This document shows, piece by piece, positions 1-64,000 of a DNA stretch of 64,000 nt. The position numbers and the translations under genes were made by a program. The notes beneath the pieces were generated by a model that saw only the letters and a list, made by a program, of their open reading frames with translations, made no database searches and was not told where the DNA came from. Positions within the stretch are counted from its first letter, which is position 1, and every line of letters begins with the position of its first letter. Location of the stretch: positions 1 through 64,000 of the forward strand of contig NZ_CP066171.1 in assembly GCF_028867705.1 (NCBI RefSeq). Direction: 5' to 3'. The stretch is from Thermoleophilum album (GTDB taxonomy: Bacteria; Actinomycetota; Thermoleophilia; Solirubrobacterales; Thermoleophilaceae).

Positions 1-86
1 CGCCCGCAGATTTGCACGCGTTTTGCGAGATGCGGCCGCCGACCTCCGAAACAGCAGCAATGCCGGCCATAGACTGCGCCGCGTAG

Positions 87-1625
87 ATGATCTCCAGCCA
101 CCGACTGCTCACCCCGACCCGAGCACGGCTAGCCAGGCCCCCAGCAGAGCTAGCGGACGAATCGTCCGCCCCTGATACTCAGCCTTCAGTCGACTTTTCG
201 CTTGCCAGCGACCTCAACGACCGTTTCCACCACGAGTTGTCGCAGCTAGTCCCACGCGTCGCTTACCGCTTGTGGCTTGCAGACCTGTCCTTGAAGGCGC
301 GCGATGGCGACGCGGTCGACGTTGTCGTTGCCCCATCCCGCCTGCGCTGGGTGACGGAGCGCTACTCCGAGGTGATCATCCGTGCGTGCGAACGCGCAAC
401 CGGATCCGCTCCTCGCGCAATCCGAAGCGATACGTCACTTGGCGACGACAGCGCCAGCGCAACGCCGCCCGCCCATCGACCGCACGACAGTCTCGCCCTT
501 CCCCGCGACCCCGACCTCACGTTCGAGACGTTCGTGGTCCACGAGGGATCACGGGTAGCTCACGCCGCCGCCCTCGCCCTCGCCGAATGCAGCGACACCC
601 CCTTCTCGATACTCCTCCTCACCGGGCCTACAGGATGTGGCAAATCCCACCTCCTCAGCGCCATCAAACACCTCGCCGCCAGCCCCGCCACCAACACCAC
701 CGTCCTGCTCACCGACAGTGACCACCTCACGCGAACAATCGCAACGGCGGCTCGCAAGAGACGCGTAACCGACGTCGCCACACTACTCGGATCATTCGAC
801 CTCATCCTCGTCGACGACGCACACACCCTCGCCGGCCGCCCAACCACGCTCGCAGTGATCGCAGAGCTCGCACGCTCCTGCGCAACTCGCGCAAAGCGCC
901 TTGTCCTTGCCGCCACCAGCGACTCCGATAACCCGCCCCTCGCGCTCCCCCTGCCCGACACCTCACTCCTCCACGTCGAGCTCTCCCCACCCGAGCCGCC
1001 TGCCCACGTTCCGATCCTCGAACAGCTCGCACGACGCCTTGGCGTCGACCTCCCGCCACAAGCCCTCAAACGCATCGCGGAGATCTCGCCCCCGCTTCCG
1101 AGTTCGCTCGCCCACTCCCTCTTGCGCGTAAGCGCTTACGCGAGCCTCCGCGGCGAACCACCCAGCCCCGAGCTCGTCGATCGTGTCCTCGACCGCATCC
1201 CTCCTGCCGAAACCCCCCGACCCGACAACCCGACAGAGCTGCTCGCCAGCGTCGCACGCGCCTTTTCCGTACCCCTCGACTCCCTGCGCGGTCGCTCCCG
1301 CGCCACCCTTCCCTCTCGAGCTCGCGCCGCCGCGGCACTACTACTCCGAGAGACACTCCGTGCCTCCCTCCCCGAGATCGGGCGCCTGCTCGGGAACCGC
1401 AGCCACACCACCATCATCGGCCTACTCCAATCCGCACAGCGCCTCCTCGACAGCGACCCGCAGTTCGCTCACGCCGTTGCCAACGCACGCGCCTCCCTTG
1501 CCCGACCCGAGCTCAACCCTTCCTTGCGCCACCGTTCCGACATTCACCCGACAGTTCGCCCCACCACCACGCAACCGCACCCCACCCGACACCGAACCGA
1601 CAGTTCCCGTGAACGCCCAGCATAA
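87..1625 (+). CDS. dnaA: Chromosomal replication initiator DnaA (divergent)
   Basis: DnaA binds the origin, oligomerises with ATP, melts DNA and recruits the helicase. The 512-residue product has domain I at about 42-105, Walker A GPTGCGKS at 180-187, Walker B LILVDD at 239-244, and a helix-turn-helix domain IV at about 385-465 with SLPEIG and SHTT. A basic tail rich in Pro, His and Thr of about 40 residues follows domain IV. Compared with E. coli or actinobacterial DnaA, the box VII segment (SRF arginine finger) reads LPLPDTSLLH and the sensor II segment (R-E-L-E-G) reads LPSSLAHSLL, so both key arginines seem absent. The ATG at 87 directly follows an in-frame TAG (84-86), so the frame cannot start earlier. 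Bases 1-86 show no DnaA boxes. Identity is certain from domains plus synteny; retained ATPase function is not. Confidence 0.93.
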   Translation: MISSHRLLTPTRARLARPPAELADESSAPDTQPSVDFSLASDLNDRFHHELSQLVPRVAYRLWLADLSLKARDGDAVDVVVAPSRLRWVTERYSEVIIRACERATGSAPRAIRSDTSLGDDSASATPPAHRPHDSLALPRDPDLTFETFVVHEGSRVAHAAALALAECSDTPFSILLLTGPTGCGKSHLLSAIKHLAASPATNTTVLLTDSDHLTRTIATAARKRRVTDVATLLGSFDLILVDDAHTLAGRPTTLAVIAELARSCATRAKRLVLAATSDSDNPPLALPLPDTSLLHVELSPPEPPAHVPILEQLARRLGVDLPPQALKRIAEISPPLPSSLAHSLLRVSAYASLRGEPPSPELVDRVLDRIPPAETPRPDNPTELLASVARAFSVPLDSLRGRSRATLPSRARAAAALLLRETLRASLPEIGRLLGNRSHTTIIGLLQSAQRLLDSDPQFAHAVANARASLARPELNPSLRHRSDIHPTVRPTTTQPHPTRHRTDSSRERPA

Positions 1626-1688
1626 GCTTCCCGCGCCTCTCGCACTCCAGCCGACAACATCCGACCCTCCTACGACAATCCATCACTC

Positions 1689-2792
1689 TTGCAAGTAGCA
1701 ATCGACAGATCCGCCCTCGCCTCTGCAACCGCGATCGCCGCTCGCGCGATATCGACCCGAACGTCCCTTCAGGTTCTCACCGGCATCCATCTCGATGCCC
1801 AATCCGACCACCTCCGCCTTACGGCGACCGATCTCGAACTCGCGCTTTCCGCCACGGCGCCCGCCACCGTCGCGCACGCCGGATCGACTGTCGTACCTGG
1901 CCGCATCTTCTCCGAGATCGTTCGCTCCCTTTCAGCCCCTTCCGTCGAACTCGCGCTCTCTGACGACACACTCTCCCTCACCGCGGGCAGCGCGCGTTTC
2001 TCTCTGCGCACTCTCCCCTCTGACGACTTTCCCCTCCTCGACACCACCCCGCACTCCTCGCCCCTCTCACTCCCAGCCACACTCCTCACCGAAGACATAC
2101 CGCGTGTCGCCCGTGCCGCCTCGCGCGACGAGACTCGCCCCCATCTCACAGGAATCCTTCTGACGGCAACCGGCGACCACCTTCGACTCGTCGCCACCGA
2201 CTCATACCGCCTCGCTCTTTGCGAGCTCGCTGCACCCACCACCACACTCGACGTCAACATCCCCGCGCGGTCTCTACAAGAAGTAAGCCGTATCGCCGCC
2301 AACAGCGAAGCACAATCAGTCTCGCTCGCAGTCGACGGTAACCGCGCCCTCTTCTCGATCGACTCCGTCCTCCTCCAATCCCGGCTCGTCGAGGGCCGCT
2401 TCCCGAGCTACGAACAACTAGTCCCCGCCGAATGGGACCACGAAGTTCATGTCGACCGCATCGAGTTGCTCGACATCGTCAAGCGCGTTTCCCTTGTTGC
2501 TCAACAGCATACGCCTCTGAAATTGACACTCTCGTCTGGACAACTCACGCTCTCCGCTCAGGCACCCGACGTAGGCGAAGCCACCGAGTCTCTCCCTGTC
2601 TCCTACAACGGCACTGGCCTCACCATAGGCTTCAACCCAGTCTTTCTGCGTGACGGACTAGAGACAGCACTCGAGGACTCAGTCGTGCTCCGCTTCCTAA
2701 GCCCCCTCCGCCCCGCCCTGATTGAATCGACAAGCTCCGACAACTCTAAACGCTTCCTCTATCTTGTTATGCCGATAAGGCTTGACTCCTAA
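1689..2792 (+). CDS. dnaN: DNA polymerase III beta sliding clamp
   Basis: This is the ring-shaped processivity clamp that tethers DNA polymerase III and other DNA enzymes. At 367 residues it has the usual length of the family, with the three-domain pattern: an N-terminal block with TDLELAL near 43-50, a middle block with ATDSYRLAL, and a C-terminal end YLVMPIRL. The start is TTG at 1689, 63 bp after the dnaA stop; no ATG or GTG fits the N-terminus better. The 1626-1688 gap is too short for a usual dnaA-dnaN origin and holds no DnaA box. The gene overlaps recF by 11 bp. Its coding strand is strongly C-rich, like dnaA. Confidence 0.96.
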   Translation: MQVAIDRSALASATAIAARAISTRTSLQVLTGIHLDAQSDHLRLTATDLELALSATAPATVAHAGSTVVPGRIFSEIVRSLSAPSVELALSDDTLSLTAGSARFSLRTLPSDDFPLLDTTPHSSPLSLPATLLTEDIPRVARAASRDETRPHLTGILLTATGDHLRLVATDSYRLALCELAAPTTTLDVNIPARSLQEVSRIAANSEAQSVSLAVDGNRALFSIDSVLLQSRLVEGRFPSYEQLVPAEWDHEVHVDRIELLDIVKRVSLVAQQHTPLKLTLSSGQLTLSAQAPDVGEATESLPVSYNGTGLTIGFNPVFLRDGLETALEDSVVLRFLSPLRPALIESTSSDNSKRFLYLVMPIRLDS

Positions 2793-3879
2793 GCGTGTGC
2801 TTCTTACCAGCGTAAGCCTTCGTAGCTTTCGCTGCTTTGATAAATTCGATATTCCTCTCGACGGTGGACTGAACTTGCTGGCTGGCCCCAATGGGGTTGG
2901 CAAAACAACAGTTCTTGAAGCCATCTATGTAGCACTCACTGGAACACCACTGAGGCATGGAGGACCAACCGCCTTGGTGGCCTGGGGTAAGCCCTCCGCT
3001 AGTGTCATTCTGCGCTTTATCCCTGACCCTTCCGAGGCCCAAAGGCGCTACGAACGGTCGCTAATCGCAAAGTGCAGTCCTAGACGAGTGAGCTCCCTCC
3101 TCGACTCCGTACCGCTCTCCCGCACTGAGCTCGAGAAGTTGCGCCCACCCCTGTGTGTATTCACACCTGCGCGCGCCGAGATCGTCCGCGGGAGCCCTGG
3201 GTTTAGACGCTCACACTTCGACACCCTCCTGTCCGCCCTCAACCCCTCTTACGCACAGCTGATCCGCCGCTACGGGATATGCCTGCAGCAACGGAACACT
3301 GCGTTATCCACCGCCCCGGACGCACACGTTGATGCGTGGGATGAGCAACTCGCTGCTCTGGCCTACGAAATCCACACCCACCGCAGCCAACTCGTCCAGC
3401 GCCTGGTTCCATTTATCGAGTGCAGGGCTCGCGCACTTGGTTTGATGGGCGTCTGCGTGAGCTACCACCCCCACGGCCCTGCTGGCAGCCCGGAGGAGTG
3501 TCTTGACGCTCTCCGCAGAGCACGGCCTAGTGATCGTCTAAACCGCCGCACCAGCGTGGGCCCCCACCGTAGCGACTTCACCTTCGACCTCGCGGGCCTT
3601 CCCGCCCGGACGGCGGCATCGCAAGGCCAGCAGCGCCTTATAGCCATAGCTCTTCTCCTCGCCGAGGGCGATCTCCTCGCAGCTGTCCGCGGGCGCGTGC
3701 CACTGTTCCTATTCGACGATGCGCTCTCCGAGCTCGACCCGCACTCGGCAGAACTCGTCCTCGCGCAACTGTCAGCCACCCACCAATCCGTCCTCACGGC
3801 TACACACACCGCCCGACTTGCTCAACATCCATCAGCCACCATCATCGATTTAGCGCCTTCCAGCGAACAGGTGCACTAA
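2782..3879 (+). CDS. recF: DNA replication and repair protein RecF
   Basis: RecF is an SMC-like ABC ATPase that helps load RecA at gapped DNA with RecO and RecR. The 365-residue protein has Walker A GPNGVGKT at about 35-42, the ABC signature region SQGQQRLIAIALL near 275-290 and Walker B LFLFDDALSELD near 311-322. The TTG start at 2782 lies inside the end of dnaN; GTG at 2797 is a possible alternative. The first few hundred bases are visibly more AT-rich than dnaA and dnaN. Position between dnaN and a DciA gene is the standard actinobacterial arrangement. Confidence 0.95.
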   Translation: MTPKRVLLTSVSLRSFRCFDKFDIPLDGGLNLLAGPNGVGKTTVLEAIYVALTGTPLRHGGPTALVAWGKPSASVILRFIPDPSEAQRRYERSLIAKCSPRRVSSLLDSVPLSRTELEKLRPPLCVFTPARAEIVRGSPGFRRSHFDTLLSALNPSYAQLIRRYGICLQQRNTALSTAPDAHVDAWDEQLAALAYEIHTHRSQLVQRLVPFIECRARALGLMGVCVSYHPHGPAGSPEECLDALRRARPSDRLNRRTSVGPHRSDFTFDLAGLPARTAASQGQQRLIAIALLLAEGDLLAAVRGRVPLFLFDDALSELDPHSAELVLAQLSATHQSVLTATHTARLAQHPSATIIDLAPSSEQVH

Positions 3880-3889
3880 AGGTCATTAC

Positions 3890-4195
3890 ATGCGTCGCAT
3901 CGCCCCGCGCCATCTCTCTCGCATCATTGCCACCCTTTCTCTCCCTGGCGCCGATCCGTCTCCGGAAGCCGACCCGGCTCTTACTGCACTAACTTTTGCT
4001 TGGCGCGATGTGGTCGGTACCCTTATCGCGACTCACTCTCAGCCCTGCTCATTAGACGACGGAGTGCTTACGTTGTCTTGTAGCGAGCCGGCCATCGCTT
4101 CTGAGCTGTGCCTGCGTGAACGCGACTTGTGCCACGCACTATCGCAGCGAGGCTTTCGCGTTGCTGCGATCCGAATCCGCTCCCCCCGCACTTAA
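3890..4195 (+). CDS. dciA: DciA-family (DUF721) helicase-loader-like protein
   Basis: DciA proteins help load the replicative helicase in bacteria that lack DnaC. The 101-residue product has the family pattern: a Trp in FAWRDVVG, a Thr-His pair (ATHSQP), the strand LDDGVLTLSCSEPAIASEL and a C-terminal IRIR strand. It starts with ATG at 3890, 10 bp after recF, and precedes gyrB, exactly where actinobacterial DciA genes sit. It is shorter than the mycobacterial member, consisting of little more than the DUF721 domain. Family assignment is good; the loader role is taken from the family. Confidence 0.82.
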   Translation: MRRIAPRHLSRIIATLSLPGADPSPEADPALTALTFAWRDVVGTLIATHSQPCSLDDGVLTLSCSEPAIASELCLRERDLCHALSQRGFRVAAIRIRSPRT

Positions 4196-4242
4196 TCCCG
4201 CGCTCTACCAACAGCTTTTCTCCGCCGATACCGCCGAGCGAC

Positions 4243-4271
4243 TTGATAAACTTCAGCTGCGCCCCTATTCC
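4243..4271 (+). promoter_or_regulatory. Possible gyrB promoter
   Basis: TTGATA (4243-4248) and TATTCC (4266-4271) are separated by 17 bp in the 129-bp gap between dciA and gyrB. The -35 is good and the -10 is weak. This is the only gap in the replication cluster large enough for a separate promoter. Confidence 0.3.
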
Positions 4272-4294
4272 TGCCATCCGGCAGCGCGCATTGA

Positions 4295-6763
<2,469 letters not shown>

Positions 6764-6807
6764 CGACGCGGAGAGGGCGCTAGGACTCTTGTGGGGAGCG
6801 TAGGCCG

Positions 6808-9378
6808 ATGGCGATCGATCAGCTAACAGACGGAAACATCGAACCGCGCCCGATCGAGGAGGAGATGCGCACCTCCTACCTCGATTACGCGATGAGCGTG
6901 ATCGTCGGTCGCGCGCTCCCTGATGTGCGCGACGGGCTTAAGCCCGTCCACCGCCGTGTGCTCTACGCGATGCACGAGTCGGGCCTGCAACCCAACCGGC
7001 CCTACCGCAAGTGTGCGCGCGTAGTTGGGGACGTGATGGGCAACTTCCATCCCCACGGCGACGCGGCAATCTACGACGCCCTGGTGCGCCTCGGTCAGGA
7101 CTTCACGATGCGCTACCCGCTCGTCGACGGGCAGGGCAACTTCGGCTCGATCGACAACGACCCGCCGGCGGCGATGCGCTACACCGAAGCGCGTCTCTCG
7201 CGGCTCGCGACCGAGATGCTTCGCGACATAGACGCTGACACCGTCGATTTCGGGCCCAACTACGACGACTCCCGCCAAGAGCCGCGCGTACTTCCGGCGC
7301 GTTTCCCCAACCTCCTTGTAAACGGCGCCTCTGGAATCGCCGTGGGCATGGCGACGAACATCCCACCGCACAACCTCGGCGAAGCCATCGACGCCGTAGT
7401 CGCCTTCATCGACGACCCGGCGATCGATGTGGACGGCTTGATGCGGCACATCAAGGGGCCCGACTTCCCGACCGGCGGAATCATCGTCGGCCGCGACGCG
7501 ATCCGCAAAGCGTACGAGACCGGTCGTGCGGGCATCGTCGTGCGAGCCCGCGCCCACATCGAGCCGCTGCGCCAGGGCAAGCAAGCGATCGTCGTTACCG
7601 AAATGCCCTATCAGCAGGCAAAAGGTGACGGTCGCAACGAGGGCGCCGGTCTCATCAAGAAGATCGCCGAACAGGTCCAGAACGGCCGCATCAAAGAGAT
7701 CGCCGATCTCCGTGACGAGTCGGACAAAAACGGCATCCGGCTCGTCATCGAGCTTAAGCGCGAGGCAAAACCGAAGGTCGTTCTCAACAAGCTCTACAAG
7801 CACACGCCGATGCAGACCACCTTCGGTGTGAACATGGTGGCGCTGGTCGACGGCGTCCCACGCACCCTCGGCCTTATCCAACTCATCAAGAACTACGTCG
7901 ACCACCAGCGCGAGGTGGTCGTTCGCCGTACCAAGCACGAGCTCCGCGAACGCGAGCGACGCTTGCACATCCTCGAGGGCCTCCTCGTCGCGATCAGCGA
8001 CATCGACGCGGTGATCGAGCTGATCCGCTCGTCGCGCGACCCCGAGACGGCGCGCGCGCGATTGATGGAGCGCTTCGAGCTCACCCAGATCCAGGCCCAG
8101 GCAATCCTCGACCTACGGCTGCAACGCCTCACCGCGCTCGAGGCGGACAAGATCCGCAAAGAACACGCCGACACGCTCGAACGAATCCGCGAGTTGCGCG
8201 AAATCCTCGGCGACGAGCGCCGGGTGATGGCCCTCATCAAGGAGGAGCTGCTCGAGATCAAAGAGCGCTACGCCGACGAACGGCGCACCGAGATCACCAA
8301 CGCCGAAAGCGAGATCGAAGCCGAGGATTTGATCGCCGACCAGCAGATGGTCGTGACGATCACGAAGTCCGGGTACATCAAATCCATCCCCCTAGCCACG
8401 TATCGCAAGCAAAAGCGCGGCGGTGTCGGGGTGACGGGGATGGAAACCAAGGAGGACGACTACGTCGAGCATCTCTTTGTGTGCTCGACGCACGACTATC
8501 TGCTCTTCTTCACCGACCGCGGCCGCGTTTACCGCTTGAAGGTCTACGAGCTCCCCGAGGGGTCGCGCACCGCCAAGGGTCGGGCGCTCGTCAACCTTCT
8601 GCCGCTCCACCAAGGCGAGCAGGTTCGGGCGGTTTTGTCGACACGCAACTTCAGCGAGGGCCGCTACCTCGTTTTTGCGACCAAACAAGGGCACGTCAAG
8701 AAGACCGAATTCCAGGCCTACAACACACCGATCAGGGCCGACGGCATCATCGCAATCAAGATTCGCGACGGTGACGAGCTTGTGTCGGTACGACGCACGA
8801 GTGGCAACGACACGATCCTCATGGTGTCGAGTGCCGGGCTAGCAACGCGCTTCCACGAACGCGAGGTCCGGCCGATGGGTCGCGACACGACCGGTGTGCG
8901 CGGCATGAACCTGGCCCGCGGCGGGGAAGTGATCGCGATGGACGTGGCCAGCCCCGGAAGCGAGCTGCTGGTCGTGACCGAGAACGGCTACGCGAAACGC
9001 ACACCCGTCGAGGAGTACCCCGTCAAGGGCCGTGGCACCATGGGGGTGAAGACGATCAACCTCACCGAGCGCAAGGGCAAGCTCGCCGGGGCGCTCGTCG
9101 TGCGCGAGAACCAAGAGATCGTGGTGATCTCGCAAAACGGCATGGTGCAACGCACGGCGGTTCGCGGAATCTCGCGCCAGGGTCGCGCCGCCACCGGCGT
9201 GCGGCTGATGAACCTGCGGCCCGGCGACCGGGTCAGCGCGGTCGCTGTCGTCCTCGAGGATGGATCCGGCAGCGACGCCCCGGGCCGCCAGCTGGCCGAT
9301 GACGCTACCGGTGGCGAGCAGACACTGCTCGACACGGCCGGGCCCGAGGCTGGCGACTCGCCCACGAAAGCCGACTAG
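6808..9378 (+). CDS. gyrA: DNA gyrase subunit A
   Basis: GyrA breaks and rejoins DNA through a tyrosine and wraps DNA with its C-terminal pinwheel. The 856-residue protein has the catalytic Tyr at 125 ([10 protein letters not shown]), the quinolone-determining segment [10 protein letters not shown] at 81-90, and a GyrA-box (QKRGGVG) at about residues 536-542 that marks it as gyrase. The position equal to E. coli Ser83 is Ala86, while Asp90 (E. coli Asp87) is kept. The C-terminal tail after the blades is acidic. The ATG at 6808 is preceded by a GGGGAG sequence. It converges with the HNH gene, leaving 2 bp between the stops. Confidence 0.97.
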
Positions 9379-9380
9379 GA

Positions 9381-9995
9381 CTAAGCCGCGTCGGGCAGGT
9401 AGCGCAGCCAACTCTCGGGCAGGCGTGGCACCGCGACACGGACGAAAATCGTGGGCGACGGCGGGCGTGGACGGCGCAGTGGCACCATCCCCGCTTGATC
9501 GGGCAAACGATCGGCCTTGCGTCGGTTGCAGGCGGCGCAGCAGGTGACGATGTTCTCCCAGGTCGACGTGCCGCCTTTCGAGCGCGGCACGACGTGATCG
9601 ACGGTGAGCGTTCCCTTGTTGTCGCCACAGTACTGACACCGCCAACCGTCGCGCGCGAACACCGCGCGGCGCGTGATGCGCCGCGAAAACGTCGATCGCG
9701 GCACATGGACGTAGCGCAGCAAGCGGATAACCGACGGACGGGGGAGCGACACCCGCTCGGCATGCAGCGATTCCGCACCGCGCTCGACGATCTCGGCGCG
9801 CGCCTTAAGAACAAGAACCGTGGCCCGGCGCACCGTGCAAACGTTCACCGGCTCGTAACTCGCGTTCAGGACCAGCACTCGAGCCCGCTCTACCCCGCGC
9901 CGCCCGCCCTGGTCCCCAGCGGGCGACGCGCCGTTAGGGTCGGGTTCGGGATCGACGACCTCGGCGATCCCGGCCGATGCGGGATGGACAGCCAC
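9381..9995 (-). CDS. HNH endonuclease family protein
   Basis: This is a small single-domain nuclease of the actinobacterial HNH type; its cellular role is not established. The conserved part begins at RVLVLNASYEPVNVC and ends with a zinc-binding HNH domain: CQYCG, the catalytic segment DHVVPRSKGG, and a CCAACNRRK motif, giving two CxxC pairs. The frame is open far upstream into pheA, so the start is uncertain. GTG at 9995 lies 10 nt after a TACACT hexamer; GTG at 10022 is an alternative. It is the last gene of a minus-strand run (CARDB-like, DUF4446, pheA, HNH). Confidence 0.85.
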   Translation of the reverse strand: MAVHPASAGIAEVVDPEPDPNGASPAGDQGGRRGVERARVLVLNASYEPVNVCTVRRATVLVLKARAEIVERGAESLHAERVSLPRPSVIRLLRYVHVPRSTFSRRITRRAVFARDGWRCQYCGDNKGTLTVDHVVPRSKGGTSTWENIVTCCAACNRRKADRLPDQAGMVPLRRPRPPSPTIFVRVAVPRLPESWLRYLPDAA

Positions 9996-10005
9996 GGTCG
10001 CGGCC

Positions 10006-10011
10006 AGTGTA
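10006..10011 (-). promoter_or_regulatory. -10-like TACACT before HNH gene
   Basis: GGCTACACT on the minus strand sits 10 nt before the GTG at 9995, downstream of the pheA stop. It matches the TAnnnT pattern seen before other genes here and may give the HNH gene its own promoter. Confidence 0.3.
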
Positions 10012-10072
10012 GCCGCACCCACCGCGATTTCGGTCGCTCGACTGTGGTACCGGGTCGGCGCCGCTACCTCGC

Positions 10073-10945
10073 TCAGCGGGTCCGCAGCACGGGGTAGGAG
10101 CCGAGTACCCGCAGCTCCTCGACCCGCCCGGTGAGAGCCGCGAGCGCGTCGGCCACCCGCCGCTCGCGCGGCGATCCCTCCAGGTCGCAGAAGAACATGT
10201 AGTGACCAAGCCCGATCCGCCGCGGGCGCGATTCGATGCGTGTCAAGTTGATGCCGCGCGACGCGAACTCGCCGAGCACTGACACCAGCCATCCCGGCTG
10301 TTCGTCGCCGCCGCCCCAGAACACGACCGACGTTTTGACCTCGTTCCCGTTTGCCGCCGGCTGGTGTTCGGCGCGCGGCTCTACCCACACGAAGCGCGTC
10401 TCGTTATCGGGATGGTCGGCGACGTTGCGTGCGAGGACGGTCGCTCCGTAGCGCTTCGCGGCGAGCTCCGAGCCGAGCGCGGCCCACGGCTGCATGCTCG
10501 CGACCACCGTCCGCACCGCCTCGGCGGTCGAGGCGCAGGCGACACGTTCGGCAGCCGGCAGCATCCGGCGTAGAAAGTTGCCGCACTGTGCTGTCGCTAG
10601 CGGGTGCGAGTAGACGCGGGTGACCTCGGCGAGCGGCAGCGCCGTGCGCGACACAAGGCAGTGACTGATCGGATGGACGACCTCGAGCTTGATCGCAACA
10701 CGATCGGCGAGTTCAGCGAGCGCGTCGAGGGTCGCTGCGACCCCACCCTCGAGCGCGTTCTCGATCGCCATCACCCCGTAGCGCGCGCGCCCCTCGGCCA
10801 CCGCTTCGACGATGTCGCGCTCGCTCGCCATTGGCAGCTCGAGCACGGCCACGTCGTCACCGACGATGCGCGTTATCGACGCGCGCAGCGCTTCCTCGGT
10901 GAACGTACCGGGAGGTCCGAGGTATGCAACCGCGACTTCGCTCAA
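10073..10945 (-). CDS. pheA: Prephenate dehydratase
   Basis: Converts prephenate to phenylpyruvate in phenylalanine synthesis. The roughly 290-residue product opens with the family start YLGPPGTFTEEAL, has the dehydratase motif NETRFVWV and a C-terminal ACT domain with ESRP, the phenylalanine-binding regulatory motif. Stand-alone dehydratase without chorismate mutase is usual in actinobacteria. The open frame extends to 11035, but that part overlaps the DUF4446 gene and looks non-coding. TTG at 10945, preceded by a GGCGAG sequence and 32 bp after the upstream stop, is the chosen start. Confidence 0.92.
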   Translation of the reverse strand: MSEVAVAYLGPPGTFTEEALRASITRIVGDDVAVLELPMASERDIVEAVAEGRARYGVMAIENALEGGVAATLDALAELADRVAIKLEVVHPISHCLVSRTALPLAEVTRVYSHPLATAQCGNFLRRMLPAAERVACASTAEAVRTVVASMQPWAALGSELAAKRYGATVLARNVADHPDNETRFVWVEPRAEHQPAANGNEVKTSVVFWGGGDEQPGWLVSVLGEFASRGINLTRIESRPRRIGLGHYMFFCDLEGSPRERRVADALAALTGRVEELRVLGSYPVLRTR

Positions 10946-10977
10946 CTCGCCGCGCAAGCGTCGTCGAGTCGATCCAC

Positions 10978-11502
10978 TCAGGCGCGACCGTCCGCTACTT
11001 CTGGGCTGTCTCCGCTGCTCGCCGCGCGCACGCACTCCTCCTCCTCCGGCGACAGCGGAACGTCCGGCTTCCCCGCTGTGAGGCGTTTCGCGTACAGGCG
11101 CGCCTGCTCTCGGTGCACGATCGAAGAGAGCACGAGCCCGTTGCCACGGCGGTCGAGCAGCGCTAGCGAGGCCGACTGCCGTCCCGACATCTCGTTGTAG
11201 GCGTCGTAGCGAACGAGCGCGTGACGGTCGACGCAGCGCGCGAGCTCGTGGGACACACGGGCGATCTGCTGGTCGAGCTGCTCGGCCAGCGTGGCGACAC
11301 GGGCCTCAAGCTGGTCGACGGCCCGTTGAAGTTGCGCTGCGTGTGCGACGAGGTCTCGCCGATCGTGGTCGCCGATCAGCACCCGTTGGTCGTCACGCAG
11401 CCGGCGCAGGGCGCTGTTCTGCACGAGGACAGCTACCACGGCTAGCGATGCCAAGGCGGCAGCGACACCAGCGAGCGCGAGCTGCAGAGCGCTTTCGTCC
11501 AC
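10978..11502 (-). CDS. DUF4446 family membrane-anchored protein
   Basis: Function unknown; a conserved family in actinobacteria and firmicutes. The 174-residue product has one N-terminal membrane segment (about 5-28), a coiled-coil stretch (about 40-95), and the DUF4446 core with VRYDAYNEMSGRQSASLALL and SSIVHREQARLYAK. The coiled coil and single anchor suggest a cytoplasmic membrane-attached assembly. It lies directly upstream of pheA. GTG at 11502 is 9 nt after a TACAGT hexamer with no Shine-Dalgarno. Confidence 0.85.
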   Translation of the reverse strand: MDESALQLALAGVAAALASLAVVAVLVQNSALRRLRDDQRVLIGDHDRRDLVAHAAQLQRAVDQLEARVATLAEQLDQQIARVSHELARCVDRHALVRYDAYNEMSGRQSASLALLDRRGNGLVLSSIVHREQARLYAKRLTAGKPDVPLSPEEEECVRAASSGDSPEVADGRA

Positions 11503-11511
11503 GGGGCCGCA

Positions 11512-11517
11512 ACTGTA
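11512..11517 (-). promoter_or_regulatory. -10-like TACAGT before DUF4446 gene
   Basis: TACAGT on the minus strand, with 9 nt between it and the GTG start at 11502. Part of the recurrent TAnnnT-near-start pattern that implies little or no 5' leader. Confidence 0.4.
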
Positions 11518-11556
11518 CTAGCGCTGCAGCGCTCGGAAGGTGGGAGCAAAGGGCGC

Positions 11557-12516
11557 TCAGCGGGTAAAGATCACGTTCGCGCGGATCACATTGTTGTCGG
11601 TCTTGCGCTCGCCCGGGACCGGTTCGACGCGGATCTCGACCGGGAGCTGCTCGCCTGTTGGCGGCTCGTCGGTGATCGGGATCGTCACCTGAGCGGTCGC
11701 TCCCTTGGCGATCCGCGCGATCCGGCCCGACGCTGTGATCGCCGAGCCGCTACCGATCCGCACCGAAACACGGACCCCTGTCTCGTCGCTATCGCCCTGG
11801 TTCGCGACTTGGACCTGGGCGGACAGCTCCTGACCTAGCGTGACTGTCGCCGATCCGCCATCGGTGAGCGCCTGCCCCCCCAGACTGGCGCTGACGATGC
11901 CCGTACCGTGAAGCCCTGTGCGGGCGGCTTGGTCGGCTCCAGCCCCGCTGCGCAGAGCGCTGACGCCGTCGGCGATGGTCCCCGGGTCGAGCAGCGATAG
12001 ATCGTTCACCACCTCGCTGCGCGGAGCTGTCACCTCGTCGGCGATCCCCTCCTTGGAGAGCACGCTGCGCAACTCGGTGAGGAAGCGCACCCTGTAGAGA
12101 ACATCGGCTGCGAGCAACGTTTGCACTTCAGCCGCGACGCGCTCGGTGGCGGTAGCGGAGTCGCTCTCGCCCAGCGCTACGGGCAACTCGTCGGCCGTGC
12201 GCGCGATGGCATCGCGACGCAGGGCGAGCACCTCCAGCAGGTAGCGGTAGGGAAGTGCGACGTCGTCGGGGCGGCCAAGATCTTCGAGACGCGACACCAG
12301 AGCCCGCGACTCGGTTCGCAGCGTGTTCAGCTGGTTCTCGACCTCAACCGGGTCGGTACCGCGCTCACCGCCTTTCAACAGCGCGACCAGCGCGCTTCCC
12401 TGCGAGTTCGACTCGCGCACCAGCGCGGCAGCGTCCCCTACCCAGTCTTTGATCGCGTTGCGCTTGCGCGTCTCGAGGCAGCCACGGACACCGAGCGCCG
12501 AGAGAATCACGAACAC
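11557..12516 (-). CDS. Membrane-anchored protein with CARDB-like domain
   Basis: No firm function. The product has an N-terminal membrane helix (VFVILSALGVRGC region), then a helical extracytoplasmic part of about 150 residues with acidic and leucine-rich stretches. A C-terminal beta domain of about 110 residues resembles CARDB or other Ig-like adhesion modules (QVQVANQGDSDETGVRVSV, KTDNNVIRANV). The interval is drawn to GTG at 12516, but this cuts the membrane helix. The same frame stays open to 12699 and encodes PYLVRRAVAAGIVF directly before it. No ATG, GTG or TTG occurs in that extension, only CTG (12627, 12615, 12552). Confidence 0.65.
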   Translation of the reverse strand: MFVILSALGVRGCLETRKRNAIKDWVGDAAALVRESNSQGSALVALLKGGERGTDPVEVENQLNTLRTESRALVSRLEDLGRPDDVALPYRYLLEVLALRRDAIARTADELPVALGESDSATATERVAAEVQTLLAADVLYRVRFLTELRSVLSKEGIADEVTAPRSEVVNDLSLLDPGTIADGVSALRSGAGADQAARTGLHGTGIVSASLGGQALTDGGSATVTLGQELSAQVQVANQGDSDETGVRVSVRIGSGSAITASGRIARIAKGATAQVTIPITDEPPTGEQLPVEIRVEPVPGERKTDNNVIRANVIFTR

Positions 12517-12757
12517 GAAGACGATTCCCGCCGCTACCGCGCGCCTGACCAGGTAGGGGTTCTGGCCGCCAGGCGGAACGCGAGATCGAACCGTTGGCTG
12601 GCTTTCTTCGAACAGTTGCGACTCCAGCGCTCGTGAAGTTGGTGAAACGCCAAGTTGTACGTCTACCGGTTCGACCGGTCGCTCGCTACTGTCCCCGCAT
12701 TACCGGAACGGTGTTAGTTGAAGCTGAGCTGCGAACGACCGGGCAGGTCACCGGAGT

Positions 12758-14824
12758 ATGACTGGCGGGGAAGGTAACGCTACGGGCCGGGCTCCAGAGC
12801 CGAATCGCGGCGGCACTGGTGCGCGCTTCGCCGTCGGCGATACGCTGCCGCCAGACGGGCGCTATCACCTCGAGCGGCTTGTCGGCAGAGGCGGCTCGGG
12901 GCTCGTTTTCGCCGCGAGCGACAGCCGGCTCGGCCGGCGCGTCGCGATCAAGGTCGTCGATCGCGACTGGGCTATCCCCCGTGTGCGGCGCGAGGCTCGG
13001 ATCGCTGCTCACCTCAACCATCCAGCGATCGTCACGCTCTTCGAGTTGATCGAACTGCCCGACGCGTTGATTTTGGTTTACGAGCTCGTCGACGGACCCG
13101 ACCTCAACCGCGCTCGCGGCTCCGGCCTGCGCTTCGAGGTGGCAGCTGTCGCGGAGATCGGGACAGCGATCGCTGACGCGCTTGCCTACGCTCACGCCCT
13201 CGGCGTAATTCATCGCGATGTCAAGCCGCACAACATCCTTCTCCCCGCTGCTCATACGGCGGGCGCACCGGCCGCGAAGCTCGCCGACTTCGGGGTCGCG
13301 CGAATCGGTGTCGAGGTCGCGCGCTCGCTGATCGAGGACACGCACCTGCGCGCGGGCCGCTCGCTCACCGCCCCCGGCGAAGTAATCGGCACGCTCGCCT
13401 ACATGGCGCCGGAGCAGGCGCAGGGTGCCGACGTAGGGCCTGCGGCCGACGTCTGGGGGCTCGGAGCGTGCCTGTACGAGCTCCTCGACGGCCGCAGCCT
13501 GGCGGAGCTGCGACCGACGCCGTGGTCGCCATTACCGCCGCTCGAGCCGGAAGTGAGAGGGGTTCCCGCAGCGCTCGCTGACCTGGTGACGCGGATGGTC
13601 GACGCCCGTGCTGAGCGCCGTCCGAGCGCCGCAAAAGTGCGCGAGGGGCTTGCCCGCTTCGCTGACGGGGGCCGTACGACCGTGACGCAGGTAGCGAGCG
13701 ATCACGAAGTAATGCTCCCGCGCGCTTCTACCGTGCGCACGCAACCGACAGCGGGCTCGCAACCGACGGTGGCGCTCGAGGCCGCGACGGCTTATATCGC
13801 GCCGTCCGAGACCGTTCCGCTAGACCGCTCCCCAGGCTCTCGACCAGCAATCGGCACGGGGGGGCACCTGCGCGCGGCCCACGATCCCCGGTACGCCCCG
13901 ACGCTGCAGCTCGTTCACGGCAGCGCCGGAGTAGCGCTCGACCATGCGGCGGTGTCCGACCACCGCCGTGGGCGGTGGTGGTCGCGCCTGGCGACAGCGC
14001 TACAGGCCACGACGCTGGTGCTTGCCGCTGGCGGGCTAGCGCTCGGCGTCAACAGTTCGGACGCTTCGCTGCCGGTCGCGCTAGCAGTAGCGGCTGGGGT
14101 GCTGTCGCTACTTTGGCCCCGCCTCGGGCTTGTGCTGGGGGCGGCAGCTGCGACCGTGCTGATAGGTCTGATCGCAGGCGAAGAAAGTGGGTCGAGCGCT
14201 CTGGTCGCTCCGGCCGTTGCGATCACGGCGGCGACAGTGAGCATCGCCGTATGTTTCGAGCAGCCAGGGCTGTTCGCCGTAGTGGCTGCTGCACCGCTCG
14301 TAGCGACTGTCGGCACGGGCCTTCCCTGGGCGGCAGCGCTTGCCCGCATTCGCTTCCCGGCGCAGCGGATCGGCGTCCTCGTGTGCGGACTACTGTGGGC
14401 GCTTGCTCTCGAGCTCGCCAATGGTGCTGTGCTCTGGTTGGGCACCTCCTCGTCGTGGGCGTTCAGCGGCGGCGCATCCGCGGCGCGGGCCCTGCACGTC
14501 CTGGCGATGGAGATCGCGGCGTGGACGGTGGCGATCGTCGGTGCTCTCGCTGCGGCGCGTTTGGCGCCGCGCATCGCAGCCGCGACCGGAGCGGCCGTGG
14601 CGCTGGCTGTACTCACGCTCACTGCGGCGCTCGGCAACCCCAGTGTGTTCGAGGGCGAAGCCGGTCTCGCTGTGGTCGCGGGAACGGCCCTCGCCTACGG
14701 CGTCGTGGCGCGCGGCCACCAGCGGCTGCTGCGCCGCGCCGCCGCCGGATCGGAACACCCGGTGGCGGCTCGTGTGCAGGACGCGGAGGGGCGCGCGCCG
14801 CTCTACCCTGCGGGTTGGCCGTGA
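12758..14824 (+). CDS. Ser/Thr protein kinase with polytopic membrane domain
   Basis: A eukaryotic-type kinase of 688 residues. The kinase domain (about 32-300) is complete: glycine loop GRGGSG, VAIKVV lysine, HRDVKPHN catalytic loop, ADFG, and MAPEQ. A disordered Thr/Pro-rich linker (300-400), a likely phosphorylation target, follows. The C-terminal 280 residues (from about 405) hold roughly nine hydrophobic helices rich in Ala, Val and Leu. Usual PknA/PknB proteins have one membrane helix, so this is unusual. It is the first gene of the cell-wall growth operon and overlaps fhaA by 4 nt (GTGA). The ATG has a CCGGAG Shine-Dalgarno-like sequence. Confidence 0.88.
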   Translation: MTGGEGNATGRAPEPNRGGTGARFAVGDTLPPDGRYHLERLVGRGGSGLVFAASDSRLGRRVAIKVVDRDWAIPRVRREARIAAHLNHPAIVTLFELIELPDALILVYELVDGPDLNRARGSGLRFEVAAVAEIGTAIADALAYAHALGVIHRDVKPHNILLPAAHTAGAPAAKLADFGVARIGVEVARSLIEDTHLRAGRSLTAPGEVIGTLAYMAPEQAQGADVGPAADVWGLGACLYELLDGRSLAELRPTPWSPLPPLEPEVRGVPAALADLVTRMVDARAERRPSAAKVREGLARFADGGRTTVTQVASDHEVMLPRASTVRTQPTAGSQPTVALEAATAYIAPSETVPLDRSPGSRPAIGTGGHLRAAHDPRYAPTLQLVHGSAGVALDHAAVSDHRRGRWWSRLATALQATTLVLAAGGLALGVNSSDASLPVALAVAAGVLSLLWPRLGLVLGAAAATVLIGLIAGEESGSSALVAPAVAITAATVSIAVCFEQPGLFAVVAAAPLVATVGTGLPWAAALARIRFPAQRIGVLVCGLLWALALELANGAVLWLGTSSSWAFSGGASAARALHVLAMEIAAWTVAIVGALAAARLAPRIAAATGAAVALAVLTLTAALGNPSVFEGEAGLAVVAGTALAYGVVARGHQRLLRRAAAGSEHPVAARVQDAEGRAPLYPAGWP

Positions 14825-15576
14825 GCGTCTTGCGCAACATCGAATCGCGGCTCGGCGCCTTTGTCGAGGGCGTGTTCGGCCGTGCGTTCCGCTCCTCGGT
14901 CCAGCCGGTCGAGATCGCCGAAAAGCTGGCGCGCGAGATGGAGGAAAACCAGGTCGTGTCGGTCTCGCGCGTGTACGCGCCGAACCTCTATCGGGTCTAT
15001 CTGTCTCCCGAAGACCGCAAACAGTTCGAGAGCTACGAAGAGGCGCTGCGCAAAGAGCTCTCCGACTATCTGCTCGAGCACGCCCGCAACGAAGGTCTTT
15101 CGCTCACCAGTCGACCACGCGTCGAGTTCCTCACCGACGAGCGCCTCAGCGTCGGCGAGTTCGGCATCCAGGCGCAGCTGCTCTCGATCGGGGTCGACGA
15201 CGCTGGGGAGCGCGTCCCGCGCCCGGCAGAGTTCGGCGAGACGATGGTCTATTCACCCGAGCGTGCAGCACGTCCTCTCGCGCCCCATGTGCCAGCGGCA
15301 CAGACGCGTGCCTTGCTGATCGTCGACGGCAAGCGCATCGTGCTCGGCGATCGGACGGTGGTCGGGCGCAGCCGGGAGTGCGATGTGGTCGTTCCCGACC
15401 CGAACGCTTCACGTCGCCACGCCGAGGTTCGGCGGGAAGGCAACGGCTGGGTGGTGCGCGACCTCGGTTCGACGAACGGGACGCTGGTCAACGGGCGGCG
15501 CGTAGCGCAAGCACCACTCCGCCACGGTGACCGATTGACCGTCGGTCTCACCGAGGTCGTTTTCGAAGTCGAGTAG
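14821..15576 (+). CDS. fhaA: FhaA-type protein (DUF3662 + FHA)
   Basis: A phosphothreonine-reading adaptor that links Ser/Thr kinases to peptidoglycan synthesis. The 251-residue product has the N-terminal DUF3662 domain (about 1-125, with RAFRSSVQPVEIAEKL and NLYRVYLSPEDR), a linker with Thr, and a C-terminal FHA domain (about 160-250) with GRSRECDVV, SRRHAEV and the phosphopeptide-binding DLGSTNGT. The open frame begins much earlier, but the FhaA start is GTG at 14821, which overlaps the kinase stop. In mycobacteria FhaA binds phosphorylated MviN; here a kinase with an MviN-like outer domain is encoded 8 kb away. Confidence 0.93.
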   Translation: MSVLRNIESRLGAFVEGVFGRAFRSSVQPVEIAEKLAREMEENQVVSVSRVYAPNLYRVYLSPEDRKQFESYEEALRKELSDYLLEHARNEGLSLTSRPRVEFLTDERLSVGEFGIQAQLLSIGVDDAGERVPRPAEFGETMVYSPERAARPLAPHVPAAQTRALLIVDGKRIVLGDRTVVGRSRECDVVVPDPNASRRHAEVRREGNGWVVRDLGSTNGTLVNGRRVAQAPLRHGDRLTVGLTEVVFEVE

Positions 15577-15581
15577 CGGTC

Positions 15582-16058
15582 ATGAACGACCCGCTCGTCG
15601 CGCTGCTCAAGCTCGCCTTCCTGGTGGTCCTATACCTGTTTCTGGTGTGGGTCGTGCGCAGCGCCCGTCGCCAGCTCGACGTCGCCGGTCCGGCGCCGCC
15701 TGAGCCGGTGATGGCCGCTGTTGGCGAGAACGCGCGTGCCGTCGCGCTCGATCTGCACGCCGGCCTGCGCCCGCGCCTAGAGGTCGTCGCTGCTCTCGGC
15801 CACCAACCCGGGGAGGAGCTAGCGATCGACGGTGGCGCGACACTAGGGCGAGCAGCCTCCGCGGACGTCGTCGTGCAGGACCCGTTCGCCTCGGCCGCGC
15901 ACGCGCGCATCTTCGGTCACGGTGGGTTCATGTGGATCGAGGATCTCGGCTCGACCAACGGCACGTACGTGAACGGTCGCCGCGTCACGTCGCCGCAACG
16001 TCTGCGCCCTTCCGACGTGATCCGGATCGGTGACAGCGAGTACAGGTACTGGGAGTAG
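15582..16058 (+). CDS. fhaB: FhaB-type FHA protein with membrane anchor
   Basis: A small membrane-tethered phosphothreonine reader of 158 residues. An N-terminal membrane helix (about 8-25, LKLAFLVVLYLFLVWVV) is followed by a linker and an FHA domain with LGRAASADVVV, SAAHARIF and DLGSTNGTYVNGR. The ATG at 15582 is 5 bp after fhaA. The place between fhaA and pstP matches FhaB/FipA of mycobacteria, where it acts in division and growth with the kinases. Confidence 0.92.
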   Translation: MNDPLVALLKLAFLVVLYLFLVWVVRSARRQLDVAGPAPPEPVMAAVGENARAVALDLHAGLRPRLEVVAALGHQPGEELAIDGGATLGRAASADVVVQDPFASAAHARIFGHGGFMWIEDLGSTNGTYVNGRRVTSPQRLRPSDVIRIGDSEYRYWE

Positions 16059-16062
16059 ACCG

Positions 16063-17328
16063 GTGGCTTTGCGCGTCGCCGAGCACGCCCAACTGAGCGA
16101 TCGCGGCCGCCACCGCGAGCTGAACGAGGACGCGTACGTCGTCAACCCGCCGTACTTCGCCGTCGCCGACGGCATGGGTGGCGCACAGGCTGGCGAGGTC
16201 GCCTCGCAACTTGCGGCCGACGCGGTGCGCGAGCACCGACCGAACCTGCCGCCCGAGGAACGGCTCGCCGCGATCGCGCGCGAGGCCAACCGCCGCATCT
16301 ATTCGTTGGCCGCTCGTGACGAGCGACGCCGGGGCATGGGAACCACCCTCACCGCGGCGCTCGTCAACGGCGACGAGGTAGCGATCGGGCACGTCGGCGA
16401 CAGTCGCGCGTACCGCTGGCGCGACGGTCGCCTCGAGCAGCTCACGCGTGACCACTCGCTGGTGGCTGAACTGCAGCGCAGCGGCCAGCTGACGCCGGAG
16501 GCGGCCGAGCAGCACCCACAACGTTCGGTGATCACGCGCGCCCTGGGTCCCGAGGCCGACGTCGAGGTCGACACCTACACCGTCCCTGCGCGTGCGGGCG
16601 ATGTCTTCTTGCTCTGTTCCGACGGCCTCACGACGATGTTGAGCGACGACGAGATAGCCGCGATTCTGGAGCGTGCCCGCGATCTCGAAGACGCCGCCCA
16701 GACGCTGGTGCGAGCGGCGAACCAGAGCGGCGGACGCGACAACATCACCGTGATCCTCTTCCGTCTAGAGGACGCGGCGGGGGAGGACCCGGACGCCGAG
16801 CGCGTAGACAACGAGACCACCGTGTCGCGCACGGCAAGCAGCGCCTCTGCTCCCGACGAGACGATCCCCGGCACCCTCGCGGCGCCACCGGTGAACATGG
16901 CTCACGGGCGCCAAGCGGGTACCAGCCCCCGGGCGACCGGCCCGCAGGTGCCTTCGCCGAGCGGGCATCGCGTTCGGTATCAGCGAGCGGTGCGGTTGCA
17001 GCGAAGCGCGCGCCGGATCGGCGCGCTCCTAGCGGTCTGCGCGATCTTGGTCGCTGGCGCGATCGGCGCACGCCAGGCTCTGCGCAGCGTCTACTTCGTC
17101 GGCACCGACGAGTCGGGTCTGATCACGCTCTACCGCGGCCTGCCCTACGAGTTGCCGCTCGGGATTCGCCTCTACGAGACCGAGTACGTGTCGGGAATGC
17201 CCGCCAGGGCGTTGAGCGAACAGCGTCGTGCTGCCGTTCTCGACCACACGCTGCGCAGCCGCCGCGACGCGGTCGACCTCGTCCGCGCCATCGAGAACGG
17301 TCGAATCGAAGGTCTGCGAGCGCCGTGA
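16063..17328 (+). CDS. pstP: PP2C-type Ser/Thr phosphatase PstP
   Basis: Removes phosphate from Thr/Ser residues set by the operon's kinases. The catalytic domain (about 1-240) has ELNEDAY, the metal-binding DGMGG, GDSRAY, CSDGLT and GGRDNITV, so all metal aspartates are present. A Thr/Pro linker, one membrane helix (about 320-342) and an extracytoplasmic tail of about 80 residues with YFVGTD and LYRGLP follow, as in mycobacterial PstP. ATG at 16030 is possible but overlaps fhaB by 29 bp. GTG at 16063 gives the usual family N-terminus and is preferred. Confidence 0.93.
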   Translation: MALRVAEHAQLSDRGRHRELNEDAYVVNPPYFAVADGMGGAQAGEVASQLAADAVREHRPNLPPEERLAAIAREANRRIYSLAARDERRRGMGTTLTAALVNGDEVAIGHVGDSRAYRWRDGRLEQLTRDHSLVAELQRSGQLTPEAAEQHPQRSVITRALGPEADVEVDTYTVPARAGDVFLLCSDGLTTMLSDDEIAAILERARDLEDAAQTLVRAANQSGGRDNITVILFRLEDAAGEDPDAERVDNETTVSRTASSASAPDETIPGTLAAPPVNMAHGRQAGTSPRATGPQVPSPSGHRVRYQRAVRLQRSARRIGALLAVCAILVAGAIGARQALRSVYFVGTDESGLITLYRGLPYELPLGIRLYETEYVSGMPARALSEQRRAAVLDHTLRSRRDAVDLVRAIENGRIEGLRAP

Positions 17329-18779
17329 GGTCGGAACGCCTCCGCGAGCTCTTCGGGCTCGTACCCGCCGCTGTGCTCGTGTCGATCGGGTTCGCCTCGG
17401 TGGTGGCGGCTCGCGGCAGCGAGATCGAGCGGGCGACCCTCGCCTATGGGGCGGTGTTCCTCGCTCTTTGTTTGGCCGTCCATCTCGTGATTCGCCGAAC
17501 GCTGCCCCTCGCCGACCCCTACCTCTTTCCGCTCGTCGCCGCCCTTGCCGCCGTGGGGCTGGTCGAGCTCTACCGCATCGATCCCGATCTCGCTCGCCGC
17601 CAGGCGCAGTGGTTCGTTGTCGGTCTCGCGGTGTTTGCGGCGACCGTTGCCTGGGTCCGTGACCCGCACCGTCTCGAGCGCTACCGCTACACGATCGCAG
17701 CGACGTCGATTCTGTTGCTAGCACTGCCACGGTTGCCGGTGATCGGCGCGCAGGTGAACGGCGCCTATCTCGCTGTCGATATCGGACCGATCCAGTTCCA
17801 GCCCGCCGAGCTCGCCAAGGTCGGGATCGTGATCTTCCTCGCCAGCTACCTGCGCGACACAGCCGCCGTGCTTGTGCGCGCACGCTCGCCGGTGGGTCTT
17901 AGACGGCGGCTGCCTGAGGCAGCGGTGGGCGCGGCCCTGGCGCTCACGCTGGCCGGCCTCACCGGAGCTACCGCTGCTACAGCGACGCTTACCGCTCTCC
18001 TCGCAGCGAGCACCGTGGCGGTCCTTCGCGATCGTCCCTCGCCGAAGCATTTCGGCCCGCTGCTTCTCGTCTGGGGCCTTGCGATGGTGATGCTGGTCGT
18101 GATCCGCGACCTAGGGAGCTCGCTGATGTTTTTCGGGGGCTTTCTCGCTCTGCTCTGGGCGGCGACAGGGCGCGGGTCGCTCACCGCCCTCGGTGCTTCG
18201 CTGTTCGCCGCCGGCGCGGCGTTTCTCGCCGGCCGCATCGAGCACGTCCACCAGCGCGTCGAGATCTGGCTCGATCCCTTCCGACCGGATCTAGTAGAGG
18301 GCCCCGGCTATCAGATCGCTCAATCGCTCTTCGCTCAGGCCGACGGTGGCCTTCTCGGTCGCGGACTCGGCGGCGCCATGCTCCAGGGGCTCGACGGCGG
18401 CACGTTGCTGCCCGCGCCGCACACCGACCTCATCTACGCGGTCGTCGTCAACGAGCTCGGTCTCGCCGGGGCGCTGGGGTTGCTTGTCATCTACCTCGTG
18501 GTGGTCGCGCGCGGCTTGCGGATCGCGCTGCTCTCGCACGACGCGTACTCGAAACTGCTCGCCGCTGGGCTTACTGCCGTGTTTGCGTTGCAAGTGTTCG
18601 TGATCGTGGGCGGCGTGACGCGGGTGATTCCTCTCACCGGTGTGACCCTGCCCTTTGTCTCCTACGGCGGCTCGTCGATCGTCGCCAACATGATCGTCCT
18701 GGCCTTGCTTCTGATGGTTTCGCAGCACAGCCGCGCCGAGCGTCTGCGCCGTGGCGGTCTCGTCGAGGGGGTGGCGTGA
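17325..18779 (+). CDS. rodA: SEDS peptidoglycan polymerase RodA/FtsW
   Basis: A lipid II glycosyltransferase of the SEDS family that works with a class B PBP. The 484-residue protein has about 12 membrane helices, the SEDS region QPAELAKVG near 160 and a C-terminal VLPFVSYGGSS-like segment (TLPFVSYGGSSIVANM). GTG at 17325 overlaps the pstP stop by 4 nt, and the next gene overlaps again, so RodA and its PBP partner are made from one coupled message. Assignment as RodA rather than FtsW rests on operon position next to PbpA. Confidence 0.93.
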   Translation: MRSERLRELFGLVPAAVLVSIGFASVVAARGSEIERATLAYGAVFLALCLAVHLVIRRTLPLADPYLFPLVAALAAVGLVELYRIDPDLARRQAQWFVVGLAVFAATVAWVRDPHRLERYRYTIAATSILLLALPRLPVIGAQVNGAYLAVDIGPIQFQPAELAKVGIVIFLASYLRDTAAVLVRARSPVGLRRRLPEAAVGAALALTLAGLTGATAATATLTALLAASTVAVLRDRPSPKHFGPLLLVWGLAMVMLVVIRDLGSSLMFFGGFLALLWAATGRGSLTALGASLFAAGAAFLAGRIEHVHQRVEIWLDPFRPDLVEGPGYQIAQSLFAQADGGLLGRGLGGAMLQGLDGGTLLPAPHTDLIYAVVVNELGLAGALGLLVIYLVVVARGLRIALLSHDAYSKLLAAGLTAVFALQVFVIVGGVTRVIPLTGVTLPFVSYGGSSIVANMIVLALLLMVSQHSRAERLRRGGLVEGVA

Positions 18780-20200
18780 ACGCGCGCATCCGGACGCTCT
18801 TTTCTGCCACCGTGCTCTTGTTCGCCCTGCTCGCGCTGTTCACCACGCGCTGGTCGGTGCTCGAGGCGAGCCGCTTGCGCGACGAACCGAGCAACCGTCG
18901 CTCGCTGATCGAGGAGGCGCAGAACCCGCGCGGGATGATCTTCGCTCGCGACGGAACCGTCCTTGCGCGAAGCGTGCGCCGGGGCACCGGCAGCGGGGTG
19001 CGCTACGAGCGCGCATATCCGCTCGGTGGTCTTTTCGCCCATGCGGTCGGCTACTCGTTCATAGAGCGCGGGCGCGCCGGCATCGAAAGGTCGCGCAACG
19101 ACTGGCTGTCAGGCCGTCACGAGGGCATCGACACCCTCCTCGCGCCCTTCGAAGGGCGCGCGTCGCGGCCCGACGACGTCGTCACCACGCTCGATCCGCG
19201 CGGGCAGCGCGCCGCCTACAACGGCCTTGCCGGTCGTGCCGGTGCCGTGGTGGCGCTCGATCCGCGCGACGGCTCGGTGCTCGTGATGGCTTCCTCTCCG
19301 ACCTACGACCCGAACGCGATCGCGACCCGCGACCCGGCACGCCTGCCCGGGGCACCAGAACTTAACCGTGCTACCCAGGGCCGCTACCCACCGGGCTCGA
19401 CGATGAAGGTTGTTACCGCTGCTGCTGCTCTCGACACCGGCGAGTTCACGCCCGACTCCGTGCTCGACGGAGACTCGCCACGCTTGGTGGGTGGTGCGCC
19501 GCTGGCCAACTTCGGCAACCAGAGCTTCGGTCCGATATCGCTAACGGACGCCTTGACCAACTCCGTGAACACGGTCTTCGCGCAGATCGGTGAGCGACTC
19601 GGCAAGCGGACACTGTTCCGCTACATGGACCGCTTTGGGTTCGGCCGCGATCCGCGGCTCGACTATCCCGACGACCAGATGGCGCCGAGCGGCGTTTACG
19701 CCGGGCAGCGACTGTTGGGGCCTGACGATCCTCTCGACGTTGGTCGCGTCGCGATCGGCCAGGAGCGGCTGCAAGTCACGCCGCTGCAGATGGCGCTCGT
19801 CGCGGCAGCTGTCGCTAACGGGGGCTTGCTGGTGCGGCCGCACCTCACCGATCGCATCGTCGATCCCTCGGGTCGCGTCGTCGAGCGCGTCGGGCGCGAC
19901 GTCGAGACGCGGGTGATGTCGCCCACGACGGCCGGTCAGCTGACCGAGATGATGAGCAGGGTCGTGGAAGAAGGGTCGGGCACAGCCGCGGCGCTCGCCG
20001 GCGTGCGTGTCGCCGGCAAGACCGGTACCGCCGAGGTGGCTGGCGGTACCGCCAACCAAGCGTGGTTCATCGGTTTCGCGCCGGTTGACAGTCCGCGCGT
20101 GGCTGTCGCGGTCACCGTCGAACGGACCCAGGGCCAGGGCGGTACGGTGGCGGCGCCGATCGCCCGCACGGTGCTCGAAACTTTGTTGGGCACGCGATGA
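18776..20200 (+). CDS. pbpA: Class B penicillin-binding protein (PbpA type)
   Basis: A D,D-transpeptidase cross-linking peptidoglycan outside the membrane. The 474-residue product has a signal anchor (about 8-25), a pedestal region, and all three active-site motifs: the S-x-x-K serine in PPGSTMKVV (about 205), SVN in TNSVNTVF (about 260) and KTG in AGKTGTAEV (about 418). GTG at 18776 overlaps rodA by 4 nt, and the next gene starts inside its stop (ATGA). It lacks PASTA repeats; those are on the kinase. Confidence 0.94.
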   Translation: MNARIRTLFSATVLLFALLALFTTRWSVLEASRLRDEPSNRRSLIEEAQNPRGMIFARDGTVLARSVRRGTGSGVRYERAYPLGGLFAHAVGYSFIERGRAGIERSRNDWLSGRHEGIDTLLAPFEGRASRPDDVVTTLDPRGQRAAYNGLAGRAGAVVALDPRDGSVLVMASSPTYDPNAIATRDPARLPGAPELNRATQGRYPPGSTMKVVTAAAALDTGEFTPDSVLDGDSPRLVGGAPLANFGNQSFGPISLTDALTNSVNTVFAQIGERLGKRTLFRYMDRFGFGRDPRLDYPDDQMAPSGVYAGQRLLGPDDPLDVGRVAIGQERLQVTPLQMALVAAAVANGGLLVRPHLTDRIVDPSGRVVERVGRDVETRVMSPTTAGQLTEMMSRVVEEGSGTAAALAGVRVAGKTGTAEVAGGTANQAWFIGFAPVDSPRVAVAVTVERTQGQGGTVAAPIARTVLETLLGTR

Positions 20201-22179
20201 CCGAGGTGCTCGGCAACACCCTCGTCGACGGTCGCTACCGCGTCATCGAGCGGATCGGCGTAGGTGGCATGGCCGACGTCTACCGCGCCGAGGACGTCCA
20301 GCTCGGCCGCGACGTGGCGCTCAAAGTCCTCCACCGCCGGTTCGCGCAGGACGCCGAGTTCGTCGAACGCTTCCGACGCGAGGCACGGGCTGCGGCTGCG
20401 CTCGTGCACCCGAACGTGGTGACGATCTTCAACCGCGGCGAGTACGACGGCACCTACTACATCGCGATGGAATACCTGCGCGGCCGGCCGCTCAAAGAGC
20501 TGATCGCCGAGCGCGGCCCGCTGCCTGAGGAGCAGGCGATCGCGATCGCGGTGCAGATCGCGCGGGCGGCTGGCTTTGCTCACGAGCACGGCGTCATCCA
20601 CCGCGACCTCAAATCGCAGAACGTGATCGTCGACGACGAGCTCGGCGTGAAAGTGACGGACTTCGGGATCGCCCGTGCCGGACCGTCCGACATCACCGAG
20701 ACCGGCTCGATCATGGGCACCGCTCAATACCTCTCGCCCGAGCAGGCGCAGGGTCTGGCGGTCACCCCGCGCTCCGATCTCTACTCGATCGGTGTGATCC
20801 TCTTCGAGATGCTCACCGGCCGCCTGCCCTTCAGTGGCGAGAGCGCCGTAACCGTCGCCCTCAAGCACATATCCGAACGACCTCCTGCGATCGGCGAGCT
20901 GCGTCCGGACGTCTCACCGCGACTGGCGGGCCTGGTCGAGCGTCTGTTGGCGAAAGATCCCGCCGAGCGGCCGGCATCGGCGGCCGAGGTCGTGCGCGAG
21001 CTCGAAGCTATACGGCTCGAGCTCGGCAAGCGCAGCGACGCGACGAGCGCGATGCCGGCGATCGCAGCGGCGGCGCTTAGCGGCGGCGCCGCTGCTGGCT
21101 CCACGCCCACAGGCGCGCCACAGGGAGTTGCCGACCCCGTCGGCAGCCCAGTGGCCGGCGGGGCTGCGCCGCCCGGGGACGAGGCGCACCGTCACGACGC
21201 CGGCGACGGCGACGGGCGCCAGCCGCGACGCCGCCGCCTCGGCGCCTGGCTTGTGGGCTTGCTCGTTGTCGTTCTCGCAGGTGTACTTGGGTGGCTCGCC
21301 GCGAGCGCACTGCTTGCGCCGGAGCGGGTGCCGGTACCGCGTGTCGTCGGCAAGCAACTGTTCGAGGCGCGGCAGACGCTCGAACGGGCGGGGTTTGGCG
21401 CCCGCGAGGTGCGCGTGCGCTCGGAGCGGCCAGCCGGTGAGGTCGTCGACCAGGACCCCAATCCCGGCGTGCGCGCCGAGCGTGGCTCGACAGTGACTCT
21501 CGAGGTGTCGGAGGGTCCGGGCGAGGTCCGCATTCCCTCGGTCGCCGGTCTTCCCCGTGGCGTGGCGATCGAGCAGCTAAACGACGCCGGGCTCAAGGTG
21601 ATGGTGGACGCGATCCCCTCTAACCGCTACCGCGAAGGCCTCGCCGTGCGGACCGTTCCGGCCGAGGGCACGCTCGTCGAGCGCGGTACGCGCGTGCGGC
21701 TTTTCGTATCGTCGGGACCGCGCCGAGTCACGGTGCCGGAAGTGGTCGGCCTCACACAGGACGCCGCCGAGGCCGAGCTGCAGCGGCGAGGGCTCGAAGT
21801 GCGCGTGCGCGAGCGGCCGTCGGAGGAGCGCGAGGGCGCGGTGATCGACCAGGATCCAGCGGCTGGAAGCGAGCTGAAACGCGGCGACACGGTGACGATC
21901 GTGGTCTCCACCGGGCCCGAACGGGTGACGGTGCCGAACGTGGTCGGCAGCTTGCTCGACGAAGCGCGTGCCAGCCTACGAGCGGCGGGACTGAAGGTCA
22001 CGGTGCGTCGCCGCGCGGTGAGCGACGCGACCGACGACGGGCGTGTGGTCGACCAGAGCCCATCAGCTGGCGTCGAGGTCGAGCGTGGTACCAACGTCGT
22101 GCTCTTCGTCGGCAAGCTGGCGTCGGGTGTGGGCGGCAGCGATTCGGCGCTGCCCGAGCCGGGGGCGCAACAGCCGTGA
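20197..22179 (+). CDS. pknB: PASTA-domain Ser/Thr kinase PknB
   Basis: A membrane kinase that senses muropeptides or lipid II and controls growth and division. The kinase domain (about 13-275) has GVGGMADVY, VALKVL, the catalytic loop HRDLKSQN (Ser where Pro is usual), TDFG and LSPEQ. One membrane helix lies at about 349-375. Four PASTA repeats fill about 380-640, each beginning with VP or IP and a VVG or VAG motif. It lies between pbpA and ddl with 4-nt overlaps on both sides. No pknA gene is present next to it; the polytopic kinase at the operon head may take that place. Confidence 0.95.
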   Translation: MTEVLGNTLVDGRYRVIERIGVGGMADVYRAEDVQLGRDVALKVLHRRFAQDAEFVERFRREARAAAALVHPNVVTIFNRGEYDGTYYIAMEYLRGRPLKELIAERGPLPEEQAIAIAVQIARAAGFAHEHGVIHRDLKSQNVIVDDELGVKVTDFGIARAGPSDITETGSIMGTAQYLSPEQAQGLAVTPRSDLYSIGVILFEMLTGRLPFSGESAVTVALKHISERPPAIGELRPDVSPRLAGLVERLLAKDPAERPASAAEVVRELEAIRLELGKRSDATSAMPAIAAAALSGGAAAGSTPTGAPQGVADPVGSPVAGGAAPPGDEAHRHDAGDGDGRQPRRRRLGAWLVGLLVVVLAGVLGWLAASALLAPERVPVPRVVGKQLFEARQTLERAGFGAREVRVRSERPAGEVVDQDPNPGVRAERGSTVTLEVSEGPGEVRIPSVAGLPRGVAIEQLNDAGLKVMVDAIPSNRYREGLAVRTVPAEGTLVERGTRVRLFVSSGPRRVTVPEVVGLTQDAAEAELQRRGLEVRVRERPSEEREGAVIDQDPAAGSELKRGDTVTIVVSTGPERVTVPNVVGSLLDEARASLRAAGLKVTVRRRAVSDATDDGRVVDQSPSAGVEVERGTNVVLFVGKLASGVGGSDSALPEPGAQQP

Positions 22180-23159
22180 AAGTCGCCGTTCTCGCCGGTG
22201 GTCGCTCGAGCGAGCGGGAAGTGTCGCTGAGCTCGGGCGCCGCGGTGTGCCGGGGACTCGTCGAGGCCGGACACGAGCCGCTGCTTGTCCAGATCGAGGC
22301 CGACGGGCGCTGGCACTGCGAGGGCGAGACCGTGTCGCTCGAACCGGGCGGCGGTCTCCTCGGCTGCGACGTCGTGTTCCCGGCGTTGCACGGTCCTTTC
22401 GGCGAGGACGGCACTGTCCAAGGCGTTCTCGAGACGCTCGATATTCCCTACGTGGGATCGGGCGTTCTCGCCTCGGCGGTGTGCATGAACAAGTTCGTCT
22501 TTAAGGAACTGATGCGCGCGGCCGGACTGCCGCAGGTGCGCTACGTGGCGTTGCGCGCCGACCAGTCGTGGGACGTCGACCTGGATCTCGGCTGGCCGGT
22601 GTTCGTCAAGCCGGCGCGGCTTGGCTCCTCGGTCGGGATCTCGCGCGTCGCGTCGCGCGATGAGCTCGTTCCCGCGCTCGAGCGTGCGTTCCGCCACGAC
22701 TCGCTCGTGCTGGTCGAGCAGGCTGCGCAAGGAATCGAGGTCGAGTGCGGTGTGCTCGGCGACGGCGACCCGCTCGTCTCGCCGTGCGGAGAGATCCGCG
22801 TGCGCCGTTCGCGCACCGGCTTCTACGACTACGAGGCCAAGTACACCCCGGGGGGAATGGAGCTCGTCGTCCCCGCCCGCATCCCGCGCGAGGTCGCCGA
22901 GCGGGTGCGCGAGTTCGCCAAGGAAGCCTTCTTGAGAGCAGGCTGCAGCGGGCTTGCTCGTGTCGACTTCTTCGTCGAGGACCCCGACGGCGAGGGGCGC
23001 GTGCTCCTCAACGAGGTCAACACGATGCCCGGTTTCACGCCGACAAGCGTGTTCGCCCGGTTGGTCGAAGCTGCCGGCGTCAGCTACCCCGAGCTGTGCG
23101 ACCGCCTCGTCGCGCTGGCTTTGGCGCGTTTTCGCCGCGAGCGCGCTCTGGCCTACTAG
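22176..23159 (+). CDS. ddl: D-alanine--D-alanine ligase
   Basis: Makes the D-Ala-D-Ala dipeptide for peptidoglycan precursors in the cytoplasm, using ATP. The 327-residue ATP-grasp protein has LAGGRSSEREVSL at the N-terminus, KPARLGSSVGIS, the omega-loop segment YDYEAKYTPG (the Tyr-Lys-Tyr form expected for a D-Ala rather than D-Lac ligase) and NEVNTMPGFTPTS. GTG at 22176 overlaps pknB by 4 nt, placing substrate supply in the kinase-controlled operon. Its TAG stop shares the palindrome CTAG (23156-23159) with the stop of the convergent kinase gene. Confidence 0.95.
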   Translation: MKVAVLAGGRSSEREVSLSSGAAVCRGLVEAGHEPLLVQIEADGRWHCEGETVSLEPGGGLLGCDVVFPALHGPFGEDGTVQGVLETLDIPYVGSGVLASAVCMNKFVFKELMRAAGLPQVRYVALRADQSWDVDLDLGWPVFVKPARLGSSVGISRVASRDELVPALERAFRHDSLVLVEQAAQGIEVECGVLGDGDPLVSPCGEIRVRRSRTGFYDYEAKYTPGGMELVVPARIPREVAERVREFAKEAFLRAGCSGLARVDFFVEDPDGEGRVLLNEVNTMPGFTPTSVFARLVEAAGVSYPELCDRLVALALARFRRERALAY

Positions 23160-24625
23160 CGCGAAAGTCCCAGCTCGCGGATTTCGGCACGGCCACCGGG
23201 CGGCAGTTTTGTGATCCAAAGCAGGTAGTAGCGGAATGAACGCGCACGCCGTCCGAGGGTGACGCTCGTGTTTTGCAAGAAGACGCGTGGGGCGGCGATG
23301 AGCGTCCAGCCGCCGAGGTCTCCCGAGGGGGTGTTGGCGGCGTACACCGCCGCTTCGAAACCCGGTGTGCTCGTGACGGCATCGAGGCGGCGGACGGTTT
23401 GGGGCTTGCCGGTGTCGACGTAGAGACCGACGCCGCTTTTGTTCGACCCGGCGAGACCTCCCTGGTAGCGCTCTGTCTCCCAGGTTGTCGTGAGGTTGCC
23501 GTCGAGCGCCAGACGCACGCTCTCGGGGTGTTCGGACCCGTCGCCCTCGGGGTCGAAGTCGTGGGCAGCGCTCGACGGCAGCGCTAGCCGTGCGAGACCG
23601 CCCGACTCGACCCGCGCCGGGCCCGCGCCCGGGCGCAGATTTTCGAGCGCCTGCCAAATTGTGACCGCGCCCGTCAGCGCGAGCGCGGCGCCGACAGCGA
23701 ACTTCGCGGCGCGCCGCATCCGCAGCCGTCTGGGCGCCACCGCCGCGATCTCGGCAGGCAGGGTGCGTAGCACCTCGGTGGCCGCGGCGCTCGCGCGGCC
23801 GGCCCGCGCACTCTCGATTGCCAGCGCCGCTTCGAGCTCGCGCGCCAGCTCCTGGGCCGAGGCGTAGCGTCGCTCTGGCTGTTTGGCGCAGGCGCGCTCG
23901 ACGATCGCGGCCAGCGACGCCGAGATCTCCGGCCGCAGTTTCTGGATGTCAGGGAGCGGGTCGCGGACGTGCGCCATTGCCGTGGCGACGGCGGTCGATC
24001 CCCGGAAAGGAGGCGTGCCGACAAGCATCTCGAACAGCACGATCCCGAGCGAGTAGAGGTCCGAGCGCTCGGTTACGCGCTCGCCGAGCGCCTGCTCAGG
24101 AGCGACGTACTCGGTGGTGCCGAGAACGCGGCCGGTGGCGGTCAGCTCTTGCTGCGTCGGCTCGAGCGAGCGGGCGATACCGAAATCGGTGACGCGCGCC
24201 CGCCCGTCACGGTCGATCAGCACGTTCTGCGGCTTTATGTCGCGATGGACGACGCGCTGGGCGTGGGCCGCCGCGAGCGCGCGGGCGATCTCGATCGCGT
24301 AGGCGACGGCTTCCGCTACCGGCAGTCGGCCGACGCGGGCGATGCGCTGCTTGAGCGTCTCCCCGTCGACGTACTCGAGGACGATGTAGGGGCGGCCCTG
24401 CTCCTCGCCGGCGTCGATCACGCCGACGATGTGGGGGTGGTTGAGACGCGCGATCGTGCGCGCCTCGCGCCGAAAGCGCTCGCGCTGATCGGGATCGACG
24501 AGCAGCTCGGCGCGCAACAGCTTCACGGCGACTGCCCGATCGAGCGAGGTGTCGTGGGCGCGCCACACCGAGCACATACCGCCGCTGCCGACGAGCGCTT
24601 CGAGCCTGTACCTGCCGGCGAGCAG
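23156..24625 (-). CDS. Ser/Thr kinase with MviN-like outer domain
   Basis: A complete kinase core: glycine loop VGSGGMCSV, VAVKLL, HRDIKPQN, TDFG and VAPEQ. A membrane helix follows near residue 315. The outer part of about 150 residues resembles the jelly-roll/discoidin-like domain at the C-terminus of actinobacterial MviN/MurJ (DPEGDGSEHP, DGNLTTTWETERY, GVGLYVDTG, YLLWIT-like end). The first ATG (24577) lies inside the glycine loop and would destroy it. The frame is open to 24680 but holds no ATG, GTG or TTG. CTG at 24625 (LLAGRYRLEALVGSGG) is the most plausible visible start. Confidence 0.85.
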   Translation of the reverse strand: MLAGRYRLEALVGSGGMCSVWRAHDTSLDRAVAVKLLRAELLVDPDQRERFRREARTIARLNHPHIVGVIDAGEEQGRPYIVLEYVDGETLKQRIARVGRLPVAEAVAYAIEIARALAAAHAQRVVHRDIKPQNVLIDRDGRARVTDFGIARSLEPTQQELTATGRVLGTTEYVAPEQALGERVTERSDLYSLGIVLFEMLVGTPPFRGSTAVATAMAHVRDPLPDIQKLRPEISASLAAIVERACAKQPERRYASAQELARELEAALAIESARAGRASAAATEVLRTLPAEIAAVAPRRLRMRRAAKFAVGAALALTGAVTIWQALENLRPGAGPARVESGGLARLALPSSAAHDFDPEGDGSEHPESVRLALDGNLTTTWETERYQGGLAGSNKSGVGLYVDTGKPQTVRRLDAVTSTPGFEAAVYAANTPSGDLGGWTLIAAPRVFLQNTSVTLGRRARSFRYYLLWITKLPPGGRAEIRELGLSR

Positions 24626-24646
24626 GCTGCCGGTGAGTCGTTCTTC

Positions 24647-24652
24647 TAGGGT
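24647..24652 (+). promoter_or_regulatory. -10-like TAGGGT before DsbA-fold gene
   Basis: TAGGGT ends 10 nt before the ATG at 24663 and 4 nt before an in-frame GTG at 24657. It lies inside the N-terminal coding frame of the divergent kinase gene. Confidence 0.35.
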
Positions 24653-24662
24653 CCGAGTGCCG

Positions 24663-25505
24663 ATGGCCGTAAGTGCCCGCTACTTCACCGATCCGTTGTG
24701 CCCGCTCTCGTGGGCTCTCGAGCCCATGCTACGCAGGCTCGAGGTCGAGTTTGCCGGTTCGCTCCACATCGAACCCGTACCGGTAGGCCTCTACCGTGAA
24801 CCCGCTCGCGACAGCGAAGACCTGTTGGCGCGGACGCGCGAACTCGCCGAGGTTGCGCGGGTCACGCGCATGCCGGTCGATGCGACGCTCTGGCTCGGGT
24901 CCGATCCCCCGCGTTCGAGCCACCCGGCGTGCATCGCTGTTTGTGCTGCGCTCGAGCGCGATCGCGAGATCGCGCTGCGCCTGCTGCGCCGCTTACGCGA
25001 GGCGGCTCTGTGCGGCGAGCGGCGTGTCGATTCGCCGCTCGCTCTTGTCGAGTGCGCGGTCGAGGTCGGGTTGTCGCGCGAAGGGTTCGAGCGCAACCTC
25101 GAGTCGAACGCCACGCTCGAGCGCTTCGCCGCGGCGATCGAGAGCGCCCGCCAAGCCGCACGCGACGCCGGAGGCTTGCGAACCACACCCCTGCTCGAGG
25201 TAAAGCTCGGCGAGCGACGACTTTTCGCGGGCGTAGACGAGGGTGGAGGCGTCGAAAGCCTGCTCGAGAGCTGCAAGCGGCTCTTGACCGAGCTACGTGC
25301 CGCCGGGCTTGCCGTCGGCGAAGCGCCACCGACGGATGCAGCCGCCGCGCTCGCTCGCTGGGGGTCTTTGTCCACCGCCGAGCTCGCAGCCGTAACCGAG
25401 TGGCCGTGGCCGCGCGCCGCCGCCGAGCTGTGGCGCCTAGTGCTCGAATGGCGTGCCCGACCGCTGCTCGTGGCGGGCGGGGGTGCGCTGTTCAGAACGC
25501 AGTGA
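24663..25505 (+). CDS. DsbA-family thioredoxin-fold protein (single Cys)
   Basis: About 280 residues, no signal peptide. The N-terminus has FTDPLCPLSWALEP, the place of the CxxC motif in cytoplasmic DsbA/FrnE/YjbH-like proteins. Here it reads C-P-L-S, so the resolving cysteine is missing and a disulfide oxidoreductase role is unlikely; a protein-binding or transferase-like role is possible. The middle is helical and rich in Arg, Ala and Glu, and a cis-Pro region (LRTTPLLEV) follows near residue 180, as expected for the fold. The ATG at 24663 is used; GTG at 24657 is possible. It is divergent from the kinase gene and convergent with purM (9-bp gap). Confidence 0.72.
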   Translation: MAVSARYFTDPLCPLSWALEPMLRRLEVEFAGSLHIEPVPVGLYREPARDSEDLLARTRELAEVARVTRMPVDATLWLGSDPPRSSHPACIAVCAALERDREIALRLLRRLREAALCGERRVDSPLALVECAVEVGLSREGFERNLESNATLERFAAAIESARQAARDAGGLRTTPLLEVKLGERRLFAGVDEGGGVESLLESCKRLLTELRAAGLAVGEAPPTDAAAALARWGSLSTAELAAVTEWPWPRAAAELWRLVLEWRARPLLVAGGGALFRTQ

Positions 25506-25514
25506 GCGGCCGCT

Positions 25515-26612
25515 TCAAGCGGAACCGGGCCGGAACCCTGAGCGCCGATCGCCGACCAACCCCGCGCCGGGGAGCTCGACGAGGCCGGCGCGATCGGTGA
25601 CCTCGCCGATCACCGCCGCTGCGGGGTAGTGGCGGCGAGCTACCGCGAGAAGGTCGTCGGCACGTGTGCGGTCGGCGATCACGCAGAAACCGCACCCCAT
25701 GTTGAAGACCTCCCACATCTCGGCCTCGCTGACGCCACCGCGCTCGGCGATCAAAGCGAAGATCGGCGGCGAGGGCAAAGGCTGGTCGATGCGATAGCCG
25801 ACCATGGAGTTCAAGCGCAAGAGATTGAGCAGCCCGTCGCCAGTGATGTGAGCGAAACCATGGAGGGGACCCTCCCCCGCTGTGCGCAGCAGGTCGAGGG
25901 CGCAGCGAACGTAGATTTCGGTCGGGTCGAGCAGCACGTCGCCAACCGACCGACCTCCCAGCGTCCCCGGTCGCTCGGCGAGATCGGGCAAAGCCTTGCG
26001 CGCGAGGGTCAGGCCGTTGGCGTGGATGCCGTTCGACGGAAGACCGATCACGACATCGCCCGGTGCGATCCGACTTCCGTCGAGGATCCTCTCGCGCGCA
26101 ACCGTGCCGACACAGAAACCCACCAAGTCGAGTCCGCGCGGCGAAGGATGGCCGCGGATCAGATCGGGGACCACGGCCAGCTCGCCACCCGGCACCACCA
26201 CGCCCGCCTGCGCGGCGCCGCTGGCGATCCCGGCAGCGACAGCGGTGAGCATCTCCTCGTCCGGTTTTTCGACCGCGACGTAGTCGAGGAACGCCACCGG
26301 CTCGGCGCCGACACAGACGATGTCGTTGACGTTCATCGCCACGCAGTCGATGCCGACCGTGTCGAAACGAGCGAGCTGCTCGGCGACGACCAGTTTCGAG
26401 CCGACGCCGTCGGTCGCGAGCGCCAACGCTGGTCCGTGCGCGACCTCGAGAACTGCGGCGTAATGGCCGGACGGTACGAGCGAACCGCGCGCGGCCACAC
26501 CCGCTTCGGCGAGGGCGCCCACGATCGCCGCGACACCGGCGTGGGCGCGAACCTGATCGACACCGGCTGTCGAGTAGGCGTCCTTGCGCAGCGGTTCGCT
26601 GGTTCCGTTCAT
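25515..26612 (-). CDS. purM: Phosphoribosylformylglycinamidine cyclo-ligase
   Basis: AIR synthetase, the fifth step of purine synthesis, closing the imidazole ring with ATP. The 365-residue product has the family start DAYSTAGVD, LALATDGVGSKL, the metal/ATP motif MNVNDIVCVGAEP, and FVPGGE-like and HITGDGL (FAHITGDGLLN) motifs. The ATG at 26612 overlaps the stop of the upstream phosphatase gene by 4 nt (ATGA), so the two are translationally coupled. No other pur genes are nearby. Confidence 0.95.
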   Translation of the reverse strand: MNGTSEPLRKDAYSTAGVDQVRAHAGVAAIVGALAEAGVAARGSLVPSGHYAAVLEVAHGPALALATDGVGSKLVVAEQLARFDTVGIDCVAMNVNDIVCVGAEPVAFLDYVAVEKPDEEMLTAVAAGIASGAAQAGVVVPGGELAVVPDLIRGHPSPRGLDLVGFCVGTVARERILDGSRIAPGDVVIGLPSNGIHANGLTLARKALPDLAERPGTLGGRSVGDVLLDPTEIYVRCALDLLRTAGEGPLHGFAHITGDGLLNLLRLNSMVGYRIDQPLPSPPIFALIAERGGVSEAEMWEVFNMGCGFCVIADRTRADDLLAVARRHYPAAAVIGEVTDRAGLVELPGAGLVGDRRSGFRPGSA

Positions 26613-28313
26613 TGCGGGCGGGATTCAATCGCGGCGTCGGTCGCGCCGTCGGCGCGCCGCAGGGCCAGCACGAGAAGGTCGTCCTGTGCACGTCCCGCGA
26701 AGGCGCGAACCGCGTCGCGCACCTGCTCCGCAACCGCCTGCGGGTGCGATTGCGGAGAGGCGCTTTCGAGCAGCTTGACAAGGCGCGCGCGGCCGAACAG
26801 CTCGCCGTCGCGCCGCGCCTCGGTGACGCCGTCGGTATAGGCGACGAGCGTGGTGCCCGGCGCGAGCTCCAGGTCGCCTCGCCTCGCGATCAAGTCCTCG
26901 GTGACGCCGAGCGGCATGCCGCCCGCTTCGAGCTCGCGCACAGCGCCGCCCTCGACGACGAGGGGCGGCAGGTGGCCGGCGAGCGCCCAGCGCACCCTGT
27001 CGCGTTCGAGCACCGCGAAGAAGGCGGTGGCGAAAGTGTCTTCTGGCAAGCGCCTGCAGAGCAGACGGTTCGCCTCCGCGAGCGCGTCGAGCGGATCCGA
27101 CGCGTCGCTCGATCTCGCTTCGACGAAGAAGCGCACCATGGCGCTGAGCGCTGCCCGTTCGACCCCTTTGCCGGCGGCATCGCCGACGAGCAGGGCGGTA
27201 GCTCCGCTCGCGAGCTCCCACACCCCGTAAGATGTCGCCGCCGGTGACGGCGTCGGCCGCAGGCTCGTAGACGAGGCCGAACTCGTAGTCCGGCACGGAC
27301 GGCAGCGGTTCGGGCACGAACCCGAGCGTCAGCGCTCGCGCGATCCGCCTCTCACGGTCGTGCTCGACGGCGTTGGCGATCGCCACGTCGGCGAAGCGCG
27401 CGAGCTCGACGAGCGCGTCGAGGCGGTCGCGATCAAGCTCGCTCTCGTTGCGGGCGAGGACGCAGAGAATGGCACGTACGCGCGACCCTGTCGCGAGCGG
27501 CGCGAGCGCCAGTGCGGCGAACATCCCAGATCCGAGCGTGAGGCGACCCTCTGCCGGACCGACCCACGGTTGGCGCGAACGCGCCACACGCGCGAGGAGA
27601 CCGGGATCGATCGGCGCGCGGCTGTCGCGCTCTACGCGCAACCCGCTGGCAGCGGCGATCTGCGCCGAGCGCATACCTGGCTCGAGACGCAGAACGAGAG
27701 CCGCGTCGGCCCCCGCGACCTCCCGCGCCTGGTGGGCCAGGCGGTCCAGCACCTGGTCGGGATCGAGCGTCGCGGCGATCTCCTCGCTCGCCCGCTTGAG
27801 CAGCAGCTCGCGCCGCGCGCGGCGACTCTCGAGCTCGAGCAGCTCAGCCCGTTCGAGCGCAAGCGCCGAGAGGTCGGCCAGCACCTGGGCGTTACGCAGG
27901 TCGGTCGGCGAGAAAGACGCCTCGTCGAGGCGCAGCGCCACGAGGACGCCAAGGCGGTTGCCGATCGAACCATGGACCGGGACCACTAGCAGCGAGCAGC
28001 GCCCAGCGAGCTGCCAGAGCTGGTCACCGCGCTCGGTGCCGAACTCACTCGCGAGCAGGTCGCGCAGCCGCAACGACCCTTGCCACGCCGCGACGCGCGG
28101 AAGCAACAGCGGGCGATCACGAACGATCAGCATCGACGCTAGATGCGGGACGACAGCCTCGAGATCGCTCTGCGCTGTCCAAGTCGCGATCTGCGAGCCC
28201 GAGCGTTCGGCGTAGACGACCGCGTGCGGTGCGAGCAGCGTCCGCGCATGGCGGATCAGGCGCTCGAGCGTCGGGCGGGCGGTCGCCGCGACGAGCTGGA
28301 CGGACGCGGACAC
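26609..28313 (-). pseudogene. GAF + SpoIIE (RsbU-type) phosphatase, frameshifted
   Basis: Encodes a cytoplasmic PP2C-like phosphatase of the RsbU/SpoIIE type, used to switch anti-sigma or partner-switching proteins. The first frame (28313 to about 27231) carries one or two GAF domains and runs into AADAVTGGDI, the start of the phosphatase domain. There the minus strand reads ATCTTACGGGG. Removing one T (an A of the + strand pair 27229-27230) gives ATC TAC GGG GTG TGG GAG and restores the expected continuation ELASG...VGDAAGKGVERA in the second frame, which ends at 26609. The downstream frame keeps SpoIIE motifs (AGHLPPLV, YTDGVTEA, DDLLVLAL) and the 4-nt overlap with purM. This is either a recent frameshift or a base-calling error; the rest is undamaged. 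Confidence 0.85.
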
Positions 28314-28319
28314 TGTTCA

Positions 28320-28325
28320 AGCCTA
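28320..28325 (-). promoter_or_regulatory. -10-like TAGGCT before GAF-SpoIIE gene
   Basis: TAGGCT on the minus strand lies 6 nt before the GTG start at 28313, in the 33-bp gap after the UppP-like gene. No Shine-Dalgarno is present, so the transcript would be leaderless. Confidence 0.45.
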
Positions 28326-28346
28326 CGGAAGCGTTTGGCGACCCAG

Positions 28347-29252
28347 CTAGAGAGTGGCGCTCTTGCTTGTCGCGCGACGTGCGTGTGCCCCCTCCCGCCC
28401 GTCGTGCCACATGACCGCGCGCAGCCCGGCGGCAAGAGCGAGGGCGACCCGGTAAAGCGCGGCCGCGCGCAGCGCAGCGGGCGTCACCCGTGCCGCGCTC
28501 GCGCCCGGGCGCCCGAGCGCGATCGTGGTGGCAGCGGCGCTCGCTGCGCACAGCGCGAGGCCGGCGAGCGGTAGCGGCGCACTGTTGCCGCTCCGCGCGA
28601 CAAGGGGCACCAACTCGCGGGCGGCGGCGGCGGCGAGCACAGGACCGTGCGTTTCGACAAGTAGGCGCTCGACCTCCTCCCGCTCGGCACCGAGCGCGAG
28701 CGCTACCGTGACGACCGCCCCGGAGCGCGAAACGCCGGGGACGAGCGCGATCGTCTGAGCGAAGCCGACCGCAAGCTCGAGCGTCTTCCGCTCAGGAGGG
28801 GGTGTCGTGCGCCGACAACTGGCGGCGGCGAGGAGCGCGAGCCCCGACGCCAGCTGCGCCGCTGCCGTTGCGCGAGCGTCGCCTGCGGCGCGGGCAAGCG
28901 GTCGGCGCAGCACGACACTGGCGGCCACCGCCGGCAGCAGGGTGCGCACGAGCGTTCCGAAGCTGCGCGGGCGCGAGAGTCGCGCGCAAACGACCAGGCC
29001 GAGCAGGCTGCCGGCGTGGCCAGCGACGTCGATAGCCCTGCCCGTCTGGTCGAGCGCTCGCCGCGACAGGTCGCCGCCGCGGCGCGCGGCCAGGGCGGCA
29101 GCGAGATGGCGCACGTGGGCCGAGCTCGACACCGGCAACAGCTCGGTGACGCCCTGAAGAGCGCCGAGCAGAAGCCAATCGCTGGGAGCTAGAGCGAGGC
29201 GGTGCGAGCTGTGGCGGATGCCGGTAGAGCTGCGGTAGCGCCGGGCGGTCAC
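28347..29252 (-). CDS. uppP: Undecaprenyl-diphosphatase-like (UppP/BacA) protein
   Basis: UppP removes phosphate from undecaprenyl diphosphate to recycle the lipid carrier for wall and polysaccharide synthesis. The 301-residue product has both family motifs: LQGVTELLPVSSSAH near residue 30 (glutamate and serine cluster) and VPGVSRSG near 170, with several Ala/Leu-rich membrane helices. It diverges from typical UppP in the connecting regions and has an Arg-rich C-terminal tail. The open frame is far longer, but GTG at 29252 overlaps the DedA stop by 4 nt and is the natural start. It sits next to the polysaccharide region, which needs this carrier. Confidence 0.85.
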   Translation of the reverse strand: MTARRYRSSTGIRHSSHRLALAPSDWLLLGALQGVTELLPVSSSAHVRHLAAALAARRGGDLSRRALDQTGRAIDVAGHAGSLLGLVVCARLSRPRSFGTLVRTLLPAVAASVVLRRPLARAAGDARATAAAQLASGLALLAAASCRRTTPPPERKTLELAVGFAQTIALVPGVSRSGAVVTVALALGAEREEVERLLVETHGPVLAAAAARELVPLVARSGNSAPLPLAGLALCAASAAATTIALGRPGASAARVTPAALRAAALYRVALALAAGLRAVMWHDGREGAHARRATSKSATL

Positions 29253-29887
29253 CGCTCGGCCTCGGCCACGTCCCGCGCTCGTCGCCGACGGCGCACGACG
29301 AGCCAGACGATGCCAGCGACGAGCGCTGCGGCGACGGCGTAGTCGAGGTAGTGCAGCTTGTCGCGCCAGGTCTCCCAGCGCTCGCCCGCTTGAACGCCCA
29401 ACCAGGTGAGACCGAACACCCACGGGATGCAGCCGAGCAACGTCAACACGCTGAACCGCCAAAAGTGCATCCGCGCCACGCCGGCGGGGAGCGAGATGAA
29501 CGTTCGCACGATCGGCATCATCCGCGTGAAGAAAACGGTCGCGTCGCCGTAGCGCTCGAACCAGCGGTCGGCTAGCTCCAGATGGGAGCGCTTGATGTGC
29601 AGCTTGTGGCCGTGCTTCTCGAGCAGGTCGACGCGCCCGGCGCGACCGATCCCGTACGCGACCCATGATCCCACCAGGTTCGCGAGCGAGCCGACCGCCG
29701 TCGCTGCCAGCAGCGTGTACTCGCCGCGCGAGACGTTGAAGCCCGCGAAGAGCATCGTCGCCTCGCTCGGCACGGGGATGCAGGCGCTCTCGAGCACCAT
29801 GAGAAAGAACACGCCGGGCAGGCCGAGCGCCTTCACGACGTCGACGGCGAGTTGGACGATCGGGTCGGTGATTGATGCGAAGAGCAC
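29249..29887 (-). CDS. DedA family membrane protein
   Basis: DedA/VTT proteins are polytopic; some flip undecaprenyl phosphate or phospholipids across the membrane. The 212-residue product has the family signature VLESACIPVPSE, a G-x-x-x-G segment GSLANLVGSWVAYGIG, and the conserved RMMPIVRTFISLPAGVARM stretch, ending in a short basic tail. GTG at 29887. It is followed directly by the UppP-like gene, so carrier-lipid dephosphorylation and recycling are encoded together; that pairing suggests an undecaprenyl-phosphate role, which is inference. Confidence 0.9.
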   Translation of the reverse strand: MLFASITDPIVQLAVDVVKALGLPGVFFLMVLESACIPVPSEATMLFAGFNVSRGEYTLLAATAVGSLANLVGSWVAYGIGRAGRVDLLEKHGHKLHIKRSHLELADRWFERYGDATVFFTRMMPIVRTFISLPAGVARMHFWRFSVLTLLGCIPWVFGLTWLGVQAGERWETWRDKLHYLDYAVAAALVAGIVWLVVRRRRRARDVAEAER

Positions 29888-29930
29888 GGCGTGAGCGAGC
29901 GCTGCTAATCGCGCAGGAGGCGAGTCCAGC

Positions 29931-29936
29931 TAGCCT
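29931..29936 (+). promoter_or_regulatory. -10-like TAGCCT before aminotransferase gene
   Basis: TAGCCT ends 9 nt before the GTG at 29946. No Shine-Dalgarno lies between. Likely start of the plus-strand sugar operon. Confidence 0.4.
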
Positions 29937-29945
29937 AGCCGGGCC

Positions 29946-31037
29946 GTGCAGGTTCCGCTGTTTCGCTTCACGCTCGCGCCCCACCACCGGCGCCTGATCG
30001 CAGCGATCGATCGCGTCGTGGCGAGTGGAAGGTTCATCCTCGGACCGGAGGTCGAGTCTTTCGAGCGCGAGTTCGCGGATTACGTCGGTGCTCGGCACTG
30101 CGTCGGCGTCGCCAACGGCACCGAGGCGTTGATGTTGTCGCTGCGAGCGCTAGGTGTCGGTCCCGGCGACGACGTCGTGGTGCCGTCGTTCACCTTCTAC
30201 GCCAGCGCCGAGGCTGTAGCAGCGATCGGTGCGCGACCGGTGTTCTGCGACATCGATCCGACGACTTTCTGTCTGACGCCCGAGACGGTGCGCTCCGCCC
30301 TCACCGCGCACACACGGGCGATCGTCGCCGTTCACCTCTTCGGCTACCCGGCGCCGGTCGAGGAGCTAGCGGAGTTCGGAGTGCCGATCGTCGAGGACGC
30401 AGCGCAAGCCACCGGCGGCAGCGGCGCCGGGGGCCGAGTAGGAACGCTCGGCACGATCGCCGCCTTCTCGTTCTTCCCCTCGAAAAACCTGCCCTGTTTG
30501 GGCGATGGCGGTGCTGTCACCACCGACGATCCGGAGCTCGCGGACCGCGTGCGGATGCTCCGCCACCACGGCTCGCGCGACAAAACGACCTTCGAGCTCG
30601 TCGGTTTCAACTCGCGCCTCGACGCGCTGCAGGCGGCGGTGTTGCGTGAGCTCCTGCCGCAGCTCGACGGCTGGAACGCGGCGCGGCGCTCGGCGGCGGC
30701 GCGCTACCGCGATCTCGGTCTCGACCGGCAGGTGACCGTGCCCAGCGAGCCGCCGGCGGGCGAACACGTCTACCACCTCTACGTCGTCCGCCACCCGCGT
30801 CGCGACGTCCTGGCGGAGGCGTTGCGCGAGCAGGGCATCGAGGCGCGCAGCTACTACGCGCAACCGATCCACCGCCAACCGGCGATGCGCAGCTATGCGC
30901 CGAACGTCGCGCTCCCCGGTACGGAAGAGGCTGCGCGCTCGAACCTGGCGCTGCCGATGGGGCCCGAGCTCACCGCCGCCGAAAGCGAGCACGTCGTCGC
31001 TGCCATCGAGCGGGCCCTCGCCGCCACCACCCCGTGA
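29946..31037 (+). CDS. DegT/DnrJ/EryC1 sugar aminotransferase
   Basis: A PLP enzyme that adds an amino group to a keto sugar nucleotide. The 363-residue protein has GTEALMLSL, VVVPSFTFYASAEAV, the EDAAQATGG aspartate, and the PLP lysine in SFFPSKNLPCLGDGG, followed by GFNSRLDALQAAVL. This family transaminates the products of 4,6-dehydratases, and a CapD/FlaA1-type dehydratase is encoded two genes downstream. GTG at 29946. Overlaps the DUF354 gene by 4 nt. Confidence 0.92.
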   Translation: MQVPLFRFTLAPHHRRLIAAIDRVVASGRFILGPEVESFEREFADYVGARHCVGVANGTEALMLSLRALGVGPGDDVVVPSFTFYASAEAVAAIGARPVFCDIDPTTFCLTPETVRSALTAHTRAIVAVHLFGYPAPVEELAEFGVPIVEDAAQATGGSGAGGRVGTLGTIAAFSFFPSKNLPCLGDGGAVTTDDPELADRVRMLRHHGSRDKTTFELVGFNSRLDALQAAVLRELLPQLDGWNAARRSAAARYRDLGLDRQVTVPSEPPAGEHVYHLYVVRHPRRDVLAEALREQGIEARSYYAQPIHRQPAMRSYAPNVALPGTEEAARSNLALPMGPELTAAESEHVVAAIERALAATTP

Positions 31038-32068
31038 GAATCTGGGTCGACCTCACGAACAGCCCGCACGTGCTCGTGATGGCGCCGATAGTGCGCTGGC
31101 TCCGGGCGCAGGGCCACGAAGTCGAGATCACAGCGCGGGACTTCGCGCAGACGCTCGAGCTCTGTAGGCGCCATGGCCTTGCGCACACCGCGATCGGCGA
31201 GCACGGTGGCGCGGGTGTCCTCGGCAAGGCGCGCGGACTCGTCCGTCGCAGCACGGCGCTGTTGCGCTGGGCGCGGCGGCGCGGCTTCGACCTAGCGCTC
31301 GGTCACGGTTCGAACGACATCTCGGTGGCCGCTCGGGTGCTCGGTATCCCTTCGGCTACCGCTTTCGACTACGAGTGGGCGGCGCTCCAGCACCACATCA
31401 ACTGCCGTCTCGCCCAGACAGTCGTGGTACCGGAGGCGATCCCGCCCGAGCGGCTCGCCCGCTACGGTGCGCGCGGCAAGCTCCGGCGCTACCCGGGAAT
31501 CAAGGAGGAGTACTACCTCGCCGACTTCGAGCCCGACGCGGGCGTCCTCGACGAGCTCGGTCTCGAGCGCGACGGCCCGCCGATCGTCGTCGTGCGAACG
31601 CCGCCGGAAGCGTCGCTCTACCACCGCTTCCGCAACCCGCTGTTCGCCGATCTGCTGCTGCGCCTGGAGAGGGAGGACGCGCAGGTCGTGGTGCTGCCCC
31701 GTCTCGCCGAGCAGCGCGCGGAGTTGCGGGCGCGGCCGCGGCTGCGCGTGCCCGAGCGGGCGATCGACGCCCCAAGCCTCGTCGCGCTGGCGGATCTGGT
31801 TGTCTCGGCGGGGGGTACCATGAACCGCGAGGCGGTGGCGCTCGGCACGCCCGTCTACACGACGTTCGAAGGGCGACTGGGCGCCGTCGACGAGCTCCTG
31901 CTGCGCGAGGGGCGCATGCGTCGGCTCGGTGATCCGTCGCAGCTGCGGATCGAGCACAAGCCGCGCACGGGCTTCGAACGCAAGCGGCGCGATCCGGGCG
32001 ATCTCGCCCGCCTCATGCTGTCGGCTCTCGAAGCGAGCGGTGAACGGGGACACGCACAAGCGGGCTAG
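31034..32068 (+). CDS. DUF354 GT-B-like protein
   Basis: Members have a GT-B fold like UDP-GlcNAc 2-epimerases and glycosyltransferases, but the activity is not established. The 344-residue product starts with IWVDLTNSPHVLVMAPIV (the usual DUF354 opening), has HGSNDISVAARVLGIPS and FDYEWAALQHH, and ends with a nucleotide-site-like SAGGTMNREAVALGTPVY. GTG at 31034 overlaps the aminotransferase stop. DUF354 genes commonly sit with sugar-nucleotide genes, as here. Confidence 0.88.
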   Translation: MRIWVDLTNSPHVLVMAPIVRWLRAQGHEVEITARDFAQTLELCRRHGLAHTAIGEHGGAGVLGKARGLVRRSTALLRWARRRGFDLALGHGSNDISVAARVLGIPSATAFDYEWAALQHHINCRLAQTVVVPEAIPPERLARYGARGKLRRYPGIKEEYYLADFEPDAGVLDELGLERDGPPIVVVRTPPEASLYHRFRNPLFADLLLRLEREDAQVVVLPRLAEQRAELRARPRLRVPERAIDAPSLVALADLVVSAGGTMNREAVALGTPVYTTFEGRLGAVDELLLREGRMRRLGDPSQLRIEHKPRTGFERKRRDPGDLARLMLSALEASGERGHAQAG

Positions 32069-34004
32069 AACGAGTGGTCAGCTCCTCGCTCTGCTCGCGG
32101 GCCCGCGCGTGCGGCGCATCGGTCAGCTGGCGGTAGACGGGGCGCTCGTCGCGCTGGCGTGGTGGCTTGCGTTCGTTCTGCGTTTCGACAACGGCATCCC
32201 CCCGCGCTACCGCGACCTCTTGCTCGCCACGCTGCCGCTGGTGGTGGCGCTGAAGGTTGTGGTCTTGGCGCTGTTCGGCGCCTACTCGAAACTCTGGCGC
32301 TACGTCGACCAACGCGACTTCAACTCGCTCGTGCGCGCGGTGGTGGTCGGCTCGGTCGCTGTCATCGCCGCGACTTTCGTGCTCGCCCCGGGGCGCGTCG
32401 ATCCGCCGCGCGGCGTGATCGCGCTCGATCTGCTGCTCACCCTCGCGTTGCTCGGCGGGGCACGTTTTCTGGTGCGCGCGCTGGTGGTCGAGCGACCGCT
32501 GCGGGGCCCGCTCTTCGAACGTGCCGCGCGCGAGGTGTTGATCGTCGGCGCCGGCAACGGGGGGCAGCAGGTTGCTGCCGAGTTGCGCCGCAACCCCCAG
32601 CTCGCCAGTGCGCCGATCGGCTTCGTCGACGACGACCCGCGCAAGCGCGGGATGCGCATCGCCGGGCTGAAAGTGCTCGGCAGCACCGACGATCTGCCGC
32701 GGATCCTCGACGACACCAAGCCCGACGAGGTGATCATCGCCATTCCTTCCGCACCCGGCCTGCTGCGCCAGAAGGTGGTGACCGCCTGTCGCGAGCGACA
32801 GATTCCGGTTCGTACGCTGCCGACGACGTTCGAGCTTTTGTCGGGAGGGATCGAGCTCGTGCGCCAGGCGCGCGAGGTCCGGGTGGAGGATGTCCTCGGG
32901 CGCGAGCCGGTGCGGATGGAGATCGACCGCGTCGGCGCCTACTTGCGCGGGCGTGTCGTACTCGTCACCGGTGCCGGTGGCTCGATCGGGTCGGAGCTGT
33001 GCCGCCAGATCGCCCGTGTCGGTCCGCGCATGTTGGTGCTCGTCGACAACGCCGAAACCGCGCTCTTCGAGATCCGGCGCGAGCTCGAGCAGGAGCGCCA
33101 CTTCGCACGTCTCGCTGCTGTTCTCGCCGACTGTCGTGACGCCACGCGGATGCGCGAGGTTTTTCTCGAGCACCGCCCCAACGTCGTCTTCCACGCCGCC
33201 GCCTACAAGCACGTGCCGCTGATGGAAGAGAACCCCGTCGAGGCGATCCGCAACAACGCCGTCGCCACACGGATCGTCGCAGCGGCCGCCGGCTCGGCCG
33301 GCGCCGACCGGTTTGTGCTCGTGTCGACCGACAAGGCGGTGCGGCCGCAAACGGTCATGGGCGCTTCCAAAGCGCTCGCCGAGTGGGCGGTCGAAGCAGC
33401 CCAGAGCCGCTATCCGGGCACGCGCTACGCAGCGGTGCGCTTCGGCAACGTGCTCGGCTCGTCGGGCTCCGTCGTGCCGATCTTCCGGCGCCAGATCGCG
33501 AAGGGCGGGCCGGTGACGGTCACCGACCCGCGGATGACGCGCTACTTCATGACGATCCCCGAGGCCGTGCAGCTGATCATCCGTTCTGGCGACCTTGCGC
33601 GCGGCGGCGAGATCTTCGTGCTCGAGATGGGCGAGCCGGTGCCGATCATCGAGCTGGCACGGAACATGATCCGGCTGGCCGGTTACGAGCCGGGGGTGGA
33701 TATTGCGATCGAGATCGTCGGCCCGCGCCCGGGAGAGAAACTGCACGAAGAGCTCTTCAACCCCGACGAGACACCGCGCCCGACGGCAGCCGAGAAGATC
33801 GTGTGTGCCGCGCGGGCGCCGATCGACCCCGCGTGGGTCGACGCCGTTTTCGCTCGCATCGAGGAGCTGGCCTACACGGGTAGCTCGGGCGATGTGGCGG
33901 CGGCGGTAGCCGAGCTCGCCGCTGAGCGGTGGGCTAGTCGCGGCGACAGCAGCGACGCGCAGTCGGAGCCGCGGCCCGCTGAGGGTAAGGCGACGTCACT
34001 CTAG
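32040..34004 (+). CDS. CapD/FlaA1-type nucleotide-sugar 4,6-dehydratase
   Basis: Membrane-bound dehydratase/epimerase that typically converts UDP-GlcNAc to a 4-keto-6-deoxy sugar. The roughly 654-residue protein has four N-terminal membrane helices (to about 140), a CoA-binding-like Rossmann domain (VLIVGAGNGGQQ), and the SDR domain with VTGAGGSIGSEL, HAAAYKHVPLMEENP and STDKAVRPQTVMGASK. The SDR YxxxK tyrosine is Met (MGASK), a known feature of the large WbpM/CapD group. GTG at 32040 overlaps DUF354 by 29 bp; the open frame starts earlier but is antisense-like there. Confidence 0.92.
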   Translation: MNGDTHKRARTSGQLLALLAGPRVRRIGQLAVDGALVALAWWLAFVLRFDNGIPPRYRDLLLATLPLVVALKVVVLALFGAYSKLWRYVDQRDFNSLVRAVVVGSVAVIAATFVLAPGRVDPPRGVIALDLLLTLALLGGARFLVRALVVERPLRGPLFERAAREVLIVGAGNGGQQVAAELRRNPQLASAPIGFVDDDPRKRGMRIAGLKVLGSTDDLPRILDDTKPDEVIIAIPSAPGLLRQKVVTACRERQIPVRTLPTTFELLSGGIELVRQAREVRVEDVLGREPVRMEIDRVGAYLRGRVVLVTGAGGSIGSELCRQIARVGPRMLVLVDNAETALFEIRRELEQERHFARLAAVLADCRDATRMREVFLEHRPNVVFHAAAYKHVPLMEENPVEAIRNNAVATRIVAAAAGSAGADRFVLVSTDKAVRPQTVMGASKALAEWAVEAAQSRYPGTRYAAVRFGNVLGSSGSVVPIFRRQIAKGGPVTVTDPRMTRYFMTIPEAVQLIIRSGDLARGGEIFVLEMGEPVPIIELARNMIRLAGYEPGVDIAIEIVGPRPGEKLHEELFNPDETPRPTAAEKIVCAARAPIDPAWVDAVFARIEELAYTGSSGDVAAAVAELAAERWASRGDSSDAQSEPRPAEGKATSL

Positions 34005-34007
34005 AGT
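34002..34007 (+). promoter_or_regulatory. -10-like TAGAGT before LytR_C gene
   Basis: TAGAGT overlaps the stop codon of the dehydratase gene and lies 8 nt before the TTG at 34016. Confidence 0.35.
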
Positions 34008-34015
34008 GTCGTAGG

Positions 34016-35116
34016 TTGGTCGGCGAGCTCGTTCAGCAGATCGGTGCGTACGCGGGGATCGCTTCGGTGGCGGGGCTCGCGGTGCTGGCGTCGCTCTACT
34101 TCGCTCACGCCCGCGAGCTGCGCCAACTCCGTCAGTGGGCCGACGAGTTCGCTCGAGCTGTCGCGCAGCGTGAGGCCGAACGAGTCCGCACCGTGCAGCC
34201 AGTGCGAAGCGCGCCGCTCGCGACACCGACAGCTGTCCACGTAGCGCGCTCGTCGGCCGCTGCCAGCCAGGCGGCGGGGCAGCCCGCCGGTGCAGTTCCG
34301 GCCACTCCGGCGGCGGCCGAGGCGGCACGGACCGCCGCTGGCGCTGCGCCCGCAGCGGCCCAAGCGGGCGGAGGGGCGAGCGATGTCGGTGCACCAGCGG
34401 AGCCCGCTGCTCCGACCGAGGCCGGCGCCGGCGCCGCGACGGCGAGCGGAGCACCCGCCCCGGAAGTCGCTACCAGCACCAGCGGCAACGGTGCGACACC
34501 CCCACACGGGCGACCGACGATCACCATCCGCTCCGACACGCCACCGCTGCGTCACGAGAGCGCGAACGTTGCCGGCGCCCCCGGCACGAGCGCTGCGGAC
34601 GAGACGATGATCATGCGTGGCGGGCTTGGCGAGCAGCGCGGCGTGCGGCGCCTCGCGGCGTTGGCCCCGCGGCGGCTGCTGGCAGTCGCAGTGCTAGTGC
34701 TCGCGCTTGTTGCGATCGCTGGTGTCGCCGGATCTGCGCTTCTCAACCCACCGAGTCGCGAAACGAGCAGCACTCGCCGCACCGGAAGCGATGGGACAAG
34801 CAAGCAGGCAGCGCGGCCGATCGTGCCCTCCCAGATCACCGTCGCAGTCCTGAACGGCACGACCGTCCCGGGGCTCGCGGCGCAGATCGGCGATCGCCTC
34901 TCGGCGCTCGGTTTCGACGTCGGCAACATCACCAACAACTCCGACCAGCAGCGCGCCGAATCGGTCGTGCTGTTCCAGCCTGGGCACGAACGCGAAGCGG
35001 CGTTCGTCGGCCGCAAACTCGGAATTGCCCAGCGCGAGCCGATCGACCCGGTCGCACGTCAGCTCGGCGGTGACGCGAGCGTCGTGGTCATCGCCGGCGC
35101 CGACCAGACACCGTAG
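34016..35116 (+). CDS. Membrane protein with LytR_C domain, no LCP domain
   Basis: The 366-residue product has an N-terminal membrane helix (about 8-26), an Arg/Glu coiled segment, a long low-complexity Ala/Pro/Gly/Thr linker (60-200), a second membrane helix (about 222-243) and a C-terminal LytR_C domain of about 90 residues (VAVLNGTTVPGLAAQIGDRL, RAESVVLFQPGHEREA). LytR_C usually follows a LytR-CpsA-Psr catalytic domain that attaches glycans to peptidoglycan; that domain is absent here. TTG at 34016 is the chosen start. It may be a wall-glycan accessory or scaffold; no activity can be assigned. Confidence 0.8.
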   Translation: MVGELVQQIGAYAGIASVAGLAVLASLYFAHARELRQLRQWADEFARAVAQREAERVRTVQPVRSAPLATPTAVHVARSSAAASQAAGQPAGAVPATPAAAEAARTAAGAAPAAAQAGGGASDVGAPAEPAAPTEAGAGAATASGAPAPEVATSTSGNGATPPHGRPTITIRSDTPPLRHESANVAGAPGTSAADETMIMRGGLGEQRGVRRLAALAPRRLLAVAVLVLALVAIAGVAGSALLNPPSRETSSTRRTGSDGTSKQAARPIVPSQITVAVLNGTTVPGLAAQIGDRLSALGFDVGNITNNSDQQRAESVVLFQPGHEREAAFVGRKLGIAQREPIDPVARQLGGDASVVVIAGADQTP

Positions 35117-35208
35117 GTCGCGTTGGGCGAGTTCGCGGGACGCGGCCTCGCGCGGCCTGGTCTCGGACGACTGCGATGGCGGGTGCGCAGCGACGCCAAC
35201 TCGCGACC

Positions 35209-36000
35209 CTAGGGCACCCAGCCGGCCCGGCGGTAGATCGCGGCCAGTTCGCGCAAACGCCCCTCGTCGACAAGTGTGAAACGCCGCCCTTCGAGTTCGA
35301 TCACTGCTCCGGGGTAGGGCGGATACCAGAACGCCCGGATCTTGCGCTCGATGTCGTCGCCAGGACGGACGACGCGCAGTTGCTCGAACGCGGCCCGGTC
35401 GACGTAGCGCCCCTCCCCTTGCGGGATGCGCGGCAACTCGTGCCCCGCGATGACCTCGTCGATCACCGAGCGGAAAAGCGCGAGCAGCTCTTCCTGGCTA
35501 CGTAGGTCGAGCGATAGCGCCGTTTCGGTGTCGGGATCGATCGGGAAACGAACCACGCGAACGATGTCGCCGGTGTCGATCGTCTCGGCCACGTGGTGGC
35601 ACGAGACGCCGTACTCGCGGTAGCCCTCGAGGATCGCGACGTTGTAGCCGCCGAGGCCACGCAGTTCGGGAAGCGGGGCGGGATGGAAGTTGAGGCAGTA
35701 AAGGCGCGGCAGCTCGATCAGCGGCCGTTCGATGCGCCGCCAAAAGAGGAAAGACAGCACGAGGTCGACGTCTTGCAGCTCCGGGTCGCCAGCAGCGATG
35801 CGCTCGTACAAGGACCGATCGTCGCTGAGCGCGAGGCCGTAGCGCTCAGCCACGAGGTCGACGCGTTGCGCGTCGAGGGCGTCGCCGGGGTCGGCGGGGC
35901 AGACGACGGCGCGCACCTCGACGCCGCGTTCGACGAGCCATTCCAGCGCGCGCGCCGCGGAGCGCTTGTGTTTGGCCATGAAGATCGCGCGCAGGCTCAC
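35209..36000 (-). CDS. Formyltransferase family protein (sugar N-formylation)
   Basis: Uses N10-formyl-tetrahydrofolate to formylate an amine. The 263-residue product has the catalytic triad of the family: Asn and His in NFHPAPLPELRG and Asp in the TIDTGDIV motif. It is shorter than Met-tRNA formyltransferase and has a different C-terminal part (VDRAAFEQLRV, FWYPPYPGAVIE), like ArnA or VioF-type sugar formyltransferases. With an aminotransferase and a 4,6-dehydratase nearby, the likely substrate is an amino-deoxy sugar nucleotide (inference). GTG at 36000 overlaps the upstream glycosyltransferase stop by 4 nt. Confidence 0.88.
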   Translation of the reverse strand: MSLRAIFMAKHKRSAARALEWLVERGVEVRAVVCPADPGDALDAQRVDLVAERYGLALSDDRSLYERIAAGDPELQDVDLVLSFLFWRRIERPLIELPRLYCLNFHPAPLPELRGLGGYNVAILEGYREYGVSCHHVAETIDTGDIVRVVRFPIDPDTETALSLDLRSQEELLALFRSVIDEVIAGHELPRIPQGEGRYVDRAAFEQLRVVRPGDDIERKIRAFWYPPYPGAVIELEGRRFTLVDEGRLRELAAIYRRAGWVP

Positions 36001-37142
36001 GCTTCTGTTTCCGTTTCGACGCTCCGCGCGCTGGGTACGCCGAGGCGCTCGTACAAGGCGATCAGCGTGCGCGCGACCGCAGCGAAAGAAAGCGGCCCCG
36101 CGGCGAGCTCTTCGGCACGGGTTTCGAGCTCTCGGCGTCGTTGCGGGTGCGACACGACGTCCGCGATCCGCTCGGCCAACTCGTCTTCGTCTCCCGGACG
36201 GGCGAGAGCGGGATAACCGAACTCCTCGCCCAGTTCGCGAAAGCCGCCGACAGCCGTTGCCACCGCAGCGCGGCCGAGCCCGAGCGCAAGGGCGAGAACG
36301 CCCGACTGGTCGATCGCGCGGTAGGGCAGTACCACCACCGCGGCGCGAGCGAACAGTGTCGCCGCCTCGGTGTCCGAGACGTAGCGGTCGACGAACCGCA
36401 CCGGCACCGGAACCTCGCGGGCGAGCGCGCGCGCCCAGCCGAGATCGCCGACAAGTGGACGCCCGACAACCCACAGCTCGCACCCTTCCAGCTGGCGTGC
36501 GGCACGCAGCAGCGAGTCGAGTCCCTTGTAAGGACGTACCGAGCCGAAGTAGAGGACCGCGGGAGCCTCGGTGGCGCTCGCGAGCGGCGCCGGCAACGCC
36601 GCGCGGCCCGCTAGCGAGCGCAGGTGGGTGAAAGCAGGGTGGGGATGCACGCAGATGCGTTCGGCGGGTACACCCGCTCGAACGAGCACCTCGGCCCCGG
36701 CGCGAGTGTGCACGACGAGCGCGTCGAAACGCTGGCCGAGGGCGCGCAGGTAACGCTTCGAGCCGAGCATCCCGCTGCGGCGCAAGACGTTGTGGAGCGT
36801 GAGCAGCCGCGGCCGGCCGGAGGGCAAAAGCCAGGGGTCGACCGGCTCGTAGGGCAGCCACTGGTAGTGGCGGAGGGCCGCCCGACGGCGCGCAGCACGG
36901 TGGGCGAGAGCGTCGAAAGGGTGCTCGACCAGGCGAGCGAACGCGCGAACGCGGCGCTTCCCGATCCGCCCGCTCAGACGGTGGAAGAGCTCGTCGACCG
37001 TGACGCCGGCTGCGGGCGCAAGGGCCCCGTGCACGAACGGCGCGGTGACTACGCGCACGTCGATACCGCTGCCGGCGAGAGCCGAGGCGAGCTGACGCGT
37101 ATAAGGAGCGACATCCCCGCGCGGATCGATCAGCTCGACCAT
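35997..37142 (-). CDS. Glycosyltransferase family 4
   Basis: A GT-B fold transferase of 381 residues acting in the cytoplasm on a lipid-linked glycan. The N-terminal domain starts MVELIDPRGDVAPYTRQLA, the acceptor side; the C-terminal domain has AVLYFGSVRPYKGLDSLL, the nucleotide-sugar motif. The loop equal to the EX7E motif reads DQSGVLALALGLGRA, with Asp in the first acidic place and no second Glu, so it is atypical. ATG at 37142; the longer open frame is antisense to the next gene. It is coupled to the formyltransferase. Confidence 0.88.
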   Translation of the reverse strand: MVELIDPRGDVAPYTRQLASALAGSGIDVRVVTAPFVHGALAPAAGVTVDELFHRLSGRIGKRRVRAFARLVEHPFDALAHRAARRRAALRHYQWLPYEPVDPWLLPSGRPRLLTLHNVLRRSGMLGSKRYLRALGQRFDALVVHTRAGAEVLVRAGVPAERICVHPHPAFTHLRSLAGRAALPAPLASATEAPAVLYFGSVRPYKGLDSLLRAARQLEGCELWVVGRPLVGDLGWARALAREVPVPVRFVDRYVSDTEAATLFARAAVVVLPYRAIDQSGVLALALGLGRAAVATAVGGFRELGEEFGYPALARPGDEDELAERIADVVSHPQRRRELETRAEELAAGPLSFAAVARTLIALYERLGVPSARSVETETEA

Positions 37143-37154
37143 CGACAAGCGGCA

Positions 37155-37184
37155 TTGTTGCGAGCCGAGGTAGCGAACTAGGGT
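37155..37184 (+). promoter_or_regulatory. Promoter: TTGTTG-18-TAGGGT, leaderless GTG
   Basis: TTGTTG (37155-37160), an 18-bp spacer and TAGGGT (37179-37184) lie just before the GTG at 37191, with only 6 nt between the -10 and the start codon. This is the clearest case of the leaderless pattern in the window. Confidence 0.5.
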
Positions 37185-37190
37185 TCCGGC

Positions 37191-38984
37191 GTGCGTTCGC
37201 CGGCTACACGCCTGCTTTTCGCGACCGTGTTGGTGGCGACCTTGGGCGCTTTCATCGCCACCCAGCGCTTGAAGGGCGGCTTTCCCCTCGTGCTGCGTTT
37301 CGCGACACAACCCGTGGCGTTCTCTCCCAACGGCGACGGCGTACGCGACACCGCCACAGTCGGTTTCGACCTCACCCGCGACGCCGTCGTTTCGTTTCGG
37401 GTGATCGACGCCGAGGGCCGCGAGGTGCGCGAGCTTGTGCCTTTCCGTCGGCTGCCTGGCGACGTGCGTTACCGCTTCCGCTGGGATGGTCGCGACGACG
37501 ACGGGCGCCGTGTATCCGACGGCATCTACCGCTTGCGCGTAATCGCGCGCGACGAGGGGCGTGTCGTCGACTCGATCAAGGAGCTGGTTGTCGACACCAA
37601 GCCACCGGCTGTGCACCTGGTAGCGGCGAAACCGGCGCTGGCGGCGCCCGGCGAGCCCGTAACGGTGCGCTACGCCGGTCCCGCCAATCGCTCCCCCGAG
37701 TTTTTCGTCTTCCGCAGTGACCGCTTCGGTCGTGCGCGTCTGGTCGCGCGCTTCCGCGGCCACGGTCGCACGGGAGTGTGGGACGGCCGGGTCGGCGAGC
37801 GGCCGGCCCCTCCCGGCCATTACGCCTTCGCGGTGCGCGTGCGCGACCGGGCGGGCAACGAGCGCCTGGCGCCGGCTCGCGTGCCGACCGCGCAGGTCGC
37901 GCGCGCCGGCACCGGCGTGACGGTGACGCGACTCGCCGTGACGGGACCGGTGGTCGCCGTGCGACCCGGGACGCGAGTGCGCTTCGCAGTCGCGCCGACC
38001 GGCGCGCGCGAGGGTGCCTATCGCGTGTCGCTCCGACGACCCGGCTCGGCCGGCACGTTGCGTCGCTTCCGTGCCGTCGGCAGCTCCTTCCGCCTGCGCG
38101 TGCCGGTCAGCGCGCGCACCGGCCTGTACGTTGTCACCGTCGAGCGCGGCCGCGTGCGCGCGTCGTGGCCGCTTGCGGTCGAGGGCACCGTACGCGGCGG
38201 TGGCGAGCGCCGGCTGCTCGTGGTCGTACCGCTATCGAGCTGGCAGGCGGCGAACCCCGCCGACGGCGACAGCGACGGTTTCGTCGAGACGATCGGACCG
38301 CGCGGCGGCACGGTGTCGCTGGTGCGGCCTTTTGCGCGGATAGCGAGCGAGGCCGGCCGTGTCGCCACGCTTGTGCGCCTGCTCGAGCGCGCCCGTTTCA
38401 CGGTCGACATTGCCACCGACGTCGAGCTCGAGCGTGGTCGCTGGCTTGCGGCCGGGCGTTCGGTGGCGGGCGCGGTCGGCCCGAGCATCGTGGTGGCTGG
38501 CAGCCTCGGCTACGCGGGCGCCATTACGCGTGTCGCGATCCGGCGCCACGTCGCAGCCGGGGGAGCGATCGCCTTCCTCGGGCGCGACTCGTTGCACCGG
38601 TCGTGCGCGATCGTGGGCGAGCGCCTCGACTGCGGCGAGCGGCGCCCCACCGACGTTTTCGGGGCGCTCACCAGCTTGCGTCGCTACGCCCCGGCGCCGC
38701 TCGCGGTACAGAGCGACACCCTGGGCGTCTTCCGTCGCGTCGATCGTTTGATCGGCCTTTTCGACCGCTTCGAGGTGACGAGGAAGCTGCCGACCGGCGC
38801 AAGGACGCTGTCCGTCGCGGCCGCGCCCGACGGAGCCACCGCACTTGTCGCCTACCGCTACGGACGTGGGCTTGTCGTCCAAGCAGGCGTCGACGGCTGG
38901 CTCGCGCAGCTTGTGCCGCGCAGTTTCCGGGACGATGTCCGGCGCGTGACGATCTCCCTCGCCGGTGCGCTGACGGCACGCTAG
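37191..38984 (+). CDS. Secreted protein with FlgD-like Ig domains
   Basis: Function unknown. The 597-residue product has an N-terminal signal anchor (about 5-23) and a FlgD-type Ig module (SPNGDGVRDTATVGFDL, then FRWDGRDDDGRRVSDGIY). Further beta-rich domains contain GVWDGRVGERPAPPGHYAF, and a C-terminal alpha/beta part (SIVVAGSLGYAGAITRVAIR, GGAIAFLGRDS) looks like the glutamine-amidotransferase-like or trehalose-utilisation fold found at the end of similar outer proteins. A leaderless-type promoter drives it. Its place inside the glycan region suggests a wall-surface role. Confidence 0.75.
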   Translation: MRSPATRLLFATVLVATLGAFIATQRLKGGFPLVLRFATQPVAFSPNGDGVRDTATVGFDLTRDAVVSFRVIDAEGREVRELVPFRRLPGDVRYRFRWDGRDDDGRRVSDGIYRLRVIARDEGRVVDSIKELVVDTKPPAVHLVAAKPALAAPGEPVTVRYAGPANRSPEFFVFRSDRFGRARLVARFRGHGRTGVWDGRVGERPAPPGHYAFAVRVRDRAGNERLAPARVPTAQVARAGTGVTVTRLAVTGPVVAVRPGTRVRFAVAPTGAREGAYRVSLRRPGSAGTLRRFRAVGSSFRLRVPVSARTGLYVVTVERGRVRASWPLAVEGTVRGGGERRLLVVVPLSSWQAANPADGDSDGFVETIGPRGGTVSLVRPFARIASEAGRVATLVRLLERARFTVDIATDVELERGRWLAAGRSVAGAVGPSIVVAGSLGYAGAITRVAIRRHVAAGGAIAFLGRDSLHRSCAIVGERLDCGERRPTDVFGALTSLRRYAPAPLAVQSDTLGVFRRVDRLIGLFDRFEVTRKLPTGARTLSVAAAPDGATALVAYRYGRGLVVQAGVDGWLAQLVPRSFRDDVRRVTISLAGALTAR

Positions 38985-39120
38985 CTAGAGCTGGGGTGCC
39001 GCGCGGCAAGCGCGCTGGGGCGGCTGGCTCGCTGGGGCTGGGCGCCGCGCTCGGGGGGCGGAGAGCGGCCCGTTCCCCCACGGAGTGGGCGGGAAGCGGC
39101 CATCTGACAAGCTACGCCTC

Positions 39121-40506
39121 GTGCGCCGACTGGCGAAGAGAAAGCCGCTGCTGGGCGTGGCGGCGGCGGCCGCGCTGGCTCTTGCGGTTGTGCTCGCGCT
39201 GTGGGTCCGCGACCAGACGCGTCCGCTCGAGAAGCGCGGCTCGGCGCGCGAAGAGTTCGTCCCCACCGAGCCCGCGCGCGAGCGCCAGCCGCGAACGCCC
39301 GCCGTTCCCTGGCCTACCTACGGCTTCGACTCCGCTCGCACCCATGTCGCGGCCGGTTTCGACCTGCGGCCCCCCTTCCGACGCCTGTGGACGATCGACG
39401 CTCGCGACACGCTCGAGTTTCCGCCCGTCGTCGGCTACGGCATGGTGTTCCAGCCGCAGCAGCGAGGGTTGTTCTTCGCCCTCGACGCGCGCACCGGGAA
39501 GGCCGTGTGGCGCAAACGCACGGGCCGCTGCTCCGCTGCCTCGCCCGCCCTGTGGCGGGGGCTCGTCATCCAGTCGTGGATGGACTTCGTGCCCTGTCCG
39601 CAGGACCGGCCCGGCGCGAGCGGCTACGTCGTCGCCTGGGACGCTCGCACCGGCAAACGCAAGTGGATCTTCCGAGCCGCCCCGATCGAGTCGTCGCCGC
39701 TAGTCGTCAAGGGAACGGTGTACGTCGGGTCGTGGGACCGCAACGTCTACGCGCTCGATGCGCGCACCGGCCGCGTGCGTTGGCGCTTCGCCACCGACGA
39801 GCAGGTGAACACCTCGGCGGCGTACTGGCGGGGAACGATCTACATCGCTACCGACGCCGGCTCGCTCTACGCCTTGTCCGCGCGCACGGGGCGCCTGCGC
39901 TGGCGAGCGCAGGCGCACGCGCGCTTCGGGATGCGCGAGTTCTTCTACGCCACCCCGACGGTCGCTTACGGGCGCGTCTACATCGGCAACACCGACGGCA
40001 CGATGTACGCGTTCGGTGCTCGCAGTGGTCGTTTGCTGTGGGCGCGGCCGCTCGGCACCTACATCTACGCGGCTGCTGCCGCCTGGCGCCGCTCGATCTT
40101 CACCGGCACCTACGACGGACGCTTCTACGCGCTCGACGCCGCGACAGGCGACGTCCGCTGGGTGCGCGAGGCACCGGGCGCCGTGCACGGCGCACCGACG
40201 GTGCTAGATGGCCTCGTCTACTACTCGACGTGCTCGAGCTGTGGGTCGGCAGCAAAGCGTGCTGTCAAGCGCGGACCCGACGGCACGTATGCGCTCGACG
40301 CGCGTACCGGGCGAGAGGTGTGGCGGTTCCGCGCCGGCAAGTACGCGAACCCGGTGGTGACCGACGGCGAGAGGTTGTACGTCGTCGGCCGCGCGCACCT
40401 TCACGCGCTCGTGCCGCGGTCGAGCGGCGGCGCGGGGACGCGCTCACGTTCGGCTGCGAGCGGCGGCAGCGCGCAGAGGGCGAAGGTCAGCGGCCAAACG
40501 AGGTAG
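39121..40506 (+). CDS. Membrane-anchored PQQ-like beta-propeller protein
   Basis: The product has an N-terminal anchor (LLGVAAAAALALAVVLALW) and about seven PQQ/YrgR-like blades with repeated YALDARTGRVRWRF-type motifs, found at about 60-430. It is outside the membrane; such propellers act as scaffolds (compare BamB) or bind ligands, and the quinoprotein catalytic residues are not evident. GTG at 39121 (VRRLAKRK, then the helix) is preferred; GTG at 39085 is possible. The C-terminal ~35 residues lie antisense to the end of the GT87-like gene and may be a stop-loss extension. Confidence 0.8.
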   Translation: MRRLAKRKPLLGVAAAAALALAVVLALWVRDQTRPLEKRGSAREEFVPTEPARERQPRTPAVPWPTYGFDSARTHVAAGFDLRPPFRRLWTIDARDTLEFPPVVGYGMVFQPQQRGLFFALDARTGKAVWRKRTGRCSAASPALWRGLVIQSWMDFVPCPQDRPGASGYVVAWDARTGKRKWIFRAAPIESSPLVVKGTVYVGSWDRNVYALDARTGRVRWRFATDEQVNTSAAYWRGTIYIATDAGSLYALSARTGRLRWRAQAHARFGMREFFYATPTVAYGRVYIGNTDGTMYAFGARSGRLLWARPLGTYIYAAAAAWRRSIFTGTYDGRFYALDAATGDVRWVREAPGAVHGAPTVLDGLVYYSTCSSCGSAAKRAVKRGPDGTYALDARTGREVWRFRAGKYANPVVTDGERLYVVGRAHLHALVPRSSGGAGTRSRSAASGGSAQRAKVSGQTR

Positions 40507-41870
40507 TAGTTGTTGAACGTTCGCCCGATGAAGAGGAGCACGGTCAGCGCCGCAGCGGCGTAGCCCAGCGGCGCCCCGGCTGAGCGGTCGCGCCAGCTGC
40601 GGAGGGTCAGCCAAGCCGTGAGCGGCAGCCACACCGTCACGAACAGCGGCACGAAGGGGTAGTAACCGCGGCGGTCGCCGATCGCTCCGATCTCGACCAA
40701 GATCCCCGCGAGGCCGTAACCGACGATGCGGTAGGTCGCGGCGCCGTAGCCCACCACATCGCTCGCGAACGCACTCGGCGAGGCGACGAAGAACGGCAAG
40801 CTCGCCGCCACAAGCACAGCGACAGCGACCGCGGACCCGCGGGCAAGCGCCCGCCCGCCCGCTCGCTGCGCGACGATCACCGCCACGAACGGGGCGACGA
40901 ATAGCGCGAACTGTTTGAAAAGTCCAGCGAGTGCGAGCGCGGCGAGCGCCGACGCCGCTCGCCCCCGCAGCGCGAGCGCGCAAGCGAGCACCGAAAGCGC
41001 CAGCGCGGGCGCGTCGTTCTGACCGAACCACACCGACCGCACCGCGATCGGATTAGCGACAAGAAAGACGGCGACGGCGGCGCGGGCCGCCGGCGGTCCG
41101 CTCAAACCGAGCGCTGCCGCGCCGGCAGCGAGTGTGGCCAGCAGCACGAAGAGGCGGTAGTCGTCGAACGGCGCCGGCAGCAAGCGCCAAAGCGCGCCGC
41201 TCAAGGCCGAGGCCGGTGGATAGGCGAAGTGGTCGAGGGCCGGCTCGGTGCGCTCGATGCGCGGCGATCGGCTGCCGTCGAAGGTGTAGAAGCGTTCGAG
41301 CCCCGAACCGCGCCAGTCGTGACCGTACGGGCTTTCGCCGCGCAAAACGAGGTCGCCCGCCAGCTCGATCTGGTAGGTGGAGTCGTTGGTGTAGAACCAC
41401 GGGGCGGTCGCGGAGCGCAGCGCCAACTGGATGGCGGTCGCCGGCACTAGCAGCAACAGCGCACCTAACGCCCCGACTGCGACCGCTCCGCGCAGCGAAC
41501 TGCGCCCGCGTGCGAGTGTCGTGACGCCGTAGCCGACCGCAATCAGCGCAGCGCACATGGCCGCTGCGCGTGGCAGACCAAGATCGGGGCGACCGTCGAC
41601 GAGGCGCGCAAGCCAGGCGAGGGGTCCTGTCGGCCGAACCTCGCCGGGACGGAACGGCCACCCGTCGCTGCCGAGCTCGGGAAGGTTGATCGCTGCACAC
41701 GCGAGCAGCGTTGCCGCCACGGCGAGACCGACGTGGGCGTTTGCGCTGACACCGGCCGGTCGCGGTGGTGTGGCGTCTCGGCCGGGGGGAGTGGCCGCTC
41801 GGGCGCCAGGCCCACCCGCGGCTTCCGCGAGGGCATTGGCTTCGCGCGCTGGAGCGTGCTCCCCGGTCAT
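40401..41870 (-). CDS. GT87/DUF2029-type polytopic glycosyltransferase
   Basis: A membrane GT-C-like protein of 489 residues with about ten helices. The acidic motif expected of GT87 polyprenyl-phosphate-mannose transferases may be in the outer loop FYTNDSTYQIELAG, followed by FAYPPASALSGALW and VWFGQNDAPALALSVLA, which match the family. It probably adds a sugar from a polyprenyl-phosphate donor on the outer face. ATG at 41870 overlaps the upstream O-antigen-ligase-like gene by 4 nt. Its 3' end overlaps the convergent propeller gene by 106 bp. Confidence 0.82.
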   Translation of the reverse strand: MTGEHAPAREANALAEAAGGPGARAATPPGRDATPPRPAGVSANAHVGLAVAATLLACAAINLPELGSDGWPFRPGEVRPTGPLAWLARLVDGRPDLGLPRAAAMCAALIAVGYGVTTLARGRSSLRGAVAVGALGALLLLVPATAIQLALRSATAPWFYTNDSTYQIELAGDLVLRGESPYGHDWRGSGLERFYTFDGSRSPRIERTEPALDHFAYPPASALSGALWRLLPAPFDDYRLFVLLATLAAGAAALGLSGPPAARAAVAVFLVANPIAVRSVWFGQNDAPALALSVLACALALRGRAASALAALALAGLFKQFALFVAPFVAVIVAQRAGGRALARGSAVAVAVLVAASLPFFVASPSAFASDVVGYGAATYRIVGYGLAGILVEIGAIGDRRGYYPFVPLFVTVWLPLTAWLTLRSWRDRSAGAPLGYAAAALTVLLFIGRTFNNYYLVWPLTFALCALPPLAAERERVPAPPLDRGTSA

Positions 41871-43435
41871 CGCGCCGCTTCGGCTGTCGGGAGCGCAGAG
41901 AGCTGGCGCGTCTTCGCACCACGCGCGTCCGGTTCGCTGCTACGCGCGCGCTGACGGGCCCGCCAGCGGCTCTCTGGATCGGGCCGCGCCAACCACGCTG
42001 CCGCCAGCGCGGGCAACACCCAGGTGAGCGGGTCCTCGAGCAAGTTGCTGTAGCCGAGCGCGTGCACGAACAGGGCGATGAGACAGGCGCCGAGTGCGAC
42101 CGCGAGCGGCTCGTGGAACCGGCGCAGGTCTGCGAGCGTGCGCCACACACCGACGCAGGCCCAGGCGAAAAGAGCGAACCCGAGAGCACCCAGCTCGGCG
42201 ATGACGGCGGCGGGAGCGGTGTGCGCGGCGAAGCTCGCGATCGGTCGGTCGCTGTGCGCAAGGCGCTTGCTGACGCGCGGTTGGCTGGCGATGCCGACGC
42301 CGAACAGCGGACTCTCGCCGGCAGCGTCGAGTGCGCGCTCGAGGCGGCCCAAGCGGTCGCTCGACACGCGGTTCACCGACACGCCGTTTGCCACTTGCCA
42401 AACGCCGTAGCCGAGCGCGAGCACCGAGGCGGCGAGCGCCGCGGCTGTCGCGGCGAGCTTCAGCCGACGGCCGCCCAGCGTTACCGCGATTGCACAGGTC
42501 GCGGCGATCAGCGCAACCATGCTCGTTTGCGAGAACGAAAACAGCATTCCGGTCCAAAGGAGCACGGCCAGCGGCCAGGCGTAGCGAGCGCGCAGGCGGC
42601 CGAGCGCAACAGCGACGAGGATCACGCACAACGCGAGCACGAGATGGCGCGCGTAGAGGCTCGGATCGCCGAACAGCGATGTGACGCGGAAGAGGTCGGT
42701 GTTGGCGTTCGAGAGCGCGAGGTTCGGTGCGTAGAAGAAGAGCTCGTGGGTAGCGAACTGCCAGATGCCGATGGCGGCGAAGATCGCGGCCAAGCCAGTG
42801 GCGACCCACGCCGTGTGGCGGGGCATCGCGAGCGCCGCCGGAGTGCGCCCGACGACGCAGAGAAGCGTCGCAAACGGCAGGGCGAAGAAGAACAGATAGT
42901 TGGCGGCCGCTTCGCGGTCCTCGGCCCACAGCAGAGAGAGGCACACGAAGGCGAGGAGGAGGCTCGCTGGGCGAGCGAGTGCGCGCGGCAGCGGCGGTGC
43001 CCCGCCCTTGCGGTAGAGCCGCCAGACGAAGGCGAGAGTCGCGCAGGCGAGAAGCGCGTAGAGCGGGATCAGGCGGCCGAGTCGACCGTCGCGCGCTGCC
43101 GCCACGAACAGCGGGTGTTCGGGGCCGAAGTCGAGCGGCGGTCGCAGCGGCGCGAGCGCCACCGCCAGTGGTGCGAGCGCCGCGGGCCATCGCACCAAGA
43201 TCGCGGCGCCGACGCCGAGCAGCAGGCAAGCGGCGAACGCCGCGACCGCTCCTGTCGGCGAAGCGAGCCGATCGATCGTGGCGGTGCCAAGCAGCGAAGT
43301 GCCGAGCGCCACTTCCCCGACAGCAAGAGCCGCCACGCCGACAAGCGAGGGCACGCGGTCGTACGACAGCAGCGCGAGCAGGCAGCCGAGGGCGCCGACG
43401 ACAGCGCCGAGCTCGGCCAGCACAGGATGCTCCAC
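41867..43435 (-). CDS. O-antigen ligase/polymerase-like membrane protein
   Basis: About 522 residues with some 12 membrane helices and a large outer loop before the last helices (GESPLFGVGIASQPRV, then HTAPAAVIAELGALGF), the H-(T/S)-x-x-x-x-x-x-x-E-x-G pattern of the Wzy/WaaL family. It would polymerise or ligate lipid-linked glycan units outside the cell. The open frame begins at 43621, but GTG at 43435 is 10 nt after the GT2 stop and gives a normal N-terminus (VEHPVLAELGAVVG). Confidence 0.85.
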   Translation of the reverse strand: MEHPVLAELGAVVGALGCLLALLSYDRVPSLVGVAALAVGEVALGTSLLGTATIDRLASPTGAVAAFAACLLLGVGAAILVRWPAALAPLAVALAPLRPPLDFGPEHPLFVAAARDGRLGRLIPLYALLACATLAFVWRLYRKGGAPPLPRALARPASLLLAFVCLSLLWAEDREAAANYLFFFALPFATLLCVVGRTPAALAMPRHTAWVATGLAAIFAAIGIWQFATHELFFYAPNLALSNANTDLFRVTSLFGDPSLYARHLVLALCVILVAVALGRLRARYAWPLAVLLWTGMLFSFSQTSMVALIAATCAIAVTLGGRRLKLAATAAALAASVLALGYGVWQVANGVSVNRVSSDRLGRLERALDAAGESPLFGVGIASQPRVSKRLAHSDRPIASFAAHTAPAAVIAELGALGFALFAWACVGVWRTLADLRRFHEPLAVALGACLIALFVHALGYSNLLEDPLTWVLPALAAAWLARPDPESRWRARQRARSSEPDARGAKTRQLSALPTAEAAR

Positions 43436-43445
43436 GCTGCGGACC

Positions 43446-44474
43446 TTACCCGTCGGCAGCCGCGCGGCTGCGGTTGAACGCCGCTGCCGCTTCGCGCAGA
43501 CCTTCGCCCCGCCCTCCCAAGAGCTGTTGCCAGGCGTGCAACCGCCAGCGACGTGTGTCGTCGCGCCGGCGCAAGCAAGCAACGAGCAAACGTACGCAGT
43601 AGAACCACGTCCACGCCGCACGCCACAGCGCGCGCGTCAACGGCCCGTGGTGCTTGCGCATGTACAAGGAGCGGCCGCGGTGGAACTCGACTATCCGTCG
43701 CCGCATCGCGTGCGGGTCGGTTGAGAGCTGGTCGTGGTGAACGCAGCGCGCCTGCGGCACGAAGAGGATGCGCCAGCCTGCGTCGCGGAGCCGCTTCTGG
43801 AAGTCGGTCTCGTCGGAGTAGACGAAGAACTCGGGGTCGAGAAAGCCGATCTCGGCCGCCGCCCGGCGGCGCACGAGCAGCGCCGACGACTGGCACCACC
43901 CGACCTCGCGCACCCGGTTGCCTTTGCTCTGCACGGCGAGTCGCTGTAACCCGCAGACGGCGGCGAGCGCCCACAGCACCCCAGGCAACCGCCAGGCGCA
44001 CGCCTGCGGGGTTCCGTCGGGCGCGACCAGTTGCGCGCCGGCGGCGGCTGCGCGCGGGTCGGCTTCGAGGGCGGCGACGAGCGCAGCGGCGGCGCCGGGC
44101 AGGAGCTCGGAGTCCTCGTTGAGGAGCAAGCAGTAGCGGCCGCGGGCGCTTGCCAGGAGCTGCGAATCGTTTTCGGCTTTGCCCCTGCGCGTGTCGAGCG
44201 CGATCACGGATACGCCCGGGAACCGCTCGCGCAGCATCGCGAGAGATCCGTCGGTGGATGCGTTGTCGAGAACGATCACTTCGTGCGTGAGCTCGCGCGG
44301 GTGGCTGCGCTCGATCGCTGCGAGGCAGGCGGCGAGCAGCTCCTGCCCGTTTGTGTTCACCACGCAGTACGAGAGGTCGATAGCTTCCCGACGATCGACG
44401 CCCGCAGCTGACGTTTCTGCGTGCCGGTCACCGCCGTCGTCGGGTCGGGGGCTGCGATCGTCTTGCGAGATCAT
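43446..44474 (-). CDS. Glycosyltransferase family 2 (rhamnosyltransferase-like)
   Basis: A GT-A fold transferase of 342 residues. It has a disordered, acidic N-terminal extension (about 1-32), then YCVVNTNGQELLAACL, VIVLDNASTDGS, and LNEDSEL as the metal-binding acidic triplet; FLDPEFFVYSDETDFQKRL is the acceptor-side motif of WbbL-like rhamnosyltransferases. A C-terminal amphipathic segment likely touches the membrane. ATG at 44474, 14 bp after the GT4 gene ends. Confidence 0.9.
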   Translation of the reverse strand: MISQDDRSPRPDDGGDRHAETSAAGVDRREAIDLSYCVVNTNGQELLAACLAAIERSHPRELTHEVIVLDNASTDGSLAMLRERFPGVSVIALDTRRGKAENDSQLLASARGRYCLLLNEDSELLPGAAAALVAALEADPRAAAAGAQLVAPDGTPQACAWRLPGVLWALAAVCGLQRLAVQSKGNRVREVGWCQSSALLVRRRAAAEIGFLDPEFFVYSDETDFQKRLRDAGWRILFVPQARCVHHDQLSTDPHAMRRRIVEFHRGRSLYMRKHHGPLTRALWRAAWTWFYCVRLLVACLRRRDDTRRWRLHAWQQLLGGRGEGLREAAAAFNRSRAAADG

Positions 44475-44488
44475 GGTGACCTCTGCTG

Positions 44489-45742
44489 TCAGGCGACCCG
44501 CTCTGGCGCGCGCGAGCGCGGGTCGGCGGCGCGGCCGCTGCGGGCAAGTGCTTCCAGCACTTCGAGCACTCGCGCGGCGAGCAAGTCGCGCGAGAACTCG
44601 CGCTCGGCGAGGGCGCGCGCGTTGTGCCCGAACCGCTCGCGCAGGAGCGGGTCGTCGCGCAGGCGAACAAGCGCGTTCGCGAGCGCGTCGCCGTCGTCGG
44701 GCGGTACGAAGACGCCGGCCTCGTTGCGCTCCACCAGCTCGGCGAGCCAGCCGGGAGTGTTGACGATCACCGGCTTGCCGGCTGCAAGCGCGTCGAAGAA
44801 CTTGTTCGGCGAGCCTTTCCAGAGGGCGGGCAGTGCCTTGAAGATCACGAGCAGGGCGTCGGCGGCAGCCGCAATCTGAGCCGCTTCGGCACGCGGCACC
44901 GGTCCGCAGAAGCGCACGTTCGCAAGCCCGGCCTCGGCCACTGCCGCCTCGAGCACCGGTCGCCGCGCGCCGTCGCCGCAGAGAACGATCGTCACATCGC
45001 GGACCCCGCGCCGCTCGAGCTCACGCGCGGCGGCGATCACCTGTGTCAAGTCGTTGGCAGCGCCCATCGTCCCGAGGTAGGCGCACACGAAGCGGTTGGC
45101 GAGGTCGTGGCGCCGCCGCCACTCCCAGCCGTCGCGATCGGGGCGGAACAGTTCGAGATCGCTCGCGTTCGGTACGAGCGTGATCCGCTCGCGGTCGGCG
45201 CCGGCCTGCACCATGCCGTCGCGGATTCCCGGCGAGAGCGCGATCAAGGCGTCGGCGGCGCGATAGACGCGACGCTCGGCCAGGCGCGCCGCCGAGCGCA
45301 GCAGCGGGTTGCGCAGGGCGCCCATCTGGATCGGTGCTTCCGGCCAAAGATCGCGCACCTCGAAGGCGAGCGGGACGCCGAAACGGCGAGCGGCGGCGAT
45401 CGCCGGGCCGGCCATCGTCAACGGCGGCGAGGTCGCGTAGACGACGTCCGGACGCGGCTGGGCGAGCACGACCCGGCGAGCAGCGCGGGCGAAGCGCGCG
45501 AACGCCACCATGCGCTGGCGGTAGGGCAGGTTCGTCGCTGCCACGTAATTGGCGTAGCCGGCACGAACCGGAACCACGTCGATACCGTCCACGCTGTAGG
45601 GCTGTTCGTCCGGACGGCGCGCGGCGGTTACCATCGTCACCGCGTGGCCACGCGCGACGAAGCGGCGCGCGAACTCGTAAGAGCGCGTCCCACCGACGTC
45701 CTGGCGCGTGGCGAAGAACTGATGGAGATAGAGGATCCGCAC
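44489..45742 (-). CDS. Glycosyltransferase family 4 (WbuB-like)
   Basis: The 417-residue product begins ILYLHQFFATRQDVGGTRSY, the typical opening of WbuB-like transferases, then FEVRDLWPEAPIQ, LVPNASDLELFRP, and the donor-site region SPNKFFDALAAGKPVI with the E/D pattern of GT4. The open frame starts at 45907, but GTG at 45742 is the true start. It heads the minus-strand set GT4, GT2, Wzy-like, GT87-like, and is divergent from the initiating transferase. Confidence 0.92.
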   Translation of the reverse strand: MRILYLHQFFATRQDVGGTRSYEFARRFVARGHAVTMVTAARRPDEQPYSVDGIDVVPVRAGYANYVAATNLPYRQRMVAFARFARAARRVVLAQPRPDVVYATSPPLTMAGPAIAAARRFGVPLAFEVRDLWPEAPIQMGALRNPLLRSAARLAERRVYRAADALIALSPGIRDGMVQAGADRERITLVPNASDLELFRPDRDGWEWRRRHDLANRFVCAYLGTMGAANDLTQVIAAARELERRGVRDVTIVLCGDGARRPVLEAAVAEAGLANVRFCGPVPRAEAAQIAAAADALLVIFKALPALWKGSPNKFFDALAAGKPVIVNTPGWLAELVERNEAGVFVPPDDGDALANALVRLRDDPLLRERFGHNARALAEREFSRDLLAARVLEVLEALARSGRAADPRSRAPERVA

Positions 45743-45859
45743 GGGACCGGCGGCAACGGTAGCGCCTCGACAGGGGCCGCGCAGGCGAACGCCGACACGC
45801 GCGCCGCAGCCGATCGGGCGGGCACAGCAGCGAAGGGGCCGGCAGGTCGTGCGGCGTCG

Positions 45860-46504
45860 ATGGCATCGCCGACCGAAGCGGTCCCGCCGGTGCCGACCCT
45901 GCCGCACGGTCGTGCGACGCGCCTCCTCGACGTGACGTTGGCGAGTCTCGCGCTTGCGATGGCGGCGCCGCTACTCGCTGTGGCCGCAATCGCGATCAAG
46001 CTGACGTCGCCGGGGCCGGTCTTCTACCGGCAGCGACGGGTCGGACGGGGCGGGCGTGTCTTCGAGCTTCTCAAGTTGCGAACCATGGTCGTCGGGGCCG
46101 AGCATCTGGGCGCTGGGATCTACGTCACGGCCGACGACCCCCGCATCACCCCGGTGGGCCGCTGGCTGCGAAGGTGGTCGATCGACGAGCTGCCCAACTT
46201 GGTGAACGTCATCCGCGGCGAGATGGCGATCGTCGGACCGCGGCCGACGGTGCCCGCCCAGGTGGTGCGCTACACCCCGCGCCAGCTGCGCAGGCTGGCG
46301 GTCAAGCCGGGCATCACGGGGTGGGCGCAGATCCACGGGCGCACCGAGTTGCCCTGGCCCGAGCGGATCGAGCTTGACCTCTGGTACGTCGAGCACCGCA
46401 GCCTCTTGCTCGATCTGAAGATCATCCTCCGCACCTTCGGGTTGCTCGTCACCGGCCGCGGTCTCTACAGCAGCGACCTCCACCAGGGTTTCGGGCCGGA
46501 GTGA
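45860..46504 (+). CDS. Initiating phospho-sugar transferase (polyprenol-P)
   Basis: Moves a sugar-1-phosphate from a nucleotide sugar to undecaprenyl phosphate, the first step of glycan assembly. The 214-residue monotopic protein has one N-terminal re-entrant helix, PVFYRQRRVGRGGRVFELLKLRTM, the catalytic-type Asp-Glu pair in RRWSIDELPNL, and VGPRP...KPGITGWAQI. This is the small PglC/WcaJ-C form. The long open frame upstream is antisense to the GT4 gene; ATG at 45860 is used. Confidence 0.92.
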   Translation: MASPTEAVPPVPTLPHGRATRLLDVTLASLALAMAAPLLAVAAIAIKLTSPGPVFYRQRRVGRGGRVFELLKLRTMVVGAEHLGAGIYVTADDPRITPVGRWLRRWSIDELPNLVNVIRGEMAIVGPRPTVPAQVVRYTPRQLRRLAVKPGITGWAQIHGRTELPWPERIELDLWYVEHRSLLLDLKIILRTFGLLVTGRGLYSSDLHQGFGPE

Positions 46505-46532
46505 GCCGGGCCGGCCGCTCTCTCCTCCGGCC

Positions 46533-46551
46533 AAGACGAACATGCCGTCTT
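46533..46551. terminator. Weak hairpin between convergent genes
   Basis: AAGACG (46533-46538), a 7-nt loop and CGTCTT (46546-46551) form a 6-bp stem between the converging initiating transferase and amidase genes. No T-run follows, so it is at best a weak terminator. Confidence 0.3.
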
Positions 46552-46582
46552 CGGCGTGCGCTCGGCTCTGCCGACCCGGCCG

Positions 46583-48721
46583 TCAGCCGGCGGGCGCTAG
46601 CGTGCCGCCGCCTCCGCCGCGCACGACCGTGAGCGTCGTAAGCGGCGTGCGCGTCCAGGCGAGCCCGGCCGCTGACGCCGAGACATAGAGGACGTAGCGA
46701 CCGCTGCGCGTGGGGGCGCGCAGGGCGACTGCGAAGCGCCCACGCCGCGAGGTCCGTAGCGCGAGCACTGTGCGCCGCACTGTGCGGCTCCCGCGCGCCT
46801 CCAAGAGCACCAGGCGCGGCCGTACCGAGGTCGGTGCGATCGCGCCGTGCAGGCGCAACACGGTGCCCGCGTAGAGCACGCGGGAGCGTGGCAACGCCAC
46901 CGTGAGCCGCGCGCGCACGCGCAGAGCGATCGGCGTCGTCGGTCCAACGCCCTCGCCGTTAGCGAGGCTGGCACGCGCGCGCACGGTCAGGCTCCGTGTC
47001 GCTCGCCAGCTTGCGCGCCAGGAGCCGTCGCTTGCCGTCACCGCCCGTGCCAGCGCTCGCCAGCGGGAGCCGCGGCGATACTCGACGACGACACGCGCCT
47101 GCCCGATCCCCGTGCCGTTTGCAGTGGCGAGGCGTCCGGTAACCGTCGCCGTGCGCCCGAAGGAGAGCGGAGAGCGCGGGCGGTCGAGCGTGAGGGTGGG
47201 TTGTGCGCCGACCTGTGTCGGGTCGGGCGCGATGCGCCCGACCAGCTCGCGCAGCCTGGCGAGTTGCGCGTCGAGAGCGTCGCCAGGACAGCTCGTCTTG
47301 TCGAGGTCGCGATGCCCGGCGATGCGTTCGACGGTGACGGGTGTGCCGGCGGGGTAGCGGTTCTCCGACCCGCCTGCCGAGGTCAAAGTCACGCTGCCGA
47401 ACGTAGGCGCGCCGTGCAGCGGCAGTTTCCAGCGGATGAGGGCAGCCGTCGCGCGCAGCGCGGCGTCGGTTTGGGGTGTCGTCGTGAAGGTGCCGAGCTG
47501 GGCGATCCCCGTCGTTTGCGAGTTGTAGCCCTGGGCGTGAGCGCCGACGACAGCCTTGTCGATCCCGCCGGCACGCCCTTCGTAGATGCGTCCGTAGCGG
47601 TCGACGAGGAAGTTGTAACCGATGTCGTTCCACTTGTTGGAGTTGACGTGGTACTGGCAGATCGCCAGCACGACGTCCGGCGCCTCGGTGCGTGAGTAAT
47701 CGTTGAGCGAGACTGTGTGGTGGATGACCGCGCCTTTGACGGTGCCGTACTCGGGCGGCTTGCGCGGCTTGCATTCGTTGCGCGCCCACTCTTCACGGGG
47801 CACGATCTGCGGTTGCGCGTCGGCGTGGGCGGTGCCCCCCGAGAACAGCCGTCCAACCGCTGCGACCGCTGCGCCTGCCCGTTCGACCACCGCCGACGCC
47901 AGAGCAGCGATACCGCGCGGGCGAACGACTACGAGGTGTAGGCGCGCGGCGCGCAGCGGGCGATCCGTGCTCACCTGCACAGCGTCGGCGCCACCCACCC
48001 ATACGGGAAGTGAGTGCTGCGTGTTTCTCACCGCCTCGCTTGCCTGCGGATCGGGCCCCTCCGACTCTTCCGCGTCGACCCGTGCCCAACGCGTCCACCC
48101 CCGCTCGCCGAGGCGCGCTCGCAACCACACCGCGCGCGGGCGACCGTGCCAGCGCACACCCACAAGGTCGACACGTTCGCCGGTGGGGAGGGGATCGGAG
48201 GCGAAGCGCTGGGGCGGCGGCGCCGGTTCCCGCCGAGCGGCATGGTGGTCTTCCTGGCCGTTGATGGCGCGCGTCGCGGCCTTGCGCTCGAGCGCGAGAC
48301 GCAGCGAGTAGTCGCGCGCCCGCTTCGCGCTCGCGACCTCCCTCCGGTCCTCGCCGTCGATGTGTAGGTGTCGCGAGGCAGCCGCGTGTGCGCCGCGGTC
48401 GTTGGGCTCGTCACCGGGAGCGCGCTTGGCTTGCCCGGCGGCGGACAGCGCTCGCGTGCTCACGGGGAGCTCGAAATCGTGCACGCGACCACGGTCGGCG
48501 AGAACGAGCGCGGTCACTGCGGCGATCGCAAAGGCGGCAGCGGTCGCAGCCACGAGCATGCGTCGCGAGACCGTGCGCCGCGCGATTGCCGCCAACAGCG
48601 GCTTGAGCGACCGGGCGGGCGAACTGGGCCCCGGTCGGAGCGCCGCACGAGGACCGGTTTGGGGCGGCGGTTTCTCGCGCACGTCGATTCCAACAGGGTA
48701 CGGAGGCGAGTGTTGCGGCAC
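46583..48721 (-). CDS. PGRP/amidase_2 N-acetylmuramoyl-L-alanine amidase
   Basis: A secreted or anchored peptidoglycan amidase. The 712-residue protein has a cytoplasmic start, one membrane helix (about 54-75), a linker, and a PGRP/amidase_2 domain (about 315-500) with zinc ligands His in VIHHTVSL, His in AGHRD and Cys in KTSCPGD, and the conserved GYNFLVDRYGRIYEGR. The C-terminal 200 residues are beta-rich repeats (PRSPLSFGRTATVTGRL) of Ig type, probably for wall binding. GTG at 48721; GTG at 48682 is an alternative. Confidence 0.9.
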   Translation of the reverse strand: MPQHSPPYPVGIDVREKPPPQTGPRAALRPGPSSPARSLKPLLAAIARRTVSRRMLVAATAAAFAIAAVTALVLADRGRVHDFELPVSTRALSAAGQAKRAPGDEPNDRGAHAAASRHLHIDGEDRREVASAKRARDYSLRLALERKAATRAINGQEDHHAARREPAPPPQRFASDPLPTGERVDLVGVRWHGRPRAVWLRARLGERGWTRWARVDAEESEGPDPQASEAVRNTQHSLPVWVGGADAVQVSTDRPLRAARLHLVVVRPRGIAALASAVVERAGAAVAAVGRLFSGGTAHADAQPQIVPREEWARNECKPRKPPEYGTVKGAVIHHTVSLNDYSRTEAPDVVLAICQYHVNSNKWNDIGYNFLVDRYGRIYEGRAGGIDKAVVGAHAQGYNSQTTGIAQLGTFTTTPQTDAALRATAALIRWKLPLHGAPTFGSVTLTSAGGSENRYPAGTPVTVERIAGHRDLDKTSCPGDALDAQLARLRELVGRIAPDPTQVGAQPTLTLDRPRSPLSFGRTATVTGRLATANGTGIGQARVVVEYRRGSRWRALARAVTASDGSWRASWRATRSLTVRARASLANGEGVGPTTPIALRVRARLTVALPRSRVLYAGTVLRLHGAIAPTSVRPRLVLLEARGSRTVRRTVLALRTSRRGRFAVALRAPTRSGRYVLYVSASAAGLAWTRTPLTTLTVVRGGGGGTLAPAG

Positions 48722-48784
48722 TGCAAGAACCGCTGCCGAAGCGGCGATGCAGCGCGTGTGTGCCGGTGCCGTGGCGTGGTAGGG

Positions 48785-49429
48785 CTAGAAGACTGCCTCG
48801 GGCCCGTTGCCGCGGTTGTCGTCGCGGAAAGCGGTCAGCGCCCGCCACGTCGCTGCGTCGAGCTTGCGACAACCGAGCAGCCGTCCCGTGCCGAGCGGTG
48901 CCGGATCGGCGTTCCAGGCGGTCATCGCTACCGCGTAAGGCATCGTCCGGCGTGGCACTAGCAACATCATCCAGTCGTCCTTCTCGAAGTAGGCGCGCAG
49001 AGCGGCGCGCTGGCTACGCGGCAGGTTGGGCTTGGCCCAGAGAATTACGCGTCCGTGCTCGAGCGAGTGCACGAGCTCGGTGTCTTTCGGTGCGCGCTGG
49101 TAGAGGCCGTCGCGCGCAGCGAACTCGAAGTGGCGGCCGGACGTCGGGGGGTTTGAGCTGTACTTAACGGGCGCGTTGCGGTCGTTTACGTGATCACGCG
49201 CCGGGGCGCGCATCGTTTTGTAGTCGCAGCCCGCCGCGCGCGCCGCTGCCCGCACGTCGGCGGTGACGTGACCGACGTTCGGCGGCTCGCCCCCGCTCGG
49301 GAACACCTCCGGTGCGCTGCTGCTGGAGCCACCGCAACCGCTCGCGACGAGCGCGACCGTCACCGACGTTACGAGCAACGCTGCGCGTAACCGGGATGTG
49401 CGCGCTGTCTTTTCGGCGGGATGGCTCAC
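48785..49429 (-). CDS. DUF3105 lipoprotein
   Basis: The 214-residue product has a lipoprotein signal with lipobox VASGCG near residue 31, so it is anchored to the outer face of the membrane. The DUF3105 domain shows YSSNPPTSGRHFEF, LVHSLEHGRVILW and AWNADP; the conserved His residues suggest metal binding, but no function is known. GTG at 49429 has a GAAGG Shine-Dalgarno overlapping the stop of the upstream hydrolase gene. Confidence 0.88.
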   Translation of the reverse strand: MSHPAEKTARTSRLRAALLVTSVTVALVASGCGGSSSSAPEVFPSGGEPPNVGHVTADVRAAARAAGCDYKTMRAPARDHVNDRNAPVKYSSNPPTSGRHFEFAARDGLYQRAPKDTELVHSLEHGRVILWAKPNLPRSQRAALRAYFEKDDWMMLLVPRRTMPYAVAMTAWNADPAPLGTGRLLGCRKLDAATWRALTAFRDDNRGNGPEAVF

Positions 49430-49436
49430 GAAACCT

Positions 49437-50360
49437 TCAGGTCGATGTCCGGCGCACGCGGCCGCCTCGTACGTTACTAGGGCGTGCTCGCCGAGCGGGC
49501 GGCCTGGACCGCGCCGCCGTGCGCCAGCATAGCGCAGCGAAGCGAGCTATCTCGTCGGTCAGTCGCGCCGGCGAGATCCAAAGTTCGAGGATCGAGCTGC
49601 TGCGCACGAGACGAGCGTTCGGCAGCGCCCGTACGAGCTGGTCCGCGTCGGAGAAGGGGTGGATCGGGTCGCGCGGGTGCCCGATCACGAGCGCTGGTTG
49701 GCGCAGCTCGCCCCACTGCTCGTGGGGAGGAGCGACGCGTCCGTAGAACAGCCCCTGCAGCAGCGACGCCGAGGGTTTGGGATCTTGTGCCAGCCAATCG
49801 AGGCCGGTGTCGGTCAAGTGCGAGACGCCGCGCGGCAGTCGCCGTGCCACCGCGGCGACAGCACGCATCGCGGGTGCCCCGAAGGTCAAAGCGACTAGCA
49901 GGGGAGTAAAGGCCAGCGCGACGGCGACCAGCGCATTGTCGAGCACTGGCATCGACAGCACCATCCCGCGGATGCGCTCCGGCGCAAGAGCGGCCGCCTC
50001 GAGCGTCGTGTTGGCGCCGAGCGACGGGCCACCGACCACGGCTTGCTCGATCCCCTCGTGATCGAGGAGCCCGATCACGCCCTCGGCGAGGCGCGTCATC
50101 GAGTACTCCCACATCTCGGTCGGACGGTCGGACTCGCCGTGCCCGAGGAGATCGAGGGTGTAGACGCAGAAGCCGCGCTCGGCGAGAGCGCGCGCCAGCG
50201 GATCGTTGAGCCAGCGCGGAAACAAAAGGCCCGGCAAGAGGACTACGTAGCGGCTGCCGCTGCCGTAACGGTCGTAGACGAGCCGGTGGCGTGCGTACAG
50301 GAAGCTGCCGGTGACGATCGCCGAATCCACCTCCCCCTGCGCCGCCGGGCGTCGTGCCAT
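49437..50360 (-). CDS. Alpha/beta hydrolase fold protein
   Basis: About 307 residues. It has the oxyanion strand VVLLPGLLFPRW, the LDLLGHGESDRP motif, the nucleophile elbow GGPSLG and an acid in GHPRDPIHPF. Where the catalytic His should follow (after LPNARLVRSS), the sequence reads SILELWISP with no His, so the triad seems incomplete. The C-terminal tail is Arg-rich. ATG at 50360 is preferred over 50411. It lies between nucS and the DUF3105 gene; substrate unknown. Confidence 0.83.
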   Translation of the reverse strand: MARRPAAQGEVDSAIVTGSFLYARHRLVYDRYGSGSRYVVLLPGLLFPRWLNDPLARALAERGFCVYTLDLLGHGESDRPTEMWEYSMTRLAEGVIGLLDHEGIEQAVVGGPSLGANTTLEAAALAPERIRGMVLSMPVLDNALVAVALAFTPLLVALTFGAPAMRAVAAVARRLPRGVSHLTDTGLDWLAQDPKPSASLLQGLFYGRVAPPHEQWGELRQPALVIGHPRDPIHPFSDADQLVRALPNARLVRSSSILELWISPARLTDEIARFAALCWRTAARSRPPARRARPSNVRGGRVRRTST

Positions 50361-50453
50361 CGCAAGCGAGCATAAAGGCGGTGCGCCCGACCTCGCCTCG
50401 GGTTCGCGCACGCCCGTCGGGGCGCGAGAAGTCGCCCGTTCAGGCCGCGAAGA

Positions 50454-51125
50454 TCAGGCCGCGAAGAGGCGCAGCTCGGGGCTGCGCTCGCCGCGCAGTT
50501 GCGCCAGATCGATCTCGGCGCAGACGATGCCGCGCGACTCGGCGAGGGCGCGTGCTTGGGGCTTTATCGTGCAAGCCGCCAACACGCCACGACAAGGGCG
50601 CAGCTGAGGATCGGCGTTGATCCGCTCGAGGTAGCGCGTCAGCTGGTCGACCGCATCGGTCGTGGCGACGCGCTTGATCTCGACAGCCACGTACCCGCCA
50701 TCGGCGTCGCGACAGAGGAGATCGACCGGCCCGATGTCGGTCGCCCACTCGCGCCGCACGAGCAGGAAACCTTCGCCGAGCGATGTCGGATCGTGGGCAA
50801 GCAGACGCTGCAGTTCCGCCTCGACCCCGTCCTTCTCGAGCTTCGACTCGGCGTCGAGTGGAAACTCCTGGTCGGCGAGGATCTCGGCGATGCGGACCTC
50901 GATCTCTTCGTCGGGCCCGCGCACGCGGCGCACGCGCAAAAGACCGGGCTGCTCCTCGATCGCCGTCGGTGCGCTCATCCAGTTGAGGGGCTTGTAGCCG
51001 CCGTAATCGGCGTGGATCTGCACCGAGCCGTCGCCCTTCAACAGCACCATGCGCACTGCCTCGGGCAATCGCGTGCGCAGGCGGCCACGGTACTCCACCT
51101 CGCAACGAGCGACGATCACGCGCAT
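50454..51125 (-). CDS. nucS: Endonuclease NucS (mismatch repair EndoMS)
   Basis: NucS cuts both strands at mismatches and replaces MutS/MutL repair in many actinobacteria and archaea, working with the sliding clamp. The 223-residue product has an N-terminal DNA-binding domain (VRMVLLKGDGSVQIH, GYKPLNWM) and a RecB-like nuclease domain with the Asp in GPVDLLCRD and the E-x-K in YVAVEIKR. LFAA at the C-terminus could serve as a short clamp-binding end. ATG at 51125. Confidence 0.94.
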   Translation of the reverse strand: MRVIVARCEVEYRGRLRTRLPEAVRMVLLKGDGSVQIHADYGGYKPLNWMSAPTAIEEQPGLLRVRRVRGPDEEIEVRIAEILADQEFPLDAESKLEKDGVEAELQRLLAHDPTSLGEGFLLVRREWATDIGPVDLLCRDADGGYVAVEIKRVATTDAVDQLTRYLERINADPQLRPCRGVLAACTIKPQARALAESRGIVCAEIDLAQLRGERSPELRLFAA

Positions 51126-51278
51126 GGGCGCTCGACGCTAGCGAGGCATGCGGACGCTCGCACCCTTCGCTGCGGATCGCCTGGCCCTCGTCCAGACAGC
51201 CTGGACACCTGGCCGATCAATTTCCGCCGCTGCGCGGCCGATGCCGATACAGGACCTGCCCATACCCACGGGGGAGAA

Positions 51279-53627
51279 GTGTTCAGACCGCTCAGAAGTG
51301 TCGCCGCGCGGCTAGTGCCGCGCGGTCTCACAGCTACCCAGTGGCTGCTCGCCGTCGCAGGGGTGGCCAGTGTCGCTGCGCTGATGGTGGTCGCCGATGC
51401 AACACGCCGCCGTGCCGACGAGTACCGACGCGCGGAGGTGGCGCTCGAACAGATCCGTGCCGAGGCCGCCAACGTCTCGGCGATCGCATGGCAGGGCCTC
51501 TTCCGTTACTACACCGAGGGTGCGTCGGCGCCGCTCGGCACCGCGCTGTCGGCCGCCGGGGTGAGCACCTGGTCACGTATCCAAGCCGCACTCGACGAGC
51601 TCCGATCCACCGGAACGCACAGGGCGCTCGCCGTTCTCAGCCGCGATCACAACGTTCTGTTCAACGCTGGCATGGACGCCTACCGCGCCTTCCAGCGCGG
51701 TGACGCAGCGCGAGCCGTGCGCCTTGCTCGCACGCGGATCCAACCGGCGATCGAGCGGTTGGAAGCAAACGCTGCCGCGCTCGCGCGCGGGCAACGGGCG
51801 ACCGCCCGATCGACGCTCGCACGCGCCCGCCTGATCCTGTTGCTGTCGGTGTTGCTCGCTGGCGTGCTCGTGGGAACGCTGGCCTGGAGGTTCGAGCGAA
51901 CGCGCCGGCGGATGCGGATCGCGCAGGAGCTGCGTGCCGCCGAGCGTGCGGAGGAAGAGCGCTTGCGGGCCCTGCTCGAGCAGTCACGCGACTGCCTGTT
52001 GGTACTCAGCGACCAGCTCGTCGTCCGCTGGGCCGGCGGGGCTGCCCAGAGTCTCTTCGGCCGCGACGCGTGCGCGCTCGTCGGCGTTCCGTTCGACGCC
52101 CTCGTTGCCGACGAGGACCGGGCGCTGGTCGCCAACTTCTTAGCGGCTGCGGCTGCGCGCACGAACGGCGACGGGATCGACTGTCGCCTGCGCCACGAAA
52201 GCGGCTACACGGTTCACGCCGAAATCGTCGCGAGCGACCGCTCCACCGACCCAAAGATCGGCGGGATCGTCTTGACGGTGCGCGATATCGGCGAGCGCAA
52301 GCAGTTCGAGCAGGAGTTGCGCCACCGCGCGTTCCACGACTCGCTCACCGGTCTTCCCAACAGGGCGCTGTTCGAGGATCGCGTCGGGCAAGCGCTTGCG
52401 CGCGTGCGCAGCGGAGGCGGCCGAGCGGCCGTGATACTGGTCGATCTTGACGACTTCAAGAGCGTCAACGACGGTCTCGGTCACGGCGTCGGCGACGAGT
52501 TGCTGCGCGCTGCGGGGCGGCGCATAGCAGCTTGCGCCAAGCCCGCCGATACTGTCGCGCGGTTCGGCGGCGACGAGTTCGCGCTGCTCTGCTCGCTCGG
52601 GCAGGGCGAAGATCCCCTGACGGTTGCGTCGCGCGTACTCGCCGCCCTGCGCGACCCGTTCAATGTCGACGGCCGCGAGCTGCGCTTGTCGGCGTCGATC
52701 GGCGTCGTCGATCTCGACGCCGGCGCGACCGTCGCCGAGACCCTGCGCGACGCCGACACGGCGATGTACGCCGCGAAAGAGGGCGGTAAGGACCGCATCG
52801 AGCTGTTCGATCCCGACATGCACCGGCGGGCGCTCGCCCGGCTCGAGCTGCGCGGCGAGCTGGCACGGGCGCTTGACCACGATCAGCTGCTTGTGCACTA
52901 CCAGCCGATCGTCGACCTTGAGAGCGGTCGCATCGCCGGTCTCGAAGCGCTCCTGCGCTGGAACCACCCCGAGCGCGGACTGGTCCCGCCGCTCGAGTTC
53001 ATCCCGATCGCCGAGGAGAGCGGGCTGATCATCCCGATCGGCTTGTGGGTGTTGCGGCGTGCCCTCGCCGACGTCGCCGGCTGGCGGGCGCGCATCCAGG
53101 GCTGCACGATCGACGTGAGCGTCAACGTCTCGCCACGCCAGTTGCGCGAGCCAGGATTCGCCCAGGACGTCGAGAACGTGCTGCGCGACACCGGCATCGA
53201 CCCCGGCGCGGTGGTGCTCGAGATCACCGAGAGCCTGCTGGCCGAGGACTCCGACGCGCTTGCCGCGCGGCTCGAACGTCTTCGCGCGCTGGGAGTGCGC
53301 ATCGCCGTCGACGATTTCGGCACCGGCTACTCGGCGCTGTCGCGTCTGCGCAGCTTGCCGATCGACATCCTCAAGATCGACCGCTCCTTCATCCGCGACA
53401 TCGACCGCGATCACGAAAAGGAAGCTTTGGTTCGCGGCATCCTCAGCCTCGGCCAGACGTTGCGCCTCGAGGTCGTCGCCGAAGGCATCGAAGACGAAGA
53501 GCAGGTGCGGCGGTTGCGAGCGATGGCGTCGACCTACGGGCAAGGGTTTCACTTCTCGAAGCCCCTGCCAGCGGCCGAGATCGAACGGATGCTGGCGACT
53601 ACCGCCAACGTCGCGCGCGTGGCGTGA
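51279..53627 (+). CDS. Membrane GGDEF-EAL protein (c-di-GMP)
   Basis: May both make and break cyclic di-GMP. The roughly 782-residue product has an outer sensor region between two membrane helices (about 22-42 and 180-205), a PAS domain (about 235-345), a GGDEF domain (RFGGDEFALL intact) and an EAL domain (AGLEALLRW, DDFGTGYS intact). The inhibitory I-site RxxD before GGDEF reads K-P-A-D, so product inhibition may be lost. The open frame runs back to 50499, antisense to nucS; GTG at 51279, just after GGGGAG, is used, and GTG at 51312 is possible. Confidence 0.9.
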   Translation: MFRPLRSVAARLVPRGLTATQWLLAVAGVASVAALMVVADATRRRADEYRRAEVALEQIRAEAANVSAIAWQGLFRYYTEGASAPLGTALSAAGVSTWSRIQAALDELRSTGTHRALAVLSRDHNVLFNAGMDAYRAFQRGDAARAVRLARTRIQPAIERLEANAAALARGQRATARSTLARARLILLLSVLLAGVLVGTLAWRFERTRRRMRIAQELRAAERAEEERLRALLEQSRDCLLVLSDQLVVRWAGGAAQSLFGRDACALVGVPFDALVADEDRALVANFLAAAAARTNGDGIDCRLRHESGYTVHAEIVASDRSTDPKIGGIVLTVRDIGERKQFEQELRHRAFHDSLTGLPNRALFEDRVGQALARVRSGGGRAAVILVDLDDFKSVNDGLGHGVGDELLRAAGRRIAACAKPADTVARFGGDEFALLCSLGQGEDPLTVASRVLAALRDPFNVDGRELRLSASIGVVDLDAGATVAETLRDADTAMYAAKEGGKDRIELFDPDMHRRALARLELRGELARALDHDQLLVHYQPIVDLESGRIAGLEALLRWNHPERGLVPPLEFIPIAEESGLIIPIGLWVLRRALADVAGWRARIQGCTIDVSVNVSPRQLREPGFAQDVENVLRDTGIDPGAVVLEITESLLAEDSDALAARLERLRALGVRIAVDDFGTGYSALSRLRSLPIDILKIDRSFIRDIDRDHEKEALVRGILSLGQTLRLEVVAEGIEDEEQVRRLRAMASTYGQGFHFSKPLPAAEIERMLATTANVARVA

Positions 53628-54111
53628 CAGCGCGGGGATTGCGCGCGCCGTCGTCGGCGTCGAGGGTCGCCGCCAGCGCCGCGACCGCGTGTGCAGCGAT
53701 GCGCTGCAGGAGGCGGCGACCGCCGAGGAGCACGAGCACTCGGTCGAAAGCGCCCAGTTCGACGGCAGCGATATCGAGCTGCACGCGCGTGGTGCCGGGC
53801 GACGGCGGTGGTTCCACGCGCCAGCGCACGCGCACTCTCGTGGGCGCGCCGCCTCGGCCCGCCACGGCCAGCCCCACTAGCGAGCGCTCATCGACGCTCT
53901 CGACGCGGGTGCGCACGCGACGACGGCTGCCACAAGGCCCCCTCACCACCAGCTCCGCACCGACCGGACGCCCGCCGGCACCGAGCTCTAGTCGCGCCAC
54001 CGTCACGAGCGGTCCGAGCAACTCCCAGTGACGTTCGAGATCGCCGATCACAGCCATCACGGCGCTGGTGGGAGCGGCGATCAGGCTCTCGCAAGTCGCG
54101 AGCCGGCGCAC
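53599..54111 (-). CDS. SRPBCC-like (START/polyketide cyclase fold) protein
   Basis: A small protein of about 170 residues with the helix-grip pattern: ESLIAAPTSAVMAVIGDLERHWELL at the start, beta strands in the middle (TRVRVRWRVEPP) and a long C-terminal helix (RRLLQRIAAHAVAALAATL). Such proteins bind hydrophobic ligands. Start GTG at 54111 (TTG directly before it is possible). Its end overlaps the convergent GGDEF-EAL gene by 29 bp, and its start is divergent from the carboxylase gene. Confidence 0.6.
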   Translation of the reverse strand: MRRLATCESLIAAPTSAVMAVIGDLERHWELLGPLVTVARLELGAGGRPVGAELVVRGPCGSRRRVRTRVESVDERSLVGLAVAGRGGAPTRVRVRWRVEPPPSPGTTRVQLDIAAVELGAFDRVLVLLGGRRLLQRIAAHAVAALAATLDADDGARNPRAVTPRARRWR

Positions 54112-54114
54112 CAA

Positions 54115-54120
54115 TAGAGT
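54115..54120 (+). promoter_or_regulatory. -10-like TAGAGT before carboxylase gene
   Basis: TAGAGT lies exactly 7 nt before the ATG at 54128 and only 3 bp from the divergent start at 54111. It implies a leaderless transcript. Confidence 0.5.
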
Positions 54121-54127
54121 TTCGGCG

Positions 54128-55672
54128 ATGTCGGGGAGGGAGGGAAGCGCTAGCGGCGACGCGTTGTCGGAGCTGGAGCGTCTGCGGCGCGCTACGAGCG
54201 ACGAAGGGCGTGCGACGGCGGTTGCCCGCCGCCACGCAGCGGGCGGCCGAACGGCGCGCGAGAACGTGGCGGCGCTCGTCGATCCCGGGACGTTCGTCGA
54301 GTACGGGCGATTGGCCGTCGCCGCGCAACGCTCGCGCCGCACGCTCGACGAGCTCTACGAGCGCACGCCGGCCGACGGCCTCGTCGCCGGCATCGCGACC
54401 GTGAACGGCCGCCTGTTCGGAGAGCGAGCGCGGTGCGTGGTGATGGCCTACGACTACACCGTGCTCGCCGGTACGCAAGGGGCGATCGGCCACCGCAAGA
54501 AGGACCGCATGTTCGAGCTCGTCGAGCGGGCGCGGCTGCCGGTGGTCTTCTTCGTCGAGGGCGGCGGCGGGCGCCCCGGCGACACGGACTTTCCCGTCGC
54601 CTCTGCCCTCGACGTACGTGCCTTCGCGCTGTGGGCGCGCCTAGCGGGCCACGTTCCCCGCATCGCTGTCGTCAACGGCTACTGCTTCGCTGGCAACGCC
54701 GTTCTCGCCGGTTGCGCCGACCTCGTCGTTGCGACCGAACGTTCCTGGCTCGGGATGGGTGGACCGGCGATGATCGAGGCAGGAGGTCTCGGGCAGGTCG
54801 CTGCGGACGAGATCGGTCCCGCCGCGGAGCAGGCGGCGAACGGTGTCGTCGACATCGTCGTCCAAGACGAAGAGGAGGCGGCGAGGGTCGTTCGCACGTT
54901 GCTCTCCTACTTCCAGGGCGACCTCGACGGCGGTGAGGCGGAAGCACAGGAACAGCTCCGTACAGCGATACCGGCCAGCAGCAGGCGCGCTTTCGACATC
55001 CGCAGGGTTGTCGACACGGTCTTCGACCGTGGCTCTGTCACCTACCTGGGCGAGCGCTACGCCCCTGAGCTCGTTACGGCGCTGGCTCGCCTCGAAGGTC
55101 GCGCGGTCGCCGTGATCGCCAACAACAGCCTCCACAAAGCGGGCGTGATCACGAGCGAGGCGGCGGCCAAAGCCGCGCGTTTTCTCGGTCTTTGCGCCGA
55201 CTTCGAGCTGCCGGTCGTGTCGTTCGTCGACACCCCGGGTTTCATGGTTGGACCCGAACACGAACGTACCGGCTTGGTGCGCCACGCCGGCGACTTTCTG
55301 CGCGCCGGTGCGCGGCTGCGGGCGCCGCTTCTGGCGGTGGTAGTGCGCCGCGGCTTCGGTTTGGGCGCTCAGGCGATGGTCGGCGGCAGCCTGCGCGAAC
55401 CGTACTTGGCCGTCGCCTGGGCCGGGGCGCAGCTCGGGCCGATGAATCTGGAGGGAGCGGTCAGGCTGGCGCTGCGGCGGGAACTTGAGCGCGTTGCCGA
55501 CGAGGCCGAGCGCGAGCGGATCGTGCGCGACGCCACACGGCTCGCCGAGGAGCAAGGCAGCGCGCTGAACGCCGCGCGGCTTTTCGAGCTCGACGACGTC
55601 ATCGACCCGGTCGAGACGCGGAGCTGTCTCGCCCGGGCGTTGGCTACGTACGGTGCGAGCGGCTCGCTCTAA
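54128..55672 (+). CDS. Acyl-CoA carboxylase carboxyltransferase subunit
   Basis: The beta subunit moves CO2 from biotin to acetyl-, propionyl- or a longer acyl-CoA. The 514-residue crotonase-fold protein has the N-terminal ARENVAALVDPGTFVEYG, an acyl-CoA site (GGGRPGDTDFPV), and in the second half the biotin-side motifs SFVDTPGFMVGPEHE and RRGFGLGAQAMVGG. No biotin carboxylase or carrier gene is adjacent, so partners must be elsewhere. The sequence differs from housekeeping AccD (no zinc motif), and the acyl substrate cannot be told. Confidence 0.88.
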   Translation: MSGREGSASGDALSELERLRRATSDEGRATAVARRHAAGGRTARENVAALVDPGTFVEYGRLAVAAQRSRRTLDELYERTPADGLVAGIATVNGRLFGERARCVVMAYDYTVLAGTQGAIGHRKKDRMFELVERARLPVVFFVEGGGGRPGDTDFPVASALDVRAFALWARLAGHVPRIAVVNGYCFAGNAVLAGCADLVVATERSWLGMGGPAMIEAGGLGQVAADEIGPAAEQAANGVVDIVVQDEEEAARVVRTLLSYFQGDLDGGEAEAQEQLRTAIPASSRRAFDIRRVVDTVFDRGSVTYLGERYAPELVTALARLEGRAVAVIANNSLHKAGVITSEAAAKAARFLGLCADFELPVVSFVDTPGFMVGPEHERTGLVRHAGDFLRAGARLRAPLLAVVVRRGFGLGAQAMVGGSLREPYLAVAWAGAQLGPMNLEGAVRLALRRELERVADEAERERIVRDATRLAEEQGSALNAARLFELDDVIDPVETRSCLARALATYGASGSL

Positions 55673-55677
55673 CAGGG

Positions 55678-55683
55678 TACGCT
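55678..55683 (+). promoter_or_regulatory. -10-like TACGCT before P450 gene
   Basis: TACGCT starts 5 bp after the carboxylase stop and ends 7 nt before the ATG at 55691. No Shine-Dalgarno is present; a leaderless start is likely even though the gap is only 18 bp. Confidence 0.45.
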
Positions 55684-55690
55684 GGCAGCG

Positions 55691-56905
55691 ATGGCGGGGA
55701 CGGCGGTCGAGGAGCTCGATCTGCCTCTGTTCGACTACCTCGATCCGCAGCTACGCGGCGAACAGCTGCACCGGGTGGTGCGCGACCTGCGCGAGCGAGG
55801 GTGGCTCGCGCGCGCGCCGATCGGCTACGTCGTGCTCGACCGTGAAGCGGCGGAGTTCTTCCTGCGCGCCCGCGAGGCGGTGTTCCCCGGGCTCAAGATC
55901 GCCGAGCTCTTCGGCGTGCCCGAGGGGCCACTGCTCGAACAGATCCGTCGCAACATCCTGAACCTGACGGGCGACAGTCACCGCCGGCTGCGCAACCTTG
56001 TCAACCCCTTCTTCACTCCCCGCGCCGCCGATCGCCGGCGTCCGCTTATGCGCGAACTGTTAGCGGCCCTATGGGAAAAACTGTCTGCGGAGAAGCGCTG
56101 CGAGGCCGTCGGGGCGCTCTGCGAGCCCTACCCCGCGCAAGCGATCGCCCGTGTGGTCGGTGCCCCGCTCGCCGACGCGCCGCTCCTCGAGCGCTGGTCG
56201 GGCCTCATCCAGCAACAGTTCGACGGCCCCGCCCTGCTCGCGCGGCGCGACGAGATCGAACGCGCCTGCGCCGAGTTCTACGAGTACTGCGCCGCGCTGA
56301 TCGGCGAGCGCCGTGCACGGCCGCGCGACGATCTTGTGTCGGAGCTCGTGCGCGCCGAGCAGGAAGGCGATCGTTTGAGCGACGTCGAGTGCATGAACCT
56401 GGTGCTGAACGTGCTGGTCGGAGGTGTCGAGACGACGCAGGCGCAGCTCGCCCACGCCCTGCGTCTGTTCGCAACGCACCCCAAGCAGTGGCAGCTGCTG
56501 GCCGAGCGGCCAGAGTTGGCTGGCCGTGCGGTCGAGGAGGTGCTGCGCTTCGAGCCGGTGACGCCGTTCACAGCGCGCCTGCTGGAGCGGGATGTCGAGT
56601 TTCGGGGCGTCCGCTTTCCCGCCGGCACGGTGGTGATGGTGTGCCAACTGGCTGCCAACCGCGATGGAGTGCCAGGCGACCCCGATCGTTTCGACATCGC
56701 GCGCCCCCCGGGTGGGCCGCGCACGTTGGCGTTCGGTGCCGGCATCCACTACTGCCTCGGCGCCAACCTCGCTCGCGTCGAGCTCGAGGAGGCGCTCGCC
56801 TTCCTCGCGCCGCGTATGCCCAATCTCGCGCTCGACGGCGAGGTCGTCCTCGGCACCGTGCACGGTGTCTACGGCGTCGAGCAGCTGCCGCTGCGGTGGC
56901 GGTGA
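55691..56905 (+). CDS. Cytochrome P450
   Basis: A soluble bacterial P450 of 404 residues. It has the I-helix LVGGVETTQ (the acid-threonine pair for oxygen activation), the ExxR motif in EEVLRFEP and the heme-binding FGAGIHYCLG near residue 354. The substrate cannot be read from the sequence. It does not show typical CYP153 alkane hydroxylase features that I can recognise. Ferredoxin and reductase genes are not adjacent. Confidence 0.93.
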   Translation: MAGTAVEELDLPLFDYLDPQLRGEQLHRVVRDLRERGWLARAPIGYVVLDREAAEFFLRAREAVFPGLKIAELFGVPEGPLLEQIRRNILNLTGDSHRRLRNLVNPFFTPRAADRRRPLMRELLAALWEKLSAEKRCEAVGALCEPYPAQAIARVVGAPLADAPLLERWSGLIQQQFDGPALLARRDEIERACAEFYEYCAALIGERRARPRDDLVSELVRAEQEGDRLSDVECMNLVLNVLVGGVETTQAQLAHALRLFATHPKQWQLLAERPELAGRAVEEVLRFEPVTPFTARLLERDVEFRGVRFPAGTVVMVCQLAANRDGVPGDPDRFDIARPPGGPRTLAFGAGIHYCLGANLARVELEEALAFLAPRMPNLALDGEVVLGTVHGVYGVEQLPLRWR

Positions 56906-56913
56906 AAAAAAGA

Positions 56914-56946
56914 ACGGCCCGCCGCTTGAAAGCGGTGGGGCGCCGT
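56914..56946 (-). terminator. Intrinsic terminator of PepSY gene
   Basis: A GC-rich hairpin (arms ACGGCCCGCCGC and GCGGTGGGGCGCCGT, loop TTGAAA) is followed on the minus strand by TTCTTTTTTT. It ends the minus-strand transcript of the PepSY gene and lies just beyond the P450 stop. Confidence 0.75.
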
Positions 56947-56989
56947 GTCCCCCGGTCGGAGCGCTTCGCGCTCGCTTCCGTCGTGTCAG

Positions 56990-57721
56990 CTAGCTGTCGG
57001 CGTTGCTGTCGCTCGCGGTGCCGTCGTCGGAGTTCGAGGAGTCCGCGTGCCGCTTCCGGTGGGGCGGGCCGTCGCCGGGCCAGCGCTCTGTCGCGACGAC
57101 TTTGAACTCCCTGTCGACGCGGACTTCGAGGTAGTCGCCGTCCGCGGTCTTGATGTGGGCCTCGTAGGCGGCCTGCGAATCAGCACTGGTTTCGCTGCGC
57201 AGAATCTGCGCCCCCGGGTACTTGGCGAGCACCGCTTGCTCGACCTTCTGCTTAGTCGTCCCCGTCAACGGTCGCTCGCGCCAGCGGCGGCTCCGCCGTC
57301 CGTCCTTGTCGCGGCAGGGGCGGGCCGGCTCGGCTTTGACAGCGGTAGCGCGGAAGTCCGAGTTGACCAGCACCACACGGCGTTTGCCGTCCGCGGTGAC
57401 GATGTGCGCGTGATAGCGGGTGGAGTAGGGACCGCCCGCTTCGACGCGCTCCACGGTGGCACCGGGCACCTTCGCGAGCGCGGCCTTTTTGACCTTCGCC
57501 GCTACCGACGAGCTCAGCGCCCGGTCGGGCCGGTGAGCGCCGTGAAGGCCACGGCCGTGCCAGCCGCCCGGTCGCCAGGGCGGACCGTCCGGGTCCGCGG
57601 TGGAGGTCGAGGAGTTGGTGGTCGTGGTGTTGTCGGCGGCTCCCGCTACGACGCCGCCGCCCAGGGCGAACGCTGCGAGTACCGACAACCACAAGAGACT
57701 CCTCTGTAAGTAACGAAGCAT
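56990..57721 (-). CDS. Secreted PepSY-like repeat protein
   Basis: The 243-residue product has a signal peptide (about 8-28), an Asn/Ser/Thr linker, and two PepSY-like modules: VAAKVKKAALAKVPGATVERVE with YHAHIVTADGKRRVVLV, and KVEQAVLAKYPGAQILRSE with YEAHIKTADGDYLEVRVD. The tail is acidic and Ser-rich. PepSY domains often inhibit proteases or sense the envelope. ATG with an AGGAGG Shine-Dalgarno 4 nt upstream (57726-57731), one of the few strong ribosome sites here. It lies downstream of an OmpR/kinase pair and may be its target. Confidence 0.78.
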   Translation of the reverse strand: MLRYLQRSLLWLSVLAAFALGGGVVAGAADNTTTTNSSTSTADPDGPPWRPGGWHGRGLHGAHRPDRALSSSVAAKVKKAALAKVPGATVERVEAGGPYSTRYHAHIVTADGKRRVVLVNSDFRATAVKAEPARPCRDKDGRRSRRWRERPLTGTTKQKVEQAVLAKYPGAQILRSETSADSQAAYEAHIKTADGDYLEVRVDREFKVVATERWPGDGPPHRKRHADSSNSDDGTASDSNADS

Positions 57722-57847
57722 CGCGCCTCCTTTTCGTCGTTTTCTCGTTGGCGCGAATGCTGTGCGTCGCAGCCTGGAGATACCTCGGCGTAGGCTGAGA
57801 GAAACCTAAGAAGCGGCGCTCCCCTAGGAGCGGCGCCCGCCGCAGCG

Positions 57848-59338
57848 TCAGGGCGCGCCTGCCTCGCTGTGGTCTTCGGTGTCGCCCGGTATGTGCGTAT
57901 CGCGGTCGGGCAAGCGCACGGTAAAAAGCGCCCCGCCCCCCGCCGCGTTCGTGGCGGTGACCTCGCCGCCATGCGCCTCGGCGATCGCTTTCACTATCGC
58001 GAGCCCGAGACCGGCGCCGGCGCGGCCGCGCGTGCGCCCCGGATCGGCACGCCAGAAGCGTTCAAAAAGACGCTCGGGGTCGCCGGGCGGAAGTCCAGGG
58101 CCGTAGTCGCGGACGGCGATCTCGACGGCTCCGGCGCGCCGCTGTCCTGACAGCTCGACCGGCGTTCCTGGCGGGGTGTGCGCGAGCGCATTGGCGACGA
58201 GGTTGCCGAGCAACTGCCGGAGCTCGCCGTCCGACCCGCGCACGATCAGCTCATCCGGTGCGTGTACGCGGATGTCGCGTTCCGGGGCACGCACGCGCGC
58301 GTCATCGGCGACCTCGCGCAACAGTCGCGCCAGGTCGACGCGTTCGTCGCGACGTGCGTTCGGCTCTTCGAGTCGCGCCAACGCCAGCATGTCGTCGACG
58401 AGCGAACCCATCCGCGCTGCTTCGGCGCCGATGCGCTCCATCGCCTTCGCAACCTGGTCCGGCTCGCGTGCAGCACCGAGTCGGTAGAGGTCGGCGTAGC
58501 CGCGGATCGCCGCGAGCGGCGTACGCAGCTCGTGCGAGGCGTCAGCGAGGAACTCCCGCAACCGCTGCTCCGAGCGCTCGCGCTCCCCGAGCGCCGCGGC
58601 GAGCCGGTCGACCATCCGGTCGAACGCTTGCGAGAGGCGACCGACCTCGCTGCGCGGATCGCCACCCCCCACCCGCTCCTCTAGGTGGCCGCTCGATATT
58701 CGCTCGGCAGCGGCGGTGATGCGGGCGAGCGGCCGCAGCTCGAAACGAACGACGATCCACGACGCAACACCGAGCCCCAAGAGCACGATCGCCGCCACGA
58801 CGCTCTGGGCGACGAGCAGTCGGCGGAGCGCGTCGTCCGCTTCGCGCGTGGGCACAGCCGCGACGAGCAAGTTGCCGCCCGGCAAGCGCACGCTCGCGAC
58901 GCGGTAGCGTCCGCTCGGCGTCTCGATCGTGGCCGTGGAGCGCGGTGTTGGCGGTTCCGGGAGTTTGGGGTAGGGGCCGCTGTCGCCGTTAGCGAAGGGG
59001 TTGAAGATCGTGCGGGCGAGAACCCGGTCGCCGTTTCGCGTTCTCACCTCGCCGTAGGTGCCGGCTGGCAGCGACGGTCCTATGGCGGGAGGAGGGGCTC
59101 CGAGCTCGAAGCGTTCACGCTTGTGATCGTCGTCGTCCGCTCGCGCAGGGAGCCTGCGATGGGTGACGATTCCCAGGTCGCGGGCGAGGGGGACAAGGGC
59201 CAAGCGCAGCTGCTCGTCGATGCGGCGGTACTGGAAGTCACGCTGCTCGACATAGGTCAGCGCGCCAGCCACGACGAGCGCCACGCCCGCGAGCGCGATC
59301 ACACTGGCGACCAGGCGTGCCTGCAGCGAGCGCATCAA
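57848..59338 (-). CDS. Sensor histidine kinase (HAMP, HisKA, HATPase)
   Basis: A membrane sensor of 496 residues: helix at about 10-28, an outer sensor region (30-175), second helix (about 180-200), HAMP, the phospho-His box ASHELRTPLAAI near 268, and a HATPase domain with GNLVANALAHTPP, DYGPGLPPGD and GAGLGLAIVKAI. ATG at 59338 overlaps the response-regulator stop by 4 nt. Pairing with the OmpR-type gene is certain from position; the signal is unknown. Confidence 0.95.
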   Translation of the reverse strand: MMRSLQARLVASVIALAGVALVVAGALTYVEQRDFQYRRIDEQLRLALVPLARDLGIVTHRRLPARADDDDHKRERFELGAPPPAIGPSLPAGTYGEVRTRNGDRVLARTIFNPFANGDSGPYPKLPEPPTPRSTATIETPSGRYRVASVRLPGGNLLVAAVPTREADDALRRLLVAQSVVAAIVLLGLGVASWIVVRFELRPLARITAAAERISSGHLEERVGGGDPRSEVGRLSQAFDRMVDRLAAALGERERSEQRLREFLADASHELRTPLAAIRGYADLYRLGAAREPDQVAKAMERIGAEAARMGSLVDDMLALARLEEPNARRDERVDLARLLREVADDARVRAPERDIRVHAPDELIVRGSDGELRQLLGNLVANALAHTPPGTPVELSGQRRAGAVEIAVRDYGPGLPPGDPERLFERFWRADPGRTRGRAGAGLGLAIVKAIAEAHGGEVTATNAAGGGALFTVRLPDRDTHIPGDTEDHSEAGAP

Positions 59339-60033
59339 CGGCGCGGCGGCCGCAGCGCATAGCCGACACCCCGCACGGTGTGGATCAGCGGTGGGCCGAG
59401 GGCGTGCAGCTTTTTGCGCAGGTAGCTGATGTAGGTCTCGAGAACGCGTGCGTCGCCGCCGAAGTCGTAGCGCCAGACGTGCTCGAGAATCTGGGCGCGG
59501 GTGAGCACGCGGTTGGGGTTGAGCAGCAGATAACGAAGCAAGCGGTACTCGGTGGGTGTGAGCTCGACGAGTTGGCCGCCCCTGCGCACCTCGTGCGCGT
59601 CCTCGTCCATTTCCAGATCTTCGAAGACGAGGCGACCGCCCGTCCTGTCACCCTGTCCCGACCGGCGCAGCACGGCGCGAACGCGGGCGATCAGTTCTTC
59701 GATCGAGAAAGGTTTGGTGACGTAGTCGTCGCCGCCGATCGTGAGTCCACGCACCTTGTCGGCGGTGGTGTCGCGCGCGGTTAGGAACACGATCGGTCGG
59801 CGCGAGCGCTCGGCGCCGAGTCTTTCGGCGAGCGCGAAGCCGTCGATATCGGGCAGCATCACGTCAAGCACCAACAGGTGCGGGTCGAACTCGTGCACCA
59901 GCCGAAGGGCGGTCGTGCCGTCGCCAGCGGTTTCGACGTCGAAACCCGAGTAGCGCAGTGCCATCGCCACTACGTCGGCGATGTTCGGCTCGTCGTCGAC
60001 GACGAGTACGCGTAGTGGTTGCCGCTCAGCCAC
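59335..60033 (-). CDS. OmpR-family response regulator
   Basis: A transcription factor of 232 residues: receiver domain with DDEPN, the phospho-Asp in LLVLDVMLPDIDG near 53, FLTARD and the Lys in VTKPFS, then a winged-helix DNA-binding domain with LTPTEYRLLRYLL, RAQILEHVW and VLETYISYLRKKL. The open frame continues upstream, but GTG at 60033 gives a normal N-terminus. First gene of the set RR, kinase, PepSY protein. Confidence 0.95.
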   Translation of the reverse strand: MAERQPLRVLVVDDEPNIADVVAMALRYSGFDVETAGDGTTALRLVHEFDPHLLVLDVMLPDIDGFALAERLGAERSRRPIVFLTARDTTADKVRGLTIGGDDYVTKPFSIEELIARVRAVLRRSGQGDRTGGRLVFEDLEMDEDAHEVRRGGQLVELTPTEYRLLRYLLLNPNRVLTRAQILEHVWRYDFGGDARVLETYISYLRKKLHALGPPLIHTVRGVGYALRPPRR

Positions 60034-60206
60034 AGCTCGAGGATGGCGCGGCTTGCTTGGAAAAACCTGGGAGCCGTGGAGGCGAGGGGTGGGCGCGCGG
60101 CAAGCCGAGTCCGCGCCGACCGTCCGCCCTGCCGCTACCGGTTCCGCGGCCAGTGTCGTGGGCACGACGTCGCGCGCGGGCGCCGCTCTTCGCGCACCTT
60201 CCCTGG

Positions 60207-61634
60207 TCAAACGCGTCCGGCATCGCTCGCACCGCGCCAGTGCAGGATCTCGAGGGCGCATGCGACCTCGAGCGCGTTTTCGGCGAGCGGCCGTGGCAGC
60301 AGCGCCTCTGCGCGTGCCAGCCGCATCAGCACGGTGTTGCGGTGGCAGTGCACGAGCGCTGCGGTGCGGCTGGCGTTCGACTGCTCGCGCAGGTAGACGC
60401 GCAGCGTCTCGCGCAGCTGCTCGGGCGCGTCGGCGAGCTTGCCGAGTGTGTCGCGCACGAACTCGTCAGCGGCCGACGGGTCGGCCGCCAGCAGCGCGAC
60501 GAGCCGGACCTCGTCGTAGCGAGCGACGCGCGCGGCCGAGCCGAGGCGCGACAGAACGCGTTGCGCCACGAGCGCCTGCTGGTGCGAGCGCCGGAAGCCA
60601 GCAAGTCCGCTGCCCGCGGTCCCGATCACCACGTAGACGTCGCGCAGCGCCTCACGGTGAGCGCGCAGGCGTGCCGCTGTGGGGGCTTCGCGAGCGTGGA
60701 TCCAGAACCAGCGGGTCCCCTCGCTCGGAACCACGACCAAGGGTCGACCGCCGCCTGCCGCTTCGGCCAGCGCCGCGACAGCAGCGTCGAGGGCTGTCGC
60801 GCTGGTGGCGGGCGCTGTCGACCAGACCACTGCCGCGACGTGCGTGCCGGCCAGGTCGTAGCCGAGCCGGCGGCTTGTGCGGTTCGGGTCGACCGGGGCC
60901 CCTTCAAGCAGCAGCGTGACTGCAGCCAAGCGCTCGGCGTTGGTGCCGCGGCTGAGTTCGTCGCGCTCACGCAGGATCCACTCGACGGTCGCCGCGCTCG
61001 TCGCGTCGACGTAGTCGAAGATCGAACGCGCCGAAAGCCGCAACAGATCGCGCAGCTCGCCGGGATCGTCGGTGAGCGTGAAGCAGATCTCCATCCACGC
61101 CTGCCAGGCCGCGTTCTGTCCGGCCCGGTAAGGCTCGATCGCCTGCGCATCGAGTCCGCGGCGAACGAGATCGCGCACCAGCCCGCGTGCCTCCGGCCCG
61201 AGATAAGGCTCGACCGGCTCTTGCGGCTCGCGGGCGACCGACTCCGCCCAGTGCGTGATCATCGCTCGGTTGGTGCGCCGGAACGCTTCGAGGAGCACCG
61301 GATCGGCAGCGACGAGCGGGTCGTGTTCCTCGAGGGCGGCAGCCTCTACCCGCTCGAGGATGCGCTCGGACGCCTGCAGCGCTATCCGTGCACCGGCTCG
61401 CATCAGTTCGAGCGCTCGTGGAGAGGCGTCGTAGGGCGCTGTCCGGCGCGATCGGCGGACGCGACCTGGCGCTTGCCCCTGAGCCCCAAGCGGTCGCTGT
61501 GCGCTCGTCAGGTCGACGGCGCTGGCGTGCGAGCGTGCGAGATCGGGTGGGCTGTCGGCGCGCTGGCTCTCGAGGTCGCTACGGGGCTGCGCGGGAAGTC
61601 GGCGGACGGCGCGCCTCGGCGATCGCTCGGGCAC
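60207..61634 (-). CDS. PucR/CdaR-family transcriptional regulator
   Basis: The 475-residue product has a helical N-terminal part (about 70-230, RTNRAMITHWAESV), a GGDEF-like middle (CdaR domain) and a C-terminal PucR helix-turn-helix with YLREQSNASRTAALVHCHRNTVLMRL. Such regulators control catabolic genes. GTG at 61634 is 6 nt after a TAATCT hexamer; ATG at 61403 is a later option because the first 75 residues look unstructured. It is divergent from the ELWxxDGT gene. Confidence 0.87.
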   Translation of the reverse strand: MPERSPRRAVRRLPAQPRSDLESQRADSPPDLARSHASAVDLTSAQRPLGAQGQAPGRVRRSRRTAPYDASPRALELMRAGARIALQASERILERVEAAALEEHDPLVAADPVLLEAFRRTNRAMITHWAESVAREPQEPVEPYLGPEARGLVRDLVRRGLDAQAIEPYRAGQNAAWQAWMEICFTLTDDPGELRDLLRLSARSIFDYVDATSAATVEWILRERDELSRGTNAERLAAVTLLLEGAPVDPNRTSRRLGYDLAGTHVAAVVWSTAPATSATALDAAVAALAEAAGGGRPLVVVPSEGTRWFWIHAREAPTAARLRAHREALRDVYVVIGTAGSGLAGFRRSHQQALVAQRVLSRLGSAARVARYDEVRLVALLAADPSAADEFVRDTLGKLADAPEQLRETLRVYLREQSNASRTAALVHCHRNTVLMRLARAEALLPRPLAENALEVACALEILHWRGASDAGRV

Positions 61635-61640
61635 GGTGCG

Positions 61641-61646
61641 AGATTA
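61641..61646 (-). promoter_or_regulatory. -10-like TAATCT before PucR gene
   Basis: TAATCT on the minus strand lies 6 nt before the GTG at 61634. It supports that early start and a leaderless transcript. Confidence 0.45.
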
Positions 61647-61772
61647 ACCGCTAGTGAGTAGCGCCTTGCACAGCGCGCGGCGAGCCTGTATTGGTGGACG
61701 GGCGTTCCCAGACTCCTTTGCCCCCGACTCGCCTTGACGCGAGTTCATCGCCGTCTCGACGGAGGTGTGTAG

Positions 61773-63173
61773 ATGCTGATCGGGCGTTACCTGTCTCGTG
61801 GCCGCACGATCCTTGCGCTGGCACTTGTGCTTTCGGCGTCGGTGGTTGCTGTCTCGCCGGCGACCGCGGCGCGTCCGGTGCTGGTCAAGGGGGGCTTCGC
61901 TCCCGACCCCGAGCGCGCCGGCGGGAGTGCCCGCCCGGGCGACCTCACAGCGGTCGGGCGCAGCCTTTTCTTCACCGCCTGGGATGCCGAGCACGGGCGC
62001 GAGCTTTGGTTCTCCGGCGGCCGGCCCGGTGACGCTCGGCTGGTAGCCGACATCTACCCAGGCGCGTCTTCGAGTGCACCGGCATGCCTGCGAGCAGTCC
62101 GCGGCGCCGTGTACTTCAACGCCGCCGATCCCGATCACGGTCGCGAGCTCTGGCAGAGCGACGGGACCGCTCCAGGTACGCGTCTCGTTAAGCAGTTCGG
62201 AGGAGGACCTGTAGGTATCTCCCGCGACCCCTGCGTCGTCGGAAATCTCGGGGGTACGCTGCTCGTCGCGACCGTCTACCCGAGATCCGGCGCTTTGTGG
62301 GCGAGTGACGGTAGCGCTGAGGGCACAGAGCTGCTTTTGTCGGGCAACGTTCAATCGCTCGTCACAACCGGGTCAAGCGCCCTCGCGCTGGTAAACGCAG
62401 GTATAGGGGTGACCGAGCTGTGGACGACGGACGGTACCCCCGAGGGCACTTCGCGGGTATTGACGCTCGCTAATCCGGTTACAGGTGGCTCGGCCCTTAA
62501 CTTGACCGCTGCGGGCGAGCGCATCTACCTGGAGGTCAGCGATGCGGCACACGGGGCGGAGCTGTGGACGACCGACGGCACGGCGTCGGGTACACGCCTC
62601 GTAACCGACCTGCGTCCCGGTCCCGCGGGGAGCGAGCCCCACGCACTGACCCCCGCCGGCAACCGGCTCTACTTCACTGCCGATGACGGCGTCAGCGGTC
62701 GCGAGCTGTGGGCCACCGACGGGACCGCGGAGGGCACGCGTCGCGTCGCCGACCTCCGTCCGGGGCCCGCTGGCAGCGATCCCCGCCCGCTGGGAGTCGA
62801 CGCTAGTGGCACGCTCTACTTCACCGCTGACGACGGCGTCCGCGGTCGCGAGCTCTGGCGCACCGACGGCAGCACCCGGGGGACGCGACTGGTCGGAGAC
62901 CTGCGCCGCGGTGCGGAGGGCAGCGACCCGTTGGGGTTCGCGTCGGTGGCTGGACGCGTCTACTTCACCGCCGACGATGGCCGACGCGGTCGCGAGCTGT
63001 GGGTCGTCGACCGCCCGCGCGGCGGGCCTCGCTTGGTCGCGGACCTCGTGCCAGGCCCACGGTCGAGCGATCCGACCAGCTTGACGGTCGCGGGGCGCAG
63101 ACTGTTTTTCGTCGCAGCCGACGCGGCGGGTACTTTCGGGCTCTGGCGAATCCGTCACCCACGCTGGTGGTGA
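61773..63173 (+). CDS. Secreted ELWxxDGT-repeat protein
   Basis: The 466-residue product has a Sec signal peptide (about 10-32) and nine related beta-sheet units of about 45 residues, the best being GRELWATDGTAEGTRRVADL with the framing LYFTADDG and PGPAGSDP. The fourth to eighth units are most regular; the first, third and ninth have lost parts of the motif. Such repeats form propeller-like outer proteins with no known activity. ATG at 61773 has a good GGAGG ribosome site (61761-61765, 7-nt spacing). No wall anchor is seen. Confidence 0.88.
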   Translation: MLIGRYLSRGRTILALALVLSASVVAVSPATAARPVLVKGGFAPDPERAGGSARPGDLTAVGRSLFFTAWDAEHGRELWFSGGRPGDARLVADIYPGASSSAPACLRAVRGAVYFNAADPDHGRELWQSDGTAPGTRLVKQFGGGPVGISRDPCVVGNLGGTLLVATVYPRSGALWASDGSAEGTELLLSGNVQSLVTTGSSALALVNAGIGVTELWTTDGTPEGTSRVLTLANPVTGGSALNLTAAGERIYLEVSDAAHGAELWTTDGTASGTRLVTDLRPGPAGSEPHALTPAGNRLYFTADDGVSGRELWATDGTAEGTRRVADLRPGPAGSDPRPLGVDASGTLYFTADDGVRGRELWRTDGSTRGTRLVGDLRRGAEGSDPLGFASVAGRVYFTADDGRRGRELWVVDRPRGGPRLVADLVPGPRSSDPTSLTVAGRRLFFVAADAAGTFGLWRIRHPRWW

Positions 63174-63218
63174 CAGTTAAGCCTGGCTAGGAGGCTGTCG
63201 CTAGACGTGACGGGGATC

Positions 63219-63247
63219 GGGGCCGCCGGCGGAAGGCCGGCGGCCCC
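63219..63247 (+). terminator. Perfect 12-bp stem after ELWxxDGT gene
   Basis: GGGGCCGCCGGC (63219-63230), loop GGAAG and GCCGGCGGCCCC (63236-63247) form a perfect hairpin 46 bp after the stop. Only a short CCTTTCC follows, so it is a U-poor actinobacterial-type terminator. Confidence 0.65.
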
Positions 63248-63288
63248 GGCGCCTTTCCAACGGCCCCGGCGCTGTGCACTCTGCACAA

Positions 63289-63307
63289 ACAAACGCCCGA
63301 AGTTTGT
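63289..63307. promoter_or_regulatory. Inverted repeat, possible operator of FMO gene
   Basis: ACAAAC and GTTTGT form perfect 6-bp arms around a 7-nt spacer, 48 bp before the ATG of the flavin monooxygenase. A second palindrome, GTGCA-CTC-TGCAC (63274-63286), lies just upstream. Both could be regulator sites. Confidence 0.4.
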
Positions 63308-63354
63308 AACGTAGGACCTGTACGTCCACCAGTCCGTCTTGCGATCCTCGAGCC

Positions 63355-64000
63355 ATGCCCGTGAACGACGCACTCGCTCCTTCGCAAAACGGCGCCGACA
63401 CGCGCGCCCCTGACACCGCTACCCGCGAGCGCCCGCTCGCCCTGCCGCAGCGGCCGAAGGATGTCGATTTCGACGCGGTGATCATCGGCGCAGGCGTCTC
63501 GGGCATCGGTGCTGCCTACTACTTCCAGCGCTACCACCCGACGAAGACCTACTTGATCGTCGAGACGCGCGAGGCGATTGGCGGCACCTGGGACCTGTTC
63601 CGCTACCCCGGGATCCGCTCCGACTCCGACCTGCACACCTTCGGCTACGAGTTCAAGCCGTGGACGGGCGAGAAGGCGATCGCGGACGGGCCGTCGATCC
63701 GAGCTTACATCGAAGAGACAGCGCGCGAGTACGGGATCGATCGCAACATCCGCTTCGGTCACAAGGTCGTCGCCGCGCGGTGGTCGAGCGAGACGGCTAG
63801 CTGGACGCTCGAGCTCGAGCGCGTCGCCGATGGCGAGCGCAGCGAGGTCACCTGTCGCTGGCTTTTCGGCGCGACCGGCTACTACCGCTACGACGAGCCC
63901 TACACCCCCGAGTTCGAGGGCCGCGAACGCTTCCGCGGGCCGATCATCCATCCCCAGCACTGGCCCGAGGATTTCGACTACACGGGCAAGCGCGTCGTCG
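63355..64000 (+). CDS. almA: AlmA-like flavin monooxygenase (partial)
   Basis: The gene runs off the right edge; the first 215 codons are visible. After a 40-residue Pro/Ala-rich lead comes the FAD-binding motif GAGVSGIG, then GGTWDLFRYPGIRSDSDL, FGYEFKPW and FGATGYYRYDEPYTPEF, then GPIIHPQHWPEDFDY. This series closely matches my recollection of Acinetobacter AlmA, a flavin monooxygenase for long-chain n-alkanes, more than general Baeyer-Villiger enzymes. The NADPH site would lie beyond the window. The ATG at 63355 lacks a clear Shine-Dalgarno. The symbol is by similarity. Confidence 0.85.
   Translation, partial: MPVNDALAPSQNGADTRAPDTATRERPLALPQRPKDVDFDAVIIGAGVSGIGAAYYFQRYHPTKTYLIVETREAIGGTWDLFRYPGIRSDSDLHTFGYEFKPWTGEKAIADGPSIRAYIEETAREYGIDRNIRFGHKVVAARWSSETASWTLELERVADGERSEVTCRWLFGATGYYRYDEPYTPEFEGRERFRGPIIHPQHWPEDFDYTGKRVV

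Follow-up and report, generated by a model that had tools for sequence, protein, structure and literature searches.

Bacterial origins of replication are, in the textbook account, opened by a filament of ATP-bound DnaA. The dnaA gene of Thermoleophilum album raises the question whether a bacterium can keep dnaA and a fixed origin when the contacts for such a filament are gone; the original prediction for this DNA had reported that the arginine finger and the sensor II arginine are missing from the encoded protein. The gene lies at the beginning of the window, the whole stretch of DNA analysed, which comprises the first 64 kb of a genome assembled as a single contig of 2,112,804 bases (95.66% complete). 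Its open reading frame of 512 codons contains no internal stop, and the Walker A and B motifs (GPTGCGKSHL and LILVDDAH) are present, as had been stated, in a protein with the following outline:

87..1625, plus strand: dnaA, 512 aa, the sole DnaA of the genome
195..428, plus strand: DnaA domain I, a weak match (Pfam DnaA_N, E 0.067)
624..653, plus strand: Walker A GPTGCGKSHL, kept (K186), from the alignment
801..818, plus strand: Walker B LILVDD, kept, from the alignment
1215..1502, plus strand: domain IV helix-turn-helix (HTH), DNA-contact residues R405, R413, R438, H440 and T442 kept

Both the AAA+ domain (PF00308, 73.7 bits, cut-off 23) and the domain IV HTH (PF08299, 48.3 bits, cut-off 31.5) are recognized above threshold, the latter with the equivalents of the DNA-contact residues R399, R407, R432, H434 and T436 all in place, and dnaA is followed by dnaN as in bacterial DnaA loci. 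The equivalog model TIGR00362 matches over the full length but below its cut-off (181.7 versus 343.9 bits). The suggestion that a second DnaA might exist elsewhere found no support in this one-contig genome: whole-genome searches recovered only the protein itself, together with a ClpX-like AAA protein (E 0.07) when DnaA was the query and an RpoD-like protein (E 0.27) when the DnaA HTH family was used. The two weak hits, named from their sequences, were rejected as extra DnaAs as they look like ClpX and RpoD. A search of another genome of the same species (G061, 72% complete) gave no dnaA match.

The extent of the loss becomes apparent in a MAFFT alignment that sets the protein against E. coli DnaA and 57 family and order relatives. 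In E. coli numbering, R281 and R334 are both replaced by serine and R285 falls into a gap created by a deletion of seven residues, while R227 is changed to Gly, R270 to Asn, H252 to Glu and N255 to Arg. Among the relatives R227, R281, R285, R334 and H252 are conserved in 57/57 and R270 and N255 in 56/57. K178, D235 and D236 are kept in T. album, and the relatives' EEFFHTFN, the absence of which after Walker B had also been predicted, reads AVIAELAR. The remodelled positions are:

789..791, plus strand: R227 position (AID-1; role from PMC5742627), Gly in this DnaA and in that of the second genus member G001, from the alignment
834..866, plus strand: segment in place of the relatives' EEFFHTFN, from the alignment
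888..899, plus strand: R268 and R271, new basic residues shared by the genus (R and K in G001), candidate replacement contacts
918..974, plus strand: box VII/arginine finger segment, seven residues shorter, without Arg or Lys, helix absent in the model
1086..1124, plus strand: sensor II segment SPPLPSSLAHSLL, Ser at the R334 position, from the alignment

At about 31% identity to family relatives the alignment is less certain, which is the one point in favour of an artefact, be it a frame error, a misassembly or a misalignment. However, no Arg or Lys was found in residues 272-315, so that a shifted alignment cannot restore the finger; other arginines in the box VII and sensor II positions were sought in this protein and are absent, and neither a box VII nor a sensor II motif occurs in the other two reading frames of 801-1250. 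The gene order is standard, rpmH-dnaA-dnaN-recF-dciA-gyrB, continuing into gyrA. Moreover, G001, the other species of the genus and an independent assembly, encodes in the same arrangement (rpmH-dnaA-dnaN-recF...gyrB) a DnaA of 41% identity that has likewise lost R227, R270, R281, R285 and R334, the last replaced by Leu, which argues against a frame error. An artefact is thus hardly credible, refuted as it is by G001 and the residue scan, and the missing finger and sensor II arginines reported from the sequence alone are borne out.

In the genus, represented by these two species, the changes concentrate in domain III. Of the alignment columns conserved in at least 90% of relatives, both genus members kept 8/9 in domain IV versus 26/72 in domain III (Fisher p 0.003); the near-invariant arginines of domain III are all lost and all three of domain IV are kept. 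Domain III identity amounts to 38% between the two species versus 64% among family relatives. Still, both have an intact dnaA reading frame although they have diverged to 77% identity in GyrB.

The TIGR00362 cut-off is exceeded in 283/300 genomes of a class sample and 354/399 genomes of a phylum sample, and the lowest full-length scorers identified among the matches listed are T. album (G000, 1e-53) and G001 (1e-64). When 16 other low scorers were inspected, two hits proved not to be DnaA, one was truncated before sensor II and one was a split gene; the DnaAs among them all carry an arginine at the finger position and, where they reach that far, at sensor II. As side observations, G268 of the same order (L137) has lost the R281 equivalent, with RERL for RERF, and keeps R285 and R334; the phylum families f24, f30 and f45 (L134, L135, L138, L140-L147) possess divergent DnaAs, several without R227, with finger and sensor II arginines kept; and in the one-contig genome G294 dnaA extends over two adjacent reading frames (G294:C1:792343-793702, L139/L150), possibly through a frameshift or sequencing error.

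What the missing residues do is best defined in E. coli, where R285, R281 and R227 are required for domain III contacts, while R334 is reportedly needed in ATP hydrolysis and not for initiation complexes (PMC5742627). The original proposal that the missing residues drive filament formation therefore stands for R285, and extends to R281 and R227, but does not hold for R334. The arginine finger of DnaA has been described as invariant, and DnaAs of the tested Gram-negative species with the finger changed to alanine fail at strand separation (PMC8287927). Because of these residue roles and the failure of the finger mutants, we infer that the standard filament and the usual ATP/ADP switch are lost in T. 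album.

Our main reading, to which we assign a probability of roughly one half, is that a true DnaA, passed on by vertical descent, no longer has the interface through which its subunits interact in an ATP-dependent manner. Judged from its sequence, the protein most likely still binds DNA and ATP without building an arginine finger filament, and a different assembly mode, as proposed at the outset, would fit the data. Domain IV would still bind origin or promoter DNA, with ATP perhaps still bound in cis. A protein which could not build the ATP/arginine finger filament and should hydrolyse ATP poorly would therefore lack the usual timing switch; some other contact or factor would have to open the origin, and DciA might place DnaB.

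Such another contact could also preserve the canonical mechanism, if R268/R271 of T. album or an arginine of G001 at the equivalent of E. coli position 284 reached the ATP of the neighbouring subunit. This is conceivable because the G001 arginine lies one residue ahead of the finger, and because both proteins have acquired basic residues (268 and 271) that the relatives lack (E. coli position 263 is Gln in 57/57). The AlphaFold model of the T. album protein has a confidently predicted AAA+ core and HTH (mean pLDDT 81.5), and its nearest PDB folds are DnaA structures (8btg; B. subtilis domain III, TMt 0.87). It lacks, however, the helix that houses box VII and links the sensor I strand to the following one, and this segment offers neither Arg nor Lys. 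In the G001 model the box VII helix is present without R281/R285, and the adjacent arginine would speak for relocation there. Yet R227 and R334 are also gone, for which a single new residue would not substitute, and even the most divergent other DnaAs checked keep finger and sensor II. Relocated contacts are thus improbable.

The locus around dnaA bears on where replication starts:

1626..1688, plus strand: dnaA-dnaN spacer, 63 bp, without TCCACA core, GC skew -0.59
1689..2792, plus strand: dnaN, sliding clamp, fast-evolving in the genus
2782..3879, plus strand: recF, ATP/SMC-type domain
3890..4195, plus strand: dciA, DnaB helicase operator/loader family (E 1.7e-13)
4325..6763, plus strand: gyrB, evolving at a normal rate, flanks the anomalous stretch downstream

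The sign of the GC skew flips at dnaA in both T. album and G001 (mean skew of the arms +0.015/-0.009 and -0.016/+0.016; p 0.0002 and 0.0003), while a complete relative of the order sampled in the same way has no clear skew arms. DnaB is found in both species (509 and 510 bits) and DciA is encoded here; together with the skew switch this indicates that a single origin is still located near dnaA. Replication from multiple origins is unsupported, as the skew is two-armed and not irregular in both genomes.

A fixed start near dnaA is equally what would be seen if DnaA were no longer the initiator but a DNA-binding regulator or a decaying protein, and replication began by a DnaA-independent route as in Synechococcus sp. 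PCC 7002, where a unique origin coexists with a non-essential dnaA (PMC7198777). This alternative, which we regard as unlikely although it matches part of the data about equally well, would account for the loss of all interface arginines in a fast-evolving domain III beside a conserved domain IV, and the domain III divergence could reflect decay of an unneeded protein. It also agrees with the absence of consensus box clusters and with a dnaA-dnaN spacer that is short (63 bp, 58 bp in G001, versus 83-145 bp in the 40 relatives with both flanks found) and devoid of the TCCACA core present in 25/49 relatives. The box data do not discriminate, however, since the relatives likewise lack clusters: the consensus TTRTCCACA occurs at chance genome-wide in 31/31 genomes of the order searched (T. 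album and 30 others), and box loss as a genus trait was rejected for this reason. Origins in the order seem to use degenerate sites or sites other than the consensus. Against a DnaA that has ceased to initiate stand the Walker motifs and the uninterrupted frame retained in both species, and a search for an alternative initiator of the Rep3 family found none; furthermore, the free-living dnaA-independent precedents cited are cyanobacteria, with no free-living species lacking dnaA reported outside that group (PMC7198777).

A separate peculiarity of the locus is its base composition. Across dnaA-dnaN-recF-dciA (87-4195) the coding strand is extremely depleted in G, noncoding spacer included, and the depletion is limited to this operon. 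Among 336 open reading frames sampled from the genome for comparison, no coding strand is as poor in G as those of dnaA and dnaN (skew -0.32 and -0.33, z about -7). At four-fold sites G amounts to 0.12-0.2 versus 0.38 genome-wide, and A to 0.18 versus 0.07. G is lowest at about 1100-2700, the depletion has disappeared by about 5500 inside gyrB, and the genes upstream are far closer to normal. The spacer skew of -0.59 (-0.64 in G001) is below that of all 49 relatives, and the genes of G001 show the depletion in weaker form. DnaA and DnaN (87-2792) also evolve at about twice the rate of their relatives, with branch lengths of 2.27 versus 1.01 for DnaA and 0.99 versus 0.50 for DnaN, while the neighbouring GyrB is normal (0.39 versus 0.38). 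G-to-A change on the coding strand, which would imply exposure of the template strand, could account for part of the pattern, and locally raised mutation may have helped the arginines to be lost.

More speculatively, and with rather less expectation of being right than for the lost interface itself, a free-living non-cyanobacterial lineage might initiate at a fixed site beside dnaA without the ATP/arginine finger filament, the strand-asymmetric, fast-evolving dnaA-dnaN-recF-dciA operon marking DNA that is unusually exposed thereby; we consider this doubtful. A genus in which dnaA and a fixed origin persist without the filament contacts nevertheless allows the universal need for the filament to be tested directly, and is a non-cyanobacterial candidate for relaxed dependence on DnaA.

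With respect to known systems, the T. album protein resembles bacterial DnaA (TIGR00362; PF00308 plus PF08299) in its domain order I-III-IV, Walker A/B, HTH signature and AAA+ fold and in its locus between rpmH and dnaN, but differs from it as the arginine finger, box VII, AID-1 and sensor II arginines are all missing and the score is 182 bits versus a cut-off of 344. The positions concerned are those altered in E. coli DnaA at R285, R281, R227 or R334 (PMC5742627); those variants, however, are laboratory mutants analysed one residue at a time, whereas in T. album a natural, fixed gene has lost all four at once. As in Synechocystis 6803 and Synechococcus 7002, dnaA is retained though it may no longer serve as initiator, and PCC 7002 retains a unique origin, comparable to the origin near dnaA here (PMC7198777). 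The DnaAs of these two cyanobacteria, however, share about 60% identity with the functional DnaA of S. elongatus and have retained binding to DnaA boxes, whereas the DnaA of T. album, from a high-GC actinobacterial lineage, is visibly without its AAA+ interface.
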